Counted from the first letter of the stretch, positions 1 to 64,000 are shown. The stretch is DNA of 64,000 nt from Alphaproteobacteria bacterium (GCA_021774575.1 JAJFIX010000009.1:1-64000); one strand, 5' to 3'. The notes: a model not told the origin generated them from the sequence alone. A program made the numbers and translations.

Positions 1-2
1 TC

Positions 3-140
3 TATCAACTTCTGAGCTACAAAGGGGAGGTGGATCTTGAAGCAAAACTCGACGAATGGGAGCGGTTTTACAACTTCGCCAGACCCCACGGCGCTTTCAA
101 TGGAAAAATACCTTACGAGGCGCTCAGAGAAAAACTATAA
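3..140 (+). pseudogene. Transposase C-terminal fragment (DDE integrase-core type)
   Basis: The reading frame enters from the left edge and ends at a TAA at 138-140, giving 45 residues that finish in EWERFYNFARPHGAFNGK and PYEALREKL. The N-F-x-R-P-H-x-x-x-x-G-x-x-P-x-E pattern is the typical end of the rve catalytic core in IS481/IS3-type transposases, where the last acidic residue of the DDE triad lies just upstream. Only the tail is inside the window, so I cannot tell whether the full gene is intact. Its right inverted repeat should lie within the next few dozen bases but I could not define it. Confidence 0.75.
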
Positions 141-391
141 ACCTGAATTCGGATGTCCCACGAGTAACCGCAGGTTACACTCGGGGTCTCGCGGCCCAAT
201 CTTCGAGTTTTCTGCCCAACAACAAAAATTCGGACAACACTCCGTTCGACATCCGCTACAGGAGACGTTTGCCCATTTGGCCTAAATATAATGAAGCATG
301 CCCATAGCCGAGCCGTGGCGATGGTGAGTGCCAAAATACTGCGTCGGCAGAAACCTGGGTACCATGCGATCTGTCTCCTGCATGGGGGCGT
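141..391. other. Gap downstream of the transposase tail
   Basis: No convincing gene is present. An imperfect dyad lies at about 169-189, with GAGTAACC opposed by GGTTACACTC around GCA. It may belong to the right end of the insertion sequence whose transposase ends at 140, but with no second end in the window this is only a guess. Confidence 0.3.
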
Positions 392-1045
392 CTATTCCTG
401 CTGAACCGTTGTGTCGGCGATGAGATCGTTTATGCTGTTGGCAATCTGCCCGAGCGACTCTCGAAATCCGTTCATTGCTTCGTGTGGATCGACGGTGTTG
501 AGCGGTGATCTTGCACTAAGTTGCTCTGACGCGACGAGCCGGGAAGATTGGGCCTCGACAAGATGAATGCGCGCGCTGATTTCAACCGACGGCGGTGCTT
601 CATTGGCGCTGGCGGTGATATTAAAATCGTCGAAGATTGTAAATAGGTGATATTCCGCGGATACGGCCTCGGCCTCGGCGCCAATCGCAGTAACCAAGCC
701 AAGATTGTTCAGAGATTCGGCCAGAAATGATTGGATGATCCTCGGCGGCTTATCAACCCACCTGGCGTCTGATAAATATTGAACCTCGTTCGCCTGCGGT
801 ATGACGGCGATCCGGTCGATTGCGAGAGCAGCCGGCATTTCCGGTTCATGCACAATCACGATCGGTCTGTCTTGCCCGAGCACCGTTTGAGTGTTAATTG
901 CGGTCATCGGGTCAATTCTGAAGAGGCGAGGGGCAGGACCGGATCCGGGCAATTCAACCAACGGACCGCAGCCGGACAGGCTAACCAGGCAGACAGCGAT
1001 TGTGGCAGCGCTTGCACGCACGGCCACGAAGAGGTCACGCATCAT
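392..1045 (-). CDS. ABC-type transport auxiliary lipoprotein (PqiC/YmbA-like)
   Basis: A 217-residue predicted lipoprotein. The N-terminus has a basic start, a hydrophobic stretch and a lipobox (LSGCG) that would make Cys26 the lipidated residue. The rest fits the ABC_trans_aux (DUF330) family, whose members accompany MCE-type lipid transporters and are thought to bridge the periplasm at the outer membrane. It is the last gene of a four-gene operon and starts 3 bp after the mlaD stop. The assignment rests on the lipobox, size and operon position more than on any catalytic motif, since the family has none. The exact role (outer-membrane partner or periplasmic tether) is inferred. Confidence 0.8.
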   Translation of the reverse strand: MMRDLFVAVRASAATIAVCLVSLSGCGPLVELPGSGPAPRLFRIDPMTAINTQTVLGQDRPIVIVHEPEMPAALAIDRIAVIPQANEVQYLSDARWVDKPPRIIQSFLAESLNNLGLVTAIGAEAEAVSAEYHLFTIFDDFNITASANEAPPSVEISARIHLVEAQSSRLVASEQLSARSPLNTVDPHEAMNGFRESLGQIANSINDLIADTTVQQE

Positions 1046-1048
1046 GAT

Positions 1049-1861
1049 CTACTCACTTTGATATTCAGGGATATTCGATCCGAAAATTGTCTCAGCCGCG
1101 CTTTGGTCGAAGTCTGTCGCGACGCTATTGAGGACCGAGGTCAGGCGTCGCAGGTCGGCGACGAGTGACGAGATTTCCGGCAAACTGCCGGCTGAAAACG
1201 CACTCGCCGATGAGAACAATTGTTCGGCCTCGGCGGTTATCCGAATGGCCCGGATACTCGCAGCGTTGAAATTTTGTGCGGTCTCATGGGAAACGGCGGC
1301 AACGTCGCCGGTGATGGTGACTAGGTTGGCGAGGAGCTCAGTCAGTAACTCTTGATTCTGCGGGCTTAGAACATGCGTTACCTGTTCGGCCGCGCCACGA
1401 ATATCGCCCAGTGCTGCGGGTATATTTGCCATGAGATTTTGTATGGTCGATGGCTCTGAGGTTATGCGCCCGTATCTTTGTTCATCACTCGGCGCCAGTA
1501 GCTCGGTGGAAACACCGCCTGAGACTTCTATGTAGGAGACGCCGGTGAGCCCCTGGACCTCCAATTTTGCAACCGCATCGATGGTGATCGGCACGGAATC
1601 GTCAATTGTCACGACAACCTGTACCAGATGAACGTTATTTTCATATATACCAATTGAGCGAACTTGGCCGACGGGTATGCCATTGAATCGGACGTCACCG
1701 CCGACGCTTAACCCCGAGACTGATCCCGATATTAGAATTTCATATTCGACATATTCGACATCGAATTCACTACGCACCAACCAGATCATCGTGGCAAAAA
1801 ACACTGCCAGACCAGCAACGACAAAGGAGCCAATAAGTAGGTAGTTTGGTTTGTTTTCCAT
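1049..1861 (-). CDS. mlaD: MlaD/MCE-domain lipid transport protein
   Basis: 270 residues with one N-terminal membrane anchor (about residues 7-27, LLIGSFVVAGLAVFFATMIW) followed by a single MCE domain (about 37-115). That domain contains the family-typical stretch GLSVGGDVRFNGIPVGQV and a later GLTGVSYIEV. The C-terminal half is helical and acidic, as expected for the part that forms the hexamer channel. MCE proteins of this type form a periplasmic hexameric ring that binds phospholipids and docks on MlaE/MlaF. The start codon overlaps the last base of mlaF, so translation is probably coupled. MlaD proteins of E. coli are shorter (about 180 residues), so this one has an extended tail. Confidence 0.9.
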   Translation of the reverse strand: MENKPNYLLIGSFVVAGLAVFFATMIWLVRSEFDVEYVEYEILISGSVSGLSVGGDVRFNGIPVGQVRSIGIYENNVHLVQVVVTIDDSVPITIDAVAKLEVQGLTGVSYIEVSGGVSTELLAPSDEQRYGRITSEPSTIQNLMANIPAALGDIRGAAEQVTHVLSPQNQELLTELLANLVTITGDVAAVSHETAQNFNAASIRAIRITAEAEQLFSSASAFSAGSLPEISSLVADLRRLTSVLNSVATDFDQSAAETIFGSNIPEYQSE

Positions 1862-2634
1862 TATGCCTCAAAAGGTCGGGCGGCGCGACCACGCGGTCCA
1901 TGGAAGTACTCATGGACCCATGGGTGGTCGACATTCAGTAATTCTTCGATCTGACCGATATATTTCACCTTCTTGTCAGCCAAAACGGCGACACGATCAC
2001 AGGCAGCATATAATGTGTCGAGATCATGAGTGACCAATATGACGGTGATGCCCAAACTCTTCGACAGCTCCTTTATGAGGCTATCAAAGGCAGCGGCACT
2101 GATTGGGTCAAGGCCGGCTGTTGGTTCGTCTAGTAACAGAATATTTGGGTCCAGAGCCAGGGCGCGCGCCAATCCGGCGCGCTTACGCATGCCGCCGGAT
2201 ATATCGGAAGGCAATTTTGGCCCAGCGTCAGGTGGCAGGCCGACAAGGGCGATTTTCAGGGCGGCGATTTCGCCCATGAGTTCCTCGCTTAAGCGCAGAT
2301 GTTCCTGCAGCGGAACCTGAACATTTTGTGCCACCGTAAGAGACGAGAACAGGGCGCCGTCCTGAAACAGCACGCCCAATCTTCTGCTAATCGATCGCTT
2401 TTGTTCGCGCGTCGCTGCGGTCGCGCAGATGCCGTCGATCCAGATTTCGCCGTCGTGTTGTTGGTTCAACCCCACAATAGTCCTAAGCAAAACTGATTTG
2501 CCTGTCCCCGAGCCACCGACGACACCCAATATCTCACCTTTGGTGATGTCGAGATCCAAGTCTTCGTGAATGATCTTAGTGCCAAATTTATTGGTGATGC
2601 CGCGCAGCCGAATTATCGAGTTCATGCTGGTCAC
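1861..2634 (-). CDS. mlaF: MlaF-type ABC transporter ATPase
   Basis: 257 residues with a complete ABC ATPase: Walker A GGSGTGKSVLL (about 39-49), Q-loop LFQDGALFS, signature ISGGMRKRAGLARAL, Walker B ILLLDEPTAGLDP and the switch His in LVTHDL. The SGGM signature and GALFSSLTVAQNV are typical of the MlaF branch that energises phospholipid transport. It lies between mlaE (5 bp gap) and mlaD (1 bp overlap). The C-terminal extension ending GPRGRAARPF may correspond to the tail by which MlaF contacts its STAS partner; here the STAS domain is fused to MlaE, so that contact is inferred. Confidence 0.93.
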   Translation of the reverse strand: MTSMNSIIRLRGITNKFGTKIIHEDLDLDITKGEILGVVGGSGTGKSVLLRTIVGLNQQHDGEIWIDGICATAATREQKRSISRRLGVLFQDGALFSSLTVAQNVQVPLQEHLRLSEELMGEIAALKIALVGLPPDAGPKLPSDISGGMRKRAGLARALALDPNILLLDEPTAGLDPISAAAFDSLIKELSKSLGITVILVTHDLDTLYAACDRVAVLADKKVKYIGQIEELLNVDHPWVHEYFHGPRGRAARPFEA

Positions 2635-2639
2635 TACGA

Positions 2640-3758
2640 TCAGATTCCCAACGCGGTGAACAATATGGCGAAAGCAGCATTTATGACGATGACTAGAAAA
2701 ATCGCTTCGACGACGGATTTTGTCGTTTGCTTGCCGAGACTGACAGCGCTGTTTTCGACCATCAATCCTTCAAAGCAACCGCACACTGTGATGACGACAG
2801 CAAACACCGGCGCCTTGAGGACGCCCAGCCAAAGAGACCAGCCCTGTAGCGCCTCGCCAGCACGTTCGATAAACACAACTGGCGAAATTCCCAAGGTGAC
2901 CCAAGCGACAAAGGCACCGCCAACAAGACCCATGAAGTTGGCAAACAGTGTCAGCACTGGCAGCGCAATGACGAAGGCGATGAGCCGCGGCACGACGAGG
3001 ACTGTCATTGGGCTCATGCCGATGACCTCCATCGCATCGATCTCTTCGTTCAACTTCATCGATCCAATATGGGCGGTGAATGCACTACCGGACCGTCCGG
3101 CAACCATGATGGCGGTCAACAATACGCCGAGTTCCCTGAATATCGAGATGGCCAACATGTCGACAACGAAGATTTCAGCGCCGAATTTGCGTAGCTGAAA
3201 GGCGCCCTGCGTCACCAGAACGCCGCCGATCAGGAACGCGATCAGGCCGACGATCGGCACCGATCGAGTGCCGATTGCCTCCAATTGATAAGCGGTGGCG
3301 CGCCATCTCAATTGTCCCGGGTGCCTGAGGGCGATCGACATGGTCGCCAATAGTCGGAGCATAAACGCCATCAAGGCGCCGAGCAGTCCCAAAACACGCA
3401 GTGTGTTTTCACCGATTTCCGTGAGAATTCTAATAATTACAGGCTGTATTGGCGGGGCAATTTCGCAATAGCGGTAGCTATCGCTCACATGGTCAAGCAA
3501 GGCGCTGTGTGTGGGGTTGGCACCATCGACGACGACGCTTGCCCCTGCTCGCTGGAAAAGTTTTACAACTTTTTGCACCAGCCAGGCTCCGGTGGTGTCA
3601 AGGGTTTGGAGTTTGCTTAGGTCGATGACAACTGATTGGGCGTCGCCGGTTGGAAGCTGAGACAGCAGATTTTCGAACTCACCGGCAGACTGGCTATTGA
3701 GATGTTCGCCAATAAAAATTCGCTTTTCGGCGTTGGTGTCATCGACAGTCAACAACAT
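2640..3758 (-). CDS. mlaE: MlaE-type permease with N-terminal STAS domain
   Basis: 372 residues. Residues about 1-105 form a STAS-like domain (VVIDLSKLQTLDTTGAWLV), the counterpart of the separate MlaB protein in enterobacteria. Residues about 120-372 form the MlaE permease with five to six membrane segments and the conserved stretch FRELGVLLTAIMVAGRSGSAFTA (shown here in part), followed by EIDAMEVIGMSP. The fused STAS-MlaE form is common in alphaproteobacteria and explains why no mlaB gene is present. The start is supported by GGAG about 9 bp upstream of the ATG. This is the first gene of the mlaE-F-D-lipoprotein operon. Confidence 0.92.
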   Translation of the reverse strand: MLLTVDDTNAEKRIFIGEHLNSQSAGEFENLLSQLPTGDAQSVVIDLSKLQTLDTTGAWLVQKVVKLFQRAGASVVVDGANPTHSALLDHVSDSYRYCEIAPPIQPVIIRILTEIGENTLRVLGLLGALMAFMLRLLATMSIALRHPGQLRWRATAYQLEAIGTRSVPIVGLIAFLIGGVLVTQGAFQLRKFGAEIFVVDMLAISIFRELGVLLTAIMVAGRSGSAFTAHIGSMKLNEEIDAMEVIGMSPMTVLVVPRLIAFVIALPVLTLFANFMGLVGGAFVAWVTLGISPVVFIERAGEALQGWSLWLGVLKAPVFAVVITVCGCFEGLMVENSAVSLGKQTTKSVVEAIFLVIVINAAFAILFTALGI

Positions 3759-3795
3759 GTCGCACTGCTCCGATCGGCCGTCTCGTCAATGCGGT

Positions 3796-3813
3796 GCTGT
3801 AAAACGTTACAGC
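3796..3813. promoter_or_regulatory. Perfect 7-bp dyad upstream of mlaE
   Basis: GCTGTAA at 3796-3802 and TTACAGC at 3807-3813 surround AACG. The site is in the 78-bp gap between the stop of the Rieske-glutamate-synthase gene and the mlaE start, both on the minus strand. It could be an operator for the mla operon or a weak hairpin. There is no clear T-run, so it does not look like a good intrinsic terminator. Confidence 0.35.
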
Positions 3814-3836
3814 TGGGAAGGGGGGCGATTGACACA

Positions 3837-5453
3837 TTATCCCGGTGCGCCAACGCCGCCATATGCAACGCCGGAAAGAGCCGACATCTCGGTTTTCCAG
3901 GTGATCAGGTCTTCTCGATTAAATTGGTTCAGGTGCTGGTGTCCGCAGGCGCGGGCTAAGATCTTCATCAATTCGATTGAGGCCTCGAAGAAACGGGCCA
4001 ATTGCTGGGCAGATTTTTCAACTTGTAGACGCGCCTCAAGTCCCGGGTTTTGAGTAGCAATGCCAACCGGGCAATTGTTGGTATGGCAAGCACGCATTCC
4101 CAAGCAGCCGATCGCTTGCAGTGCCGAATTTGAAACGGCAATGGCGTCGGCGCCCAGCGCCAGAGCCTTGGCAAAGTCGGCCGGTGTCCGAAGTCCGCCG
4201 GTGATAACCAACGAGATATTGGACTGTTCCGAGAGGTCAAGATGTGCTCGTGCACGTGCTAGAGCCGGAATCGTGGGCACCGATATATTATCTCGAAAGA
4301 TCAACGGAGCCGCGCCGGTGCCACCGCCGCGGCCATCCAGTATTATATAGTCAACGCCGATATCGAGCGCGGCATCAATGTCTTTCTCGATGTGTTGTGC
4401 TGATAACTTGTAGCCAATTGGTATGCCCCCGGTCGTTTGGCGAACCTCGTCGGCAAATTCGCGTATTTGCGAGGTGGTCGTCCATTCAGGAAATCGGGCA
4501 GGCGAGATTGCGTCTTCGCCTTCATTCAGGTTTCGAACCTTGGCAATTTTGCCTTTCACCTTGTGACCGGGTAGATGCCCACCCGTACCCGTCTTTGCCC
4601 CCTGACCTCCTTTGAAATGGAAGGCTTGCACGGCGGTTAGTTTTTTCATTGAGAAACCGAAACGGCCCGAGGCCATTTCGTAGAAGTAACGTGAGTTTGC
4701 TGCCTGTTCCTCCTCCAACATGCCGCCTTCACCAGAACAAATGCCGGTGCCTGAAAGTTCCGCGCCGCGGGCAAGCGCAACCTTCGCCGATTCCGACAGG
4801 GCGCCGAAGCTCATGTCGGAGACAAAAAGTGGAATTTTGAGTGTAAGAGGTTTGCTGGCGCCGGGGCCGATTACAACATCCGTACCGATGGGTTCGTCAT
4901 CGAGCAATGGCGGTGTATCAAGCTGCGCTGTGACGAATTGCAAATCATCCCACAAAGGTAGTTGCTGACGGGGCACGCCCATCGCCTGAACAACACCATG
5001 ATGGCCGGTTTTTTCCAGGCCATTACGGGCATAGTCTTGAATGAGATTAACGTGGGGCTCCTCAGCGCCGCCATGGATATCCGCAAATAGGCCGAGATAG
5101 TCGTCTCGCGCATAGGGTTGCGGGTTTTTTATCTCCCACCCGGCGATTTCATCTTTGTCGACCCAGACCTGGCCGTCTTCAATCGTTGAGCCGAATTTGT
5201 GAAGTTTTTCGTCATTATTGTACTGGCTGACGCCCGTATCGAACCGATAATCCCAATTGTGCAAACCGCAGATCAGATTGTCGCCCTCGACCCGCCCGTC
5301 TGACATCAGCGCGCCGCGATGTTGGCAGCGTCCGTAGAGCACCGAGACCTGATCATCATACCGGACGACGACGAGATCGACTTTAGCCACAAGCGCATAT
5401 CGCGGCTGGCGATCGTTCAATTCGTCCCATTCAAATATGGCAATCTTGTTCAT
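3837..5453 (-). CDS. Rieske-domain fusion to a glutamate-synthase-type FMN enzyme
   Basis: 538 residues in two parts. Residues about 5-100 are a Rieske [2Fe-2S] ferredoxin domain with ligands C43-x-H45 and C62-x-x-H65 (GRCQHRG and CGLHNW). Residues about 165-520 match the FMN-binding synthase domain of the GltB large subunit: SDMSFGALSESAKVALA, the GICSGEGG loop, KGGQGAKTGTGGHLP, and a cysteine cluster C450/C456/C461 (CLGMRACHTNNCPVG) that in glutamate synthase binds a 3Fe-4S cluster. There is no glutamine amidotransferase domain. Such stand-alone synthase proteins are annotated as 'FMN-binding glutamate synthase family' and their true substrate is usually unknown. The Rieske domain may deliver electrons in place of the NADPH-dependent small subunit (inference). 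A promoter-like element at 5592-5626 is shared with the Rieske-TPP gene. Confidence 0.85.
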   Translation of the reverse strand: MNKIAIFEWDELNDRQPRYALVAKVDLVVVRYDDQVSVLYGRCQHRGALMSDGRVEGDNLICGLHNWDYRFDTGVSQYNNDEKLHKFGSTIEDGQVWVDKDEIAGWEIKNPQPYARDDYLGLFADIHGGAEEPHVNLIQDYARNGLEKTGHHGVVQAMGVPRQQLPLWDDLQFVTAQLDTPPLLDDEPIGTDVVIGPGASKPLTLKIPLFVSDMSFGALSESAKVALARGAELSGTGICSGEGGMLEEEQAANSRYFYEMASGRFGFSMKKLTAVQAFHFKGGQGAKTGTGGHLPGHKVKGKIAKVRNLNEGEDAISPARFPEWTTTSQIREFADEVRQTTGGIPIGYKLSAQHIEKDIDAALDIGVDYIILDGRGGGTGAAPLIFRDNISVPTIPALARARAHLDLSEQSNISLVITGGLRTPADFAKALALGADAIAVSNSALQAIGCLGMRACHTNNCPVGIATQNPGLEARLQVEKSAQQLARFFEASIELMKILARACGHQHLNQFNREDLITWKTEMSALSGVAYGGVGAPG

Positions 5454-5591
5454 AGGTTTTTACTTTCGCTCATGGGTACTCTGGTTAAGGCGGGGCGGAT
5501 AGGCTGAGTTTCTGACAGTGAAACGATGCAAAATCCTCTGCTGGGCAAACCTGAACTACGAGAAATTCAGCTGTGGGCTGCAACACTACTC

Positions 5592-5626
5592 ATTAATTGG
5601 ATTCGCGTGGCGCCCAAAAGGTTACA
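5592..5626 (-). promoter_or_regulatory. ECF-type promoter candidate upstream of the Rieske-glutamate-synthase gene
   Basis: Read on the minus strand this is TGTAACCT, a 16-bp spacer, then ATCCAATTAAT. The plus-strand site at 6722-6756, upstream of the Rieske-TPP gene, has TGTAACCT, also 16 bp, then ATCTAACTAAT. The two spacers are dissimilar, so conservation is limited to the two boxes, as expected for -35 and -10 elements of one sigma factor. The likely factor is the ECF sigma encoded between them. The site is about 140 bp upstream of the gene start. Confidence 0.6.
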
Positions 5627-5660
5627 CTTGTAGGTCAAAGTTTTTTCGGCATGGTGGAGT

Positions 5661-5666
5661 AGGAGG
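5661..5666 (+). promoter_or_regulatory. Strong ribosome binding site that fixes a TTG start
   Basis: AGGAGG lies 6 bp upstream of the TTG at 5673. No in-frame ATG is found nearby, and the closest ATGs (5651, 5755) are out of frame. This supports TTG 5673 as the start of the sigma factor. Confidence 0.7.
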
Positions 5667-5672
5667 CCACGC

Positions 5673-6401
5673 TTGAACCTTGGAGGACCTATTGATAAGC
5701 TCAGGTTCCTATCAGCACGTTCGTCTTCTCGAATTAGATCGTGCGAGGAGCGTAATGGTTACCGAAAATCACAACTAATTGAACGCAAACTGGTAGGGCG
5801 CGCCCTGGAACCGAGTGAAAAGAGTGAGCAGGAACTTGTCCAACGCCTGAAAGATAAGGACCCGGCGGCGTTCGAAATATTTGTTCGCGCCCATGCCGGA
5901 TCCATGCTTGCGGTAGCTCGCAGAATAGTACGTGACGAGACTATTGCGGAAGATTGTGTGCAGGAAGCGCTGTTGTCGGTATATCGGAATATTGAAAAAT
6001 TCGAAGGTAGATCGGCTTTAGGAAGCTGGGTGCATCAAATCACGGTGAACGCCGCCCTCAACCAGCTGAAAAAGCAAAAAGGGCGTAAAGAACTGTCACT
6101 TGACCCTCTTTTGCCGATGTTTGATGACGGCAGTTTGCGGGTTGAACCGCGGGTTCAAGTTGACCAGACACCTGAGGATATCGTTGGTAACGAAAAATTG
6201 CGTAAGTATGTACTTGAACAAATTGAAAGTTTGCCGGATCCTTTTCGGGTCGTCCTTATCTTGAGAGATATAGAGGGTTTCAGCACGTCAGAGGTGGCCG
6301 ATTTCCTTGGCGATACAGTAGCGGCGATAAAAACGCGTCTACACCGAGCGCGTTCGGCACTGAAAAAACTCCTCGAGCCAATTTGGTCGGAGGACAGATG
6401 A
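5673..6401 (+). CDS. ECF-family RNA polymerase sigma factor
   Basis: 242 residues. After an N-terminal extension of about 45 residues there is a sigma-2 region (about 50-125: DKDPAAFEIFVRAHAG, EDCVQEALLSVYRNI, GSWVHQITVNAALNQLKK) and a sigma-4 region (about 180-235: EQIESLPDPFRVVLILRD, FSTSEVADFLGDTVAAIKTR, LHRARSALKKLL). Region 3 is absent, which defines the ECF group. The TTG start is chosen because AGGAGG sits 6 bp upstream. The stop overlaps the anti-sigma ATG (ATGA at 6398-6401), so the two are co-translated. The similar promoter-like motifs upstream of both flanking Rieske fusion genes suggest those genes are its targets (inference). No copy of the motif was seen in front of the sigma gene itself. 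Confidence 0.9.
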   Translation: MNLGGPIDKLRFLSARSSSRIRSCEERNGYRKSQLIERKLVGRALEPSEKSEQELVQRLKDKDPAAFEIFVRAHAGSMLAVARRIVRDETIAEDCVQEALLSVYRNIEKFEGRSALGSWVHQITVNAALNQLKKQKGRKELSLDPLLPMFDDGSLRVEPRVQVDQTPEDIVGNEKLRKYVLEQIESLPDPFRVVLILRDIEGFSTSEVADFLGDTVAAIKTRLHRARSALKKLLEPIWSEDR

Positions 6402-6703
6402 TGGCAGCAATAATACGATCGCTTCGTTCCGGTTGTTACCAAAACCTGCCGGGCATGATTACGTGCGTCGAATTTGAAGATTTTATCTTGGATTATTTGG
6501 AAGGCTCACTGCCTAAAAGACAGCGTATAATTTTTGAAATTCACCTCGCGGTTTGTCGTGAGTGCCGCGATTATTTGACGGCTTACAAAAAGACGATTGA
6601 ACTTGGAAAGAGGATATTTGAGGGCACCAATGCGTCCGTCCCTGAATCTGTTCCAGAAGACCTGATTGCAGCTGTTTTGGCCGCACGATCTTCGGCAGAA
6701 TGA
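6398..6703 (+). CDS. Zinc-finger (ZAS-type) soluble anti-sigma factor
   Basis: About 101 residues from the ATG at 6398, which is preceded by GGAGGA and overlaps the sigma stop codon. An in-frame start at 6383 is possible but less likely. It contains the H-x3-C-x2-C motif of anti-sigma zinc fingers (IHLAVCRECRDYL), an upstream cysteine (MITCVEFEDF) and the helix DYLEGSLP common to zf-HC2 proteins. No membrane segment follows, so it is probably a cytoplasmic, possibly redox- or metal-responsive, partner that holds the ECF sigma factor inactive. Its signal is unknown. The tail VPESVPEDLIAAVLAARSS is low-complexity helix. Confidence 0.82.
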   Translation: MMAAIIRSLRSGCYQNLPGMITCVEFEDFILDYLEGSLPKRQRIIFEIHLAVCRECRDYLTAYKKTIELGKRIFEGTNASVPESVPEDLIAAVLAARSSAE

Positions 6704-6721
6704 CTTTTTTCTCAGCGAACC

Positions 6722-6756
6722 TGTAACCTCAAAGCGATTTCACGCATCTAACTAAT
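6722..6756 (+). promoter_or_regulatory. ECF-type promoter candidate upstream of the Rieske-TPP gene
   Basis: TGTAACCT (6722-6729), 16-bp spacer, ATCTAACTAAT (6746-6756). It matches the minus-strand site at 5592-5626 in both boxes and in spacing. It lies between the anti-sigma stop and the Rieske-TPP start, about 70 bp from the ATG at 6825, so that gene may have its own ECF-dependent transcript. Confidence 0.6.
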
Positions 6757-6824
6757 AGGATCGCCTCGAACCAAGTGCAATCGTTCTTGGGAATGTGGGG
6801 CCTATTGGCGGGAGCGTGACGGGA

Positions 6825-8813
6825 ATGGTCGATGCGTTAGACGAGTTGGTTTGGCATTGGGTTGCCGATAAAGAGTCCATTGCCGAAGGCCGCGTCAGAT
6901 CAGTTTCCGCCGGTACCAAGTCGTTGGCACTCGTTCATTTTTCCGGTTGTTTTGCCGCGATGGATAATCATTGTCCGCACCAAGGGGGCCCATTGGGCGA
7001 GGGCTCGATAGAAACCGGCGTTGATGGCAAATGTTGGCTGAGATGCCCGTGGCACGGTTGGGATTTCGATCCCCTGACCGGTTCGCCGCCGGGTGGGCAT
7101 GAAGACACCGGTCAGCAAACATATCCCGTTCGCGTAAGTGATGACGGGATCTATGTCGGCCTCCTTGCAGAGCCTGAACGGGCAACAACAGTTACTGACA
7201 TCATGGTTGAGACCATGCTGAACTGGGGTGTGAAGACGGTTTTCGGCATCGTCGGGCACTCAAATCTGGGTTTGGCCGATGCGATGCGTGTCCAGGAGCA
7301 GCGCGGTAATCTCTCCTATTTTGCTGTCCGCCACGAGGCGGCGGCGGCTTTTGCTTGTTCTGGCTACGCCAAATTGACCGGTAGCCCGGCCGCCTGTTTG
7401 GCAATTGCTGGCCCGGGTGCAACCAATCTACTGACCGGTTTGTGGGATGCGAAGGTCGATCGTGCCCCGGTTCTGGCGTTAACCGGTCAGGTCCAAGTTC
7501 AAGTTATGGGGCCAGGTGCATTTCAAGATATCGATCTACACGCAGCGTTTGCTCCGGTCGCTCAGTTTAGTCAGCCGGTCCTCAGGGATTCCGACCATGC
7601 GGAGTTGATGTCACTGGCATGTAAAAATGCGATTGTGAATCGCGACGTCGCACATTTGATTTTTCCTGATAACGTTCAGACAATTGAGGCTGGGGAAACG
7701 GCGGCAGCGTCAGGTCCGGCCGGCAGACTTGGACATCCAAAAATCACTCCGCCGGCCGAAGACGTCGATGCGGCGTTGGCGGAAATATTGATGGCAAAGC
7801 GACCCATAATCGTTGCCGGCTACGGCGCACGGGAGTCCGCCGATGAAATTCTCAGCCTGGCAGAAGAGCTACAGGCACCTATACTCACAACGTTCAAGGC
7901 AAAGGGCATAATTCCCGACAGCCATCCGAATGCCGCCGGTGTGCTTGGCCGATCCGGGACGCCGATCGCCAGTTGGTTCATGAATGAATGTGACCTTATC
8001 CTTGCTCTAGGCTCATCGTTCTCAGACCACACCGGAATTGAGCCGTCAAAGCCGATTGTACAGGTTGATTTTGATCGGATGCAGTTGGGCAAGTCTCATC
8101 CGGTGACCGTGCCGGTTTGGGGAGATGTGGGTGCGACTATTGAGATCATCCGAAATCGCTTGGGGGGGGCTGCCCATGTAATCGACCAGGTTCCAGAAAT
8201 TGCTGCCCGTTGGAGCATTTGGCGTGAAGAAAAAAAACGCCGGCTTACGGAAGATCAGGGTAAGGGCATCAATTCGGCAACGATTTTCGCCGAGTTAAGC
8301 AGTTTGGTTCCAGATGACGCAATCCTCGCCGTGGATGTCGGAAACAACACTTATTCGTTTGGACGCTATTTCGAGTGCGCACGCCAATCGGTTTTGATGT
8401 CTGGGTATCTTGGATCGATAGGATTTGCTTTTTCAGCCGCCATGGGTGCTTGGGCGGCGACCCAAGATGACGAACTTCACTATGGACGAAAAGTTGTGTC
8501 GATAAGCGGCGATGGCGGCTTCGGTCAGTATCTGGCCGAATTTACCACAGCGGTTCAATTCGGCATGAACATTACGCACATTCTGCTCAATAACGGTGAG
8601 CTCGGAAAAATTTCTAAAGAGCAACGTGGCGGAGAGTTTCCTGTCTGGCAAACAACTCTGAGCAATCCGAGCTTTGCCGCCTATGCCAAACTTTGCGGCG
8701 GCTTTGGTCGGAAGGTAACCAATCCAGTAGATCTGGGCACGGCAATTTCCGCGGCATTGGAATATGACGGCCCAGCGCTCGTCGAGATCATCACCGATGC
8801 CGAACTCATCTGA
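6825..8813 (+). CDS. Rieske-domain fusion to a thiamine-diphosphate enzyme (acetolactate-synthase-like)
   Basis: 662 residues from ATG 6825 (a GTG at 6795 would add 10). Residues about 5-115 are a Rieske domain with C50-x-H52 (CPHQGG) and C74-x-x-H77 (CPWHGWDF). From about 122 there is a complete three-domain ThDP enzyme of the acetolactate synthase/pyruvate oxidase superfamily: N-terminal domain with the catalytic Glu at about 171 (AVRHEAAAAFA) and GPGATNLLTGL, a central domain (PIIVAGYGAR, LILALGSSFSD), and a C-terminal domain with the ThDP motif GDGGFG at about 562 and NN at about 590. The substrate is not evident. A Rieske domain fused to this superfamily is unusual and suggests an oxidative 2-oxoacid decarboxylation passing electrons to the iron-sulfur cluster (inference). 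A TauE-like exporter two genes downstream makes a sulfonate substrate worth considering, but nothing proves it. Confidence 0.87.
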   Translation: MVDALDELVWHWVADKESIAEGRVRSVSAGTKSLALVHFSGCFAAMDNHCPHQGGPLGEGSIETGVDGKCWLRCPWHGWDFDPLTGSPPGGHEDTGQQTYPVRVSDDGIYVGLLAEPERATTVTDIMVETMLNWGVKTVFGIVGHSNLGLADAMRVQEQRGNLSYFAVRHEAAAAFACSGYAKLTGSPAACLAIAGPGATNLLTGLWDAKVDRAPVLALTGQVQVQVMGPGAFQDIDLHAAFAPVAQFSQPVLRDSDHAELMSLACKNAIVNRDVAHLIFPDNVQTIEAGETAAASGPAGRLGHPKITPPAEDVDAALAEILMAKRPIIVAGYGARESADEILSLAEELQAPILTTFKAKGIIPDSHPNAAGVLGRSGTPIASWFMNECDLILALGSSFSDHTGIEPSKPIVQVDFDRMQLGKSHPVTVPVWGDVGATIEIIRNRLGGAAHVIDQVPEIAARWSIWREEKKRRLTEDQGKGINSATIFAELSSLVPDDAILAVDVGNNTYSFGRYFECARQSVLMSGYLGSIGFAFSAAMGAWAATQDDELHYGRKVVSISGDGGFGQYLAEFTTAVQFGMNITHILLNNGELGKISKEQRGGEFPVWQTTLSNPSFAAYAKLCGGFGRKVTNPVDLGTAISAALEYDGPALVEIITDAELI

Positions 8814-8905
8814 CGTCTGGGTGAGGCTTTTGTCAGCTTTCTCTACTCGAAACTTTATCAGCATGGACGGCAGGGATCCTGACGTCCATGCATACGAGGG
8901 GTCAC

Positions 8906-9778
8906 ATGGAAAATAGTGCGAATTGGTCGGAACTAGGTACGGTGTCGCCGACAAAGCTTTCGGAATCACGCAATGTCGCGCATCACGCGTTGCAGTGGCT
9001 GGGCCGCAGTGCTCGGGCTCTGCTGCATCCAAAAGATGACGATAGTCATACTTCACTGATATGGAACGATTCGGTGTCGGGTTTTTGCACTCAACCGATT
9101 GCGGCGGGTGGTGAGGAATTGCATGTCTGTCTGGAACTTCCAGATTTGTCGCTTGTTGTTCGATCGGTGGGGGGGGGCGATGTCTCTATTGAATTGGATG
9201 GACATAGCGACCGAGAAATCGGTGAATGGCTCGTCGCGGCGTTGATGGCGCGCGGCCTCGATCCCTCTAAACTTTATGACGAACAGCCCTATGAGATACC
9301 GACTCACCCGGTGGCTGAGGGAGGTATTTATAAGACCGCACATTTGAGAACTGAGCTGTCGGAATTGGCGCAATGGTATGCCGGCGCTCATGCAATTCTT
9401 TCAGGCGTGACCGAAAATTATGCGTTGATAGATCCGGGTCCCTCCGAGGTGCAGTGCTGGCCCCACCATTTTGACCTTGCCGTGTTGATCGCGTTCGAGA
9501 GTGGCGGCGGCGAAAAAGCGAAGGCAATTGGCGTTGGTCTCTCGCCCGGCGATGACTCCTACGATCAACCCTATTTCTACGTCAACCCGTGGCCGCATCT
9601 GAAACCGGAAAACTTGCCGCCATTGGCTGAGCCGGGCAGGTGGCACACCGAGGGTTTCGTCGGAGCAGTTGCACCGGGGGCTGAAATTTTGGCTCTTGCA
9701 AAACCATACGATATGACGTGGGATTTTATCATGACGGCGATCGAGATTGGTCACCGTCGCCTGCTCGCAGAGTCATGA
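8906..9778 (+). CDS. Conserved hypothetical protein
   Basis: About 290 residues from ATG 8906, which has GAGGGG just upstream (an in-frame ATG at 8888 would add six). I do not recognise a family with certainty. It has no signal peptide or membrane segment and is rich in Trp, Pro and acidic residues. The most conserved-looking part is the C-terminal half: VQCWPHHFDLAVLIAF, AIGVGLSPGDDSYDQPYFY, PWPHLKPENLPPL and WHTEGFVGAV. The WPHHFD plus PEPYFYVxPWP-like arrangement loosely recalls DUF5996 proteins, but this is only an impression. It follows the Rieske-TPP gene on the same strand after 92 bp and may be co-transcribed. Confidence 0.65.
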   Translation: MENSANWSELGTVSPTKLSESRNVAHHALQWLGRSARALLHPKDDDSHTSLIWNDSVSGFCTQPIAAGGEELHVCLELPDLSLVVRSVGGGDVSIELDGHSDREIGEWLVAALMARGLDPSKLYDEQPYEIPTHPVAEGGIYKTAHLRTELSELAQWYAGAHAILSGVTENYALIDPGPSEVQCWPHHFDLAVLIAFESGGGEKAKAIGVGLSPGDDSYDQPYFYVNPWPHLKPENLPPLAEPGRWHTEGFVGAVAPGAEILALAKPYDMTWDFIMTAIEIGHRRLLAES

Positions 9779-9836
9779 TCTCTGACCAAAAAACAAGGCA
9801 CCATTGCGCGCGTTATTTGTTGACAGCCTATCTTGC

Positions 9837-9862
9837 GGAACACCGGTCTCTCCGGTGTTTCC
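9837..9862 (+). other. Hairpin in the leader of the TauE-like gene
   Basis: GGAACACCGG and CCGGTGTTTCC can pair around a TCTCT loop, with a one-base bulge. No T-run follows, so it is not a standard terminator. It lies about 30 bp before the gene and could be a leader structure or a transcript-stabilising stem. Confidence 0.3.
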
Positions 9863-9890
9863 ATAGACAAGATAAAACGAGGACAACCGA

Positions 9891-10754
9891 ATGACGTTAA
9901 GTCTTGAGTACTGGTATCTGTTACCGATATCAATCGCGATTGCGACGGTGGCGATGTCAAGCGGCATTGGTGGCGCGGTGTTCTTTACACCGATTTTGTT
10001 ACTATGGCTGCGGCTCGAACCAACCGTCGCCGTTGGAATTGCACTAACGACGGAGCTGTTTGGATTTAGCTCGGGCCTAATTGCCTATATGCGGGCCAAG
10101 TTGATCGACTACAAACTTGGCTTCAATCTGCTGATGTTTTCAGTACCTGGGGCAGTTATCGGTGTGCTTTACGCCGACGCGTTCCCACCGATCGTGCTAA
10201 AGGCTGTGTTTGCGGCCGGTTTGGTGTTTATCGGCATACAGCTGTTCACGTCCTGGCGTGACGAGCGTCGCGAGCGGCTCAACGGAGAAATTGAAAGCGA
10301 AAATAGCGCGGCGCACGAATCGTCTTTGACTGACCGAAATGGCAAGACGTATACCTACACCATTTGCCAAAAAGGCATGGGCCGAGCTTTCGCAGCCGTC
10401 GGTGGTGCTTTTCTTGGCATGATCTCGGTTGGGCTCGCCGAATTGCAGGAATACCACCTCGTGGCCAAGTGCCGGGTGCCGTCCGCGGTTGCCGTTGGAA
10501 CGTCGATCTTCGTTGTGGTCGTGACGGTTTTGGTTGCGGTCGTCGGCCACGCGATCGAATTTGCCGCTCACGCTGAGAGTGAAACGTTTCAGCAAATTAC
10601 AAACATTGTCATATTCACGGTTCCCGGAGTGCTGATTGGCGGACAACTTGGTCCAAGGCTACAGGCGCGTTTGGATCCAGACATTTTGAAAGTAGTGATA
10701 TCGGTCGTTTTCGTACTTGTTGGTGCGTTCATGATGTGGACCCTCGTTCCATAG
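9891..10754 (+). CDS. TauE/SafE-family membrane exporter
   Basis: 287 residues with about eight hydrophobic segments in two halves, as in the TauE/SafE (DUF81) family of proposed sulfite, sulfoacetate or other organic anion exporters. Family features are an early SSGIGGAVFFTPILLLWL segment, a glycine-rich second repeat (AAVGGAFLGMISVGLAEL) and GVLIGGQLGPRLQARL near the end. A charged cytoplasmic loop of about 45 residues (SWRDERRERLNGEIESE onward) separates the halves. The start has GAGGA about 8 bp upstream. Substrate is not predictable from sequence. The position downstream of the Rieske-TPP gene is compatible with export of a sulfur-containing product. Confidence 0.85.
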   Translation: MTLSLEYWYLLPISIAIATVAMSSGIGGAVFFTPILLLWLRLEPTVAVGIALTTELFGFSSGLIAYMRAKLIDYKLGFNLLMFSVPGAVIGVLYADAFPPIVLKAVFAAGLVFIGIQLFTSWRDERRERLNGEIESENSAAHESSLTDRNGKTYTYTICQKGMGRAFAAVGGAFLGMISVGLAELQEYHLVAKCRVPSAVAVGTSIFVVVVTVLVAVVGHAIEFAAHAESETFQQITNIVIFTVPGVLIGGQLGPRLQARLDPDILKVVISVVFVLVGAFMMWTLVP

Positions 10755-10802
10755 CGGACCGCTGGCAACGCACACAGTTGTTTATGTAAACAAGGATTGC
10801 AG

Positions 10803-12422
10803 ATGTCGGATAAGAATGAACTACGCGGCTTTGACTTGTTGCACGATGCGTCGAGCAATAAGTCGACGGTTTTTTCCGCGGAGGAGCGCGACGCCTTCGG
10901 GCTTCGTGGGTTGTTGCCGGCAGCAATTTGCTCGCAAGATGTTCAGCTCGAGCGAATCTTGGAAAATGTCCGTCGCAAATCCAACGATATAGAGCGCTAC
11001 GTTTTCTTGTCAGCGCTGCAAGACCGCAATGAACGGCTTTTCTATCGAGCCGTCATAGACAACATTAACGAGCTATTACCGCTGGTCTATACGCCGACGG
11101 TCGGGCAGGCTTGCAAGGAATTTGCCCATATCTTTCGCCAAACTCGTGGCTTTTACGTGACACCTGACGACCGCGGCCACATTCGTGCCAATCTTGATAA
11201 TTGGCCCGAGGAAGATGTGCGGGTCGTCGTCATCACCGATGGTGAACGAATACTTGGTCTCGGTGATCTCGGTGCCAACGGTATGGGTATTCCGATTGGA
11301 AAACTTGCTTTGTATGTTGCGTGCGCGGGCATTGATCCTAGCCAGTGCCTACCGGTCATGCTGGATGTTGGCACTAACAACGAGGAACTGCGTCAAGACC
11401 CTCTTTATTTGGGCACCAACACGGCGCGACTGGAAGGTAAAGCATATGACGACCTAGTTGAGGAGTTTGTTTTGGCCATCCAGGACAAATATCCGAGCGC
11501 TCTAATCCAGTTCGAAGACTTCCTGACGCCGAACGCCTACCGCCTGCTCAATACCTATCGCGACAGGGTGCTGTCTTTCAATGACGACATTCAGGGAACC
11601 GCAGCGATGGTTCTGTCAGGCATCTACGCCTCGACGCGTATATCCGGACTGAAATTCGAAGATCTAAAACTGATGTTTCTTGGCGCCGGGTCGGCCGCCA
11701 CCGGTATCGCGGATTTGCTGACTAAGGCGCTTGTAGAAAAAGGTTTATCGGAGCAAGAGGCGCGCCAACGACTTTGGTTCGTCGATATAAACGGTTTGGT
11801 AGTCGGCTCACGTGATGATTTAGCTCCCCATAATTTGCCTTATGCCCATGACCATCCGCCGGCGTCCTTTATCGATGCGATACGGGTATTGGAGCCGAAT
11901 ATACTTGTTGGCGCGACCGGTGCGCCGGGGACCTTTACCGAAGACGCTGTTCGCTTGATGGCCGAAATTAATGAGCGGCCCGGTATTTTTGCGCTGTCCA
12001 ATCCGACATCGCGGGCCGAGTGCACGGCCGAACAGGCCTACGAATGGACCAGCGGCGCGGCAATTTTTGCCAGCGGCAGTCCTTTCTCTCCAGTCACCTT
12101 GAACGGCGTTACTCACCATCCTGGTCAAGGCAACAATGTCTACATATTCCCAGGTGTTGGCCTTGGTGCCCTCGCCAGCGGGGCGACACGCATATGCGAC
12201 GAAATGTTCTTGGCAGCGGCTGGAACGCTGGCTGCAACGGTCAGTCCCACCGATTTGGCGAACGGGTCCATCTATCCGCCGCTCGCCGATATTCGTTCGG
12301 TGTCCTTGGCGATAGCCACGACCGTGGCGGAGGTTGCCCATGCGCGAGGGTTGGCCTCACGCCCGCGGCCAGATGACCTCGAGCAAATGATTTTGAAGAC
12401 CATGTACGACCCCAGTTACTGA
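10803..12422 (+). CDS. NAD-type malic enzyme
   Basis: About 539 residues from ATG 10803 (AAGGA 6 bp upstream; a TTG at 10797 is in frame but less likely). It catalyses oxidative decarboxylation of malate to pyruvate. Visible motifs are the malic N-domain LPLVYTPTVGQAC and ITDGERILGLGDLGANGMGI, the metal-binding region LIQFEDF and FNDDIQGTAAMVLSG, and the nucleotide-binding fold LMFLGAGSAATGIADL. Length and motifs fit the large eukaryote-like/MaeA class, not the MaeB-PTA fusion. It links the TCA cycle (sdh operon downstream) with pyruvate metabolism. It follows the TauE-like gene by 48 bp on the same strand. Confidence 0.95.
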   Translation: MSDKNELRGFDLLHDASSNKSTVFSAEERDAFGLRGLLPAAICSQDVQLERILENVRRKSNDIERYVFLSALQDRNERLFYRAVIDNINELLPLVYTPTVGQACKEFAHIFRQTRGFYVTPDDRGHIRANLDNWPEEDVRVVVITDGERILGLGDLGANGMGIPIGKLALYVACAGIDPSQCLPVMLDVGTNNEELRQDPLYLGTNTARLEGKAYDDLVEEFVLAIQDKYPSALIQFEDFLTPNAYRLLNTYRDRVLSFNDDIQGTAAMVLSGIYASTRISGLKFEDLKLMFLGAGSAATGIADLLTKALVEKGLSEQEARQRLWFVDINGLVVGSRDDLAPHNLPYAHDHPPASFIDAIRVLEPNILVGATGAPGTFTEDAVRLMAEINERPGIFALSNPTSRAECTAEQAYEWTSGAAIFASGSPFSPVTLNGVTHHPGQGNNVYIFPGVGLGALASGATRICDEMFLAAAGTLAATVSPTDLANGSIYPPLADIRSVSLAIATTVAEVAHARGLASRPRPDDLEQMILKTMYDPSY

Positions 12423-12464
12423 CCTGCCGATCATGGAAATGCTGCAACAGGAGCGGAGATTGTT

Positions 12465-12896
12465 ATGAACATTGTAGCGCGGGGCATATTAGCGGGATTT
12501 TCGGCAACCATTGTTTTGTCGCTCTTGATGTTGCTGAAAACCGTGATGGGAATAATGCCGGAGTTGGATGTGCCGGCCATGCTCGGCGCCATGGCCGGCG
12601 AGACGATGGGCGTTGACGGCTCGTCCATTGGCTGGATGCTGCATTTTGTTGTTGGCGCGGTGGTCTTTGGTCTTGGATTCGCGCTGACCAATAGGGCCCT
12701 TCCAAGCAACAATCAGGTTGTTAAGGGGATAGTTTTTGGCATTGCTGCTTGGTTGGTGATGATGATCGCAATCATGCCGTTCGCCGGAGCAGGCCTTTTT
12801 GGCATGTCTATAGGATTGATGGCGCCGATGATGACGCTCATTTTGCATATTGTTTTCGGTGCAGTTTTGGGGCTCGTCTTTCGTCATTTGAGATAG
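12465..12896 (+). CDS. Small four-helix membrane protein (DUF6789-like)
   Basis: 143 residues with four predicted membrane helices (about 5-27, 57-78, 88-108, 112-140), very rich in Met and Gly. It resembles the DUF6789 group of small inner-membrane proteins of unknown function. It sits 42 bp after the malic enzyme gene and 13 bp before the amidotransferase gene, so it is probably part of the same transcript. No catalytic or binding residues can be named. Confidence 0.75.
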   Translation: MNIVARGILAGFSATIVLSLLMLLKTVMGIMPELDVPAMLGAMAGETMGVDGSSIGWMLHFVVGAVVFGLGFALTNRALPSNNQVVKGIVFGIAAWLVMMIAIMPFAGAGLFGMSIGLMAPMMTLILHIVFGAVLGLVFRHLR

Positions 12897-12909
12897 GAGT
12901 TATAAGTCA

Positions 12910-13734
12910 ATGTGCGAGCTATTCGCTATGTCTAGCCGCAGTCGGTCTGCCGTCACCTATTCGCTGAACGAATTTGCTGAGAACGGCAGTGCGCTGCGTT
13001 CGAACCGGTCAGGTTGGGGTGTCGCCTATGCCCATGATCGCGATGCATTTGTGGTGAAGGAGGCTGCTCCCGCAGCGTCGAGTCCCTGGGTTGATTTTAT
13101 TGCCTCGCAACGGCTCGAGAGCAAATATGTAATGGCTCATGTGCGCTATGCGACGCGTGGCGAGCCATATTTGGAAAACACCCATCCATTCAGGCGGGCG
13201 TTTGGCGGCCGGGTTCATTTGTTCGCCCACAACGGCACCTTACACGGGCTTGAGGACGACGTAGCTAAGAGCTCATTGACTCATCATCCGGTTGGCGAAA
13301 CCGATTCCGAACTGGCATTTTGTATTCTCCTTGAAAATCTTCGGTCGATTTGGCTCGAGGTTGGTGATGTGCCGCCGGTCGAAGACCGGATGCGGGTTTT
13401 TGTCGATTTCGCGTCCAGGATGAAGACGTTCGGGTCGTCCAATTTTCTCTATTTCGATGGTGATGCGCTGTTCGTCCATGGCCACAGGCGCATTTACGAG
13501 GAAGACGGAAAGCTGACAGAGCCGAAGCCACCGGGCCTTCATATAAAGAACTGCCAAAGATGCGCTGCGGCACCAGAATATGAGTGCAACGGCCTGCGTA
13601 TCGAGCAACACGAACAAAACAGCATCCTATTTGCGAGCGTTCCCTTGGAAGCTGACGGTTGGGAGGCGCTTCCTGAGGGGACGGCATTGGTCGTCAAGGA
13701 CGGCGTTGAACTCGATCGGGTGGGTACGGCTTAA
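12910..13734 (+). CDS. Class II glutamine amidotransferase (YafJ-like)
   Basis: 274 residues beginning MCELFAMS, so that after Met removal Cys2 would be the N-terminal nucleophile of class II (Ntn) amidotransferases. Further family features are RSGWGVAY, VMAHVRYATRGEP (Arg and glutamine-binding loop) and FAHNGTLHGL (oxyanion Asn-Gly). There is no synthase domain, so it is the stand-alone YafJ/DUF4 type whose acceptor is unknown. The start is fixed by the requirement for Cys2. Confidence 0.9.
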   Translation: MCELFAMSSRSRSAVTYSLNEFAENGSALRSNRSGWGVAYAHDRDAFVVKEAAPAASSPWVDFIASQRLESKYVMAHVRYATRGEPYLENTHPFRRAFGGRVHLFAHNGTLHGLEDDVAKSSLTHHPVGETDSELAFCILLENLRSIWLEVGDVPPVEDRMRVFVDFASRMKTFGSSNFLYFDGDALFVHGHRRIYEEDGKLTEPKPPGLHIKNCQRCAAAPEYECNGLRIEQHEQNSILFASVPLEADGWEALPEGTALVVKDGVELDRVGTA

Positions 13735-13811
13735 AATGCCCGCCGAATTTTTGCGCCTGACGAAATTTCAGTCGGAGCGGCGCTTTACTCCAATAAGATT
13801 GCAGAATCGTC

Positions 13812-14204
13812 ATGACTGACCAACGCCCGACCTCACCGCATATCCAGGTCTATCGCTGGCAGTACACGATGCTGCTGTCGATCCTGCACCGCGCTTCGGG
13901 AATCGCGCTATCGATCGGCGCGCTGGTACTCGTCGCCTGGCTGCTGGCGATGGCCGCTGGACCCGACAGTTACGACCGTATGCAATCGCTGATCGGAAGC
14001 AATGTCGGCGTGGTAATGCTGTTCGGCTGGACCTGGGCCTTATTCTACCACTTGCTCAATGGCCTGCGGCACCTTTTCTGGGACATCGGAATGGGATTTG
14101 AACTGCCACAAGCATTTTCCACTGGCATCACCGTTGTCATCGGCTCGGTCATCTTAACCGGCGCAAGCTGGTTCATCGGCCTGTCGATCTTTGGAGGGAC
14201 CTAG
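13812..14204 (+). CDS. sdhC: Succinate dehydrogenase cytochrome b556 subunit
   Basis: 130 residues, three membrane helices. It has the SdhC signature SPHIQVYRWQYTMLLSILHRASGIALS, here with the conserved S-I-x-H-R-x-[ST]-G quinone-site motif, and the haem-ligand helix FYHLLNGLRHLFWD with the conserved H-x-x-x-G-x-R-H. It anchors the complex in the inner membrane and helps bind haem b and ubiquinone. It is the first gene of sdhCDAB, 2 bp before sdhD. Confidence 0.93.
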   Translation: MTDQRPTSPHIQVYRWQYTMLLSILHRASGIALSIGALVLVAWLLAMAAGPDSYDRMQSLIGSNVGVVMLFGWTWALFYHLLNGLRHLFWDIGMGFELPQAFSTGITVVIGSVILTGASWFIGLSIFGGT

Positions 14205-14206
14205 TC

Positions 14207-14611
14207 ATGAGCTCCGAACAATCATCCGGCCGGCGCTCGCCTTTATCGCGCGCGCGCGGCCTGGGATCGGCCAGGTCTGGCACCACCCATTTTCTATCCC
14301 AGCGCTGGACAGCGATCGCCCTGGTGCCGCTAATTATTTGGTTTGTCATCGGAATCATAGCCCATATTGGGGCCAGTCATGTCGTGGCGATGACTTGGGT
14401 AGGGCGTCCATTAAACGCCGTGTTGATGGCGTTGATGTTGGGGGCACTGTTTCATCATGCCCAACTCGGCTTGCAGGTTGTCATTGAAGATTATGTGCAT
14501 GCGCACGGTGCCAAAATTATCTTGATCGTTCTCACCAAAGGCGCCGCTCTTATATTTGGCGGTTTGGCCATTTTTGCCGTCCTGAGAATTTCACTCGGAG
14601 GGGTTGCATGA
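14207..14611 (+). CDS. sdhD: Succinate dehydrogenase membrane anchor subunit
   Basis: 134 residues with a charged N-terminus ([13 protein letters not shown]) and three membrane helices. The [13 protein letters not shown] stretch and [19 protein letters not shown] (haem-ligand and helix III region) are typical of alphaproteobacterial SdhD. The stop overlaps the sdhA start by 4 bp, implying coupled translation. Confidence 0.92.
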
Positions 14612-16398
14612 GCAGTTACGAGATAATTGACCATAACTACGATGTCGTCGTTGTTGGCGCCGGCGGCGCCGGATTACGAGCGACCTTCGGCATGGCTGAG
14701 AAAGGTTTGAAGACCGCCTGCATCACCAAAGTTTATCCGACGCGCAGCCATACAGTTGCGGCGCAAGGTGGAATTAGCGCCGCCCTTGGCAATATGGGTG
14801 CCGACGATTGGCGTTGGCACATGTACGACACGGTCAAGGGCTCCGACTGGCTCGGTGATCAAGATGCCATCGAATATATGGTTCGCGAAGCAATTCCGGC
14901 GGTGATTGAGCTCGAACATTTTGGGGTGCCATTCAGTCGCACCGAAGAGGGCAAGATTTACCAGCGGCCATTTGGCGGCATGACCACTGAATACGGAGAA
15001 GGTCCGCCAGCCCAGCGCACCTGTGCGGCAGCCGACCGAACCGGCCATGCCATCCTCCATACGCTGTATCAGCAGTCGCTGAAGCATGACGCTGATTTTT
15101 TCATCGAGTATGTTGTCCTCGACTTGATTATGGACGATGACGGCGCCTGTCGTGGCATTATGGCTTGGTGCTTGGAAGACGGAACCATCCATAGGTTTCA
15201 AGCGCAGATCGTCGTGTTGGCAACCGGGGGCTATGGCCGGGCCTATTTCTCCTGCACATCGGCCCACACCTGTACCGGTGATGGCAACGCGATGGCGGCG
15301 CGAGCCGGCCTGCCCCTGCAGGATATGGAATTTGTTCAGTTTCATCCCAGCGGCATCTACGGCGCCGGCATGCTAATCACCGAAGGCGCGCGAGGTGAAG
15401 GCGGTTACCTGACCAATTCAGAGGGCGAGCGGTTCATGGAGCGTTATGCGCCGACCGCCAAAGATTTGGCCAGCCGCGATGTCGTTAGTCGGGCGATGAC
15501 TATGGAAATCAGAGACGGCCGTGGTGTCGGCGGCGAGTCGGACCATATTCATTTACATCTCGAACATCTCGACCCCGACCTCATTCATCAACGACTGCCC
15601 GGTATTGCGGAAACAGCACGGATTTTCGCCAATGTCGACGTGACCCGAAAACCGATCCCGGTGCTGCCGACTTGCCACTACAATATGGGCGGCGTGCCGA
15701 CTAATTTCCGCGGTGAGGTCGTGACCATAAAGAACGGTGACCCTGACAGTGTCGTCCCGGGGTTGATGGCGATTGGCGAGGCCGCGTGCGTGTCGGTTCA
15801 CGGCGCCAACCGGTTGGGCTCCAATTCGTTGCTCGATCTGGTGGTGTTTGGCCGGGCGGCAGCCATTCGTGCCGCCGAAATTGTTGAAAAGAATCAGTTG
15901 GAACGTCCTTTGCCCCGTGGCGCTGGCGATGACGCGCTGGAGCGGTTCGACAAAGCGCGTCATGCCAACGGCTCGACGCCAACGGCGGAACTGCGGTCGC
16001 AGATGCAGCACACTATGCAAAATAACTGCGCGGTGTTCAGAACCGCTGAGACCCTAAAAGAGGGCGCAAACGAAATAGCCGAGGTTTGGAAGGCAAGAGA
16101 TGATCTCAAAATATCGGACAGGTCTTTGATTTGGAATTCCGATCTCGTCGAATCCCTAGAGTTCGACAATTTGATGTACCAGGCGGTTGCGACGATAAAT
16201 TGCGCTCTTGTCCGAACCGAGAGCCGCGGTGCACATGCGCGTGATGATTGGCCGGATCGGGATGACGAAAACTTCATGAAGCATTCGGCTTGCTGGATTG
16301 ACGAGGTCGGTCAGCCAACCATCGACTATCGCCCGGTGCACATGCAGCCGTTGTCAAACGAAGTGAAAAGCATCCCGCCGAAGGCGCGGGTCTACTAA
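14608..16398 (+). CDS. sdhA: Succinate dehydrogenase flavoprotein subunit
   Basis: 596 residues, standard length. FAD-binding [14 protein letters not shown] near the N-terminus, the [10 protein letters not shown] loop with the histidine that carries covalent FAD, substrate-site residues in [22 protein letters not shown] (quoted partly: [18 protein letters not shown]), [12 protein letters not shown] and [18 protein letters not shown]. It oxidises succinate to fumarate at the cytoplasmic face of the membrane, feeding electrons to SdhB. Confidence 0.97.
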
Positions 16399-16418
16399 GC
16401 AAGCGGAGTTAAGTCACA

Positions 16419-17198
16419 ATGGCCGAGTTCTCACTGCCGAAAAATTCCCGCGTCACCAAGGGAAAACATTGTCCGGCTCCAGACGGCGCGACGAACATAC
16501 GAACCTTCAGGGTCTATCGGTTCGACCCCGATGACGGCCAGAACCCGCGCACCGACACTTACGACGTCGATATGGATACCTGCGGTCCGATGGTCCTCGA
16601 CGCGCTGATCAATATTAAGAGCAAAATGGATACGACCCTGACCTTCCGCCGGTCCTGCCGCGAGGGGGTTTGTGGGTCCTGCGCAATGAATATCGACGGT
16701 ACCAACACCTTGGCATGCACAAAATTTATTGACGAAGTAAAAGGCGAGATAGCGGTTTATCCATTGCCGCACCAATCGGTGATCAAAGATTTGGTTCCCA
16801 ACCAGAGCCATTTTTTTGCGCAATATCGCCAGATCGAGCCATGGCTGAAGGTCGATACGCCGCCGCCAGCTCGCGAGCGGCTGCAATCGCCCGAGGACCG
16901 CGAAAGGCTTGACGGCTTGTACGAGTGTATCTTGTGCTCTTGTTGCTCGACCGCTTGTCCGTCCTACTGGTGGAATTCCGATCGCTATCTCGGCCCGGCA
17001 GCTTTGCTGCAGTCATATCGTTGGCTTGTCGATAGCCGCGACGAAGACGCCGGAAACCGCCTCGATCAGCTCGAGGACCCGTTTCGCCTCTATCGCTGCC
17101 ACACCATCATGAACTGCACTCGCACCTGTCCAAAAGGTCTAAATCCGGCCAAGGCAATTGCCGAAATTAAAAAAATGATGGTCCTACGGCAAGTCTGA
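16419..17198 (+). CDS. sdhB: Succinate dehydrogenase iron-sulfur subunit
   Basis: 259 residues with the three cluster motifs in order: 2Fe-2S (CREGVCGSC and a later Cys in NTLACTKF), 4Fe-4S ([16 protein letters not shown]) and 3Fe-4S ([17 protein letters not shown]). It passes electrons from SdhA to the quinone site in SdhCD. It is 20 bp after sdhA and completes the operon. The FYRFDPDDG-type N-terminus ([19 protein letters not shown]) is typical of alphaproteobacteria. Confidence 0.97.
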
Positions 17199-17268
17199 CC
17201 AACAGACTGAATACGAAATGGGTTTGGAAATTAAACCCAATATCTGCGCAATGCGCATAGGAGAAAGC

Positions 17269-17862
17269 ATGAATATCCGGTTTAGCGTTGTGGCACTTTC
17301 ATTTTTGCTGGGCATATCTTTTTCGGCCTCGGTGTCGGCTCAAATTCCAAGGACTCTCCAAGAGCTATTGGATGACACACCGTTTGTGACAGTTTTTGTC
17401 GCCGGGCCGATGGAGATAATTGACGCCAGTACCTTCATTGTCAGAGGTAATACTGTGAAACTGGCCGGCCTTGATATTCCCGAACTCGACGCGCGTTGCG
17501 ACGACGGCGAAGACGGGCCGGATGAGTGCGGCGTTACTGCCCTGGCTGTGATGTTGGAGCTCATATCAGATGCTGATGGACTCGAATGTATTCTGGAAGG
17601 AGTTGGTCAGCGCGAAGAACTGCTCGTGAGCTGTCGATCTGAAGAATTGGAACTCGTCGATAATGAAATTACGACCAGCAGTCTTGGCGAACATTTAGTA
17701 CTTCGTGGCGTCGCTCGGCACGATGACAATTCGGACATCGTTAATACCGGCCCGCTGCGGGTAGCAGAACAAAAAGCACAAGAGCGATTGGCAGGTTTCT
17801 GGGAATGCCGCGCCGCGACGCCGCGTGGTTGGAGTAGCGACAAGTCCCGGCTTTGCCGATAG
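17269..17862 (+). CDS. Secreted protein with a degenerate staphylococcal-nuclease-like fold
   Basis: About 197 residues from ATG 17269, chosen because AGGAGA is close upstream and a clear signal peptide follows (cleavage after VSAQ is likely). An in-frame ATG at 17218 would bury the signal. The mature part has VKLAGLDIPELDARC, close to the nuclease motif R-L-x-G-I-D-x-P-E, and the C-terminal AEQKAQERLAGFWECRAATPRGW, which fits the last helix of SNase-like proteins. The catalytic Arg of that motif is Lys, and the DGDT calcium-site motif reads DAST, so nuclease activity is doubtful. It follows sdhB on the same strand but is probably not functionally linked. Confidence 0.7.
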   Translation: MNIRFSVVALSFLLGISFSASVSAQIPRTLQELLDDTPFVTVFVAGPMEIIDASTFIVRGNTVKLAGLDIPELDARCDDGEDGPDECGVTALAVMLELISDADGLECILEGVGQREELLVSCRSEELELVDNEITTSSLGEHLVLRGVARHDDNSDIVNTGPLRVAEQKAQERLAGFWECRAATPRGWSSDKSRLCR

Positions 17863-18347
17863 ACCTGTGTATGGCTAATTAGGGCGGTGTCAGAACAAAT
17901 CGGCTTGAGTTTGGAATTGTCTTTCCGTGGCCTCTGAGCATGCAAAATTCCTTCCGTTACGGAGACTGAAAGGAGCAGATTGCCGTCTGAACCGCAGGCA
18001 GTGATGGGCCTACCCCCATTAATATTAGAAGAAAGGCCGTTTCAAACTCTCCAAAGCAGGAATAGGATTTTGAGGTGGGGGAGAGGGCGAGCGCTGGTGT
18101 CCCGGCTTTCTACTTCGGCTGCGCTGAAAAGCGGCCTCGGCTTCGGTGAAAGCCGTTTTCATCACATCCGAAGCAGTAAACCTCACAGCAGATTTTTAAG
18201 AAATGATTTACTGTAACCATCGTGGCGACGGGACAGGCGGCTTGTGGCGGCGTATGCGGCGCGGGGTTGGAGCAAACTTATTTGTATAGAATTTGCTGCC
18301 CAGCCGTCGCGGCGGAACAAGCGCCGCCCTAAAATGTTCCGTCAACT
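17863..18347. other. 485-bp gap beside the mobilization genes
   Basis: No recognised gene. A TTG-started frame of 78 codons (17980-18216, plus) has AAGGAG 5 bp upstream, but its product (MPSEPQAVMGLPPLIL..., Arg/Ser-rich at the end) matches nothing I know and could be chance. No tRNA or obvious attachment repeat was seen that would mark the left border of an integrated element. Confidence 0.3.
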
Positions 18348-18638
18348 TCATGAGCGATTAGGTTCTCGTTGCCGTAGACGATGAATACGCGCCGTTGTCC
18401 GAGTCCGAGACGCTTCAAGGGTTTTTGTCGCATGGCCGCCCCATTGCGTGTGCAAATACCCCTCTGCTTGCGCTTGAGCGCGGTATCTCGTTTCTTGGCG
18501 GGCGCCTTCTTGTAAAGCTTGCCTATGGCGGTGATTAGCCTTGGCGACGGATTGTTCGACAATGGAATAATCAGGACCGCGACGGGCAAATGCTATATCG
18601 CGCTCTCTTTGCAGGCGTCGTTCGTCTTCTTCCGACAT
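18348..18638 (-). CDS. Small hypothetical protein downstream of the relaxase, possibly frameshifted
   Basis: 96 residues starting MSEEDERRLQRERDIAF, with AAGGAG about 9 bp upstream of the ATG, 45 bp downstream of the relaxase stop. The first 35 residues look protein-like and strongly charged. The last part (Arg/Thr/Gln-rich) looks less natural than the neighbouring frame, which reads KLYKKAPAKKRDTALK and ends RVFIVYGNENLIAHEVDG at 18329. A frameshift near 18530 would join the two. I cannot decide between an intact short gene and a decayed one. Function unknown. Confidence 0.4.
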   Translation of the reverse strand: MSEEDERRLQRERDIAFARRGPDYSIVEQSVAKANHRHRQALQEGARQETRYRAQAQAEGYLHTQWGGHATKTLEASRTRTTARIHRLRQREPNRS

Positions 18639-18683
18639 GATTGAATGCTCCTTTGTCGTTGGCGGATTTATGAATCTTTCAAA

Positions 18684-19973
18684 TCACCGGTCACGCGAGG
18701 GACCACGAATACGGGGGCGGAACTGTTTAACAGGCTTTGCATCCTTCATGACTTGGCGACGTAGCGTTGCAAAATGCTGATAGAATTGTGAACCCAGTTC
18801 CAAACCCTGAATTTGCTTTTGGTATGCGCTGCGATCACGCGTTTGCACGAGAGAGATTTGTTTGCGCTCTTCAAGATGGTGAAAGACCAATGCGTCTTTC
18901 CGGCTCCGCTCACGCAACAGGCCTTCATAGGCATCACGCTCGTTATGCGCTTGGATGCGCCTATGCTCGCCGCGAACGCGGTCCCATATACCGCCAATCC
19001 CGGTGCGAAAACGCGCCTGCCGCCACTCGTTCTCCTCGACACGGCGTATCTCTATTTTCTGGCTCAGGGTTTGGCGTTCATTGCGTTGGCGCTCAACAAG
19101 CGTTTTTCGCAAGCGCTCAAATTCAGAACGATGTTTCTTATCTTGTTCCTCAAGTTTGCGTTGGAAACCATCCAGCTTTGAGAGCATTACCTCCGAAATT
19201 TGCTCTTTGACCTCTGCCACGCTTGGCAGGTCGTTTTCATCGCCAAGGCGGGCACGGATCCCTTTCGTTTTGACATTCGCCTGCCGGGGGATCGAGTAGA
19301 CTTCACCGTAAACATCCACGGCAACAAACCCCCGCCGATCCCCACGCGCGACTTTGTAACCCCGCTCGTCCATCGCATGGACAAACGCCGCTTTTGAATC
19401 CGATATTGCCCACGAATCCTGAAACGCCGTCTTGATCGCGCGTGGGTCTTTATTTATGCGCTTGGCCTGTTGCCATTCCGCCAATGAAAAATTCTTGGGA
19501 TCGCGTAGCTCGCTGTTGGCAAGGCCTTCGGGCATTTTCCAGCCATGTTCAATGAACAACTCGCGCGAAATTGCCTTGAGTTTTTGGTGATCGAACGACA
19601 ACTGCACGGCTTTCATCTCATCCGCGTCAATTCGGCTCCACACCGCATGAGCATGGCGGCGGCCCTGTTTTTCGTGAAAAACGATAACGCGGGGCTGGCC
19701 GGACAGGCCCAGCTTTTTCTCGACCTTCTCGATTGCCGCCTCAAAATCAGCCGTTCCGACCTTTTCAGTCTGAGGCGGATTGAGGGACAGAGAATAGAGA
19801 TACTGTTTGCATTTGGTGCCCCTGCTGACCGCGTAGGCCTCGTTCAGTGCTCCCATCAGGTTTGCGGGCGCGAAGCCACGAATCTCATGCAGCTCAACAT
19901 GCTCATTTTCGTCTTTCATGAGGTGCAGCGCCAAATCTTTGGCACCGCCGCGCTGATTGCCATTGAGGATCAT
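18684..19973 (-). CDS. Relaxase/mobilization nuclease (MobA/VirD2-like)
   Basis: 429 residues. Residues about 1-150 form the relaxase domain: MILNGNQRGGAKDLALHL at the start and the histidine motif RVIVFHEKQGRRHAHAVWSR (His100, His107, His109), the metal-binding HUH-type cluster of mobilization relaxases. The catalytic Tyr is probably among Tyr58/Tyr60 (KQYLYSLSL). The C-terminal two thirds is a long charged, coiled-coil-like region. It would nick at oriT and lead the strand into the recipient. Its start overlaps the stop of the MobC-like gene by 4 bp. No coupling protein or mating-pair genes are present, so it would need a helper element. Confidence 0.88.
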   Translation of the reverse strand: MILNGNQRGGAKDLALHLMKDENEHVELHEIRGFAPANLMGALNEAYAVSRGTKCKQYLYSLSLNPPQTEKVGTADFEAAIEKVEKKLGLSGQPRVIVFHEKQGRRHAHAVWSRIDADEMKAVQLSFDHQKLKAISRELFIEHGWKMPEGLANSELRDPKNFSLAEWQQAKRINKDPRAIKTAFQDSWAISDSKAAFVHAMDERGYKVARGDRRGFVAVDVYGEVYSIPRQANVKTKGIRARLGDENDLPSVAEVKEQISEVMLSKLDGFQRKLEEQDKKHRSEFERLRKTLVERQRNERQTLSQKIEIRRVEENEWRQARFRTGIGGIWDRVRGEHRRIQAHNERDAYEGLLRERSRKDALVFHHLEERKQISLVQTRDRSAYQKQIQGLELGSQFYQHFATLRRQVMKDAKPVKQFRPRIRGPSRDR

Positions 19974-20404
19974 TGTGCTTTGATCCCCAAGGCTTCAATA
20001 AGCTCAGCCCGCATCTGCCCAATGGCCTCGCATGCCTCGTGGAGCTCTTGTTCCAGGTCCGACGTTACGGGAAGAGCGCCAACATTGGCGGCCTTGGCTA
20101 GTTGGTTGAGGTTCGAGGCAAGCCGCGACCGCCCCAGCCCACCGAGCATGTGACCGAGAACGGCAAGCTCCGCAGACGGTTGCTGCCGCTTCCGGATCAG
20201 TTTCCGTGGCGACGCGGAGGGGTCGCCATCGCAAAAGAGATTCAGTCGGATATATGTCGCCAGCGAGAGCGTTCCGGCGTCGCGGTTTAGCTGCGCCCGT
20301 TCCTCGTCAGTAAACCGGATGGAATAGGGCGGTGAGTGTTTGGCCGCTTTGGGCCTATCCGCCGCCGATTGAGAAAACGCCCGTGATGTGGAGGAACCGT
20401 TCAT
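19970..20404 (-). CDS. mobC: MobC-like relaxosome accessory protein
   Basis: 144 residues with a ribbon-helix-helix-like N-terminal segment (YSIRFTDEERAQLNRDAG, LSLATYIRLNLF) and a second conserved helix (LAVLGHMLGGLGRSRLASNLNQLAKAAN), which matches the MobC family of relaxosome proteins that bind oriT and help the relaxase. It lies directly upstream of the relaxase gene with a 4-bp overlap, the usual order. Together they mark a mobilizable plasmid remnant or integrative mobilizable element. Confidence 0.82.
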   Translation of the reverse strand: MNGSSTSRAFSQSAADRPKAAKHSPPYSIRFTDEERAQLNRDAGTLSLATYIRLNLFCDGDPSASPRKLIRKRQQPSAELAVLGHMLGGLGRSRLASNLNQLAKAANVGALPVTSDLEQELHEACEAIGQMRAELIEALGIKAQ

Positions 20405-20553
20405 AAGCTTGGCCCCTCGAAATCAATATTCTGGTGCTTTAAATGCTGCTCCCAATCCTCTAAAACCTCGAATATCGCGTTCGAACTTTCTCCGTCCGGG
20501 CGCGCCATTCCCTTCATTTCCCATTGAAAAAGCTGACGTCCAAGTAGTCACAA

Positions 20554-20605
20554 AATCGCAAAAAATAGCCATAATTAATAATATATAAATACTACCCTTG
20601 CGATT
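20554..20605. other. Candidate oriT region: inverted repeat in AT-rich DNA
   Basis: AATCGCAA (20554-20561) and TTGCGATT (20598-20605) are perfect inverted repeats around an AT-rich stretch, about 150-200 bp upstream of mobC. oriT sites of MobC/relaxase modules commonly lie here and carry an inverted repeat next to the nick site. I cannot identify the nick. The remaining sequence of the 20405-20824 gap shows no gene. Confidence 0.4.
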
Positions 20606-20824
20606 CGTTCCTTTGTCTACTAGTATTAAGAGTCCGCCGGATTCAGCGGGCAACCTGGCATTCACGTAGGACATATATTTTCGATGGGCGGATCTTTTCA
20701 CGAGATCTTCCTGCGCTGCACTCGGAGTCCCGCGGGGCAACCGTCGCGGCGCGCAGTATTTAGCCGGCTGTTCTTGGGGATTACGGCCGGTTCCTGGCAA
20801 CACCTGTCATCGGAGAGCGCATCC

Positions 20825-21853
20825 ATGAGCGAGTCATTTGTTAAAGGTCAACCCGGTTATCCCGGCGAAACAGGTTTTGGAACGGATAATCAATTCGACG
20901 GAAATTTTGGCCTGCGTGGGGCTTCGCCGGTTACACGGATTGACGAAGCCGTTATCCAGCAGACAATCGAAGATCAGGACTATCGAGAACTTGAAGTCGC
21001 CTTCGATATGGATGAGCGGATCTTGTGGTACGCGATGAACCCCGAAAACCGGCCAAGTTACACGGTAGGGTTGATACAGGAAATTCGCCGATTGCAAGAT
21101 TGTGTGAGTTCGGTGTTCGCGCGCAGCCCAGATACGATGGGGCCTCCTATCCGCTATATGGTGTTGGGATCGGCGTTACCAGGGATATTCAATCTGGGTG
21201 GCGATCTCGGCCTGTTTGCCCAGCTAATCAGGCAAAAAAACCGTAGCGCCTTGAAAAGTTATGCCCGGCTGGCGATCGGCGCGGTCCATACGAATGCGGT
21301 TAATTTGAATTTGCCTATGATCACCATTTCCCTGGTTCAGGGCGACGCGCTGGGCGGTGGATTTGAAGCCGCCTTGTCGAGCAATTTGTTGATCGCCGAA
21401 CGCGGTACTAAATTTGCCTTGCCGGAAATTCTGTTCAATCTCTTTCCGGGTATGGGGGCCTATAGCCTGCTGACACGTAAAATCGAGCCGGTCTTGGCCG
21501 AGAAAATGATATTTAGCGGTAAGGTCTATGAGGCCGAAGAGCTACATGAGATGGGCGTCGTTGATATCCTCGCCGATCCCGGTGACGGGCGGGCGAAGGT
21601 CTACGAATATATCGAGCGCAACACCCAGCTTCATTCGTCCCATCGGGCGATCTATAAAGTGCGCCAGCGGGTCAACGGTATTGATTATTCGGAAATGGCC
21701 GATATTGCCGATATCTGGGTCGAGGCCGCCTTGTCTCTGGGGGTGGCGGACTTGCGTCGCATGGATCGCTTGGCGTCGGCACAAGATAGAAGATGGCTAA
21801 AGACGAAGTCGCATCAAGCGCCGATTAGCTCGCTGGATTTGGTTTCGGTCTAG
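20825..21853 (+). CDS. rpfF: RpfF-like DSF (diffusible signal factor) synthase, crotonase superfamily
   Basis: 342 residues from ATG 20825 (GGAGAG 7 bp upstream; an in-frame ATG at 20684 would add 47 unconvincing residues). The core matches RpfF: FNLGGDLGLFAQLIRQ, ISLVQGDALGGGFEAALSS, FALPEILFNLFPGMGAYSLL, and the tail SEMADIADIWVEAALSLG with DLRRMDRL. Both glutamates that act in RpfF (Glu141 and Glu161 in Xanthomonas) are present as Glu181 and Glu201. RpfF makes cis-2-unsaturated fatty acid signals from acyl-ACP by thioesterase and dehydratase activity. An N-terminal extension of about 40-50 residues is extra. It is convergent with the RpfC-like kinase; both stop codons share the CTAG at 21850-21853. 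This convergent rpfF/rpfC order is the one known from Xanthomonas. Confidence 0.9.
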   Translation: MSESFVKGQPGYPGETGFGTDNQFDGNFGLRGASPVTRIDEAVIQQTIEDQDYRELEVAFDMDERILWYAMNPENRPSYTVGLIQEIRRLQDCVSSVFARSPDTMGPPIRYMVLGSALPGIFNLGGDLGLFAQLIRQKNRSALKSYARLAIGAVHTNAVNLNLPMITISLVQGDALGGGFEAALSSNLLIAERGTKFALPEILFNLFPGMGAYSLLTRKIEPVLAEKMIFSGKVYEAEELHEMGVVDILADPGDGRAKVYEYIERNTQLHSSHRAIYKVRQRVNGIDYSEMADIADIWVEAALSLGVADLRRMDRLASAQDRRWLKTKSHQAPISSLDLVSV

Positions 21854-24708
21854 AGAGACGCACTCAATTGAAGGCCGGTTCTTCTTTTGACCTCATGAGT
21901 GAGTTCCACGCTTGCCGCGTCGAATTCAATTTGTAATTCGCTTAAGAGAGCCTGGCCTTTTGTGGCGATATCAGTGTTTTCCAATTCATGGAGCTCTTTG
22001 CAGCGAGCGCGAACGCGGTGAGCGCCGACATGGGCGGCGCTGCTGCGTAACGAGTGAACGGCGCGACGGATGCTAGAGAGGCTGTCAGATGTGACGGCGC
22101 GCTCGATGTCGCCCATCAATTCCCTGCCGTCAGCGAAAAATTCATCGACGACTTCAGCAAAAAATTCTTTTTCGGTGTCGAGCTGCCATAGATCCTCAAG
22201 TGCTTTGGGGTCGAGGATCGACGACGAAATCAAACGCAAATGGGGCGTTGATTGAATCGGCGCGGGTTCGGTGTCGTCGGCTAGCATGGGAGCTGTACCC
22301 GAAACCCGTTCGAGACCATGGCGTTCTCTATGGGCGGCAGCGATATCTTCTATTTCAGCGATCAATTTTGCCGGTTCAACCGGCTTTGTTATGACCGCAT
22401 CCATACCCGCGCTGAGGCACCAGTCTCGTGTCGAGACGGTTGCATCTGCGGTGAGTGCGATAATCGGCAATGGCGGTTCATCCATATGCGCCATGCGGTA
22501 ATGTTTGGTCGTTTCAGGTCCGTTCAGACCCGGCATATTGACGTCCAAAAGAGCAAGGTCGAATGAATTTTCTTCCAGTGCATCCAGCGCATCATCGCCA
22601 TTTGTAACGATTTCGACATGATGCCCAGCCCTGGTGAGAATTTTGCCAACGACCTTGCGATTAACCGCGTTGTCGTCGGCGACCAAGACAGTCAAAGGCT
22701 CATTTGTGGTGCCCCGCCCTTCCTGTGTATTTTCGTCGGCCTCAACACCGACCGGGCGGATCATTTGTTCACCTAGGTGCAAAGCATTGAAAAATTGATC
22801 GCGGTCCAGGGGGGTGCCGAGAACGGTTAGATAGGGTGGATGTGCCTTATCTATGCTGGCAGTCATTTGCCCAAACCCGTCAGACCCCTTGTCGGAAATC
22901 AGAACGAAATGCAGTACTCCATCGCCACGGGCTTGGCTCAGCGGTGTCAAAATATCGGCGATGACCGGGTCGTGGCCGCGATCCCCGATAATAAGGATGC
23001 GGTGGGCGGATCCTTCTCTGTCTTCCAAACAATGGGATGCCGCTTCGCCGATGTTATCTGTGATAAAGGCGTCGATACCAAATTCAGCAAGCGCCGTCGC
23101 GGCGAGGTCCGGTGTGTCCTCGTCTCTGACGTCGGTTAGATATGTGACCTGGCCGGCTTCAAAAGAGAGCTCATCTTCAGATTTTTCGTTTGGCGCAAAG
23201 TTGATTTCAAACGCGAAACGACTTCCTTCGCCAACAGTGCTTTCTACTGTCATTTGCCCGCCCAACAGCTCGACAAGTTGGCGTGAAATGGCGAGACCAA
23301 GCCCCGTACCCTCGATACGGTCGGTTTCGTTACTCTCGACCCGGGCGAAACTGTCGAAAATCGTATCGATATTCTCTTCGGGGATGCCGATACCACTATC
23401 TTCGACGCAAAACCTTAATGCTGCCCTGTCGTCTGTTAATTCACCGGCGGTGACGCGAATGGCGACATAGCCTTCGTGGGTAAACTTGATCGCGTTGGCC
23501 ACCAAATTGACCAATATGCCTTGCAGTCGTTCGGCGTCACCTGAAAGACGGTAGGGTATTTTTGGGTCCACCGACACGATGAGCTGCAGACCTTTTACCT
23601 CCGCTAATTGGTGGGTGAGGAGACGAACCGCTGATAGGCGTTGGTGTAAATCGAAGGGCGCGTGAGTTAGCGCCGGTCCACCGATTTCAATTTTTGAGAA
23701 ATCTAATATGTCGTTAACTTGTGCCAACAGGCTATGGGCGGCGGTGGAAATCGTTCCCGTCATATCCTTTTGGTCACTATCCAGGCTTGTTACATGCAGC
23801 AAGTCTCCCATGCCGATAATAGCGTTTAGCGGGGTACGCAGCTCGTGGCTCATACGGGCAAGAAATTGACTTTTTGCCTGATTGGCATCTTCGGCCAGGG
23901 CAACGGCCTCGGTCAGTTTAGCAATCAGTGTCGATACATAGCCGGGCAGCAAAATCAGGGCGCCGATTAGCCCGACGGTCAACAGCATATGTTGTTGCCA
24001 TAGCGGTGTCGTCGCAATCACCGCAATAAAACTGACCACACTGAAGGTCGCCGATAGGAGCAGATAACGGTTGCCGTAGCGAAAGCCGTTCCCAAATGTC
24101 ACCCAGAGATAGATGATAAACCACGGCGTCGCAATTTCAGCACCCAAGTGTAAAACCCAAGAGAGCACAATCAAGTCCGTTAGCATCGCCAGGATACGGC
24201 GTGGGACAGACCGCGCCGGCTTCCACCATAGGTGAAACAGGAACAACCATGAGACCGCCATTCCAACCGAGCCAACGGTCACGGCCGCTGCGGCCGAAGG
24301 TTCGGCGCCGATCAGTCGACCGGTGAGGGTCAGTGTCCCGATAATAATAGCCATGAGGACAAGACGGAGAACGATCTGTTCATGTTCGCTATCGCCGCGC
24401 GCGGCAAATTTACCGACGATTGTTTGGGGGCCTTTGCGCAGTGAGATGACCAGAAAACAAGTAGGTAGAACCAGCATGGAGACGAGCAGCAGGAGTTGGC
24501 TCGCACCGAAGGTAAGCCCGCTATTTGAGACCCCCAAGATATCCAAATAGGAGACAATTGGCACCACGCCGACGCTTGTTAACGCAACGATGATGGCAAT
24601 GCCGCGATTTCGGTCGCGATTCTTGGCCATTTCTTTGACCGTGGACTCCGTGGGGTGAACAGCCGTATCGGGACGACTGCTCTCAATTTTAGAGCTTGCA
24701 AAGGTCAT
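21850..24708 (-). CDS. rpfC: RpfC-like hybrid sensor kinase (7TM-like sensor, HK, receiver, HPt)
   Basis: About 952 residues from ATG 24708 (a TTG at 24729 is in frame). In order: about seven hydrophobic segments in the first 265 residues, including WFIIYLWVTFGNGFRYGNRY, which closely resembles the RpfC sensor; HisKA with SHELRTPLNAIIGMG (His about 288); HATPase with NLVANAIKF, DSGIGIPEE and GTGLGLAISRQLVELLGG; a degenerate receiver-like spacer; a true receiver (VLVADDNAVNRK, phosphoacceptor Asp in LALLDVNMPGLNG, Lys in ITKPVEP); and an HPt domain (RAVHSLRSSAAHVGAHR). In Xanthomonas RpfC senses DSF, binds and restrains RpfF through its receiver, and phosphorylates RpfG. The same roles are inferred here. 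Confidence 0.88.
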   Translation of the reverse strand: MTFASSKIESSRPDTAVHPTESTVKEMAKNRDRNRGIAIIVALTSVGVVPIVSYLDILGVSNSGLTFGASQLLLLVSMLVLPTCFLVISLRKGPQTIVGKFAARGDSEHEQIVLRLVLMAIIIGTLTLTGRLIGAEPSAAAAVTVGSVGMAVSWLFLFHLWWKPARSVPRRILAMLTDLIVLSWVLHLGAEIATPWFIIYLWVTFGNGFRYGNRYLLLSATFSVVSFIAVIATTPLWQQHMLLTVGLIGALILLPGYVSTLIAKLTEAVALAEDANQAKSQFLARMSHELRTPLNAIIGMGDLLHVTSLDSDQKDMTGTISTAAHSLLAQVNDILDFSKIEIGGPALTHAPFDLHQRLSAVRLLTHQLAEVKGLQLIVSVDPKIPYRLSGDAERLQGILVNLVANAIKFTHEGYVAIRVTAGELTDDRAALRFCVEDSGIGIPEENIDTIFDSFARVESNETDRIEGTGLGLAISRQLVELLGGQMTVESTVGEGSRFAFEINFAPNEKSEDELSFEAGQVTYLTDVRDEDTPDLAATALAEFGIDAFITDNIGEAASHCLEDREGSAHRILIIGDRGHDPVIADILTPLSQARGDGVLHFVLISDKGSDGFGQMTASIDKAHPPYLTVLGTPLDRDQFFNALHLGEQMIRPVGVEADENTQEGRGTTNEPLTVLVADDNAVNRKVVGKILTRAGHHVEIVTNGDDALDALEENSFDLALLDVNMPGLNGPETTKHYRMAHMDEPPLPIIALTADATVSTRDWCLSAGMDAVITKPVEPAKLIAEIEDIAAAHRERHGLERVSGTAPMLADDTEPAPIQSTPHLRLISSSILDPKALEDLWQLDTEKEFFAEVVDEFFADGRELMGDIERAVTSDSLSSIRRAVHSLRSSAAHVGAHRVRARCKELHELENTDIATKGQALLSELQIEFDAASVELTHEVKRRTGLQLSASL

Positions 24709-24761
24709 ATTCGTTCCACTACGGGCCAACGCGGAAACTAAATGTTTCCAGGGCTAATGCG

Positions 24762-26720
24762 TCAGGTAACTCTTTTTCCGAGCGGTATCCGGATGGTGGC
24801 GGTTGTGCCAACACCCAATTCGCTCGTCAGTTCGATACTGCCGCCATGCATGGCGGCAATCTGGCGGGCTAGAGATAGTCCCAACCCGGTTCCTTCGTGG
24901 CTTCTTGTCATTACATTTTCGAGCTGGCGGAAAGGCAGGAATGCCGCTGGAATATCGCGCGCAGCCATGCCAATGCCGGTGTCTCGAATGCTCAATTCGA
25001 TAATTCGGCCGGCCCCTTCATCGCGGTAGGTCGAGCCAAAAGTTATGGTTCCACCGCCTTGGGTGAATTTTAGGGCGTTGGAAACCAGGGCGGACGCCAT
25101 GCGCTCAATGAGCCGGGCATCACCCTCAATCGGCTCGATCTGATAATCAAGATCGCTCGTCAGTATAATATTTTCGTTGGTTGCGCTTTCTCTGCATTCC
25201 GCCATCAAGCCAATCATTAGGCGGTTGAGGTCTACCGCAGTGGTTTCAAGCGGCACCGTTCCGTCTTCAAATTGCGAATATTCTAGAATGCGTTCGATCA
25301 GGGTCAATAAATGCTCGCCACTGGAATAGATGTCTGTCGCGTAGTCTTTGTATGGTGCTTGGCCGACAGGACCCAGGGTTTCGGCCGAGATCATCTCGGA
25401 AAATCCCATGATGTGGTTCAACGGCGTTCGCAGCTCGTGGCTCATTGCGGCAAGAAACTTGGTTTTCGCGTGGCTTGAAATTTCAGCCGCTTCTTTGGCT
25501 CGGGTCAGGGCATCCATCGCTTGGCGTCGTGCGGAAATATCTGTGGCGACCGTCAGGACTTCGACCTCGCCGGTCGAAAAAATAAACGGAACCTTTACCG
25601 CCTGCATAAACATGGTCTTGTCGCGGCCTATGAAGCGTTGCTCAGACTGAACAACGGGCCGTCCCGACTCCAAAACCTGGGCGTGAATAGCGCGATCTTC
25701 CTTGATTAACTCATCGGCCGGCACATGGTCAGCCAGCCGGGTGCCGATCATGGCGTCCGGGGTTGTGCCAAGCGCCCCGGCGAGAGCCAGGTTAACTAAG
25801 GTAAACCGACCATCTTCATCAGTTGCCGAGACGAAATTGGGAATGTTGTCCAGGATCACGCGCAATCTATTTTGTTGATGTGCTGCTATGCGTTCAACCC
25901 GTTTGCGGTCCGAAATATCCAGCGACACGCTAACCACCGAGGCGACGCCATTGCTCGGTGTGCGGATTGGCGATTTGACGGTCAAATAGGTTCGTCGCTC
26001 GCCGATCATGTCGACCAATTCTTCTTCGAAGGTCGGCAAGCCTTTGCCTGTTTCTAAAATTTCTTGATCGAGTTTGCGATGCCGTTGGGAATCGAATTCG
26101 TTGAGAATATCTTCGTAAGTTTGGCCGACGATTTTTTCGCTGGTCGCACCATATTGCTGAGCGAAATAGGAATTGACCGCCCGATAGCGTCCTTTGGGAC
26201 CGGTGACACTGATGAGCGCAGGGACCGCGTCAATCACCTGGCGTAAGAAATCTTTTGATTCAGCAATTTCTTCCTTCAACAGCTCGGTATTGCTGACCAT
26301 GCGGGACTCTAGAAGTTGAGTTTTTTCGCTGGCCTGCTTTTGCTGTTGCCGCATACGCAGGAAATTTCGAATACGTGCCTGGAATTCTTGATGGTCGACC
26401 GGCGACAACATGAAATCCGTTGCACCGACCTCTAACGCGTCATAGCGCGACTGTTTATTTTCATAGGCCGTAACGACGATCACCGGCACGTCGTAGCACA
26501 TCGGCATGGCGCGAAAATGGCGGGTAAATTCAGCCCCGTTCATATGCGGCATTTCAAAATCGGTGACGACTAAATCGGGTGCTTGCCGGGCCGCATCCTC
26601 TATGGCATCGCGGGGATCGGCAAAGGTTTTGATATCGGCGCCAGCCTCTGCTGCAAGCGCGAGTCGTTTAAGCACCTTGCGATTCGTCGCCCGGTCGTCG
26701 ATTACATAAATCATGTTCAT
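24762..26720 (-). CDS. Receiver-PAS-PAS histidine kinase with an RpfG-like N-terminal receiver
   Basis: 652 residues. Residues 1-125 are a receiver domain (MIYVIDDRATNRKVLKR, Asp54 in LVVTDFEMPHMNG, FRAMPMCYDVPVIVVTAY) followed by FLRMRQQQ and a coiled linker; this arrangement resembles the RpfG receiver and linker. Instead of HD-GYP it carries two PAS domains (about 155-275 and 285-405), HisKA (SHELRTPLNHIMGFSEM, His428) and HATPase (SNALKF, DTGIGM, GTGLGLSLARQIAAMHGG). The receiver has Ser106 where the conserved Lys should be (FMLSPVD), so phosphorylation or its read-out may be altered. It lies 53 bp upstream of the RpfC-like gene on the same strand, so the two kinases are probably co-transcribed. 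It may take RpfG's place as the RpfC partner (inference). Confidence 0.85.
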   Translation of the reverse strand: MNMIYVIDDRATNRKVLKRLALAAEAGADIKTFADPRDAIEDAARQAPDLVVTDFEMPHMNGAEFTRHFRAMPMCYDVPVIVVTAYENKQSRYDALEVGATDFMLSPVDHQEFQARIRNFLRMRQQQKQASEKTQLLESRMVSNTELLKEEIAESKDFLRQVIDAVPALISVTGPKGRYRAVNSYFAQQYGATSEKIVGQTYEDILNEFDSQRHRKLDQEILETGKGLPTFEEELVDMIGERRTYLTVKSPIRTPSNGVASVVSVSLDISDRKRVERIAAHQQNRLRVILDNIPNFVSATDEDGRFTLVNLALAGALGTTPDAMIGTRLADHVPADELIKEDRAIHAQVLESGRPVVQSEQRFIGRDKTMFMQAVKVPFIFSTGEVEVLTVATDISARRQAMDALTRAKEAAEISSHAKTKFLAAMSHELRTPLNHIMGFSEMISAETLGPVGQAPYKDYATDIYSSGEHLLTLIERILEYSQFEDGTVPLETTAVDLNRLMIGLMAECRESATNENIILTSDLDYQIEPIEGDARLIERMASALVSNALKFTQGGGTITFGSTYRDEGAGRIIELSIRDTGIGMAARDIPAAFLPFRQLENVMTRSHEGTGLGLSLARQIAAMHGGSIELTSELGVGTTATIRIPLGKRVT

Positions 26721-26881
26721 GAAGTCGACTTATAGACCATTTCTTAAGAAATAGTAAGCAAGAACTATCCTAACGGATTGAATCTAATGAATTTCCTTGA
26801 GTTCTGGGCTTTTCGGCGGACTCGGAGGGGGTGAATCGAGGTCAAATTGGACTCACATTCCGTGCGGTTTGAAATTCTTTA

Positions 26882-27625
26882 CTAAATCCCACCGAGATAC
26901 GCCGCCTGCACATTTTCGTCGGTGAGGAGCTTGTCTGGCGCACCGTCAAGTACGATGCGGCCCTGCTCTAAAACATAACCATAGTCACTTATGGCAAGTG
27001 TTGCGAATGCATTCTGATCGGCGACCAGGACGGCGACTCCGGTCTCCTGATTAATGCGAGCAATTAAACTGAATATATGAGTGACCATTTTTGGGGCGAG
27101 GCCAAGGGAAGGTTCGTCCAATAAAATCACTTTGGGTGCGGCCATGAGCGCGCGGCCGATCGAGAGCATTTGCGCTTCGCCACCAGACAAATACCCAGCC
27201 TTTTGATCGCGGCGTTCAGCAAGTTCGGGAAAAAGTGCGTAGACGGGGTCGAAATCTGGCTTGCGGGCGGCCTCAGGTCGACCGGTCAAAGCGTAAGTAG
27301 CTGCGCTAAGGTTTTCCTCTACGGTCAGCGTGGTGAAAATATTGCGCCCTTCGTGGACATAAATTAGTCCGGCTCGGGCCACGCGATGGGCCGGCCAGCC
27401 TAGCACCGCACATCCTTCAAAATGGACGGTGCCGGCTTTGATCCGCCCATCTTCTAACGGAAGAAGCCCGGAAATCGTCTTGAGAAGGGTCGTCTTTCCG
27501 GCGCCATTGGGCCCCAATAGGGCAACAATCTGCCCGGCTGCAAGCCGAACAGAAACCCCGCTCAGCGCATGAACGGACCCATGATAATTGGCCTCGATAT
27601 CGACAACATCAAGCATAAAGGCCAA
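26882..27625 (-). CDS. livF: Branched-chain amino acid-type ABC transporter ATPase LivF
   Basis: 247 residues: Walker A GPNGAGKTTLLKTISG, Q-loop GLIYVHEGRNIFTTLTVEENL (Q replaced by H as often in LivF), signature LSGGEAQMLSIGRAL, Walker B VILLDEPSLGLAP, and VLVADQNAFATLAISDYGYVLE, where the usual switch His position reads Q-N as in many LivF proteins. It is the last gene of the livG-H-M-SBP-F operon, 28 bp after the binding-protein gene. It energises uptake of a branched-chain amino acid, amide or related solute. Confidence 0.92.
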   Translation of the reverse strand: MAFMLDVVDIEANYHGSVHALSGVSVRLAAGQIVALLGPNGAGKTTLLKTISGLLPLEDGRIKAGTVHFEGCAVLGWPAHRVARAGLIYVHEGRNIFTTLTVEENLSAATYALTGRPEAARKPDFDPVYALFPELAERRDQKAGYLSGGEAQMLSIGRALMAAPKVILLDEPSLGLAPKMVTHIFSLIARINQETGVAVLVADQNAFATLAISDYGYVLEQGRIVLDGAPDKLLTDENVQAAYLGGI

Positions 27626-27653
27626 TTCCTATTGCCAAATTACTGGGTCGAGT

Positions 27654-28862
27654 TCAGACCTTAATCCAGTCTGAAATCGGTGTGAACAGGCCGGAACTCG
27701 TAGAATATTGGTGAACGCGGCCAAGCGGTATTTTACTACCCTCGACGGTGACAGCCGGACCGAAATAGCCGCCGGTATCCCAATTGGAAATCGAGCGGAG
27801 GGAAGCGGCTAGATTTTCCGCGGTGATCTCCATATCGGCCTCAATCGTTGTCTCAAGCGATTTTCGCCACATTTCCAGGGTAATTCGAACCTGCAGATAC
27901 CAAGTCAAAAGATAGCCCGGGAAATCCGGTTCGCGTCCGGCCTTGAAGGCGGCAAGGTCGCGATAGGCCGGGGCCTCGGCTTGGTCATAGAAATAGCGAT
28001 ATGGCATGACCCCCATATAGCCCTCGAGGAACGGTCCGGCCTGGGCTGTCACCCGGTCGGCGACGACTTTTTCCATACCCCAAAATGTGCCCATAAACTT
28101 GGTCGGCAGGCCAATACTGCGCGCGCCACCAATGATTTGCGGCCAAACACCGGTCACATAACCTTGAAAAATAGCAAAATCCGGCTGGGTTTGGGCGAGC
28201 CGGGTGACATGGGTTTGGATATCGGCGCCGTCGGCCTTGGTGACTTCTTCGAGCACTATTTCAAGGCCAAGTTCGGCGGCACGGGCCTTGCCATGCTCTA
28301 TTGGGTCGCGTCCAAATTCGGTATCGGAGAAAATAAAGGCGATCCGCTTGCTACCGCTATCGGCAACAAATTTCAGGAGGACGTCGAATTGGTCTTGGTA
28401 GGTGGGTCCGGAAATAAATTGGAACGGGTTGGAGGCCGGGTCGGCCAAGTCGGAGGCAAATGACGTTGATCCCATCATAACCGATTTGGTTTGGTTGAGC
28501 TCGGGAGCAACCAGTTTCATGAAGCCCGTTGAGTCGCCATAGTAGAAGGCAAGATTTTCTTCGTTTATGGCGCGACGGTAATTGGCCAAGGCGCCCTGGG
28601 CGGTAGAGCCGGAATCTTCGGCAATTGTTCGGACTGGTCGACCGGCGATACCACCGGCCTCGTTTACCTGAGCTTCGAAATCGGTCAGAGCCGGTAGGGT
28701 AAGCTGTCCTGCGGACGCAAATACACCGGTCAATGGCACCGATGCACCGACCACCCATTCGCTTGCCTGCGCACGAACGATATTGGGAAAACCTAAAAGT
28801 CCGGCGCCAGTTACTGCGCTGGCGCCTTTGATAAATGTCCGACGCGTCGTTTTCATTGCCAT
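27654..28862 (-). CDS. Periplasmic binding protein of a LivJ/AmiC-type ABC transporter, Tat-exported
   Basis: 402 residues with a twin-arginine signal (TTRRTFIKGASAVTGAG, cleavage near VRAQA) and a Peripla_BP_6 fold: WVVGASVPLTGVFASAG, VNEAGGIAGRPVRTIAEDSG, and FIFSDTEFGRD. The ligand cannot be read from sequence; this family binds branched-chain amino acids, amides, urea or aromatic compounds. Placement inside the liv operon makes it the cognate receptor. Tat export suggests that the protein folds before crossing the membrane. Confidence 0.9.
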   Translation of the reverse strand: MAMKTTRRTFIKGASAVTGAGLLGFPNIVRAQASEWVVGASVPLTGVFASAGQLTLPALTDFEAQVNEAGGIAGRPVRTIAEDSGSTAQGALANYRRAINEENLAFYYGDSTGFMKLVAPELNQTKSVMMGSTSFASDLADPASNPFQFISGPTYQDQFDVLLKFVADSGSKRIAFIFSDTEFGRDPIEHGKARAAELGLEIVLEEVTKADGADIQTHVTRLAQTQPDFAIFQGYVTGVWPQIIGGARSIGLPTKFMGTFWGMEKVVADRVTAQAGPFLEGYMGVMPYRYFYDQAEAPAYRDLAAFKAGREPDFPGYLLTWYLQVRITLEMWRKSLETTIEADMEITAENLAASLRSISNWDTGGYFGPAVTVEGSKIPLGRVHQYSTSSGLFTPISDWIKV

Positions 28863-28886
28863 TCCTCCTGCTATAGATCTCGCAGA

Positions 28887-29930
28887 CTATTTCTTTTTCA
28901 GTCGATTGGCATAGCCCCCTTGACGAAAAATTGACAAAAAATTAGATCCGAATGCGGCCAGGCCGTGGGGTTGGAAAATTAAGAAACCAATGATAAGCGA
29001 CCCCAGCAAAATATCGCGAATGGGGCTGAGGTAGCGCTGGGCCATGACATCGCCACCGGAAAAGGCGGAAAAACAGATTTTTAAAATTTCGGGCCCGGCA
29101 ATGATAAAAACCGCGCCCCAGACGGGGCCTAGAATAGTCCCTCGGCCGCCAATAATCAGCGCTGCAATGAGTTGCATCGACAAAAATAAACCGAAATCTC
29201 CCGGCTGCATTGCGGCGAAATAATAGGCCCATAATCCGCCGGCCAATCCGCCGAACCCTGCCGAGATCGCAAAACTCATAAGCTTATATCTGACCAGGGA
29301 AATACCAAAAATTTCTGCTGAATAGTCGCGGTCCCGTATGGCGATAAAGGCGCGGCCGATACGCGTGCGCATAATGTTTTGGGTGAGCAATATAGACAGC
29401 ACCGCAAATGGAAAAACCAGATAATAGCGGGCAGCCGGGCTCATTAAATCGGTGCCAAAAAGAGATGCCACCGGACCCTCTATTCCGCTAACACCGCCGG
29501 TAAGGGGCGCAATCCAATCGTGGCGGATCAGGTATATGACGAGGAAATTTGCCGACAGAGTGGCCAAAGCTAGATAGAAGCCTTTGACGCGCAGGGACGG
29601 CAGACCAACAAGTATGCCGACGCCGGCGGCGGCCATCACACTCAGTGGCAGTGTGACTAAAACTGGCAGTGCCCCGTATTTGGCGCCGACGGCGGCGACA
29701 TAGGCACCGACGGCAAAGAACGCGGCATGTCCGAGAGAAATCAGGCCGGTCATGCCGGTCAAAATGTTCAATCCGGCAACGGCGATGGTGAAAATCGCGA
29801 TTTGTCCAGCCAGCAATAAAATATATCCGTTCGCATAAAGCGGTAAATCCGCCAATGCGACCAGGATTATGGCGATGCTCAGCCCGCCGAGCGCATTATT
29901 ATTCTCGGCGGTCATGTTCTCGCTGGTCAT
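28887..29930 (-). CDS. livM: Branched-chain amino acid-type ABC permease LivM
   Basis: 347 residues with about ten membrane segments and the LivM motifs GLNILTGMTGLISLGHAAFFAVGAY (quoted as TGLISLGHAAFFAVGAY) and GRAFIAIRDRDYSAEIFGI, the cytoplasmic loop that contacts the ATPase, and later IGGRGTILGPVWGA. The start overlaps the livH stop by 4 bp (an ATG at 29915 is an alternative). It forms the channel with LivH. Confidence 0.92.
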   Translation of the reverse strand: MTSENMTAENNNALGGLSIAIILVALADLPLYANGYILLLAGQIAIFTIAVAGLNILTGMTGLISLGHAAFFAVGAYVAAVGAKYGALPVLVTLPLSVMAAAGVGILVGLPSLRVKGFYLALATLSANFLVIYLIRHDWIAPLTGGVSGIEGPVASLFGTDLMSPAARYYLVFPFAVLSILLTQNIMRTRIGRAFIAIRDRDYSAEIFGISLVRYKLMSFAISAGFGGLAGGLWAYYFAAMQPGDFGLFLSMQLIAALIIGGRGTILGPVWGAVFIIAGPEILKICFSAFSGGDVMAQRYLSPIRDILLGSLIIGFLIFQPHGLAAFGSNFLSIFRQGGYANRLKKK

Positions 29931-30940
29931 ATTCTTTCCACGGCTTTGCTACCAAAAAGCCCGCTGGGGCGGATCATGATGACCAATAGGACGATTGCAT
30001 ACGGCAAAATACCGGCGGTTTCGTCACCGATTTGCCAGCGCGCCATTGCTTCAACCCAGCCAAAAGTGAGGGCGGCGACCGCGCAACCGGCGAAACTATC
30101 CAATCCGCCCATGACGACAATGGCGAGAACTGAAAACCCAACAAGTCCGATCACCGGTGTAACGCCGCCGCTGGCCAGAATTGCACCGGCAACAGCACCG
30201 GTCGCACAGGCGAGCATCCAGGTGCCGGAAAAAACTCTCCCAACATTGATCCCCATCGAAGCCGCAGCGCTCGGATCTTCGGCAGTGGCCCGCAGCGCGA
30301 TCCCGACGCGGGTAACAAAGAACAGCAACAAGATCGCCGAATATATCAGCGCCGCCAAGACGAAGTTGGTGAGCGCCGAGCCCATCACAAAAAGCCGTGC
30401 GCCGGCCACTTCAATCCAGACCGGTCCGTTTGGGCCAAGGGTTGGCACATAATCCGTCAGACCTGTCCAGAAAAGAGTAACCATCCCGTTAAATACCGAA
30501 ATCAGTCCGATTGTGACCATCAACATCGAAAAGGATGATCGCCCGGCCTGTGTGCGCCGGAGCGGCTGCATTAAGACGCGGTCGATCAACAAACCAACCA
30601 ATGCATTCAATAAAACAGCGCCTGTCAGGGCAAAAAATATTCTTGGAGCCGCCTTGCCCCAGCTAAATAATGCGGCGGGAAATGTATAGGGCTCGGTTGC
30701 CGCCCCCCATGTCATCAGCCAATGAGGTTCCCAGGATCGGTACCAATCGGGCACCCAGGCGAATTCAGGCAAGATCACGGCAAAGCTATAAAAGATATAG
30801 GCGCCAAGCATGATGATGTGACCATGGGCGAAATTCACCACCTTGGTCGATTTATAAACCGAGACAATACCGACAGCGATCAGGGCATAGAGGCTGCCCG
30901 ACATTAATCCGTTGAGGGAAAACTGCAGAAACGCGCCCAT
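29927..30940 (-). CDS. livH: Branched-chain amino acid-type ABC permease LivH
   Basis: 337 residues, hydrophobic, about eight membrane segments. Family features are GLMSGSLYALIAVGIVSVYKSTKVVNFAHG (in part: LYALIAVGIV, VNFAHGHIIMLGAY) and GIALRATAEDPSAAASMGINVGRV, with VIGLVGFSVLAIVVMGGLDSF near the end. It contains an extra hydrophilic insertion at about 60-95 (WVPDWYRSWEPHWL) not seen in E. coli LivH. It is 15 bp after livG. Confidence 0.92.
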   Translation of the reverse strand: MGAFLQFSLNGLMSGSLYALIAVGIVSVYKSTKVVNFAHGHIIMLGAYIFYSFAVILPEFAWVPDWYRSWEPHWLMTWGAATEPYTFPAALFSWGKAAPRIFFALTGAVLLNALVGLLIDRVLMQPLRRTQAGRSSFSMLMVTIGLISVFNGMVTLFWTGLTDYVPTLGPNGPVWIEVAGARLFVMGSALTNFVLAALIYSAILLLFFVTRVGIALRATAEDPSAAASMGINVGRVFSGTWMLACATGAVAGAILASGGVTPVIGLVGFSVLAIVVMGGLDSFAGCAVAALTFGWVEAMARWQIGDETAGILPYAIVLLVIMIRPSGLFGSKAVERI

Positions 30941-30955
30941 GCTAATTAATCCAGG

Positions 30956-31753
30956 TCACGCAGCTTGGCTCGCGCCGAGATAGGCCTCGATAACGCGTGC
31001 ATCTTGTTGGATAAAATCAGCGCTGCCTTCGGCAATTTTTTCGCCGAAATTGACGACGATGATCTTATCGGAAATATCCATAACGACGTTCATATCGTGC
31101 TCGACCAAGACGATCGTTATGTCCCGATTTTCTCGAATGGTTTGAATATAGCCGACCATCTCGGTCGTCTCTTCGTGGGTCAGGCCGGCCACTGGTTCGT
31201 CGAGTAGCAGCAGGCTTGGCTGCGCGGCTAATGCACGGGCCAGTTCAACACGCTTGACCAAACTATATGGCAATGTAGAAACCGGCGCCTTGGCAATATT
31301 CTGCAAATCGAGAAGCTCCAAAATTTCGTCGGCGATTAGATCGTTGAGCTTTGCTTCCTCGCGTGCTGCTCGGCCCCAATAGATGAGTGATGAAATTAGC
31401 CCGGTCTTTAGCAAATGATGAGCGCCGAGCTTTATATTGTCGACGGCGTTCATACCTTCATAAAGAGCCGTTGTTTGAAACGTTCGTGCAATTCCCGCAG
31501 CGGCGCGCCGATGGGGCGCCAGACGGGTGATGTTTTGTCCAGCACAAAAAACTGTCCCCCTATCAGGCTTGTAAAATCCGGATATGACATTGAATAAGCT
31601 CGTCTTGCCGGCGCCGTTGGGGCCGATAATTGCCGTGATATCATTTTTTTTGGCACCGAAACTAACGTCGCCGATAGCTTGAACGCCGCCAAAAGACAGC
31701 GATATATTTTCGACCTTCAGCACGTCTGCATTCCCAACGATATCTTCCTCCAT
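30956..31753 (-). CDS. livG: Branched-chain amino acid-type ABC transporter ATPase LivG
   Basis: 265 residues: LKVENISLSFGGVQAIGDVSF, Walker A GPNGAGKTSLFNVISGFYKP, a Q-loop (ARTFQTTALYEGM), signature-region LPYSLVKRVELARALA (the usual LSYGxxRR reads LPYSLVKR), Walker B LLLLDEPVAGLTHEE and switch His in IVLVEHDMNVVMDISD. The altered signature is a mild oddity. It is the first gene of the operon, with the 196-bp gap to 31950 as the likely promoter region. Confidence 0.92.
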   Translation of the reverse strand: MEEDIVGNADVLKVENISLSFGGVQAIGDVSFGAKKNDITAIIGPNGAGKTSLFNVISGFYKPDRGTVFCAGQNITRLAPHRRAAAGIARTFQTTALYEGMNAVDNIKLGAHHLLKTGLISSLIYWGRAAREEAKLNDLIADEILELLDLQNIAKAPVSTLPYSLVKRVELARALAAQPSLLLLDEPVAGLTHEETTEMVGYIQTIRENRDITIVLVEHDMNVVMDISDKIIVVNFGEKIAEGSADFIQQDARVIEAYLGASQAA

Positions 31754-31949
31754 CGGCCTAGAAAAATGATAACGAGAACACGGATTCTCGGCCAGTGCGA
31801 ATTGCCGCGGGTAGAAGCGCGAAACGGTGAAATCGACATGAACAGCCGATGAACGGAGCTTTCAGACTGGGTTCAGGCCCGCGCTTGTATTCTCGTTTAC
31901 ACAATTTGACGACCAGCTATACCGATTTGTACTTGATGAGGAGGGAAAA

Positions 31950-32567
31950 ATGACGATGCGACGGACGAATACCATATCGACCCTGGCGGCCTGGAGTTTC
32001 GGTGCCATTTTTGCAGTTGTGGCGCTGGGCGCAACCAGTGGCGATGCCAATGCGCAGAGAATTACGTTTCGCCAAAGCCCGGCTCAGTTTCAAGACCTAA
32101 ACAATGATTATATCGGCGAACGGCCGCGCTGGCACCGCCGGACCCATAATGAGGATGCGCTGTGGTATCACCGCAATGTGTCGCCGGACCACCGTTTTCT
32201 GCCCGAAAGATTTCACGGGATGGCTCATGATTTCGATCCGTCTCGCCAATATGCCCGCCACAGCGGCGACGGCCACTTTTCTGGCCGCAGAGGCGGTCGA
32301 GGTCATGGGCGCCAAAGTGACCATCGCGTGACGACCCATTCCGATTCTCAACCCGGAGGAACCCGGATTGTCTCTCAGGGCACGTCCTACAGTGACGCCG
32401 GTTCCACTTCACAAGGGTGTAGCAGCATAAATGCCGGAACACTCATCGGCGCGGCGATTGGCGGATTTGCCGGATCGCAAATCGGCGGCGGCCGAGGCAA
32501 CCTCGCCGCAACGGCCGGTGGGACGCTGTTAGGCGCGTTAATCGGTGGCAATGCCGGTTGCCGTTAA
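31950..32567 (+). CDS. Secreted glycine-zipper (17-kDa antigen-like) surface protein
   Basis: 205 residues with a strong GAGGAGGG site before the ATG. An N-terminal signal segment (about 10-37, cleavage after ANAQ) is followed by a His/Arg/Asp-rich middle (PRWHRRTHNEDALWYHRN, YARHSGDGHFSGRRGGRGHG). The C-terminal glycine-zipper hairpin (GTLIGAAIGGFAGSQIGGG and GTLLGALIGGNAGCR) is like that of the 17-kDa surface antigen/SlyB group. These associate with the outer membrane or periplasm. No lipobox Cys was found after the signal. The histidine-rich centre could bind metal (inference). Confidence 0.8.
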   Translation: MTMRRTNTISTLAAWSFGAIFAVVALGATSGDANAQRITFRQSPAQFQDLNNDYIGERPRWHRRTHNEDALWYHRNVSPDHRFLPERFHGMAHDFDPSRQYARHSGDGHFSGRRGGRGHGRQSDHRVTTHSDSQPGGTRIVSQGTSYSDAGSTSQGCSSINAGTLIGAAIGGFAGSQIGGGRGNLAATAGGTLLGALIGGNAGCR

Positions 32568-32585
32568 GAATTTAACATGAGACGC

Positions 32586-32628
32586 GTCCTGCATGATTTC
32601 CCTCACACCCTCTCAGCACATGCAGGAC
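32586..32628 (+). ncRNA. Perfect 10-bp stem-loop before a terminator (possible 3'-derived small RNA)
   Basis: GTCCTGCATG (32586-32595) and CATGCAGGAC (32619-32628) are perfect inverted repeats around a 23-base pyrimidine-rich loop. A strong intrinsic terminator follows 4 bp later. A stem-loop with an unpaired CU-rich loop plus terminator just downstream of a surface-protein gene is the layout of many processed 3' small RNAs. It could also be only a stabilising structure. Expression is not known. Confidence 0.4.
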
Positions 32629-32632
32629 ACCA

Positions 32633-32660
32633 AACCCCGCCGGAAACGGCGGGGTTTTTT
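32633..32660 (+). terminator. Intrinsic terminator after the glycine-zipper gene
   Basis: AACCCCGCCG, GAAA loop, CGGCGGGGTT followed directly by T-rich sequence (six Ts at 32655-32660). It would end transcription of the plus-strand glycine-zipper gene. It also separates it from the convergent asparaginase gene, although the minus-strand T-run is short. Confidence 0.92.
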
Positions 32661-32678
32661 CTTCCTGAACTAAAACGG

Positions 32679-33635
32679 CTAGATCGGAATCTTTTCGCCG
32701 GGCAGGATGGCGATGTAGGGTGGTTCGGAAGAGGTGACCCAGCCGCGAAACATTTGCTTGGAATTGAACGGCAGTGCGAGTTGGCCTCGGTGATCGACGA
32801 CGATACACCCCCCCATGCCGTCTAGGGCGGCAACTTCGTCGAGGGCCCGTTGCGCCGCACTCTCACAATCATAGTCAGCCAGTTCGATCAAGTCGGCAAC
32901 GCGGTGCGCAAAGCCCGCCCGCATGAAGGCCTCGCCGGTACCCGTCGCGCTGATTGCGCAAAAATTATCGTCGGCCCAACTGCCAGCTCCCAGTAACGGT
33001 GTATCGCCAATGCGCCCTGGTGGCTGATTAACCATGCCGCCGGTCGATGTGGCTGCGGCGAGACCGCCATTGGCGTCTCGGGCGACCGCACCCACCGTAC
33101 CCCCTGGTGCCTCTGCCTCGGCAGTTAATCCGGGGCCATGGTCCATGCCTGAAGCCGTGCTGCCGCTATAGCTGGCGAGCTGACGTTGTCGGTCTTGGGT
33201 GACGAAATATGTTTGATCGGCGCTCTCCAGACTGGTGGCCCGAGCAAATTGGTCTCCCGCCGGACCATGTAAAAACCAGTGAGGCGTCCCCATGAGTGCC
33301 TGGGCGGCGAGAATGGGGTTGCGCGTCTCGACCAAGCCGGCGACTGCACCGGCGGTGCGATTGGTGCCGTTAACCACGCAGGCATCGAGCTCTGCAGTTC
33401 CGTCGGCGCAGAGGGCGGCACCCCGTCCGGCATTAAAATCCTCTCGGTTTTCAAGCTCGACCACCGCCTGGGTGACGGCCTCGACAGAAGTACCGCCGTC
33501 GAGCAAAATAGCCTGACCAATTTTCAGCGACGCGGAGAGCGCCTCTTCATAGGCACGGCGCGAAGAGCCTTTTAATCGATCCGCAGGCACGGCGCCGGCG
33601 CCGGCATGAATAGCGAGAGATATTCCTTTTTCCAT
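32679..33635 (-). CDS. Isoaspartyl peptidase/plant-type L-asparaginase
   Basis: 318 residues of the Ntn-hydrolase asparaginase_2 family: LAIHAGAGAVP at the start, NAGRGAALCADGTAELDA, the self-cleavage site with nucleophile Thr in GGTVGAVARDANGGLAAATS, followed by TGGMVNQPPGRIGDTPLLGAG and SATGTGEAFMR. The precursor is cleaved before that Thr into alpha and beta chains. It hydrolyses isoaspartyl dipeptides and asparagine in the cytoplasm. Convergent with the glycine-zipper gene and divergent from the hydrolase at 33679. Confidence 0.93.
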   Translation of the reverse strand: MEKGISLAIHAGAGAVPADRLKGSSRRAYEEALSASLKIGQAILLDGGTSVEAVTQAVVELENREDFNAGRGAALCADGTAELDACVVNGTNRTAGAVAGLVETRNPILAAQALMGTPHWFLHGPAGDQFARATSLESADQTYFVTQDRQRQLASYSGSTASGMDHGPGLTAEAEAPGGTVGAVARDANGGLAAATSTGGMVNQPPGRIGDTPLLGAGSWADDNFCAISATGTGEAFMRAGFAHRVADLIELADYDCESAAQRALDEVAALDGMGGCIVVDHRGQLALPFNSKQMFRGWVTSSEPPYIAILPGEKIPI

Positions 33636-33678
33636 GCCAATAGTTTAGCACACAGGAAATTTTGCGGGAGCGGAGAAG

Positions 33679-34533
33679 ATGGCGATTTACCGAAATTATG
33701 ATCAAGCAGAGCTGGACGCCCAGTATGATAATGGCAAGCGGGTGCCCGAAAGTGCGGCGTATCCAGCGGAGGTGGCGGCGGAAAGCGCGGCGGCACGAGA
33801 TGCCGTCGTTGGAGAAATAGGCGTTGTTTACGGGGCCCACCCCCGCCAAATGATGGATATTTTTGCTGGGCCGGGACGCGGGGCACCGACGCTTATTTTG
33901 ATCCATGGCGGTTATTGGCAACGGATGGATGTTTCGAGCTACAGTTTTCCCGCGCCTACCTTCAATGAAGCCGGTATTAATTATGTGGCGCTGGAATACC
34001 GCTTGGCACCGGAAGTAAAGATCGGCGATATCGTCAATGATATTTGCGACGGGCTGGCTTGGCTTTGGCGCAATGGAGGTGATCACGGGATCGATGTCTC
34101 GCGTCTTTTTGTTGCCGGTCACTCAGCCGGGGGGCATCTGGCGGCGATGGCGATGGCCGTCGACTGGCCCGCCCTCGGGGCCGATTTGCCGTCAGACCTG
34201 ATCCGGGGCGGCTGCGCGATGTCGGGCCTCTATGATTTGGAACCAATTCGGTTGAGCTATCTTAACGAGGTTCTGGCAATAAACGCCGGTGACGTCGCGC
34301 CTCTGAGCCCGATCAATAATTTGGCGCCGCGGCGGCTGGACGTCGCTGTTGGCGGTGAAGAGAGCGAAGAATATTTGCGCCAGACCAGCGAATTTCATGC
34401 GGCCTGGATTAACGCCGGTGGCACGGGTCGTAAACTGATCACGGCGGGGCAAAATCATTTCAGCATCAGCAGGGGGTTGGCCGATGCGGATGGCGAACTT
34501 TTCCAGATGATCGAAGGCATGTGTAAAAGCTGA
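33679..34533 (+). CDS. Alpha/beta hydrolase (kynurenine formamidase/esterase-like)
   Basis: 284 residues. Oxyanion-hole motif LILIHGGYWQRMD (HGGYW) and nucleophile elbow FVAGHSAGGHLAAMA (Ser in G-H-S-A-G-G); a later GQNHFSI supplies the catalytic His. The HGGYW form and the early YDNGKRVP segment match esterases annotated as arylformamidase-like. No other tryptophan-catabolism genes are nearby, so the substrate is uncertain. GGAG precedes the start. Confidence 0.85.
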   Translation: MAIYRNYDQAELDAQYDNGKRVPESAAYPAEVAAESAAARDAVVGEIGVVYGAHPRQMMDIFAGPGRGAPTLILIHGGYWQRMDVSSYSFPAPTFNEAGINYVALEYRLAPEVKIGDIVNDICDGLAWLWRNGGDHGIDVSRLFVAGHSAGGHLAAMAMAVDWPALGADLPSDLIRGGCAMSGLYDLEPIRLSYLNEVLAINAGDVAPLSPINNLAPRRLDVAVGGEESEEYLRQTSEFHAAWINAGGTGRKLITAGQNHFSISRGLADADGELFQMIEGMCKS

Positions 34534-34550
34534 GCGATGGTGGCTTTAGA

Positions 34551-34838
34551 ATGGGATTTGTCTATGTACTTGGCAGTGATGGACGTGGCGGCGGTCGAAC
34601 CTATGTCGGCTGGACCATTGACCTGGACGCGCGACTAAAGGCCCATAATGAGGGGCGGGGCGCCCGCTCGACCCGAGGGCGCGAATGGCGGCTTTTATAC
34701 GCCGAACGCTATGCCACCCGGCGCGAGGCGATGAGCCGGGAAGTCTATCTAAAGCGCGACCGGGTTTTTCGCCGGAATTTGCTGAAAAATGGAGATCCGG
34801 CTATTCAGCCGGTATCGGTTCATTTGCGCTCGCAATAG
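34551..34838 (+). CDS. GIY-YIG nuclease-family protein (UPF0213-like)
   Basis: 95 residues. The short GIY-YIG domain is complete: GFVYVLGSDGRGGGRTYVGWT, catalytic Arg in DLDARLKAHNEG and GARSTRGREWRLLYAE, and Glu in REAMSREVYLKR. Small stand-alone proteins of this class are thought to act on DNA in repair or processing. Its 3' end overlaps the convergent emrB 3' end by 38 bp. It starts 17 bp after the hydrolase gene. Confidence 0.87.
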   Translation: MGFVYVLGSDGRGGGRTYVGWTIDLDARLKAHNEGRGARSTRGREWRLLYAERYATRREAMSREVYLKRDRVFRRNLLKNGDPAIQPVSVHLRSQ

Positions 34839-36339
34839 GCGCGCGCGGCGGAATTTTGAACAGCAGCAAGAGCGGGATAATGGCCAGGGATATCCACATC
34901 ATTATTCTAAAGGCATTCATATATCCGATGAAGGCGGCTTGGCGAGAGACCTCTATATTGAGGGCGAGTACTCCGGCCGCAGTATCCGGACGCCATAGAT
35001 TTGGCAAGTTCTGCATGAAGGGCGTCACCGATTCGGCTAATAAGGCATGGTTCATCTGACTGTGGCGGGCCAACAGAGTGATGACCATGGTAATGCCGAT
35101 CCCCGAACCGATATTGCGCATCAGGCTGAACATCACCGTGCCTTCGGTGGTGTAGCGCTGATTGAGCGTGGAAAAGGTAACATTTGTTAGAGGCACAAAA
35201 AGCAGGCCCAAACCGGCCCCTTGGAGCATGCCGGTCACGGCGATCTGGGTTGCCGTCACCTCGGGGCTGAACCGACTGATCAGCCAGAGCGAATAGGCGT
35301 TGACCAATAGCCCAAGGAAAATCAGCAGCCGGTTATCTAGTTTGGCGGTAATCTGTCCAATGATCAGCATCGATACCATTTGACCGATGCCGCGTGGCGC
35401 TAGGATCAGACCGGCGACCTGCACCGGAAAGCCGAGCAAATTTTGAGTCAGTGGTGGCATCAGCGCCAGCGACGAAAAAAACTGCAAAGCGACAAACACA
35501 ATGAAAATCGTGCCCACCGCCATGTTTCGGTCACGAAACAATCCGGGGTCAATTAGTGGTCGATCAAAAGTCAAAATATGAACCAAGAACATATAGAGGC
35601 AAACGCTGACGATCCCTGCCTCGACAATGATCTCCGTCGATTGGAACCAGCCACGCAGTTCGCCACGATCAAGCATCAGCTGCAATGCGATGAGGCCAAA
35701 GCTGAGCAGGATAAAACCGAAATAATCGAAGCCGCGGCTGCGGTCGGGCTTGGTTTCGGGGACCGCCGCGAGAATGCCGATTAGGGTAATGATGCCGATC
35801 GGCAAATTAATGAAAAACACCCAGCGCCAATTATAGATTTCCGTGAGATATCCACCCAATGTGGGGCCTAGCACTGGCCCCGCCATGACACCGACGCCCC
35901 ACCAGGCCATCGCCTGACCGCGTTTTTCCGGCGAGGTTGTGTCGAGAAGAATAGCCTGGCTCAGGGGGACAAGGGCGGCGCCGCAACCGCCTTGCAGAAA
36001 TCTAAATAAGACGATTTCTGTGAGTGACGAGGCCATGCCGACGAGCATCGACGCGATGGTAAAACCGATCACCGCAGCGGCAAATACCTTGCGCCGGCCA
36101 TAACGGCGGGCCAGGACGGCGGTCGGCGCGGTCATAACCGCACCGGCGATGATATAGGAAGTCAGCACCCAACTGATCTGTTCTTGGGTGGTCGACATGG
36201 TGCCCTGGATATGGGGCAATGCGACATTGGCAATGGTCGTGTCGAGGGCGTAGATAACCGTCGCCAAGATTGTTGACCCCGCCGCAATCGCGTAATTCAG
36301 TCGTGGATTGCCCCCAGTTCCAGCGGTACTTGCGGTCAC
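34801..36339 (-). CDS. emrB: DHA2-family drug/H+ antiporter (EmrB-type)
   Basis: 512 residues with 14 membrane segments as in the DHA2 branch of MFS. Motif A-like LARRYGRRKVFAAAVIGFT, motif C-like GVGVMAGPVLGPTLGGYL, and LDTTIANVALPHIQG in helix 1 (the DHA2 motif D1). It would pump hydrophobic toxicants to the EmrA channel. The start overlaps emrA by 4 bp, so it is the third gene of marR-emrA-emrB. Confidence 0.93.
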   Translation of the reverse strand: MTASTAGTGGNPRLNYAIAAGSTILATVIYALDTTIANVALPHIQGTMSTTQEQISWVLTSYIIAGAVMTAPTAVLARRYGRRKVFAAAVIGFTIASMLVGMASSLTEIVLFRFLQGGCGAALVPLSQAILLDTTSPEKRGQAMAWWGVGVMAGPVLGPTLGGYLTEIYNWRWVFFINLPIGIITLIGILAAVPETKPDRSRGFDYFGFILLSFGLIALQLMLDRGELRGWFQSTEIIVEAGIVSVCLYMFLVHILTFDRPLIDPGLFRDRNMAVGTIFIVFVALQFFSSLALMPPLTQNLLGFPVQVAGLILAPRGIGQMVSMLIIGQITAKLDNRLLIFLGLLVNAYSLWLISRFSPEVTATQIAVTGMLQGAGLGLLFVPLTNVTFSTLNQRYTTEGTVMFSLMRNIGSGIGITMVITLLARHSQMNHALLAESVTPFMQNLPNLWRPDTAAGVLALNIEVSRQAAFIGYMNAFRIMMWISLAIIPLLLLFKIPPRAPIASANEPIPAE

Positions 36340-37418
36340 GGCGTCGCGCCGGTCTCGTTTGCCTGTGCGCTGCCGGGTGCCTGTGCGCTGCCGGATTCGG
36401 CGGGCTCGGTGTCAATTGTAACCCGCGTACTCATTCCGGCGCGCAGGCGCGGTGAACCTTCTTCTTCGATGACCCGAATACGGACCGGTATCCGCTGGAC
36501 GATTTTTACCCAATTGCCGCTGGCGTTTTGTGGCGGCAGGATCGAGCTTTCGGCGCCGGTCGCATAGGCGATGCTTTCGACCTCGCCGCGCCAGGTCCTG
36601 CTGCCATAGGTATCGACGCGAATATCGACCGGTTGACCGGGTTCGACATTGGCGAGATCGGTCTCTTTAAAATTGGCCTCAATCCAGACATTTTGCGATC
36701 CGACGAGGTTCATCACCGGTGTGCCTGCATTGACATATTGACCAAGCTCGGGCGCCTTGACGACGACACCGGCAAACGGGGCGCGAACGCTGGTTCGTTC
36801 GAGATCGAGTAGCGCGTCGTCGCTTTCGGCCATTGCTTCCAGATAACTCGGATGATCGTCAATACCGATCTCCGGATTGCCGCTCAGGCGGCTGAGTATT
36901 TGGGCCCGTTCCTCGGTTAAAACTCCCATTTTCTGGTGAGCGGTTTCGACGTCGGTCCGAGCTTCGTCCAAACGGGCGCGGCTGGCAAAACCGTTTTGTT
37001 CAAGTGCGGCTTGTCGGCCATGCTCGCGCTCGGCAAATTCAAGGTCGGTTTGGGCCATCGACAATTCTTCCGACTTTTGGCGATAAAGGGATTTCAGCCC
37101 TTCGATTTCATCGCGGGCCGCCGACAATCTGGCGCGGGCCCTTGCATGGGCGATTTCGTAAGGGCGTGGGTCAATACGAAAAAGCATCTGGCCATCGGTG
37201 ACGGGGTCATTGTCGTCGGCGCCAAGTTCGAAAATGGGCCCCGATATTTCGGCGCTCATTGCCACCAAATCGGCTTTGACATAGGCGTTTTGCGTGCCGA
37301 CATACCGCCCCCCCGTCAGATAAATATATCCGCCGACAATAAGCGCGATCGCTGGGCCGAGGAGCAACAGGACGCGGCGTAATTTGCGTGTTTTTTCGGA
37401 AATGGTCTCACCCGGCAT
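36336..37418 (-). CDS. emrA: EmrA-type membrane fusion protein
   Basis: 360 residues. N-terminal membrane anchor (about 14-32, LLLLGPAIALIVGGYIYL), biotinyl-lipoyl halves (GTQNAYVKADLVAMSAEISG and VRAPFAGVVVKAPELGQYV), a central coiled-coil hairpin (about 90-190) and a beta-barrel region (VWIEANFKETDLANVEPGQPV). It ends with the low-complexity tail GSAQAPGSAQANETGA. It connects EmrB to an outer-membrane channel. It overlaps the marR gene by 11 bp. Confidence 0.93.
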   Translation of the reverse strand: MPGETISEKTRKLRRVLLLLGPAIALIVGGYIYLTGGRYVGTQNAYVKADLVAMSAEISGPIFELGADDNDPVTDGQMLFRIDPRPYEIAHARARARLSAARDEIEGLKSLYRQKSEELSMAQTDLEFAEREHGRQAALEQNGFASRARLDEARTDVETAHQKMGVLTEERAQILSRLSGNPEIGIDDHPSYLEAMAESDDALLDLERTSVRAPFAGVVVKAPELGQYVNAGTPVMNLVGSQNVWIEANFKETDLANVEPGQPVDIRVDTYGSRTWRGEVESIAYATGAESSILPPQNASGNWVKIVQRIPVRIRVIEEEGSPRLRAGMSTRVTIDTEPAESGSAQAPGSAQANETGATP

Positions 37419-37875
37419 CCGACGCGTCCTCCCGGTTTTCGGTGTCGAGTAGCGTCTGTTTCATTTGTCCGAGGGTTTCGAGAAATTGGTGCTGGCGGCC
37501 TTCGGCTATGCCGGAAATTGTTTCCTCCAGAGTTTGGCGCAGCATCGCTTTGATGTCGGCGAGCATCGGTTGGATTTTGTCGGTGAGGAATAATTGAACC
37601 GCCCGCCGGTCACTCGGGTGGGGCCGTCGTTCGACCCATTGCGAATCCTCCATCCGGTCAATGAGCCGGGTCAATGTGATCGGCTGCACTTCCAATACGC
37701 TGGCAAGCTCGACTTGGCTGAGGCCTTCATTGCGCTCCAGATGAATGATGACCCGGCCTTGGGTGATCGTTAGTCCCATTTCCTGGGCACGTCGATTGAA
37801 GTTTCGGCGCATCAGGCGAGATACGTCGTGCATCAAAAAGCCGAGGGAAATGTCTGGTTCAATATTTTCCGGCAT
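37408..37875 (-). CDS. MarR-family regulator of the emrAB operon
   Basis: About 155 residues from the ATG at 37875 (MPENIEPDISLG); an in-frame start at 37914 would place the start codon inside the palindrome at 37895-37932 and is less likely. Winged-helix core: ITQGRVIIHLERNEGLSQVELASVLEVQPITLTRLIDRMEDS, with the wing WVERRPHPSDRRAVQLFLT (quoted in parts). Such regulators usually repress their own efflux operon and are released by phenolic or hydrophobic ligands. The large dyad directly upstream is the expected operator. Confidence 0.9.
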   Translation of the reverse strand: MPENIEPDISLGFLMHDVSRLMRRNFNRRAQEMGLTITQGRVIIHLERNEGLSQVELASVLEVQPITLTRLIDRMEDSQWVERRPHPSDRRAVQLFLTDKIQPMLADIKAMLRQTLEETISGIAEGRQHQFLETLGQMKQTLLDTENREDASDAG

Positions 37876-37894
37876 CGCACTCTTTCGAAAGATA

Positions 37895-37932
37895 TCCATA
37901 TATATAATATGCATGCTTATTATATATATGGA
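37895..37932. promoter_or_regulatory. 38-bp near-perfect palindrome, likely MarR operator
   Basis: Outer arms of 15 bp (TCCATATATATAATA and its exact complement) surround an inner TGCATGCT. The whole 38 bp is symmetrical except for one central pair (37910/37917). It lies about 20 bp upstream of the marR ATG at 37875 and about 100 bp from the divergent DUF4197 gene. It is AT-rich and would cover the marR-emrAB promoter, which fits auto-repression. Confidence 0.75.
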
Positions 37933-38038
37933 ATGTAAATATGCAAGCCAGAGGTCGATTGCAGTGGCGACGGCGTGCTAACTAAACTCGCCGCGACGAT
38001 GGAGTTTTTCATCGGAGAAATTAATTGGAGGAATTATT

Positions 38039-38803
38039 ATGGGGTTTCGGTCTAAATTGGCTTTGGCATTGGTGTTGATCCCGAGCCTGGCTTTGGGTGG
38101 ATGCGCTGGCGATGGAAGCGATCTGAATGCATCGATGCAGTCGGTTCTTGGCGCGCTTGGCACGGCGGCGCTGGGTGGCGGTGGAAGTGTCTCAAATCTA
38201 ACCGAGGCAGAAATTGGCCGTGGTCTGCGTGAAGCCCTTCGGGTCGGCACGGACCGCGTGGTCGATAATTTGGGTGTGACCGATGGTTTTTATGCCAAGG
38301 GGGATATCCATATTCCGTTGCCGGGTGCCCTTGCCCAGGTTGACCGGACGCTTGAAACAATTGGCATGAACCAGCTGACCCAAGATCTGGAAACTCGCCT
38401 TAACCGGGCGGCCGAGGCCGCCGTGCCCCGCGCCAAAGTGATCTTTTGGGACGCTATCGCCGATATTCGTCTCGACGATATTATGGCGATTTATCGCGGC
38501 CCCGATGATGCGGCGACCGAGTATTTCCGCGGGCGCATGTCAGCGCCGTTGGCCCAGGCATTTGAGCCGATTGTTGATGACGAGCTGGCCCGGGTTGGCG
38601 CGATCCGCGCCTATGACCAGGCGATTGCACAATATAGCGCCATTCCGATGGTTCCCGACGTAAAAGCTGACCTGGTCGCCTATGTGCTGGAACGATCCAT
38701 CGACGGCATGTTCCTCTATCTCGGGCGCGAAGAAGCGCGGATCCGCGAAGATCCGCTGGCCCGGACGTCGGATATCCTCCGAAGGGTGTTTGGTAGCCGC
38801 TAG
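38039..38803 (+). CDS. DUF4197-family predicted lipoprotein
   Basis: 254 residues with GGAGGA before the ATG. Signal and lipobox: ALVLIPSLALGGCAG, so Cys22 is probably lipidated. The body matches DUF4197: LTEAEIGRGLREALRVGTDRVV, GFYAKGDIHIPLPGAL, DAIADIRLDDIMAIYRGPDDAATEYFR (shown in part: RLDDIMAIYRGPDDAAT) and DGMFLYLGREEARIREDP. The function of the family is unknown. It stands alone; its 3' end overlaps the convergent DUF952 gene by 4 bp. Confidence 0.88.
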   Translation: MGFRSKLALALVLIPSLALGGCAGDGSDLNASMQSVLGALGTAALGGGGSVSNLTEAEIGRGLREALRVGTDRVVDNLGVTDGFYAKGDIHIPLPGALAQVDRTLETIGMNQLTQDLETRLNRAAEAAVPRAKVIFWDAIADIRLDDIMAIYRGPDDAATEYFRGRMSAPLAQAFEPIVDDELARVGAIRAYDQAIAQYSAIPMVPDVKADLVAYVLERSIDGMFLYLGREEARIREDPLARTSDILRRVFGSR

Positions 38804-39141
38804 TCCATTTCGGGAAAAAGATGGAGCCCGTTGCCATCCAACGGCAAGGGTGCCGCCGAACGAACGTGGGATACCGGCAGTTCGCCGTATAAATGGGGGA
38901 ACATCGCCCCGCCTCGCGATTTCTCCCATTTCAGCGGCGTGCCCAGATCGTCGCTATCGGTGGCAATTAACACGAGATCCGCTTCCCCGGCGCGGTGGCG
39001 CGCGGCACTTTCTGCGACTTGCTGGGCTGTGGAAAAATGAATGAAGCCGTCGGTGCGATCCTCGGCTGTGCCAGTATAGGTCCCGGTTTTCTGGGCAGCG
39101 TCCCAGGCGTGCTGGCGTGCCAGGTGATAGATGATGGTCAT
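38800..39141 (-). CDS. DUF952-family protein
   Basis: 113 residues. Family pattern: IYHLARQHAWDAAQKTGTYTG, DGFIHFSTAQQVAESAARH, ADLVLIATDSDDLGTPLKWE and FPHLYGELPVSHV. DUF952 proteins have an ADP-ribosyl-transferase-like fold in some predictions but no proven activity. It overlaps the GNAT gene by 4 bp and is probably co-transcribed with it. Confidence 0.88.
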   Translation of the reverse strand: MTIIYHLARQHAWDAAQKTGTYTGTAEDRTDGFIHFSTAQQVAESAARHRAGEADLVLIATDSDDLGTPLKWEKSRGGAMFPHLYGELPVSHVRSAAPLPLDGNGLHLFPEMD

Positions 39142-39593
39142 GGTCGGCGATACTTCACAAAAGGGGTTAGGGTGGCGACACGGTCATAAAGCTTGCGTGC
39201 CGTTGCATTGGTGTCTTGGGTGAGCCAGTAAACCTGGCTTGCCTCAGCCTTATCGGCTTGCGCGTAAACTGCCTCAATGAGGCGGCGTCCAACGCCCATA
39301 CCTCTGGCAGTCTCGCTGACATAGAGATCCTGTAGATAACAACAATCGTTCTGGGATTTGCTCGACCGATGAAACAGATAATGCACGATGCCGATAAGTT
39401 TATTGTCGGGGGACGACAGACAAAATCCATGAGGCTGATCCGCCGGGTCGAGTAAACGGTCCCAGGTGGTTTGTGTGATCGTGTCGTCGAGCGCCGTTTC
39501 GTAAAAAGAAAGATAGGCTTTCCATAGCAATTCCCACTGCTCGCGATCATTGGACGCAAGACGACGAAGTGTACCGGTTGGGCTCTGGGTCAT
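39138..39593 (-). CDS. GNAT-family N-acetyltransferase
   Basis: 151 residues. Acetyl-CoA-binding motif A at about 94-115 (YVSETARGMGVGRRLIEAVY, R-x-x-G-x-G/x-x-L), preceded by IGIVHYLFH and CYLQDLYV strands and followed by VYWLTQDTNATARKLYDRV. It looks like the amino-acid/aminoglycoside-like GNATs, but the substrate is not predictable. First gene of a two-gene unit with DUF952. Confidence 0.88.
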   Translation of the reverse strand: MTQSPTGTLRRLASNDREQWELLWKAYLSFYETALDDTITQTTWDRLLDPADQPHGFCLSSPDNKLIGIVHYLFHRSSKSQNDCCYLQDLYVSETARGMGVGRRLIEAVYAQADKAEASQVYWLTQDTNATARKLYDRVATLTPFVKYRRP

Positions 39594-39654
39594 TCCGGGT
39601 CAAGCTCTTCAATCGTGAATTCTAGGGTTTAGGATAGCAGAGGAGTGCGCCGAT

Positions 39655-39834
39655 ATGATTAAGAAACATAGGCTTTGGTCGAGCCTTCTCATAGTCGCGG
39701 CGATGATTCCCGCGGGAACGGCTTGGGCCGATTCGATCGACGGAACCTGGTGCGCGCAAAATGGACGAAGCCTGTCAATTGAAGGATCAAATCTCGCGCT
39801 GGGAACCGGCGAGCGGCTGCCCGGCGACTATGCC
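39655..39834 (+). pseudogene. 5' part of a small secreted-protein gene interrupted by an insertion
   Basis: 60 codons: a signal peptide (SSLLIVAAMIPAGTAWA) and the start of the mature protein (SIDGTWCAQNGRSLSIEG, LPGDYA). At 39834 the frame runs into the inserted element and stops at 39891. Joining codon 60 directly to 41361 gives GDYA-RHAFSYISPVG and an unbroken 109-residue protein. This resembles a family of small periplasmic proteins of rhizobia and relatives with the pattern IDGxWC, GDYxRHxFxY and a final WxRC. Function unknown; the gene is presumably inactivated. Confidence 0.85.
39831..39834. repeat. Left copy of the 4-bp target-site duplication (TGCC)
   Basis: TGCC at 39831-39834 matches TGCC at 41357-41360, directly outside the two ends of the insertion. 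Four-base duplications are usual for this IS3 subgroup. Confidence 0.8.
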
Positions 39835-39867
39835 GGTAATCCCCCCATTTTTAATGGGGTTGGCCAG
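39835..39867 (+). repeat. 33-bp direct repeat, copy 1 (IS left end)
   Basis: Identical to 40927-40959. It starts with the terminal GGTAATCCCC and contains a hairpin, CCCCATT-TTT-AATGGGG (39843-39859). Similarity ends abruptly after GGCCAG, where copy 1 continues into DNA next to the desaturase gene. Confidence 0.9.
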
Positions 39868-39883
39868 AACGACGTTTGCGCCG

Positions 39884-40894
39884 CTATTTAAAAATCTTCA
39901 CCAAAGCGTTTCTGATGGGAATAAAGTAGATGCCCAAGCAGGATTTGTATTCATTTACATAATGTGGCGACAGCCCAAAACAGACATTTTTATTTGTTTC
40001 AGGCAGAATATATGTACGAAATAGAACATCCCAGAAAGGGAACATAAACGCGAAATTCTTGTCGATATGGTCGGGATGACAACTATGGTGGATGTGATGA
40101 TGCGCCGGGGAAGCAAACAGCATCGACCATCGTCCCGGCCAGCGTAGCCAGACATGCGAATGCCGCAGATTATATCCCATGATATTGAAGACAAACATCA
40201 GCACAGGTATGCCCAAAAACTGGGGCATGCTGGGCAGATAGCCGAATAAATTGCTGGCAAGGCCCATAACCGCCCCATATGTCGCCCCGGTGGTCATTGA
40301 ATAAGTAATATTGTCGATCGGATGTTCACGGTAATTGGATAAAGGATGCATCACCTCCAAACTGTGATGAACCTTATGAAACTCCCATAAAATCCCAACC
40401 TTATGCTGCGCATAGTGCGTAGCGTAGGACACAAAATCCACGAAGGCGATCAGAACGAACATGTACGCGGTCGCTAGCGCGATGTCTAAAATATGGACAT
40501 CAAAGGTCGTCCCGCCGACGTCGGCCGGCTCGGCATCGCCGGCGATTATCTGAAAGAAAACACTCAGGACGTACGTCAAGAATGTGACATTTATGACCAG
40601 GCGAAATATCTGATGAAAAAAGAAATATCTAATGTCCAGCCACGCGGATGTTGTTTTCCAGATATTTTTTGGAAGCAAAAAGCCGACAAAAGCCCTGAGC
40701 GACAAACTTTCCGCAGGATTGGACTTAGCGTTCGCGTAAAAGACATAGAAAGCCAAAATGCCTGAAGTGACCAAATACAACCAGAAAATTCGCTGATTGG
40801 CAGCAAACGGATATGTCAGCACAATAGTCAGCTGGACCCTAAGAAATTCAAAAATCAGCTCGGCGAATTGGGCAACTGGTTCGAACATGCGCAT
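39884..40894 (-). CDS. Sterol-desaturase/fatty-acid-hydroxylase-family membrane protein (passenger gene)
   Basis: 336 residues with several membrane segments and the three histidine boxes of the family: HYAQH (about 165), HKVHHS (about 180) and HHHIHHS with a following HPDH (about 265). These bind a di-iron centre that hydroxylates or desaturates a lipid. It is rich in Phe, Tyr and Ile and its DNA is more AT-rich than its neighbours, which supports recent acquisition. It lies entirely inside the insertion, between the two 33-bp direct repeats, so it appears to be a cargo gene. Lipid substrate unknown. Confidence 0.88.
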   Translation of the reverse strand: MRMFEPVAQFAELIFEFLRVQLTIVLTYPFAANQRIFWLYLVTSGILAFYVFYANAKSNPAESLSLRAFVGFLLPKNIWKTTSAWLDIRYFFFHQIFRLVINVTFLTYVLSVFFQIIAGDAEPADVGGTTFDVHILDIALATAYMFVLIAFVDFVSYATHYAQHKVGILWEFHKVHHSLEVMHPLSNYREHPIDNITYSMTTGATYGAVMGLASNLFGYLPSMPQFLGIPVLMFVFNIMGYNLRHSHVWLRWPGRWSMLFASPAHHHIHHSCHPDHIDKNFAFMFPFWDVLFRTYILPETNKNVCFGLSPHYVNEYKSCLGIYFIPIRNALVKIFK

Positions 40895-40926
40895 TGCTCC
40901 TGTTGACGCAAAAAGTTGTGCGCTTC

Positions 40927-40959
40927 GGTAATCCCCCCATTTTTAATGGGGTTGGCCAG
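40927..40959 (+). repeat. 33-bp direct repeat, copy 2 (IS left end)
   Basis: Same 33 bp as 39835-39867, here continuing into the end of an IS3-type orfB. This shows that the repeat is the native left end of the IS. Confidence 0.9.
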
Positions 40960-40964
40960 TAGAA

Positions 40965-41048
40965 CTACGCGGCCATTTTCAGTTTCATAGCGGGAGTGAT
41001 CCCGCCGATGCCCATGTTGGGCCGGTCGTTATTGTAAGTCCATAACCA
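40965..41048 (-). pseudogene. 3' end of IS3-type orfB
   Basis: Encodes WLWTYNNDRPNMGIGGITPA and then MKLKMAA before a TAG. The Y-N-x-x-R-P-N-x-x-x-x-x-x-T-P pattern is the C-terminus of IS3-family (IS407-like) transposases. It is joined by deletion to the orfA coiled-coil region. Confidence 0.88.
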
Positions 41049-41100
41049 GAAGCTCGTTCTGCATGCTCATCTCGGCATACATCTTTTTAAGTCGACGGTT

Positions 41101-41286
41101 CTACTCCGCCAGATCCTTCATCTCGCCAATCAGCGACGCATCCATGTGGCCAAACTTTGAACGCCATTTATAAAAACTGGCGTTACTCATGCCGTGCTCA
41201 CGGCACCGCTCTGATACCGGTACTCCGCCCTCCGCCTGCTTTAAAACCCCCATGATCTGTGCGTCGCTATATCGTGATGTCTTCAT
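41101..41286 (-). pseudogene. IS3-type orfA, truncated by a nonsense codon
   Basis: From ATG 41286, with GGAGG 5 bp upstream, 61 codons: MKTSRYSDAQIMGVLKQAEG, then VSERCREHGMSNASFYKWRS, the helix-turn-helix of IS3 OrfA proteins. A TAG follows the Glu of KDLAE where related proteins continue EENRRLKK. The frame continues after the stop with NRRLKKMYAEM, so a point mutation created the stop. Confidence 0.88.
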
Positions 41287-41356
41287 CAAAACCTCCTCAG
41301 ATATCGTGCCGAGAAAATTCTACTTTTCAACACCACTAATTCCTGAGGGGATTACC

Positions 41357-41360
41357 TGCC
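41357..41360. repeat. Right copy of the 4-bp target-site duplication (TGCC)
   Basis: Matches 39831-39834 and directly follows the right terminal repeat GGGGATTACC (41347-41356). Confidence 0.8.
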
Positions 41361-41510
41361 CGCCACGCATTTTCCTATATTTCACCCGTGGGCAGTCCAT
41401 CCGCCGGAGCAAAAATAAATATCGGACTATTGAGCGGCAACCTTGCGCTGGCGGCGGTAGACGGCGGCGAAGGGTCGGAAAACTGGGATCGCTGCACGTT
41501 AAATAGCTAA
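41361..41510 (+). pseudogene. 3' part of the interrupted small secreted-protein gene
   Basis: Fifty codons including the TAA at 41508-41510: RHAFSYISPVGSPSAGAKIN through GGEGSENWDRCTLNS. It has no start of its own and is in frame with codon 60 of the fragment at 39655-39834 once the insertion and one TGCC are removed. The final W-D-R-C would pair with the earlier Cys of TWCAQ in a disulfide (inference). The stop overlaps the convergent oxidoreductase gene by 4 bp. Confidence 0.87.
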
Positions 41511-42496
41511 CTCCTTGGATCGATCAGCACGCGGTTTTTGGTCTTGCCGGCGAGCATTTTTTCATAGCCCTGGACTGCGGTTTCGAGATTTAAAAGCACG
41601 GCCTCGCCGACCGGATAGGGCTTGAAATCACCGTTTTCAAAATGCGGTCGCAGTTTTTCCAGCGTCTCGCCCATTGCGACGGCGTCGAATCCCATGCTGG
41701 CCATGCCTAGCAACTGCAACCTGCGCCGATAAAATTCACTTAAATTGAGCGGTGTTGTTTCTTCCAGAGCGTTGATTACCACATGACGGCCGCGCAGGCG
41801 CAGGGCTGAATTGGCAATTTGGAAATAGGGTTCGCCGACCGTATTAAAAACGATATCCGGGCCGTCGCCGCCGGTACGCTCTTTGAGGGCCGCACCGAGA
41901 TCGGTCTCTTTGCTGGCATTGATCACATCGACAGCGGCGCTCGCGTGGCCGGAATAATCGTCGCGACTGCGTTCAACACCGATCACCTTGGCTCCGACCA
42001 TGGTGGCGATTTGAGTTACCGCCTGCCCGACTTTGCCATTGAGGCCCATGATAGCGACGGTCTCTCCCGGCGACACCGCCGCATAATCAATTAGCCCGAT
42101 CCAGGCGGTGCAAAACGGTACGCCAATTCCAGCGGCTTCAAGCATTGTCAGGTTTTTCGGCTTATCTTGGAGCGAGGCGATGTCGACCAGCAGAAATTCG
42201 GCATGTGCGCCGTCCCGTGACATGCCGAGATCGGCACCCGATCCCCAGACCTCACGCCCCACCATTTCCGCCGGCCCCTCGACGATACGTCCGGCATAGT
42301 CGCGGCCCGGCGTGCGTGGCCAGACCAATCGCGGCATGGTTCCCAACAGCCCTTTCACATCGCTAGCATTGACGCTGGCGCCATGAATTTCGACCAGGCT
42401 TTGGTCCGGTCCCGGCTCGGGGCGGGGCAGGTCGGTCAGCTTGACACGGAGGTCTTGGGCGGTTGGAGAGGCTTGGGCTGCGACAATTGCCTTCAT
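41507..42496 (-). CDS. MDR-family zinc-independent alcohol dehydrogenase/quinone oxidoreductase
   Basis: 329 residues. GroES-like N-domain (VEIHGASVNASDVKGLLG, TPGRDYAGRIVEG) and Rossmann domain with AIMGLNGKVGQAVTQIATMVGAKVIGV (in part). The catalytic zinc ligands of alcohol dehydrogenases are absent (Asp-Val-Lys after NAS, no structural Cys cluster), so it is probably an NADPH-dependent quinone or enone reductase. It abuts dsbB (1-bp overlap). Confidence 0.85.
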   Translation of the reverse strand: MKAIVAAQASPTAQDLRVKLTDLPRPEPGPDQSLVEIHGASVNASDVKGLLGTMPRLVWPRTPGRDYAGRIVEGPAEMVGREVWGSGADLGMSRDGAHAEFLLVDIASLQDKPKNLTMLEAAGIGVPFCTAWIGLIDYAAVSPGETVAIMGLNGKVGQAVTQIATMVGAKVIGVERSRDDYSGHASAAVDVINASKETDLGAALKERTGGDGPDIVFNTVGEPYFQIANSALRLRGRHVVINALEETTPLNLSEFYRRRLQLLGMASMGFDAVAMGETLEKLRPHFENGDFKPYPVGEAVLLNLETAVQGYEKMLAGKTKNRVLIDPRS

Positions 42497-43017
42497 TAGT
42501 TTTCCGCATTCCTTTGGTGGGTGTAAAAGGCGCCGAGAATTGCCAAGATCGCCAGGCCAGCGCTAATGGCGGCGTTATAGGCCGCCATCGATAAATGGAA
42601 CAGGGTCCAGGGTATTTGGTCGCACCGGGCAACCTCGGTGCCTAGCATTTTCTTAATCAAGGCTTCAGCCTCTTCGATGAGGTTGGCCGGGCCGCTGCAG
42701 CTGGCAAGGCCGCCCCACCAATGTTGCTCGACGCCGACATGGAAAAAAGCGATGCCTGCGCCGACACCGAGGGCCAGACCGGCGACGCCAAGTGCGACCG
42801 CGCGCCACCGGGCCATTGGCGCGAAAAAAGCGAAAATGGCAAACATTATGGCAATCGCGTGGGGCGGGCGCTGGTAGAGGCAAAGCTGGCACGGCGCGAT
42901 GTCGGCGAAGTATTGCATGCCATAGGCACCGGCCAACACGGTCGCGCTTGTAGCCGCGACAATGGCGGCGGCGGGGCGTTGATGGGTAATTAGGCTCATG
43001 ATTTGCTTGATCTGCAT
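42496..43017 (-). CDS. dsbB: DsbB-family disulfide bond formation protein
   Basis: 173 residues, four membrane helices. First periplasmic loop with the redox pair CQLC in IAPCQLCLYQRPPHAIAI; second loop with Cys in SCSGPANL and ARCDQ, the pair that exchanges with DsbA. It reoxidises DsbA-type thiol oxidases using quinone. Alphaproteobacterial form, shorter second loop helix than E. coli DsbB. Start ATG 43017 (MQIKQIM) with an ATG at 42999 as alternative. Confidence 0.88.
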   Translation of the reverse strand: MQIKQIMSLITHQRPAAAIVAATSATVLAGAYGMQYFADIAPCQLCLYQRPPHAIAIMFAIFAFFAPMARWRAVALGVAGLALGVGAGIAFFHVGVEQHWWGGLASCSGPANLIEEAEALIKKMLGTEVARCDQIPWTLFHLSMAAYNAAISAGLAILAILGAFYTHQRNAEN

Positions 43018-43084
43018 CGGGTGGACCGTTTAACAGTTTCGATCCGACGAATTTATCACAAAATCCAATTCGAGGAACAAAACC

Positions 43085-44062
43085 ATGCAGGCACGCGCTG
43101 TAATCATTCAAGAGACCGGTGGCCCGGAAAAAATGAAGGTCGAAACCGTTGAAGTTGGCGCACCGGGCGAAGGCCAGGTGGCGATCAAGCAAACAGCGAT
43201 TGGCTTGAACTTTCTCGACTGTTACCAGCGGGCCGGAGTTTATCCGATGCAGGTTCCATCGGGGCTGGGCCAAGAAGCGGCCGGAGTTGTCGAGGCTGTC
43301 GGCCCAGGGGTCGAAGGGTTTAGCGTTGGTGACCGCGTCGCCTATGCCGGTGGTCCTCCCGGCGCTTACGCCGATTATCGCCTGATCCCGGCAGCGGCAA
43401 TTGTCAAAGTCCCCGACGGTGTGTCCGACGAACAGGCCGCAGCTTTGATGCTCAAAGGCATGACGGCGGAATATTTGCTCAACCGCACCTACCAGGTCAA
43501 AAAGGGCGAGTTTGTTCTGTTCCACGCAGCCGCTGGGGGTGTTGGACTGATTGCCGGCCAATGGGGTGCCGATATTGGTGCGCGGATGATCGGCATTGCC
43601 GGTGGTCCGGAAAAATGTGCGCTGGCCAAATCCCATGGCTACGAATTCGTTATTGACCGCAAATCAGAAGATGTCGTTGCCCGGGTCAAAGAGATCACCG
43701 GCGGTGAAGGTGTGCCGGTGGTTTATGACTCCGTCGGCAAGGATACCTACGAGCAGACCTTAAAATGCCTGGCACCGCTCGGCTATTTCGTGTCCTTTGG
43801 GTCGGCGTCCGGCCAGATCGCTGCGGTCAAGCCAATTGAGCTGCAAATGAACGGGTCGCTGTTTTACACCCGGCCGACATTGATGGTTTACAACGCCAAA
43901 CGCGCCGACATGGAAGCCTCGGCCGCTGCGGCCTTTGCGATGGTCGAAAAAGGGGCGGTCAAACTGGAGATTATGCAGCGTTATGCCCTCGAAGATGTCG
44001 GGCAAGCTCATATTGATCTGGAAGGTGCCAAAACCATGGGCGCATCCTTGATTACCCTCTAG
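43085..44062 (+). CDS. NADPH:quinone reductase (QOR/zeta-crystallin type)
   Basis: 325 residues. MDR fold with QTAIGLNFLDCYQRAGVYP, GLGQEAAGVVEAVGPGVEGF, LLNRTYQVKKGEFVLFHAAAGGVGLIAGQWG (in part) and YDSVGKDTYEQTLKCLAPLGYFV. This matches the QorA group that reduces quinones with NADPH. GAGGAA lies 7 bp upstream of the ATG. It is divergent from dsbB and followed after 10 bp by the kinase gene. Confidence 0.93.
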   Translation: MQARAVIIQETGGPEKMKVETVEVGAPGEGQVAIKQTAIGLNFLDCYQRAGVYPMQVPSGLGQEAAGVVEAVGPGVEGFSVGDRVAYAGGPPGAYADYRLIPAAAIVKVPDGVSDEQAAALMLKGMTAEYLLNRTYQVKKGEFVLFHAAAGGVGLIAGQWGADIGARMIGIAGGPEKCALAKSHGYEFVIDRKSEDVVARVKEITGGEGVPVVYDSVGKDTYEQTLKCLAPLGYFVSFGSASGQIAAVKPIELQMNGSLFYTRPTLMVYNAKRADMEASAAAAFAMVEKGAVKLEIMQRYALEDVGQAHIDLEGAKTMGASLITL

Positions 44063-44072
44063 GTACTGCCAA

Positions 44073-45002
44073 TTGGCGTCCACCATCGCCTGTTTCGGGG
44101 CGGCGCATATCGACCGGACGGCGCGGAGTGAAGGGCCGCTTCTGGCCGGGACGTCAAACCCGGTAAGCTGGAGCGAAAGCCATGGCGGCGTCGCGCGCAA
44201 TATTGCGGCGTGTCTCGCCCGGCTCGGCGTGCCGGTCCAGCTTTTTTCGATGGTTGGTGGAGATCGGGCGGGCGGCGAAATTATCGCCGCCCTAACCGAT
44301 CTCGGGATCGATGCCGCGGGCGTTGCGCGAGCCGAAGAGCCGACGGGGTCCTATATGGCGGCACTGGATGGCAAGGGTGACCTGGCGCTCGGCCTGACCG
44401 ATGACAAACTATATGAGCGGCTCGATGAAGACTGGGCCGCGCGCGTGGGCGGCTTGGCTTCGGGGGCCGATATCTGGATTGTCGATACAAACTTATCTGA
44501 GCGCACCCTGATCAAACTGTTCGCGCAGAGACCGGCGGTAACCCGAATTCTCGCCGATCCGGTCTCGGTGGCAAAAGCGGGGCGGTTAAAATCACAATTG
44601 GCCGAATTGGACACGCTCTTTCCCGATGCCGGAGAGGCTGCTTTGCTGACCGGCCTGCCGGTCAGTTCGATAGCAGAGGCCGGACGAGCGGCCGAGCGGC
44701 TGTGCACGATGGGGGCTGGGGCGGCGGTCGTGACGATGGGGCGTGAAGGATTATGCTGGGCCGAAGGTCGCGGCCAATGGCGCCACATGCCGGCTCTATC
44801 CGCCGTCTTGCATGATGTGACCGGGGCCGGGGATGCGCTGGTCGCGGGTACGGTATTCGAACTTTGGCGACGAAAGTCATGGAATTTGGAGCGGTCGCTC
44901 GGCGCTGGCTTGGCGGCCGCTGCGGTGACCCTTGAACAAGATGGTGCTGCGCCGGTAGCCCTAACGCCGGACGCCATTCAGGCGCGCCAAGACGAAGGAT
45001 AA
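44073..45002 (+). CDS. psuK: PfkB-family kinase, probable pseudouridine kinase
   Basis: 309 residues from a TTG at 44073 (weak AGGT upstream). PfkB features: ACFGAAHIDRTARSEGPLL, SWSESHGGVARNIAACLARLG (sugar-binding GG) and the C-terminal DVTGAGDALVAGTVFEL with the catalytic Asp. Substrate is inferred from the neighbour: pseudouridine kinase and PsuG act together, and the next gene (3 bp away) is psuG. Product would be pseudouridine 5'-phosphate. Confidence 0.88.
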   Translation: MASTIACFGAAHIDRTARSEGPLLAGTSNPVSWSESHGGVARNIAACLARLGVPVQLFSMVGGDRAGGEIIAALTDLGIDAAGVARAEEPTGSYMAALDGKGDLALGLTDDKLYERLDEDWAARVGGLASGADIWIVDTNLSERTLIKLFAQRPAVTRILADPVSVAKAGRLKSQLAELDTLFPDAGEAALLTGLPVSSIAEAGRAAERLCTMGAGAAVVTMGREGLCWAEGRGQWRHMPALSAVLHDVTGAGDALVAGTVFELWRRKSWNLERSLGAGLAAAAVTLEQDGAAPVALTPDAIQARQDEG

Positions 45003-45005
45003 ACG

Positions 45006-45911
45006 ATGGATAGTTATCTCGAAATAAGGCCGCAAGTCATGGAAGCGCTGGCCGAGGGCGAGCCGCTGGTTGCATTGGAATCGACGGTAATTTCCCACGG
45101 TCTGCCACAACCCAGAAATCTGGAAACAGCGATTGAGCTGGAGCAAATTATCCTAGCCGCCGGGGCTATGCCGGCAACCGTCGGCATTATAGGCGGGCGT
45201 GCGGTTGTTGGGATGACAGAGGCGGAGTTGGCTGTTTTTGCCAAAGGCGAGAACATTGAAAAGGCCAGCCGCCGTAATTTTGCCTCGGTCCTCGATAGTG
45301 GCGGTATGGGGGCGACAACGGTCGCGGCAACCATGATGGTGGCAAGGTCGGCGTCAATTGACGTGTTTGCTACCGGCGGCATGGGTGGCGTTCACCGAGG
45401 TGAGGCGTTGGATATCTCCGCCGACCTAACCGAATTCGGCCAAACCCGGGTGGCAGTTATATGTTCGGGGCCGAAGGCGGTTCTCGATGTGGCGCGTACA
45501 TACGAGATGTTGGAAACATTGGGCGTGCCGGTGATCGGCTACGGCACCACTGACTTACCAGCTTTTTATTCTCGGTCCTGTGGCATTGGCCTCGATCAGC
45601 ATGTCATCGACGCGGCACAGGCGGCCTCGATAATGGCGGCACATAAAAGGTTGCCGGCGGCGGGGGGCATTGTTTTCGCCAACCCGCCCCCCGAGGCTGC
45701 GGCTATCCCGGCAGGCGAGATCGAGGGGATCATTGAGCAAGCGCTGATCGCGGCTGAAAATGCGGGCATTCGTGGCAAAGACGTGACACCCTATCTGCTT
45801 GACCATTTGGCCGAGGCGAGCAATGGGCGCACGGTCGAGACCAATATTGCGCTGCTCCGATCAAACGCCGAAGTTGCAGCGAATATCGCCGTGGCTTATG
45901 CGAGGCGTTGA
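45006..45911 (+). CDS. psuG: Pseudouridine-5'-phosphate glycosidase
   Basis: 301 residues of the PsuG (indigoidine synthase A-like) family: EPLVALESTVISHGLPQPRN, GIIGGRAVVGMTEAEL, KASRRNF, VFATGGMGGVHRGEALDISADL (in part) and AYYSRSCG-like PAFYSRSCGIGLD, with IVFANPPPEAAAIP near the end. It splits pseudouridine 5'-phosphate into uracil and ribose 5-phosphate. Start ATG has AAGGA 6-7 bp upstream. Confidence 0.95.
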   Translation: MDSYLEIRPQVMEALAEGEPLVALESTVISHGLPQPRNLETAIELEQIILAAGAMPATVGIIGGRAVVGMTEAELAVFAKGENIEKASRRNFASVLDSGGMGATTVAATMMVARSASIDVFATGGMGGVHRGEALDISADLTEFGQTRVAVICSGPKAVLDVARTYEMLETLGVPVIGYGTTDLPAFYSRSCGIGLDQHVIDAAQAASIMAAHKRLPAAGGIVFANPPPEAAAIPAGEIEGIIEQALIAAENAGIRGKDVTPYLLDHLAEASNGRTVETNIALLRSNAEVAANIAVAYARR

Positions 45912-45922
45912 GAGGATAGTAC

Positions 45923-46672
45923 ATGACTTTGTTTGGGCGATGGGCTTTGTGTTTGGCCGTGACAGTGATGCTCGCCGCTTGTGGCGACGAGGCACTGGTT
46001 GCCGACGGGCCAGCGCTTTTGATTGCGGCTGAAACTGGTGACCTTGACCTGGTCGAGCGACTAATAGCGGCGCAAACCGACCCCGGATATATCGCAGAAG
46101 ATGGCGCCACACCGCTGGCCAATGCGGCAATTGGCGGCCATCGGCAGGTTGTTGCCGCCCTGCTGGCGGCAGGGGCAGATATTAATGCCCAGCCGCAAAA
46201 TAGTTATTCGGCCTTGATGCAGGCCACTTTCATGGGCCATCGGGAATTGGTTGTCGATCTGTTGGCGGCCGGTGCGGCGGTGGATGCGAGGTCGGACAGT
46301 GGCGGCACGGCCCTCGATGTCGCGGCAATGACCGGACAGGCTGAGATTGCTGGAGCGCTGCTTGACGCGGGCGCGCTGTTAAATAGCACCGACAATACTG
46401 GATGGACGGCGTTGATGAGCGCTGCTGCGGTAAATAATGGTGCGGTTGCCCAGACATTGCTGGATCGCGGCGCGGCCGTAGATTTACGTAGTGTCGCCGG
46501 CCTCACTGCCTTGATGCTTGCTGCGCGCCATGGTCGCACGGAAATGGTGCGCCGGCTGATTGATGCCGGTGCCATCATCGACCAGAGATCAATGACCGGC
46601 GAGACGGCGCTGGATCTGGCCAAGACAGCGGAAATATCGGACATGCTCGGTGACGCGGGCGCAAACCAGTAA
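45923..46672 (+). CDS. Lipoprotein with ankyrin repeats
   Basis: 249 residues. Signal and lipobox LAVTVMLAACGDEAL (Cys20 region), then about six ankyrin repeats (about 33-245) with the TPLxxAAxxGHxxVVxxLLxxGA pattern, e.g. TPLANAAIGGHRQVVAALLA and TALDVAAMTGQAEIAGALLD. Presumably a periplasmic protein-binding scaffold; no enzymatic motif. It follows psuG by 11 bp, but no functional link is evident. Confidence 0.9.
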   Translation: MTLFGRWALCLAVTVMLAACGDEALVADGPALLIAAETGDLDLVERLIAAQTDPGYIAEDGATPLANAAIGGHRQVVAALLAAGADINAQPQNSYSALMQATFMGHRELVVDLLAAGAAVDARSDSGGTALDVAAMTGQAEIAGALLDAGALLNSTDNTGWTALMSAAAVNNGAVAQTLLDRGAAVDLRSVAGLTALMLAARHGRTEMVRRLIDAGAIIDQRSMTGETALDLAKTAEISDMLGDAGANQ

Positions 46673-46810
46673 TTTTATACTCGGCTTCAGACGCTGGCTC
46701 AGTGACGAGAGCATAATTAATATGGCGGATTCGCCGCCTATTTGGTATGCCAATAGTTTGTCTAGCCAATTTCTTTCGCCAGTTTCTCGCAGTACCAATA
46801 GGGGATTTCG

Positions 46811-47275
46811 ATGAGTGCGCCCGAGATCAATGCGATCACCAGCTCCGATAACGTGGATTACGACATCTTGCCCCGATTGCTCGGCTATCAGTTGCGCCGA
46901 GCTCAGTTGACGGTATTCCAAAATTTTTCCGCTCGGTTGCGCGAGCATAAGGTGACGCCGACGCAATTTGCCGTGCTGGTATTGGTCGGCGCAAATCCAG
47001 GTCTGACCCAACGTGCATTGTCCGAAGCCGTGGCGACGGATCAATCGACTTTGGTTTCACTGCTTGATCGGTTGGAAACCCGCGGTTTGGTTGAGCGTCG
47101 TCGTTCGCCCCACGACCGGCGCTATCAGGTTCTCAACCTAACCGAAGAAGGCCACCACCAGCGCGAGCGACTATGCAAAATCGTTGCCGATCATGACGAC
47201 GAGTTGGCCGAAGCCTTTGCCGCCAATGAGCGCGCCGATTTCATGGAATATTTGCGCCGCTTCAATAAGGGGTGA
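46811..47275 (+). CDS. MarR-family transcriptional regulator
   Basis: 154 residues. Winged helix: FSARLREHKVTPTQFAVLVLVGANPGLTQRALSEAVATDQSTLVSLL (in part) and wing GLVERRRSPHDRRYQVLNLTEEG. GGGGA precedes the ATG. It is convergent with the thioesterase gene at 47291-47707. Ligand and targets unknown; no clear operator was found in the 138-bp upstream gap. Confidence 0.9.
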   Translation: MSAPEINAITSSDNVDYDILPRLLGYQLRRAQLTVFQNFSARLREHKVTPTQFAVLVLVGANPGLTQRALSEAVATDQSTLVSLLDRLETRGLVERRRSPHDRRYQVLNLTEEGHHQRERLCKIVADHDDELAEAFAANERADFMEYLRRFNKG

Positions 47276-47290
47276 GATTAATTCGCGGGC

Positions 47291-47707
47291 CTAAGACAAA
47301 AGGTCTCTAATTTCGCCGGGTATGGGCAAGGCTTGCAAGCGTTTTTCATCTTCGGGATGGCGCCCGGCCCAGACACGTTTTTCCGTGCCCTCGACGGCCA
47401 GTTTGCCGCCATTGATGATTTGGTGTGTGAGCACCAGCACTTTCGAATGAAACTGCGAGACCTGACTCTCGATAATCAATTCATCGCCATAGGTTGAGGG
47501 TGTGACAAAGCGCGCGCCAGCATCAACCAGCGGCAGGCCGATAACGCCAAAGCGGGTAAAAATATCGGCCCAATCTAGTCCCGCGCTGGAAAATAAATTG
47601 TGGGCTGCCGCGTCGAACCAACGAAAGTAGTTTGGGTAAAAGACAATATCGGCCGGGTCGCAGTCACCCCATTCGACTTTGCGCCGCGATGTTGCGATAT
47701 GCGCCAC
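47291..47707 (-). CDS. 4-hydroxybenzoyl-CoA-thioesterase-like hotdog protein
   Basis: 138 residues from a GTG start. Hotdog fold with the catalytic Asp in VEWGDCDPADIVFYPNYFRWFDAAAHNLF (in part: WGDCDPADIVFYPNYF), as in the YbgC/4HBT group that hydrolyses acyl-CoA or aryl-CoA thioesters. It lies 32 bp downstream of the minus-strand MarR gene and may be co-transcribed with it. A role in aromatic-CoA metabolism is suggested by the two MarR neighbours but is not proven. Confidence 0.88.
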   Translation of the reverse strand: MAHIATSRRKVEWGDCDPADIVFYPNYFRWFDAAAHNLFSSAGLDWADIFTRFGVIGLPLVDAGARFVTPSTYGDELIIESQVSQFHSKVLVLTHQIINGGKLAVEGTEKRVWAGRHPEDEKRLQALPIPGEIRDLLS

Positions 47708-47739
47708 AACGAAATTCTATGTCAGATCCAGGTGCCGAC

Positions 47740-48288
47740 CTATTCGGCGCAAACACGCTGCAGGAGATCCACCAAGGTTGCAAGGTCCGTCGGGCTTAGC
47801 CGTTCTTGCATATTCTGGTCATGGTCGGCGGCCGTTTCGACCATTCGTCGATAGGTCGTTTCGCCGAGATCGCTCAAATATAGGGCATAAGTACGCCGGT
47901 CACTCGGTGAGGCTTCGCGGCTCACGAGTCCGCGCCGTTCCAGCCGATCGATAATCGGTGTGACCGTCGATTTCTCCCGGCCTATAGCGCCGGAAAGTTG
48001 AGTCTGGCTCAACCCTGGATGAGTTCTTATATGGCAAAGGGCGTTGAACTGACACGGGGTAACTTCGTCCGGCCCGACAGCATCGGAGAAATCCTGGGCA
48101 ATACGGTTTTGCGCCCGATAGAGATGGTAATAAAGGAAGCTCGGAAGATCCGCAGCGTCGATTGGTTTCTGGGTGCCGTCAATTGGTTTCTGAGTGCCAA
48201 TGTCGTTGAGCTCATTTTGGTCGGCTTGCTCACTAGATTTCCGGCCTGTCTGTTGGTTCGTTTGGGGGGTCATATCAAAGCCTTTCAT
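47740..48288 (-). CDS. MarR-family transcriptional regulator with a variable N-terminal extension
   Basis: 182 residues (an ATG at 48276 would give 178). Residues about 1-50 are a hydrophilic tail with a duplicated GTQKPID. The core carries the winged helix: GPDEVTPCQFNALCHIRTHPGLSQTQLSGAI and STVTPIIDRLERRGLVSREASPSDRRTYALYLS (in part). Such regulators often control adjacent aromatic-acid or thioesterase genes. The N-terminal duplication comes from a 21-bp tandem repeat in the DNA. Confidence 0.88.
   Translation of the reverse strand: MKGFDMTPQTNQQTGRKSSEQADQNELNDIGTQKPIDGTQKPIDAADLPSFLYYHLYRAQNRIAQDFSDAVGPDEVTPCQFNALCHIRTHPGLSQTQLSGAIGREKSTVTPIIDRLERRGLVSREASPSDRRTYALYLSDLGETTYRRMVETAADHDQNMQERLSPTDLATLVDLLQRVCAE
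48161..48202. repeat. 21-bp tandem duplication within the marR gene
   Basis: Two copies, 48161-48181 and 48182-48202, each beginning ATTGGTTTCTG; they differ at a few positions. On the minus strand they encode the repeated GTQKPID in the N-terminal tail, in frame. Confidence 0.85.
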
Positions 48289-48296
48289 CCGAATTT

Positions 48297-48332
48297 ATGC
48301 CGCTGGAAATACCGCTCGAAATACCGCTGGAA
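48297..48332. repeat. Three tandem 12-bp repeats upstream of marR
   Basis: ATGCCGCTGGAA, ATACCGCTCGAA and ATACCGCTGGAA in a row, followed by a partial unit (ATACTGGGAA). They lie 8 bp upstream of the marR start and could be regulator half-sites or slippage repeats. Confidence 0.8.
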
Positions 48333-48610
48333 ATACTGGGAAACCACCGGCGAATAGAAGCTGCAAATAAACCGGCAACTATTCTGATAGTTTCCGCGCA
48401 GCAAATAATACTGTCGCAACCGAACTGTGCGCACGAGGATACCCGCCAAGGTAACCCCAGGCAATCCGCAAAATCACCGATACGACCGTAATATAGTCAG
48501 CATTCCCGCCAAATCCAGAGCACCATTCTAGAAACGCCAAACCAGAGACAAAGTGTCGCCGGTTATCTGGTGGTCATTTGGGTCTACCTGGCGCAACAGG
48601 GCAAATTATC
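48333..48610. other. Intergenic region upstream of groESL
   Basis: No gene or strong motif seen between the 12-bp repeats and the groESL promoter. Confidence 0.5.
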
Positions 48611-48639
48611 TTGCTTTGTCGGCGTCGGTTCGCTACATC
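48611..48639 (+). promoter_or_regulatory. Candidate housekeeping promoter of groESL
   Basis: TTGCTT (48611-48616), 17-bp spacer, TACATC (48634-48639). The expected start of transcription falls at about 48646, exactly at the CIRCE element, as in other CIRCE-controlled groESL operons. Confidence 0.55.
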
Positions 48640-48646
48640 CCAGATC

Positions 48647-48673
48647 TTAGCACTCGATAAGTAGGAGTGCCAA
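48647..48673 (+). promoter_or_regulatory. CIRCE element (HrcA operator)
   Basis: TTAGCACTC, nine-base spacer, GAGTGCCAA; one mismatch to the consensus right arm (GAGTGCTAA). It lies 85 bp upstream of the groES ATG. HrcA would bind it and repress groESL without heat stress. Confidence 0.95.
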
Positions 48674-48757
48674 AGAATTGGTCCGGCGGTGCGGTGCGGC
48701 TGGCCGCGTTGGCAAGATGCACCATTCAGTTCCACGAATTTAAACGGAGACAAAAGC

Positions 48758-49066
48758 ATGAGCTTTAAACCTTTGCAGGACCGCGTGGTTGTGCGGCGTA
48801 TCGATCAACCCCAAAAGACCGCCGGTGGTATTTTGCTGCCCGAAACAGTGCAGGAAAAACCGATGGAAGGTGAGGTTGTCGCAGTTGGGCCGGGCGAGCG
48901 TGGCAGCGATGGTCGCCTCAATCCTTTGGATGTCAAAACCGGCGACCGGGTCCTCTTTGGTAAATGGTCTGGCACCGAAGTCACGATCGACGGCGATGAG
49001 CTGGTGATCATGAAGGAAGAAGACATTATGGGGGTCATCTCCGGCAAAAAAGGCCGCGGCAAATAG
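48758..49066 (+). CDS. groES: Co-chaperonin GroES
   Basis: 102 residues from ATG 48758, with GGAGA 8 bp upstream; this start gives the family N-terminus [12 protein letters not shown]. Mobile loop [19 protein letters not shown] and ending [15 protein letters not shown]. It caps the GroEL ring. First gene of groESL, 45 bp before groEL. Confidence 0.97.
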
Positions 49067-50767
<1,701 letters not shown>

Positions 50768-50773
50768 CAATTT

Positions 50774-50828
50774 CCGGCTGGATCGGGTCGTTAATTGGAT
50801 CCGGTCCAGCCGGGCTCTTAATTTTGGG
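50774..50828 (+). terminator. Intrinsic terminator after groEL
   Basis: CCGGCTGGA (50774-50782) pairs with TCCAGCCGG (50805-50813); the stem extends inward with further pairs including two wobbles, loop near TTAATT. The following CTCTTAATTTT is T-rich but interrupted. Confidence 0.7.
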
Positions 50829-50839
50829 AAAAGGGCGGA

Positions 50840-52267
50840 TTAAGAGCCGTCGCCGACCCATACGATATGTAGCAGATTTGTATTCCCCGGCGATCCGAAC
50901 GGGATACCGGCGGTGATCGCGATACGGTCGCCTTTATCGGCAAAACCGTCGGTCAATGCGTGATGGGCGGCCCGCGAGCACATATCATCCATACTCGTTG
51001 CGTCCTCGGTGACGACGGCGTGGATACCCCAAGCCACAGAAAGAAAACGGGCAGTTGCCCGGTTCGGCGTCAAACAGAGGATTGGCACAGCCGGGCGTTC
51101 GCGCGCCGCGCGTAGGGCCGTGGAACCTGAATTGGTGTAGGTGACAATCGCCGCGGCATGAATGGTTTCAGCAACTTGGGCGGCCGCGGCGGTGATCGCA
51201 TCGGCGGCGGTCTCCTCGGGCGGGAAATGGGTGGAATCAATAATATCGCGATAATATTCGTCCGCCTCAACGGCCCGGATAATATCATTCATCATTGAAA
51301 CAGCTTCGGTCGGATAGGCTCCAGCGGCGGATTCGGCCGACAACATGACCGCATCAGCGCCGTCATAAATTGCCGTCGCGACGTCCGAGGCCTCGGCTCG
51401 TGTTGGCGTAGGCGCGTCAACCATGGATTCAAGCATTTGAGTGGCGACGACAACCGGTACGCCCAAGGTCCGGCAGGTGCGCACGATCTGTTTTTGAGTG
51501 CCAGGCACCGCTTGCGGGGGAAGCTCGACACCGAGATCGCCCCGCGCCACCATCACCGCATCCGCCTGCTCGATTATTTGGTCGAGATAGGTGATGGCCG
51601 ATGGTTTCTCCATTTTCGCCATGATGCGCGCCCGGCCGCCGATCAGTTTGCGGGCTTCGGCGATATCATCTGGGCGTTGAACAAAACTCAAGCCGATCCA
51701 ATCGCATCCCATATCCAGGGCAAAGACCAGGTCTTTATGATCCTTCGGTGTCAGCGGAGACAGGCCGAGCAGAACGCCGGGTAGGTTGACACCCTTTCTG
51801 TCGGAGATGACGCCGCCAACCCGGATGATTGTCTCGGCAAAATCACCGCCTAATTTTTGTACTTCGAGCCTGACCTTGCCGTCATCGATCAGAATTTCCG
51901 TACCAATTTCCAGGGCGCGAAAAATTTCCGGATGAGGAACGCAAATTCGATCAGCGTCTCCCGGCGTGTCGTCCAAGTCGAGACGAATTTTGCCACCCTT
52001 TTTAATCGTCACCTTACCGTCTTGAAATTCGCCGAGCCGGAGCTTTGGTCCCTGCAGGTCGCACAGCACGCCGATAGGTCGCCCGGTTTCGGCCTCCAGC
52101 GCACGGATGATCTCATAGCGAACCAAATGCTCGGCATGGCTGCCATGGCTGAAATTTAAACGAAAGACATCAGCGCCCGCGTCGAATAAGGCGCGGATGG
52201 TCGGTGCATCCGAACTTGCCGGGCCGAGGGTCGCGATGATTTTAGCTTCTCGAAAACGTCGCATCAT
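50840..52267 (-). CDS. pyk: Pyruvate kinase
   Basis: 475 residues. ATLGPASSDAPTIRALFDAG, substrate-site FRLNFSHGSHAEH, CDLQGPKLR, catalytic KMEKPSAITYLDQII with the acid residues in ADAVMVARGDLGVELPP, and VATQMLESMVDAPTPTRAEA. It makes pyruvate and ATP from phosphoenolpyruvate. The C-terminal regulatory domain is present (ITAGIPFGSPGNTNLLHI). Convergent with groEL. Confidence 0.97.
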   Translation of the reverse strand: MMRRFREAKIIATLGPASSDAPTIRALFDAGADVFRLNFSHGSHAEHLVRYEIIRALEAETGRPIGVLCDLQGPKLRLGEFQDGKVTIKKGGKIRLDLDDTPGDADRICVPHPEIFRALEIGTEILIDDGKVRLEVQKLGGDFAETIIRVGGVISDRKGVNLPGVLLGLSPLTPKDHKDLVFALDMGCDWIGLSFVQRPDDIAEARKLIGGRARIMAKMEKPSAITYLDQIIEQADAVMVARGDLGVELPPQAVPGTQKQIVRTCRTLGVPVVVATQMLESMVDAPTPTRAEASDVATAIYDGADAVMLSAESAAGAYPTEAVSMMNDIIRAVEADEYYRDIIDSTHFPPEETAADAITAAAAQVAETIHAAAIVTYTNSGSTALRAARERPAVPILCLTPNRATARFLSVAWGIHAVVTEDATSMDDMCSRAAHHALTDGFADKGDRIAITAGIPFGSPGNTNLLHIVWVGDGS

Positions 52268-52405
52268 TGTCCAAATCTAGAAGGCGGCTTTGCGGGCGGC
52301 GGGAGGTAAATGGGATTAGGTGTAGTGATGATAGCATCGGGTCGTCGACGTGGGTAAGCGAATTTGAGCCTTCATTCAACGGCGTGCGCCGCTATAGTGC
52401 GGCCC

Positions 52406-53227
52406 ATGGATGATTTAGCAAAATATGCGTTACTCCAACCCGAGGACCCTCCTGTCTTCGATGTGGTCAATGGACATAGTAATGCCAGGGTCGTGCTGCT
52501 CTGCGATCACGGGGGTAGGGAAGTGCCGCGCCGGCTGGACCGGCTGGGCCTCGAGGAAAAAATTATGGAGCGGCATATTGCCTGGGATATTGGCGCTGAA
52601 GCGCTGACCCGGGATTTGGCGGCGAAAATGGGTTGGACCGCGATCATAGCGGGCTATTCGCGGCTTGTCATAGATCCCAATCGGCAATTGGACGACCCGA
52701 CATCGATCCCCGAGCACAGCGACGGTGTTTCCATATCGGGAAATATCGGTCTCAGCGAAGACGCGCGTCGGTCGCGGGTACGGGAAATCTTTCACCCCTA
52801 TCACATGGCCGTGCAGCAGGCGATTGAACGTCATACCGATCACAATACGGCCCCGGCCATATTATCACTGCATACATTCACCCCTGAATTCGCAGGTGTG
52901 ACCCGCCCTTGGGAGGCCGGTGTGCTTTGGATTGATGACGCGCGGTTGCCGAGCCTTTTGCTTGACGCCCTGAAGGGCGAACCGGGGCTAACCGTTGGTG
53001 ACAACGAACCCTATTCGGCCAGGCTGGGGCTCGGCTATACGACCTCGCGCCACGCCGACGCACACGGGCTGGCCAACGCAACTTTGGAACTGCGGCAGGA
53101 TCAGGTGAATACCCCGTCGGGAATTGCTGACTGGAGTGCGCGATTGACCCAAATTTTTGCTGAGGTTTTTGCCGACGAATCCCTATATGAGATCTACCGG
53201 CGCGACCCGATTAACAAACAGGTGTGA
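52406..53227 (+). CDS. N-formylglutamate amidohydrolase family protein
   Basis: About 273 residues from ATG 52406; an upstream in-frame TTG at 52364 is less likely. Metal-site motifs VLLCDHGGREVPRRLDRL, RHIAWDIGAEAL, SRLVIDPNR, and ALSLHTFTPEF-like ILSLHTFTPEFAGV with ANATLELRQD near the end. The family includes HutG-type enzymes that release formate from N-formylglutamate; histidine-pathway genes are not nearby, so the true acyl-amino-acid substrate is open. Confidence 0.87.
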   Translation: MDDLAKYALLQPEDPPVFDVVNGHSNARVVLLCDHGGREVPRRLDRLGLEEKIMERHIAWDIGAEALTRDLAAKMGWTAIIAGYSRLVIDPNRQLDDPTSIPEHSDGVSISGNIGLSEDARRSRVREIFHPYHMAVQQAIERHTDHNTAPAILSLHTFTPEFAGVTRPWEAGVLWIDDARLPSLLLDALKGEPGLTVGDNEPYSARLGLGYTTSRHADAHGLANATLELRQDQVNTPSGIADWSARLTQIFAEVFADESLYEIYRRDPINKQV

Positions 53228-53228
53228 A

Positions 53229-53543
53229 ATGAGCGAAATTTCAGAAATCGACAAACAAACTCAAATTGAGTTGGAAGCAGCGGCCTTTCGCGCCTTGACC
53301 GAGCATTTGCGGACCCGCACCGATGTGCAGAATATCGAAATGATGACCCTGGCTGGATTTTGCCGAAATTGTCTTTCCAAATGGTATCGCGCAGCAGCCG
53401 AAGATAAGGGACTTGCCATCGACTATGATCAGGCGCGTGAAATCGTCTATGGAATGCCATACGCCGAGTGGAAGGAGAAATATCAGACACCGGCGACACC
53501 AGAGCAGAAGGCCGCCTTCGAAGCACAAAATCACGATGACTAG
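53229..53543 (+). CDS. DUF1244-family protein
   Basis: 104 residues from ATG 53229, one base after the previous stop. DUF1244 core: FRALTEHLRTRTDVQNIEMM, LAGFCRNCLSKWYRAAAEDKG and AREIVYGMPYAEWKEKYQ. It is a small helical protein widely conserved in proteobacteria; the Cys pair C-R-N-C may bind metal. Function unknown. Confidence 0.93.
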   Translation: MSEISEIDKQTQIELEAAAFRALTEHLRTRTDVQNIEMMTLAGFCRNCLSKWYRAAAEDKGLAIDYDQAREIVYGMPYAEWKEKYQTPATPEQKAAFEAQNHDD

Positions 53544-53658
53544 AACGCAAAATATCCCCGCTTTTCCCGTATTCGGCTTGTTGCCCATACGTGCGGCCAC
53601 GACTATTGTCCAGCTGGGAGCCAGCGGCAATTAACTCATTTGACGAGAGGGTTTTAGG

Positions 53659-53901
53659 ATGGCCGATAAGGGCGGCATTGCAGCGGATCGGTTGCGGACG
53701 TTTGTTGAACGAATTGAGCGGTTGGAGGCTGATCGGACGGCAATCGCGACCGATGTTCGCGAGGTTTTATCCGAGGCAAAATCAGCTGGCTTTGATGTTC
53801 CGACGATCCGTCAGGTGGTCAAATTACGCCGCATGGATCAGCAAGATCTGCAAGAGCGCGACGCGCTTCTCGACCTCTATCGCGATGTCATGGAGATGTA
53901 G
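53659..53901 (+). CDS. gapR: GapR-family (DUF2312) DNA-binding protein
   Basis: 80 residues: DRLRTFVERIERLEADRTAI and KSAGFDVPTIRQVVKLRRMD, the conserved helices and basic residues of GapR. In Caulobacter GapR binds overtwisted DNA ahead of polymerases and helps topoisomerases. GAGAGGG 7 bp upstream. Presence of this gene is good evidence for an alphaproteobacterium. Confidence 0.96.
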   Translation: MADKGGIAADRLRTFVERIERLEADRTAIATDVREVLSEAKSAGFDVPTIRQVVKLRRMDQQDLQERDALLDLYRDVMEM

Positions 53902-53911
53902 GGTAGCCCGC

Positions 53912-56900
53912 CTAGTCTGCTGCCGCGGACGCCATTTCAGCAACGTTTGGGCCGGACGTCTGTCCCGGCGAGGTCGTGTTTCTCCAGTCGGCTAGTAGGG
54001 CGTTTTGCCGAGCGCCGACCTGGTCGATGGCGGCATTTTTTACGTGCCCAAAGCCGCGGATTTTCATTGGCAATTGCGCAAGTTCACACGCCAAACTGTG
54101 GTTTTCCTCGGTGAGGCTGGCACAGAGTTCGGCAATCAGACCCTCATATTCGACGATCAGTTCTCGTTCGCGTTTCCGGTCGGCAAGTCGCCCAAATGGA
54201 TCCAACGCCGTTCCGCGCAAGAATTTGAAACTGGCGAGCGCCCGCAAGGCCGACCCCATGAGGGCGCCATATTCCCGTTTTTTCAATTGGCCGGTTTCAC
54301 TGTCTCGGCGGGCAAATAGGGGCGGGGCCATGTGGTAGCGAATACGATAGGGGCCGTCAAAACGCGCCGCTATTTGATCGGCAAACGACTGATCTGTGAG
54401 CGCGCGCGCAACTTCATATTCGTCCTTATAGGCGAGAAGTTTGTGATAGACATGGGCGACGGCGTCCCCAAACCCAAGTTGGTCGGTGTTCAGTTTGGCT
54501 TCGGCGGTCAGAGCTTGGTCAACGAGTGTGCGGTATCGATCCCCATATTTGGCATTCTGATATTTTGTCAGCGCATCAACGCGACGAGAAATAACGTCGT
54601 CTATATCGGACGAAATATCGGGTTCGCGCATGCTGACCGGTGTGAGCGGCGCTGCTAATTCTTCGACCCGGACGGGGTCATGGGCGGCGAACCGTCCCCA
54701 TAAAAAAGCTTGCCGATTGAAGTCCAGCCCGGCATTGAGGCCGAGCGCTTCGATGATCGCCTGATCTCCAACAGGCAATAAGCCTTTTTGCCAGGCATAC
54801 CCAAGCAAGAAAATATTGGTGGCGATACTTTCGCCTAAAAGAGCCGCCGCAAGCCGACTGGCATCAACCGCAGACGTTCCACCGGTCTGCGTGGTGCCGG
54901 TGATTAAGGAAAGGATTTCGTCGCCGGGAATTTCGAAATCAGTATTTTTCAAAAAGGCGCCGGTGATTGTCTGATGGGTGTTGATGACGGCGCGGCTACG
55001 CTCGCTATCCATTTTGGCCAGGCTGTCGAAACTGCCGGCGACCACCAAATCGGCGGCGAGGACAAGGTCGGCACCCCCGGCTGAAATACGGATTGCCGAC
55101 AAGTCCTCTGGTGTTTGTGCAATGCGGACATGGCTGATAACGGCGCCACCTTTTTGGGCGAGGCCGGTTTGATCGAGGATTTGCACGCCTTTACCCTCGA
55201 TATGAGCCGCCGCGCCGAGGACGGCACCAAGGGTAACAACACCAGTCCCGCCAATCCCGGTCAGCAGAATTCCATAGCCCGACCCAATGGGGGCAAGATC
55301 CGGACGGGGCAATTTGGCCGCGAGTGTGTCGATATCGTGCGCCCCGTCGGATTTCTGATCGGTCCCGGCGGCCGCCAGATGGCCGCCCTGGATTGTCACA
55401 AAACTTGGGCAGAAGCCGTTAACACAGGAATAGTCCTTGTTGCAGCTATTCTGGTCGATGGCCCGCTTGCGGCCAAATTCTGTTTCAACGGGGATCACGG
55501 AGAGGCAATTTGATTTTGTCGAACAATCTCCGCAGCCTTCGCAAATTGATTGATTGATATAAACACGTTTAGCCGGGTCGGGCATGAGGCCGCGCTTGCG
55601 GCGGCGCCGTTTTTCCGCCGCGCAGGTTTGGTCATAAATGAGCACCGTCACCCCATCAATGTCGCGGAGTTCACGCTGCATTCGGGCAAAATCGGTGCGG
55701 TCGTGAACAGTGACACCGGTGGCGATTGGATCGCCGGGCGGATAGTGATCCGGATCTTCGGCGACAATGACGATCTTTTTTACCCCCTCGGCTTCCAGTT
55801 GCCGGCTGATCATCGGCACTGTCAGATTGCCGTCGAGGGGCTGACCGCCGGTCATCGCGACCGCATCGTTATAGAGGAGTTTGACCGTCATATTAACGTT
55901 GGCGGCGACAGCCTGGCGCACCGCGAGGACGCCGGAATGGAAATATGTTCCATCGCCGAGATTGACGAAAATATGGTTTTCGTCGGTAAACGGCGAAAGG
56001 CCAACCCAGCTTCCACCCTCGCCGCCCATTTGCGTATAGGTCTCGGTGCGTCGATCCATCCAGGTGGCCATATAATGGCAGCCAATGCCAGCAAAGGCGC
56101 GACTGCCCTCGGGCACAATGGTTGAGCTATTATGGGGGCAGCCTGAGCAAAAATAAGGGATGCGGTTGACCGGGGCAATCATGAGCTCCAGGGCGCGCTC
56201 CTTATCGGCAAGAAATTTCAAGCGCGCGTCGACTTCAGCGGATTTGTGAAAGCGGGCGATGCGCGCGGCGATCACCCGGGCAATGGTCGCCGGGGTTAGC
56301 TCGCCATTGGGCTGCAATACCGGCGCGCCCTTTTCATCAGTCTTACCGACAATAATCGGCCGCTGGTCTTCGGGTAGGTGATAAAGCTGCTCTTTGAGCT
56401 GGCCCTCGATCAGGCCCCGCTTTTCCTCTACAACCAGAATTTCGTCCATGCCTTGGGCAAATTTACCGATCGCTTGGGGCTCAAGGGGCCAGGGCATGCC
56501 AACCTTGAAGATGGCGATACCGATTTCTTCGGCTGCTTCCGGGGTTAGACCCAAATCCTCGATGGCCTGGCGCACGTCGAGATAGGATTTGCCGCTGGTA
56601 ACAATGCCAATCCTTGCGCTGGGTTTGCCCAAAACCTGTTTGTTCAACTTGTTTACACGGGCAAAGGCGAGGGCGGCGGGAAGTTTATATTTGTGCAATC
56701 GTTCTTCTTGTTCCAACGGTAGATCGGGCCAGCGGAGGTTCAAACCGTCGCTGGGGAGGTCAAACCCTAAATCTTGCGCCGTGGGCAGAATAATCGGTGT
56801 GCGCTCGGGATCGACATAAACCGAAGCGGAACAATCGACGGTGTCGGCGACGGCCTTCATCCCGACCCAACAGCCTGAATATCGCGACAGGGCCCAGCCA

Positions 56901-57478
56901 TAGATGCCGAGGTCTAAAAATTCTTGCACTCCCGACGGGCTGAGAATTGGAATGCTCGCGTCAACAAAAGCATATTCCGATTGGTGGGCGGTGGTCGAAC
57001 TCTTGCAGGTATGGTCATCGCCAAAGACCGCCAGCACGCCGCCGTTGCGTTCGCTGCCCGCCAAGTTCGCATGTTTGAGGGCGTCGCCACTCCGATCGAC
57101 CCCCGGCCCCTTGCCGTACCACATGGAAAAGACGCCGTCATAGCGCGCTCCAGGGGAGAGGTGCAGCTGCTGGGTACCCCAGACGGCCGTCGCGGCCAAA
57201 TCTTCATTGACTGCGGGCTGGATTTTGATGTGGTGGCGGTCGAGAAATTTTTGCGCCCGTAGAAACTGCTGATCGACGCCGCCCAAGGGCGACCCGCGAT
57301 ATCCGGTAACGAGGCAGGCAGTATTTAGCCCAGCGGCTTCGTCGCGGCGTCGTTGCATCATGGGTAGCCGAACGAGCGCCTGGGTGCCGGTTATGTAGAT
57401 TCGGCCAGTATCGATCTCATATTTGTCGTCGATCTGCATTTTCCGACCGGTCGGTGCCACAGGGGCAACCTTATTCAT
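53912..57478 (-). CDS. Single-chain indolepyruvate ferredoxin oxidoreductase (IorA-IorB fusion)
   Basis: About 1,188 residues from ATG 57478 (MNKVAPVAPTG, good GGAGAG upstream; a start at 57580 would add 34 residues). In order: pyrimidine-binding domain (TGTQALVRLP, LVTGYRGSPLGGVD), a transketolase-like C-domain, ThDP domain with PYFCSGCPHNSSTIVPEG and GDGTYFHSG, a four-iron-cluster region (QSICEGCGDCSTKSNCLSV and CNKDYSCVNGFCPSF), then an IorB-like gamma domain (GYGILLTGIGGTGVVTLGAV). It oxidises arylpyruvates or branched-chain 2-oxoacids to acyl-CoA with ferredoxin as acceptor. The fused form is usual in proteobacteria. Confidence 0.93.
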   Translation of the reverse strand: MNKVAPVAPTGRKMQIDDKYEIDTGRIYITGTQALVRLPMMQRRRDEAAGLNTACLVTGYRGSPLGGVDQQFLRAQKFLDRHHIKIQPAVNEDLAATAVWGTQQLHLSPGARYDGVFSMWYGKGPGVDRSGDALKHANLAGSERNGGVLAVFGDDHTCKSSTTAHQSEYAFVDASIPILSPSGVQEFLDLGIYGWALSRYSGCWVGMKAVADTVDCSASVYVDPERTPIILPTAQDLGFDLPSDGLNLRWPDLPLEQEERLHKYKLPAALAFARVNKLNKQVLGKPSARIGIVTSGKSYLDVRQAIEDLGLTPEAAEEIGIAIFKVGMPWPLEPQAIGKFAQGMDEILVVEEKRGLIEGQLKEQLYHLPEDQRPIIVGKTDEKGAPVLQPNGELTPATIARVIAARIARFHKSAEVDARLKFLADKERALELMIAPVNRIPYFCSGCPHNSSTIVPEGSRAFAGIGCHYMATWMDRRTETYTQMGGEGGSWVGLSPFTDENHIFVNLGDGTYFHSGVLAVRQAVAANVNMTVKLLYNDAVAMTGGQPLDGNLTVPMISRQLEAEGVKKIVIVAEDPDHYPPGDPIATGVTVHDRTDFARMQRELRDIDGVTVLIYDQTCAAEKRRRRKRGLMPDPAKRVYINQSICEGCGDCSTKSNCLSVIPVETEFGRKRAIDQNSCNKDYSCVNGFCPSFVTIQGGHLAAAGTDQKSDGAHDIDTLAAKLPRPDLAPIGSGYGILLTGIGGTGVVTLGAVLGAAAHIEGKGVQILDQTGLAQKGGAVISHVRIAQTPEDLSAIRISAGGADLVLAADLVVAGSFDSLAKMDSERSRAVINTHQTITGAFLKNTDFEIPGDEILSLITGTTQTGGTSAVDASRLAAALLGESIATNIFLLGYAWQKGLLPVGDQAIIEALGLNAGLDFNRQAFLWGRFAAHDPVRVEELAAPLTPVSMREPDISSDIDDVISRRVDALTKYQNAKYGDRYRTLVDQALTAEAKLNTDQLGFGDAVAHVYHKLLAYKDEYEVARALTDQSFADQIAARFDGPYRIRYHMAPPLFARRDSETGQLKKREYGALMGSALRALASFKFLRGTALDPFGRLADRKRERELIVEYEGLIAELCASLTEENHSLACELAQLPMKIRGFGHVKNAAIDQVGARQNALLADWRNTTSPGQTSGPNVAEMASAAAD

Positions 57479-57703
57479 TCCGTCTCTCCGTTGGCGGCGA
57501 AATTGCTGGGTAATATAAAAGTTTATGAGCTTGGGCGTCGCCTGTCCACGCTCACAACTGTCACAAACAAGTGTTCGCAATAATAGGCCAAGGACCGCGC
57601 GTTGGTGAAAATGATTATTGCGCGGTGACGGGGTGTAATCGTCCTTGCATTGCGCTATAGAAATGGGGAATCGACCCTAGAACCCCTGGACTAAGTGCAA
57701 ATT

Positions 57704-58711
57704 ATGACCGTTTTTCTTACCGGCGCCGCTGGCTTTATTGGACTACATGTCGCGCAAAAATTGCTGGCGCGGGAAGAGACCGTGGTCGGGTTCGATAATC
57801 TCAATGATTATTATGATCCGGCGCTTAAACAGGCTCGACTCAAACTGCTTGCAGACAAGCCCGGTTTTCACTTTGTTAAAGGTGACGTTGCTGATGTGAG
57901 CGCGGTCGAGGCGGTTGGCAGAAATAACAACATTACGGCGATTATCCACCTGGCCGCCCAGGCGGGGGTCCGATATTCGCTGGAAAATCCGCGAGCCTAT
58001 ATTGATAGCAATATTGTCGGCCAACTCAATATCTTGGAATTGGCGCGCCACCTTGGTGGTGATCTGCAAAACCTTGTCTATGCCAGCTCGTCTTCGGTTT
58101 ATGGGGGCAACACTAAATTGCCTTTTTCCGTCGAAGATCGGGTTGATCAACCGATCTCCATCTACGCCGCGACCAAGAAGGCCGACGAGCTAATGGGCCA
58201 TGCCTATAGCCATGTTTTTCGACTGCCGATGACCGGGTTACGGTTTTTCACAGTTTATGGCCCGTGGGGCCGACCAGATATGGCGGCCTATCTGTTTGCA
58301 GAAAAAATCATCGCCGGTATTCCAATCCAGGTCTTTAATGGCGGCGATATGCGCCGTGACTTTACCTTTGTCGATGATATCGCCGGTGGCGTTGTCGCGG
58401 CCCTGGATAATCCCGCCGGCCCACCGGGCGGTAGTGACCCCCAGGCCGTGGGAGAACCGGCGCCCCAGCGGGTCTATAATCTGGGGAATAATAATCCGGT
58501 GGGGCTAATGAGGTTTATCGAGATTATTGAAGAGGGGCTCGGCAAAAAGGCCGAAATCGACTTCCGGCCTCTGCAGCCCGGAGACGTTAAGGAAACCTAC
58601 GCCGATATTGAGGCGAGTACGCGGGATTTGGGATATGTCCCCAAGACCAGCATTGAGGACGGGCTCGGGCAATTTATTGCTTGGTTTAAAACCTATCGCG
58701 GGATCGCTTAG
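57704..58711 (+). CDS. UDP-glucuronate 4-epimerase-type NAD-dependent epimerase
   Basis: 335 residues from ATG 57704 (a GTG at 57695 is in frame). Short-chain dehydrogenase epimerase: NAD motif VFLTGAAGFIGLHVAQKLL, FDNLNDYYDPALKQARL (typical of UDP-glucuronate epimerases, cf. LpsL/Cap1J), catalytic YASSSSVYGG and the Y-x-x-x-K of SIYAATKKADELMGH, and TGLRFFTVYGPWGRPDMA. Product would feed capsule or LPS galacturonate. No other polysaccharide genes are adjacent. Confidence 0.93.
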   Translation: MTVFLTGAAGFIGLHVAQKLLAREETVVGFDNLNDYYDPALKQARLKLLADKPGFHFVKGDVADVSAVEAVGRNNNITAIIHLAAQAGVRYSLENPRAYIDSNIVGQLNILELARHLGGDLQNLVYASSSSVYGGNTKLPFSVEDRVDQPISIYAATKKADELMGHAYSHVFRLPMTGLRFFTVYGPWGRPDMAAYLFAEKIIAGIPIQVFNGGDMRRDFTFVDDIAGGVVAALDNPAGPPGGSDPQAVGEPAPQRVYNLGNNNPVGLMRFIEIIEEGLGKKAEIDFRPLQPGDVKETYADIEASTRDLGYVPKTSIEDGLGQFIAWFKTYRGIA

Positions 58712-60564
58712 CCCGAATTTTTTTTGCGCGGTTTCGCGTAAAGGGCCTCCAGCTGTCCGCCATAATCCTCGCTGATGACATGGCGGCGGATTTTCATTGA
58801 TGGGGTCATCATGCCGTTCTCGGTGGTGAACGGCGTCGCCGCAATCATGAAGCGGCGAACTTGCTCAATCTGCGAGAGTTTATCGTTGACCCGATCAATA
58901 GCCGGCCGCATGACCGAGTTAAAGTCCATGTCATGGGCGAGGACTGTAAGGTCCGGCTCTTTGCCGTTTTCCTTGGCCCAGCTCCGCAGAAAGTCGTCGC
59001 TGGGGACGATGAGTGCGGCCAGCCAGGGGTGGCGGTCGCCATAGACCATTGCCTGATCGATTTCCGGTTCAAAACAGAGAATGCCTTCAACTCTTTGGGG
59101 CGAGATATTGTCACCGCCGGAATTGACGATGATATCGCGCTTGCGGTCGGTGATGCGGAGATATCCGTCGGCATCGATCTCGCCAATATCACCGGTATAA
59201 ATCCAGCCGTCGCGCAGAGCTCCGGCGGTGGCCTCGGGGTTGCCCCAATAACCTTGCATGACCAGTTCGCCGCTGACGATTATTTCGCCATCGTCGAGGA
59301 TTTTCACCTCGACCCCTTTGACCGGTTTGCCGACGGTGCGCAGGCGGTTGTCGTGATAGGGGTTGCAACTAACCACCGGGGCGGTTTCGGTCTGGCCGTA
59401 ACCTTGCAATAGGTCGACGCCGAGGGCGATAAAAAAGACGCCGACATCGTAATTTAACGGCGCCCCACCCGAGACAAAGACCTTCAACCGTCCACCAAAT
59501 CGCATGGCGACTTTTTTGCGGACAAGATGGTCGAGAATTTTATTGGTGATCCGTTCAACCAAAGTGAGGCTTTTCGGGCCATCGTTATAGGCCTTGCTGC
59601 CCAGCTCGACGGCACGGCGAAAAAGTTTTGCCTTGAAGCCCCCGGCCCGCTCGACACCGGAAACGATCCGCGCATGCATGGCTTCATAAAGCCGGGGCAC
59701 GGCCGTCATTATGGTTGGCCGGGTCTCAGCCATATTGCCGACCAACTTATCGAGGCTTTCGGCAAAATAAATCTCGGCACCGATCGAAATCGGAAACATC
59801 AGGCCTGCCGTATGTTCATAGGAATGGCTTAAGGGCAGGAAGGAGAGAAACGTCTCTTTGTCGATTTCAGCGAGATTGGCCCGAACCAGCGTGTCAAACG
59901 CTCCGGCGCAATTGCAGATGATCGCCCCGTGGCTCAGCATGACGCCTTTCGGCGCGCCGCCGGTGCCCGATGTGTAAATAAGACAGGCTGTGTCGGTTCG
60001 CTGGGCCTGGTTCGCTTGTTGTTCGGGCGCGGTCGCGCCATTATTCAAGACCGTTGCCCAGTCATGGAGGCGTACATCTTCGACTGCGGCGTGGGTATCG
60101 GGTGTATCGATGTGAATGACGTCGGCCACCGCCTCCAGGGCACGGGCAGCGCCGATCAGCGGATCGGCAAGTTTGGCCGTCGAGACGATCGCGAGTTTGG
60201 CGCCGCAATCGGAAAGTATATGGACATGGTCGGTGACGCCGTTGGTGACATAGGCCGGCACCGTGAGGGCGCCGATATTCATGATCGCCAGGTCGGCAAT
60301 GGCCCATTCGGGCCGGTTTTCCGAAACAAGGACCACCCGGTCACCGGGACTCACCCCGAGTTGGCGCAGGCCGTGACTTAAATTTGTCACCTGCTCGGCG
60401 GCATCGGTCCAGCTTGTTGGTACCCAAGCACCGTCGATTTTGGCATGAAAAAGCGGCTTATCTTTGAGCTCTTCGGCTTTTTCAAAAAATATCGCTGGCA
60501 GGCTTTGCCATTTGTCATAGCGCAGGCCATATGTATGTTCGGCGGTTGGGGGCGTGTCGGTCAT
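58708..60564 (-). CDS. Long-chain acyl-CoA synthetase (AMP-forming)
   Basis: About 618 residues from ATG 60564 (MTDTPPTAEHTYGLRYDKWQ). AMP-binding signature TACLIYTSGTGGAPKGVMLSH, FLSFLPLSHSYEHTAGL, GYGQTETAPVVSCNPY and the hinge YTGDIGEIDADGYLRITDRKRD (in part), ending with NGMMTPSMKIRRH, the catalytic-lysine region of FadD15-like enzymes. It activates fatty acids to acyl-CoA. Its stop overlaps the convergent epimerase by 4 bp. Divergent from the peptidase gene, sharing a short promoter region. Confidence 0.93.
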   Translation of the reverse strand: MTDTPPTAEHTYGLRYDKWQSLPAIFFEKAEELKDKPLFHAKIDGAWVPTSWTDAAEQVTNLSHGLRQLGVSPGDRVVLVSENRPEWAIADLAIMNIGALTVPAYVTNGVTDHVHILSDCGAKLAIVSTAKLADPLIGAARALEAVADVIHIDTPDTHAAVEDVRLHDWATVLNNGATAPEQQANQAQRTDTACLIYTSGTGGAPKGVMLSHGAIICNCAGAFDTLVRANLAEIDKETFLSFLPLSHSYEHTAGLMFPISIGAEIYFAESLDKLVGNMAETRPTIMTAVPRLYEAMHARIVSGVERAGGFKAKLFRRAVELGSKAYNDGPKSLTLVERITNKILDHLVRKKVAMRFGGRLKVFVSGGAPLNYDVGVFFIALGVDLLQGYGQTETAPVVSCNPYHDNRLRTVGKPVKGVEVKILDDGEIIVSGELVMQGYWGNPEATAGALRDGWIYTGDIGEIDADGYLRITDRKRDIIVNSGGDNISPQRVEGILCFEPEIDQAMVYGDRHPWLAALIVPSDDFLRSWAKENGKEPDLTVLAHDMDFNSVMRPAIDRVNDKLSQIEQVRRFMIAATPFTTENGMMTPSMKIRRHVISEDYGGQLEALYAKPRKKNSG

Positions 60565-60618
60565 TAGCTTCTTTCCCACCGGAGATTGGAACCAATTGTA
60601 GTTAGGGAGTCGAAAAAA

Positions 60619-62436
60619 GTGTTCAAGACCGCAATGCACTCTGGCGATAGAGGCGCCCAAGAAAAAACCAACGCGTTAGGCGCGCGGGAACTGCCAGTTT
60701 GGGATTTAGCCGATCTCTATGCAAGCCCGCAAGCCCCGGAGATTACGCAGGACCTGGAAACGGCGACGACCAAAGCCAAAACACTCCAGCAAGACTATAA
60801 GGGAAAATTGACTGGTTTATCGGGGGCGGAGCTCGGCGCGGCGATTGCCCTCTATGAAAATATCGACGAAATATTGAGCCGGATCATGAGCTACGCCGGT
60901 CTGTTGCACGCGGGCGATATGTCGGACCCGGAGGTCGGTCGTTTTTACCAGTCGATGCAGGAAAAATTGACGGTAATATCATCCGATTTGATTTTTTTCG
61001 GCCTTGAGATAAATTTGCTCGACGAGACCGACCTGGAGAGCAAATTGGCCGACCCGGCCCTCGCACACTACCGCCCCTGGCTGCGCGATACGCGTGCCTT
61101 TCGGCCTCATCAACTTGATGAGCAGTTGGAAAAACTGGTGAACGAGCTCTCCGTATCAGGGGCGTCGTCCTGGGTGCGGCTGTTCGACGAAACCATGACC
61201 GCGCTACGCTTTGAGGTTGATGGAAAGGCGCTGGCGTTAGAAGAAACGCTTAATCTTTTGAGCGATCCCGACGAAAAAAATCGGCAGGCCGGCGCCCACG
61301 CACTAGGCAAAACCCTGGGCGAAAACGCGCGGCTGTTTGCCCATATCACCAACACCCTCGCCAAAGATAAGGATACCCGCGACCGCTGGCGAAAGTTCAA
61401 GGCCCCGGTTTCCAGTCGCAACCTCGATAATGCGGTTGAAGATGAGGTGGTCGAGGCGCTGGTCACGGCGGTCCGCGACGCCTATCCCCGGCTCTCCCAC
61501 CGCTACTATGCGATCAAAGCTAAGTGGTTCGGTCGCGAGCGACTCGATTATTGGGACCGGAACGCGCCCCTCCCCGAAGAGGATACACAACTGTTTGAGT
61601 GGCCGCGCGCGGTTGAGACCGTGCTCGGCGCCTATAACGCGTTTTCGCCCGATATCGCGGCGGCGGGGCAGAAGTTTTTCGATGCAGATTGGATCGATGC
61701 CGGGGTGCGGCCGGGCAAGGCGCCGGGGGCATTTGCCCATCCCACGGTGCCCAGTGCGCATCCTTATCTGTTGCTCAACTATCAGGGAAAAACCCGCGAT
61801 GTCATGACTTTGGCTCACGAACTTGGCCATGGCGTGCATCAGGTGCTGGCCGGTGGCCAAGGCCATTTCGGCTCGCAAACCCCGCTGACATTAGCTGAGA
61901 CGGCGAGTGTTTTCGGTGAAATGCTGACCTTTCGGGCGTTGCTCGGCCAGGCCGAAAACGAAACCCAGCGCCGGGTGATGCTGGCCTCCAAGGTTGAAGA
62001 CATGCTGAACACCGTGGTCCGCCAAGTTGCCTTTTTCGAGTTTGAACGGCGGGTTCATGATCAGCGTCGGAACAGTGAATTACTGCCCGAAGAACTCGGC
62101 GATATCTGGATGGATGTGCAAACCGAAAGCCTTGGCCCGGCAATTCGGTTCGACGATGCCTATCGAAATTTCTGGGCTTATATTCCGCATTTCATCCATT
62201 CGCCCTTCTACGTCTACGCCTATGCGTTCGGCGATTGCCTGGTAAATTCGCTCTATGCACTTTACGAGGAGTCCGAAGACGGGTTTGCCGCCCGTTATCT
62301 TGACATGCTGCGCGCCGGGGGCACCCTCCGCCACAAAGAGCTGCTGGCCCCCTTTGGCTTAGATGCCTCTGACCCCGGCTTTTGGCAGCACGGCCTCCGC
62401 ATGATCGAAGGCATGATTGACGAGCTCGAAGGTTAG
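60619..62436 (+). CDS. pepF: M3-family oligoendopeptidase (PepF-type)
   Basis: About 605 residues from GTG 60619, chosen because AGGGAG is 9 bp upstream; an ATG at 60634 is also possible, and a TTG at 60586 less so. N-terminal ALPxWDLxDLY-like motif (ELPVWDLADLY), then the zinc-binding H-E-x-x-H in TLAHELGHGVHQVLAGGQG with the distal Glu in TLAETASVFGEML, and HFIHSPFYVYAYAFG. It degrades oligopeptides in the cytoplasm. Confidence 0.94.
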   Translation: MFKTAMHSGDRGAQEKTNALGARELPVWDLADLYASPQAPEITQDLETATTKAKTLQQDYKGKLTGLSGAELGAAIALYENIDEILSRIMSYAGLLHAGDMSDPEVGRFYQSMQEKLTVISSDLIFFGLEINLLDETDLESKLADPALAHYRPWLRDTRAFRPHQLDEQLEKLVNELSVSGASSWVRLFDETMTALRFEVDGKALALEETLNLLSDPDEKNRQAGAHALGKTLGENARLFAHITNTLAKDKDTRDRWRKFKAPVSSRNLDNAVEDEVVEALVTAVRDAYPRLSHRYYAIKAKWFGRERLDYWDRNAPLPEEDTQLFEWPRAVETVLGAYNAFSPDIAAAGQKFFDADWIDAGVRPGKAPGAFAHPTVPSAHPYLLLNYQGKTRDVMTLAHELGHGVHQVLAGGQGHFGSQTPLTLAETASVFGEMLTFRALLGQAENETQRRVMLASKVEDMLNTVVRQVAFFEFERRVHDQRRNSELLPEELGDIWMDVQTESLGPAIRFDDAYRNFWAYIPHFIHSPFYVYAYAFGDCLVNSLYALYEESEDGFAARYLDMLRAGGTLRHKELLAPFGLDASDPGFWQHGLRMIEGMIDELEG

Positions 62437-62482
62437 GTCACTGGGCGTGGTTATTGGGGGTTGCCGGTTCCATGGCATAAAA

Positions 62483-62512
62483 AAAGCCCGGCGGGTGGTC
62501 CCGCCGGGCTTT
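62483..62512 (-). terminator. Intrinsic terminator of amtB
   Basis: Thirteen-base arms AAAGCCCGGCGGG/CCCGCCGGGCTTT with a four-base loop. On the minus strand the stem is followed by a run of seven Ts. It begins 20 bp after the amtB stop. It may also stop plus-strand readthrough from the peptidase gene. Confidence 0.93.
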
Positions 62513-62531
62513 GAGTTAGAGGAACGTTGGA

Positions 62532-63839
62532 TTAGTGGACGACCTCGCCGTGGAGGTTGATGTCCAGGCCTTCGATTTCGTGCTCTTCGCTGACCCGGAG
62601 ACCGATGATCGCGTCGACGATTTTTAAGATGACGAAGGTGGCGAGGGCCGACCAGACGATGGTTGCGCCGATGCCCCAGAGTTGGGTCATCACCTGACCG
62701 CCATTGCCTTCGATCAGGCCCGGCGTGCCGCCGATGGCCTCGACGGCAAAGACGCCGGTCAGAATCGCACCGACAATACCGCCAATGCCGTGCACGCCAA
62801 AGGCGTCCAGACTATCATCATAGCCGAGCATCCGCTTGAGGCTGGTTGCGCCCCAGAAACAGACGACACCGGCGACAAGCCCAATGATAAGAGCGCCCAT
62901 CGGGTCGACGTAACCGGAGGCCGGGGTGATGGCGACCAACCCGGCAACGGCGCCGGAAACGATGCCGAGGACGCTTGGCTTGCCGCGGATGACCCATTCG
63001 GCAAACATCCAGGTGAGGGCCGCAGCGGCAGTGCAAATCTGCGTGACCGCCATCGCCATGCCCGCGGCGCCGTTGGCGCCAACTGCGGATCCGGCGTTAA
63101 AACCGAACCAGCCAACCCAGAGCAATGAGGCGCCGATAACGCTCAAAACCAAATTATGCGGTGCCATATTTTCTCGACCGAAACCCGTTCGCTTGCCTAG
63201 AACCAAGGCGGCAACGAGACCGGCAACACCGGCATTGATGTGAACCACCGTGCCGCCGGCAAAATCAAGCACCCCGGCATCGGCAAGAAAACCGCCGCCC
63301 CACACCCAATGGGTGATCGGCGCATAAACGATCAGGCTCCACATGCCGAGAAACAGCAGCATTGCCGAAAACTTCATGCGGTCGGCAAAGGCACCGGCGA
63401 TCAACGCCGGGGTAATGATGGCAAAGGTCATCTGGAAGGTCATGAAGACCGTTTCAGGTATAGTTCCGCTCATCGCGTCGGGGCCCATACCGGCCAGAAA
63501 TGCCGATGAAAACCCGCCGACATAGGCGTTTAGTCCGCCGCCATCGGTAAAGGCTAGCGAATATCCGACGATCATCCACAAGATGGTCATCAAGCAACAA
63601 ATGGCAAAGCTCTGCATGACCGTGGCCAGCACGTTTTTCTTGCGCACCATGCCGCCGTAAAAAAGCGCCAGCCCGGGGATGGTCATCAAAAGAACCAGCG
63701 CCGTCGACGTCATCATCCAGGCGGTATCACCGGTGTCGAGCTCTTGGGCCAGGGCCGGCAAGGCCGTGGCGGCCAGGGTTGCCAACGCGCCCGCCATAAC
63801 GGCCACGGGGCGCATAGATTTCATAATTAAGTTTCCCAT
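62532..63839 (-). CDS. amtB: Ammonium transporter AmtB
   Basis: About 435 residues from ATG 63839 (GAGGG 5 bp upstream; ATGs at 63851 and 63824 also possible). Signal peptide (about 9-30, cleavage after ALAQ), then 11 membrane helices. Phe gate and ammonium-site segments are FYGGMVRKKNVLATVMQSFA (in part), YAPITHWVWGGGFLADAG with the first pore His-containing region, AGGTVVHINAGVAGLVAALVLG, and DSLDAFGVHGIGGIVGAILTG with the second pore His. Transports ammonium; closed by GlnK. It follows glnK with at most a few bases between, as usual. Confidence 0.95.
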   Translation of the reverse strand: MGNLIMKSMRPVAVMAGALATLAATALPALAQELDTGDTAWMMTSTALVLLMTIPGLALFYGGMVRKKNVLATVMQSFAICCLMTILWMIVGYSLAFTDGGGLNAYVGGFSSAFLAGMGPDAMSGTIPETVFMTFQMTFAIITPALIAGAFADRMKFSAMLLFLGMWSLIVYAPITHWVWGGGFLADAGVLDFAGGTVVHINAGVAGLVAALVLGKRTGFGRENMAPHNLVLSVIGASLLWVGWFGFNAGSAVGANGAAGMAMAVTQICTAAAALTWMFAEWVIRGKPSVLGIVSGAVAGLVAITPASGYVDPMGALIIGLVAGVVCFWGATSLKRMLGYDDSLDAFGVHGIGGIVGAILTGVFAVEAIGGTPGLIEGNGGQVMTQLWGIGATIVWSALATFVILKIVDAIIGLRVSEEHEIEGLDINLHGEVVH

Positions 63840-63847
63840 TACGTCCC

Positions 63848-64000
63848 TCATATCGCTTGATCGCCGGTTTCACCGGTCCGAATGCGCATTGCTTGGCTGA
63901 GCTCATAGACAAATATTTTGCCGTCGCCGATTTTGTCGGTCTTGGCGGCAGTTGCGATGGCCTCGATGACCTGATCGACTTGTTCGTCGCCCAGCGCGAT
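63848..64000 (-). CDS. glnK: P-II nitrogen regulatory protein GlnK (partial, 3' end)
   Basis: The last 50 codons of a P-II protein, running off the right edge: DEQVDQVIEAIATAAKTDKIG and DGKIFVYELSQAMRIRTGE, which are the B-loop and C-terminal strands of the family. P-II proteins report ATP, ADP and 2-oxoglutarate and block AmtB. Assigned as glnK rather than glnB because it lies directly upstream of amtB. Confidence 0.93.
   Translation of the reverse strand: MALGDEQVDQVIEAIATAAKTDKIGDGKIFVYELSQAMRIRTGETGDQAI

Follow-up and report, generated by a model that had tools for sequence, protein, structure and literature searches.

In Xanthomonas, RpfC signals to the c-di-GMP phosphodiesterase RpfG, and DSF signalling is usually portrayed as a route into c-di-GMP via RpfG or RpfR. 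The locus described here raises the question of where the signal goes when the protein in the place of RpfG is a histidine kinase. It lies in a 64,000-nucleotide stretch of DNA from an Alphaproteobacteria bacterium (GCA_021774575.1, JAJFIX010000009.1:1-64000), the whole of which is referred to as the window. An earlier note on this DNA had proposed that the DSF signal is routed here into a second kinase and not directly into c-di-GMP breakdown. The rpfF and rpfC genes are convergent and their stop codons overlap (21851-21853 and 21850-21852), and a gap of only 32 bp separates the kinase gene from rpfC on the same strand (Table 1). This packing suggests that the kinase gene, as the first gene, and rpfC probably form a two-gene operon that converges on rpfF. 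The real start of the RpfC-like protein may be further downstream than the TTG that we list. The cassette contains no response regulator, and promoter and terminator scans of the locus gave little that was usable. A MobA/VirD2-type relaxase gene (window 18684-20404; Pfam Relaxase, 1.2e-16) lies between succinate dehydrogenase genes and rpfF, overlapped upstream by a small gene that is MobC-like from its position only. The idea that the cassette is a recent island beside mob genes was unsupported, as the GC content is even and there are no notable flanking repeats and no tRNA.

Table 1 Features of the rpf-type locus, in window coordinates.
Feature	Coordinates	Strand	Details and basis
rpfF, DSF-type synthase, crotonase fold	20825..21853	+	342 aa; ATG at 20825; stop ends 21853
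Codons of E181 (21365-21367) and E201 (21425-21427), with the stretch between	21365..21427	+	RpfF alignment, n=25
rpfC-like hybrid histidine kinase	21850..24729	-	959 aa; TTG start 24729
RpfC-type membrane sensor core	23890..24417	-	Alignment and hydropathy
R-G-D-S-E-H-E-Q, residues 111-118	24376..24399	-	Equivalent to Xanthomonas RpfC R15, D17, S18, E19, Q22
RpfC HisKA and HATPase_c (H295)	23197..23877	-	Pfam and alignment
RpfC receiver (D729, K782 present)	22351..22689	-	Pfam and alignment
RpfC HPt domain (H892)	21964..22155	-	Pfam and alignment
RpfG-position kinase, REC-PAS_4-PAS-HisKA-HATPase	24762..26720	-	652 aa; just upstream of rpfC
RpfG-type receiver (D8, D9, D54, T84 present)	26367..26711	-	Pfam, receiver tree and alignment
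Codon of Ser106, replacing the conserved receiver Lys	26403..26405	-	Receiver alignment
PAS_4 domain, common to GGDEF-EAL relatives	25899..26231	-	Pfam and pairwise comparison
Second PAS domain, missing in one-PAS relatives	25536..25868	-	Pfam
HisKA, phospho-acceptor His428	25260..25469	-	Pfam and alignment
HATPase_c (N, G1, G2 boxes intact)	24777..25124	-	Pfam and alignment

The domain structure of the kinase agrees with the PAS-PAS-HisKA-HATPase output, in place of HD-GYP, that had been described for it: Pfam places Response_reg at residues 4-118, PAS_4 at 164-274, PAS at 285-395, HisKA at 418-487 and HATPase_c at 533-648, and the catalytic residues (H428, N548, and the G1 and G2 boxes) are intact. 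We read the corresponding gene in other rpf-type loci and found three kinds of output behind the receiver. In Alphaproteobacteria it is a PAS-histidine kinase in 21 proteins from 10 families and PAS-GGDEF-EAL in four proteins, and in other proteobacteria it is HD-GYP. In a tree of 69 receivers (122 columns), 12 of the kinases, a smaller set than the final 21, grouped with seven RpfG-position proteins in one clade (support 100/98), separate from 21 RpfC receivers and from 29 other receivers of the window's genome, which were drawn from the best 30 of 46 matches; many inner forks of this tree were unresolved, and the kinase/RpfG branch was strong. Together with the rpfG-like position and orientation of the gene, this phylogeny bears out the proposed resemblance of the receiver to RpfG. 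A single scan of genome contigs with the kinase returned generic REC, PAS and kinase proteins only.

We consider it very probable, judging from sequence, that this is a DSF cassette in which the output at the RpfG position has been swapped, and likely that the signal passes from RpfC to the kinase. The overall explanation that we favour, with moderate confidence, is that RpfC's partner in this DSF cassette kept the RpfG receiver and changed its output to a kinase. A cis-2-unsaturated fatty acid made by RpfF would bind RpfC, and phosphoryl groups would then move within RpfC from H295 to D729 to H892. From H892 the signal would reach D54 of the kinase receiver, or would be transmitted through docking onto that receiver. 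Receiver input, direct binding of a ligand by PAS_4, or both, would set the kinase/phosphatase balance of H428. Because no receiver stands behind the kinase core, the kinase must act on another protein, which would be a separate response regulator, the foremost candidate being one of the DivK type feeding CtrA.

The receiver itself complicates the simplest form of this pathway. D8, D9, D54 and T84 are kept in all 19 kinases checked. In the kinases, the conserved receiver Lys, which links phosphorylation to conformational change, is replaced by Ser (20 of 21) or Thr (one), and each of the four GGDEF-EAL proteins likewise carries Ser. Among the HD-GYP proteins that fall in the RpfG receiver clade, six have Lys and one (L114) has Arg. 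The replacement is inherited from a common ancestor and amounts to roughly a single event. Since this Lys couples phosphorylation to conformation, its loss makes an altered or non-phosphorylation-dependent receiver input possible. Such a receiver may not answer phosphorylation as RpfG does, or may serve only for docking, and ordinary phospho-switching is not assured in any of the 25 alphaproteobacterial receivers. This bears on a plain phosphorelay, in which RpfC would phosphorylate the receiver normally and so switch the kinase, with the PAS domains integrating redox or some other cue. The phosphorylation residues of both the HPt domain and the receiver are indeed present, and haem, flavin or small metabolites are frequent ligands of PAS domains. 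However, the Lys is lost in all members, and although we take the plain phosphorelay seriously we are inclined to doubt it.

Another route to the kinase could run through its first PAS domain, which is a PAS_4 and is retained also in relatives with a different output. In Xanthomonas, the PAS_4 histidine kinase RpfS binds DSF through its PAS_4 domain (PMC4504480). Because this is the same type of domain, the kinase may itself sense DSF, which we consider plausible by analogy. We tentatively suggest that the RpfG branch in Alphaproteobacteria was rebuilt as a receiver-PAS_4 unit with exchangeable outputs, in which the receiver is non-canonical or serves for docking and PAS_4 reads DSF directly. 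If so, one protein would integrate membrane sensing of DSF, through RpfC, with cytoplasmic sensing, and a lineage without c-di-GMP enzymes would have connected its quorum sensing to a two-component network, for instance DivK-CtrA. The PAS_4 domain and the lost Lys could also be explained if the kinase were an independent, soluble RpfS-type DSF sensor that neighbours rpfC and whose receiver gets no phosphate from RpfC. This we consider rather unlikely, however: the RpfG-like receiver has been kept, and retention of D8, D9, D54 and T84 in every kinase checked suggests selection on receiver function. Furthermore, the gene order with rpfC is fixed, and RpfS as published has no RpfG-type receiver.

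Our preferred reading, in which RpfC signals to the kinase, also depends on whether the locus is a DSF system at all. The Pfam domain of RpfF is ECH_1, and the protein scores 353 bits, above the cut-off of 177, with the NCBIfam model PRK08788 for the crotonase/enoyl-CoA hydratase family. Its four closest PDB chains are all of the RpfF family (7zq7, 1.7e-53; 3m6m, 3e-53; 6dgn; 5fus). The two catalytic glutamates reported earlier, E181 and E201, are indeed both there, and Glu occupies both columns in 25 of 25 aligned RpfFs. On this basis RpfF is predicted to produce a cis-2-unsaturated fatty acid.

The receptor was similarly recognisable. HisKA, HATPase_c, Response_reg and Hpt domains were all detected by Pfam in one protein, which with the overlapping stop codons confirms the RpfC-like kinase (sensor, kinase, receiver and HPt) described as convergent with the rpfF gene. 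Compared with the solved RpfC receiver 3m6m_D, its own receiver gives a match of 8e-20, and receivers of other hybrid kinases score similarly. The protein has the phospho-residues H295, D729 and H892 as well as Lys782 in its receiver, and its sensor region aligns with the sensors of RpfCs that adjoin true rpfG genes. The sensor had been called 7TM-like, and hydropathy does give about seven to eight segments; this count is approximate, and two of the segments belong to an N-terminal extension beyond the core sensor. Xanthomonas RpfC is described with five transmembrane segments (PMC4504480), so the 7TM-like label is a rough one. Mutational work showed that DSF sensing by Xanthomonas RpfC requires R15, D17, S18, E19 and Q22 (PMC5391125). 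The equivalent R, D, S (T in one protein), E and Q are all kept in the window's RpfC and in 17 kinase-type relatives with a readable rpfC, a count that leaves out L213, where the sequence aligned as RpfC is the kinase itself. The RpfCs of the GGDEF-EAL loci L105, L107 and L108 lack the full set.

These observations can be set against the view that the locus is not a DSF system and that its RpfF-like protein is simply a lipid-metabolism crotonase. The protein reaches only 209 bits with the narrow RpfF model NF053515, under its cut-off of 550, and in same-family relatives rpfF adjoins an acyl-CoA dehydrogenase gene. Nevertheless, its nearest solved structures are RpfFs, its catalytic glutamates are kept, and its gene always adjoins an RpfC with the DSF-sensing residues kept, which makes an ordinary crotonase very improbable.

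How widely the kinase output is shared was evident from the distribution of the cassette. A complete cassette, with rpfF convergent on rpfC and the kinase in place, was found in 17 genomes of nine families: the window's genome and six of its family (G004, G007, G008, G013, G015 and G020), and ten genomes outside that family (G030, G037, G038, G466, G488, G490, G518, G591, G717 and G761). Four further cassettes (G010, G023, G480 and G610) run off the end of a contig or were seen only in part. The corresponding protein of locus L209 is a histidine kinase with equivalents of H428 and N548. Of 385 sampled genomes of the class, 23 gave a hit with the kinase (E<=1e-70), some of these hits covering the PAS-kinase part alone. 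Thus, as far as sequence can tell, the kinase output is a conserved alphaproteobacterial form common to at least ten families and not a one-off. A chance neighbourhood, in which the kinase would have no relation to the rpfFC pair next to it, would draw on the REC-PAS-kinase proteins that are common in the class, yet it is refuted by the receiver phylogeny and by an arrangement fixed across many families, whose recurrence in so many genomes lies far beyond chance, and we regard its probability as negligible.

Comparison with the other outputs suggests how the kinase came to stand here. In other proteobacteria, a receiver-HD-GYP protein occupies the same place in the same orientation (L114, L118, L119, L121 and L123, assigned by gene order, with Pfam confirming HD-GYP in L114 and L123). 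In four Alphaproteobacteria (G150, G246, G317 and G435) the place of rpfG holds a receiver-PAS-GGDEF-EAL protein. The window's kinase is 43% identical to the protein of G150 over residues 1-298 (1e-77), and past residue 298 there is no significant alignment between the two apart from PAS to PAS. That the similarity stops at this point indicates that the C-terminal output was exchanged, and in those sister loci, with GGDEF-EAL at the same place, the receiver-PAS unit does point at c-di-GMP. A tree of receiver and PAS united the alphaproteobacterial proteins (100/98), with the GGDEF-EAL type as one group (96/92), and did not settle whether the kinase or the GGDEF-EAL output came first. 

We also searched the window's genome (3.5 Mb in 46 contigs, 96.93% complete) for c-di-GMP enzymes. 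Domain searches found no HD-GYP, no GGDEF (none even at E<=1) and no EAL match, and a PleD with a GGDEF domain was not found. The same searches gave three to seven GGDEF and one to four HD-GYP matches in the same-family genomes with the cassette, indicating that the absence is a trait of the window's genome and not of the cassette. Consequently, this organism has no known enzyme through which the signal could lead to c-di-GMP breakdown, unless all such enzymes lie in the missing few percent, and the canonical RpfG elsewhere in the genome that could have displaced the kinase as RpfC's partner did not appear. Together with the receiver tree and the position of the gene, this supports the earlier proposal that the signal would be passed to a second kinase. 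The relatives have 23 HD-GYP proteins; those that are readable gave no match with the two-component receiver model and are thus not a hidden RpfG. Three genomes of the window's family (G000, G001 and G014) have no GGDEF match, and two of these three also lack a close rpfF. Loss of c-di-GMP enzymes in this family may have happened more than once.

PdhS-like kinase cores, which are common in Alphaproteobacteria, offer one lead to the target of the kinase. For the kinase cores of L211 and L044 the best-ranked model is PdhS, and for the window's core PdhS and TorS come out level, in every case below cut-off. DivK and CtrA are both encoded in the genome: the former scores 197 bits to Caulobacter DivK (1m5t), the latter 417 bits against a cut-off of 350. 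PdhS is a kinase of the cell cycle, and its relatives have DivK and PleD as targets (PMC7003649). DivK-CtrA is our leading guess for the target, and a weak one, because such cores are common and the window's scores equally with TorS. The core resembles that of PdhS; unlike the PdhS, DivJ and PleC kinases, the window's kinase scores below the curated cut-offs and has an RpfG-type receiver in front.

The cassette shares with the Xanthomonas RpfF-RpfC-RpfG system its RpfF, its RpfC-type sensor-HK-REC-HPt protein, the convergent order and an RpfG-type receiver adjoining rpfC. It differs in having a PAS-PAS-histidine kinase instead of HD-GYP, in the Ser for Lys in the receiver, in lacking an rpfB next to rpfF, and in that no c-di-GMP enzyme is detected in its genome. 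RpfS (XC_2579) likewise carries PAS_4 on a soluble, DSF-linked histidine kinase, a likeness by domain type with RpfS taken from its description; unlike the window's kinase, it lies outside rpfFCG. The RpfF-RpfR systems of Burkholderia and Cronobacter also pair RpfF with a neighbouring sensor-output protein, whereas they have no RpfC and the output of RpfR is GGDEF-EAL. DSF routes independent of c-di-GMP are known for PA1396/PA1397 of P. aeruginosa and BCAM0227/0228 of B. cenocepacia (PMC4504480), where a DSF-family signal passes via a histidine kinase to a regulator, so that a DSF route free of c-di-GMP is no novelty as such. In contrast to the window, these pairs have neither an RpfG-type receiver nor a second kinase, and PA1396 has no HPt. 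In Lysobacter, RpfG acts independently of c-di-GMP with HtsH (PMC8463545), and here too an RpfG receiver protein is tied to two-component proteins. However, the Lysobacter RpfG is a genuine HD-GYP enzyme whose binding partners are separate hybrid kinases, whereas receiver and kinase are one protein in the window. In the open-access literature, which leaves subscription papers largely outside, our searches turned up no account of a kinase fused to an RpfG-type receiver or of the alphaproteobacterial cassette. The wide occurrence of the kinase output suggests that what is conserved in the RpfG branch is the receiver rather than the phosphodiesterase. The cassette could serve as a natural system for studying DSF action without c-di-GMP, and the identity of RpfC's partner in Alphaproteobacteria becomes a directly testable question.

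Several related loci differed in composition. In four loci of the window's family (L037, L039, L040 and L042), a gene for an acyl-CoA dehydrogenase of 550-570 aa lies just upstream of rpfF on the same strand; in the window no such gene adjoins rpfF. Locus L244 (G246:C44:44001-63000) has rpfC and a receiver-PAS-GGDEF-EAL gene, with no rpfF either within the 19 kb that were read or in the genome at E<=1e-40, and this bacterium is possibly a listener to a signal that it does not itself produce. In G037, a second RpfC-like hybrid kinase (L046:10142-12490) stands on the other flank of rpfF from rpfC. On plasmids of Methylobacterium radiotolerans and Sphingomonas parapaucimobilis (L100 and L101), rpfF is convergent with a gene for an EAL-domain protein with a GGDEF motif, and these RpfR-like pairs indicate that Alphaproteobacteria have two kinds of DSF locus. 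Plasmids of Bosea sp. RAC05 (L102) and Bosea sp. ANAM02 carry two and three rpfF-like places, respectively. Finally, two 99.8-kb E. coli plasmids (NZ_CP060058.1 and NZ_CP060062.1; H15 and H16) encode an RpfF-like crotonase with 38.5% identity over 60% of the query.
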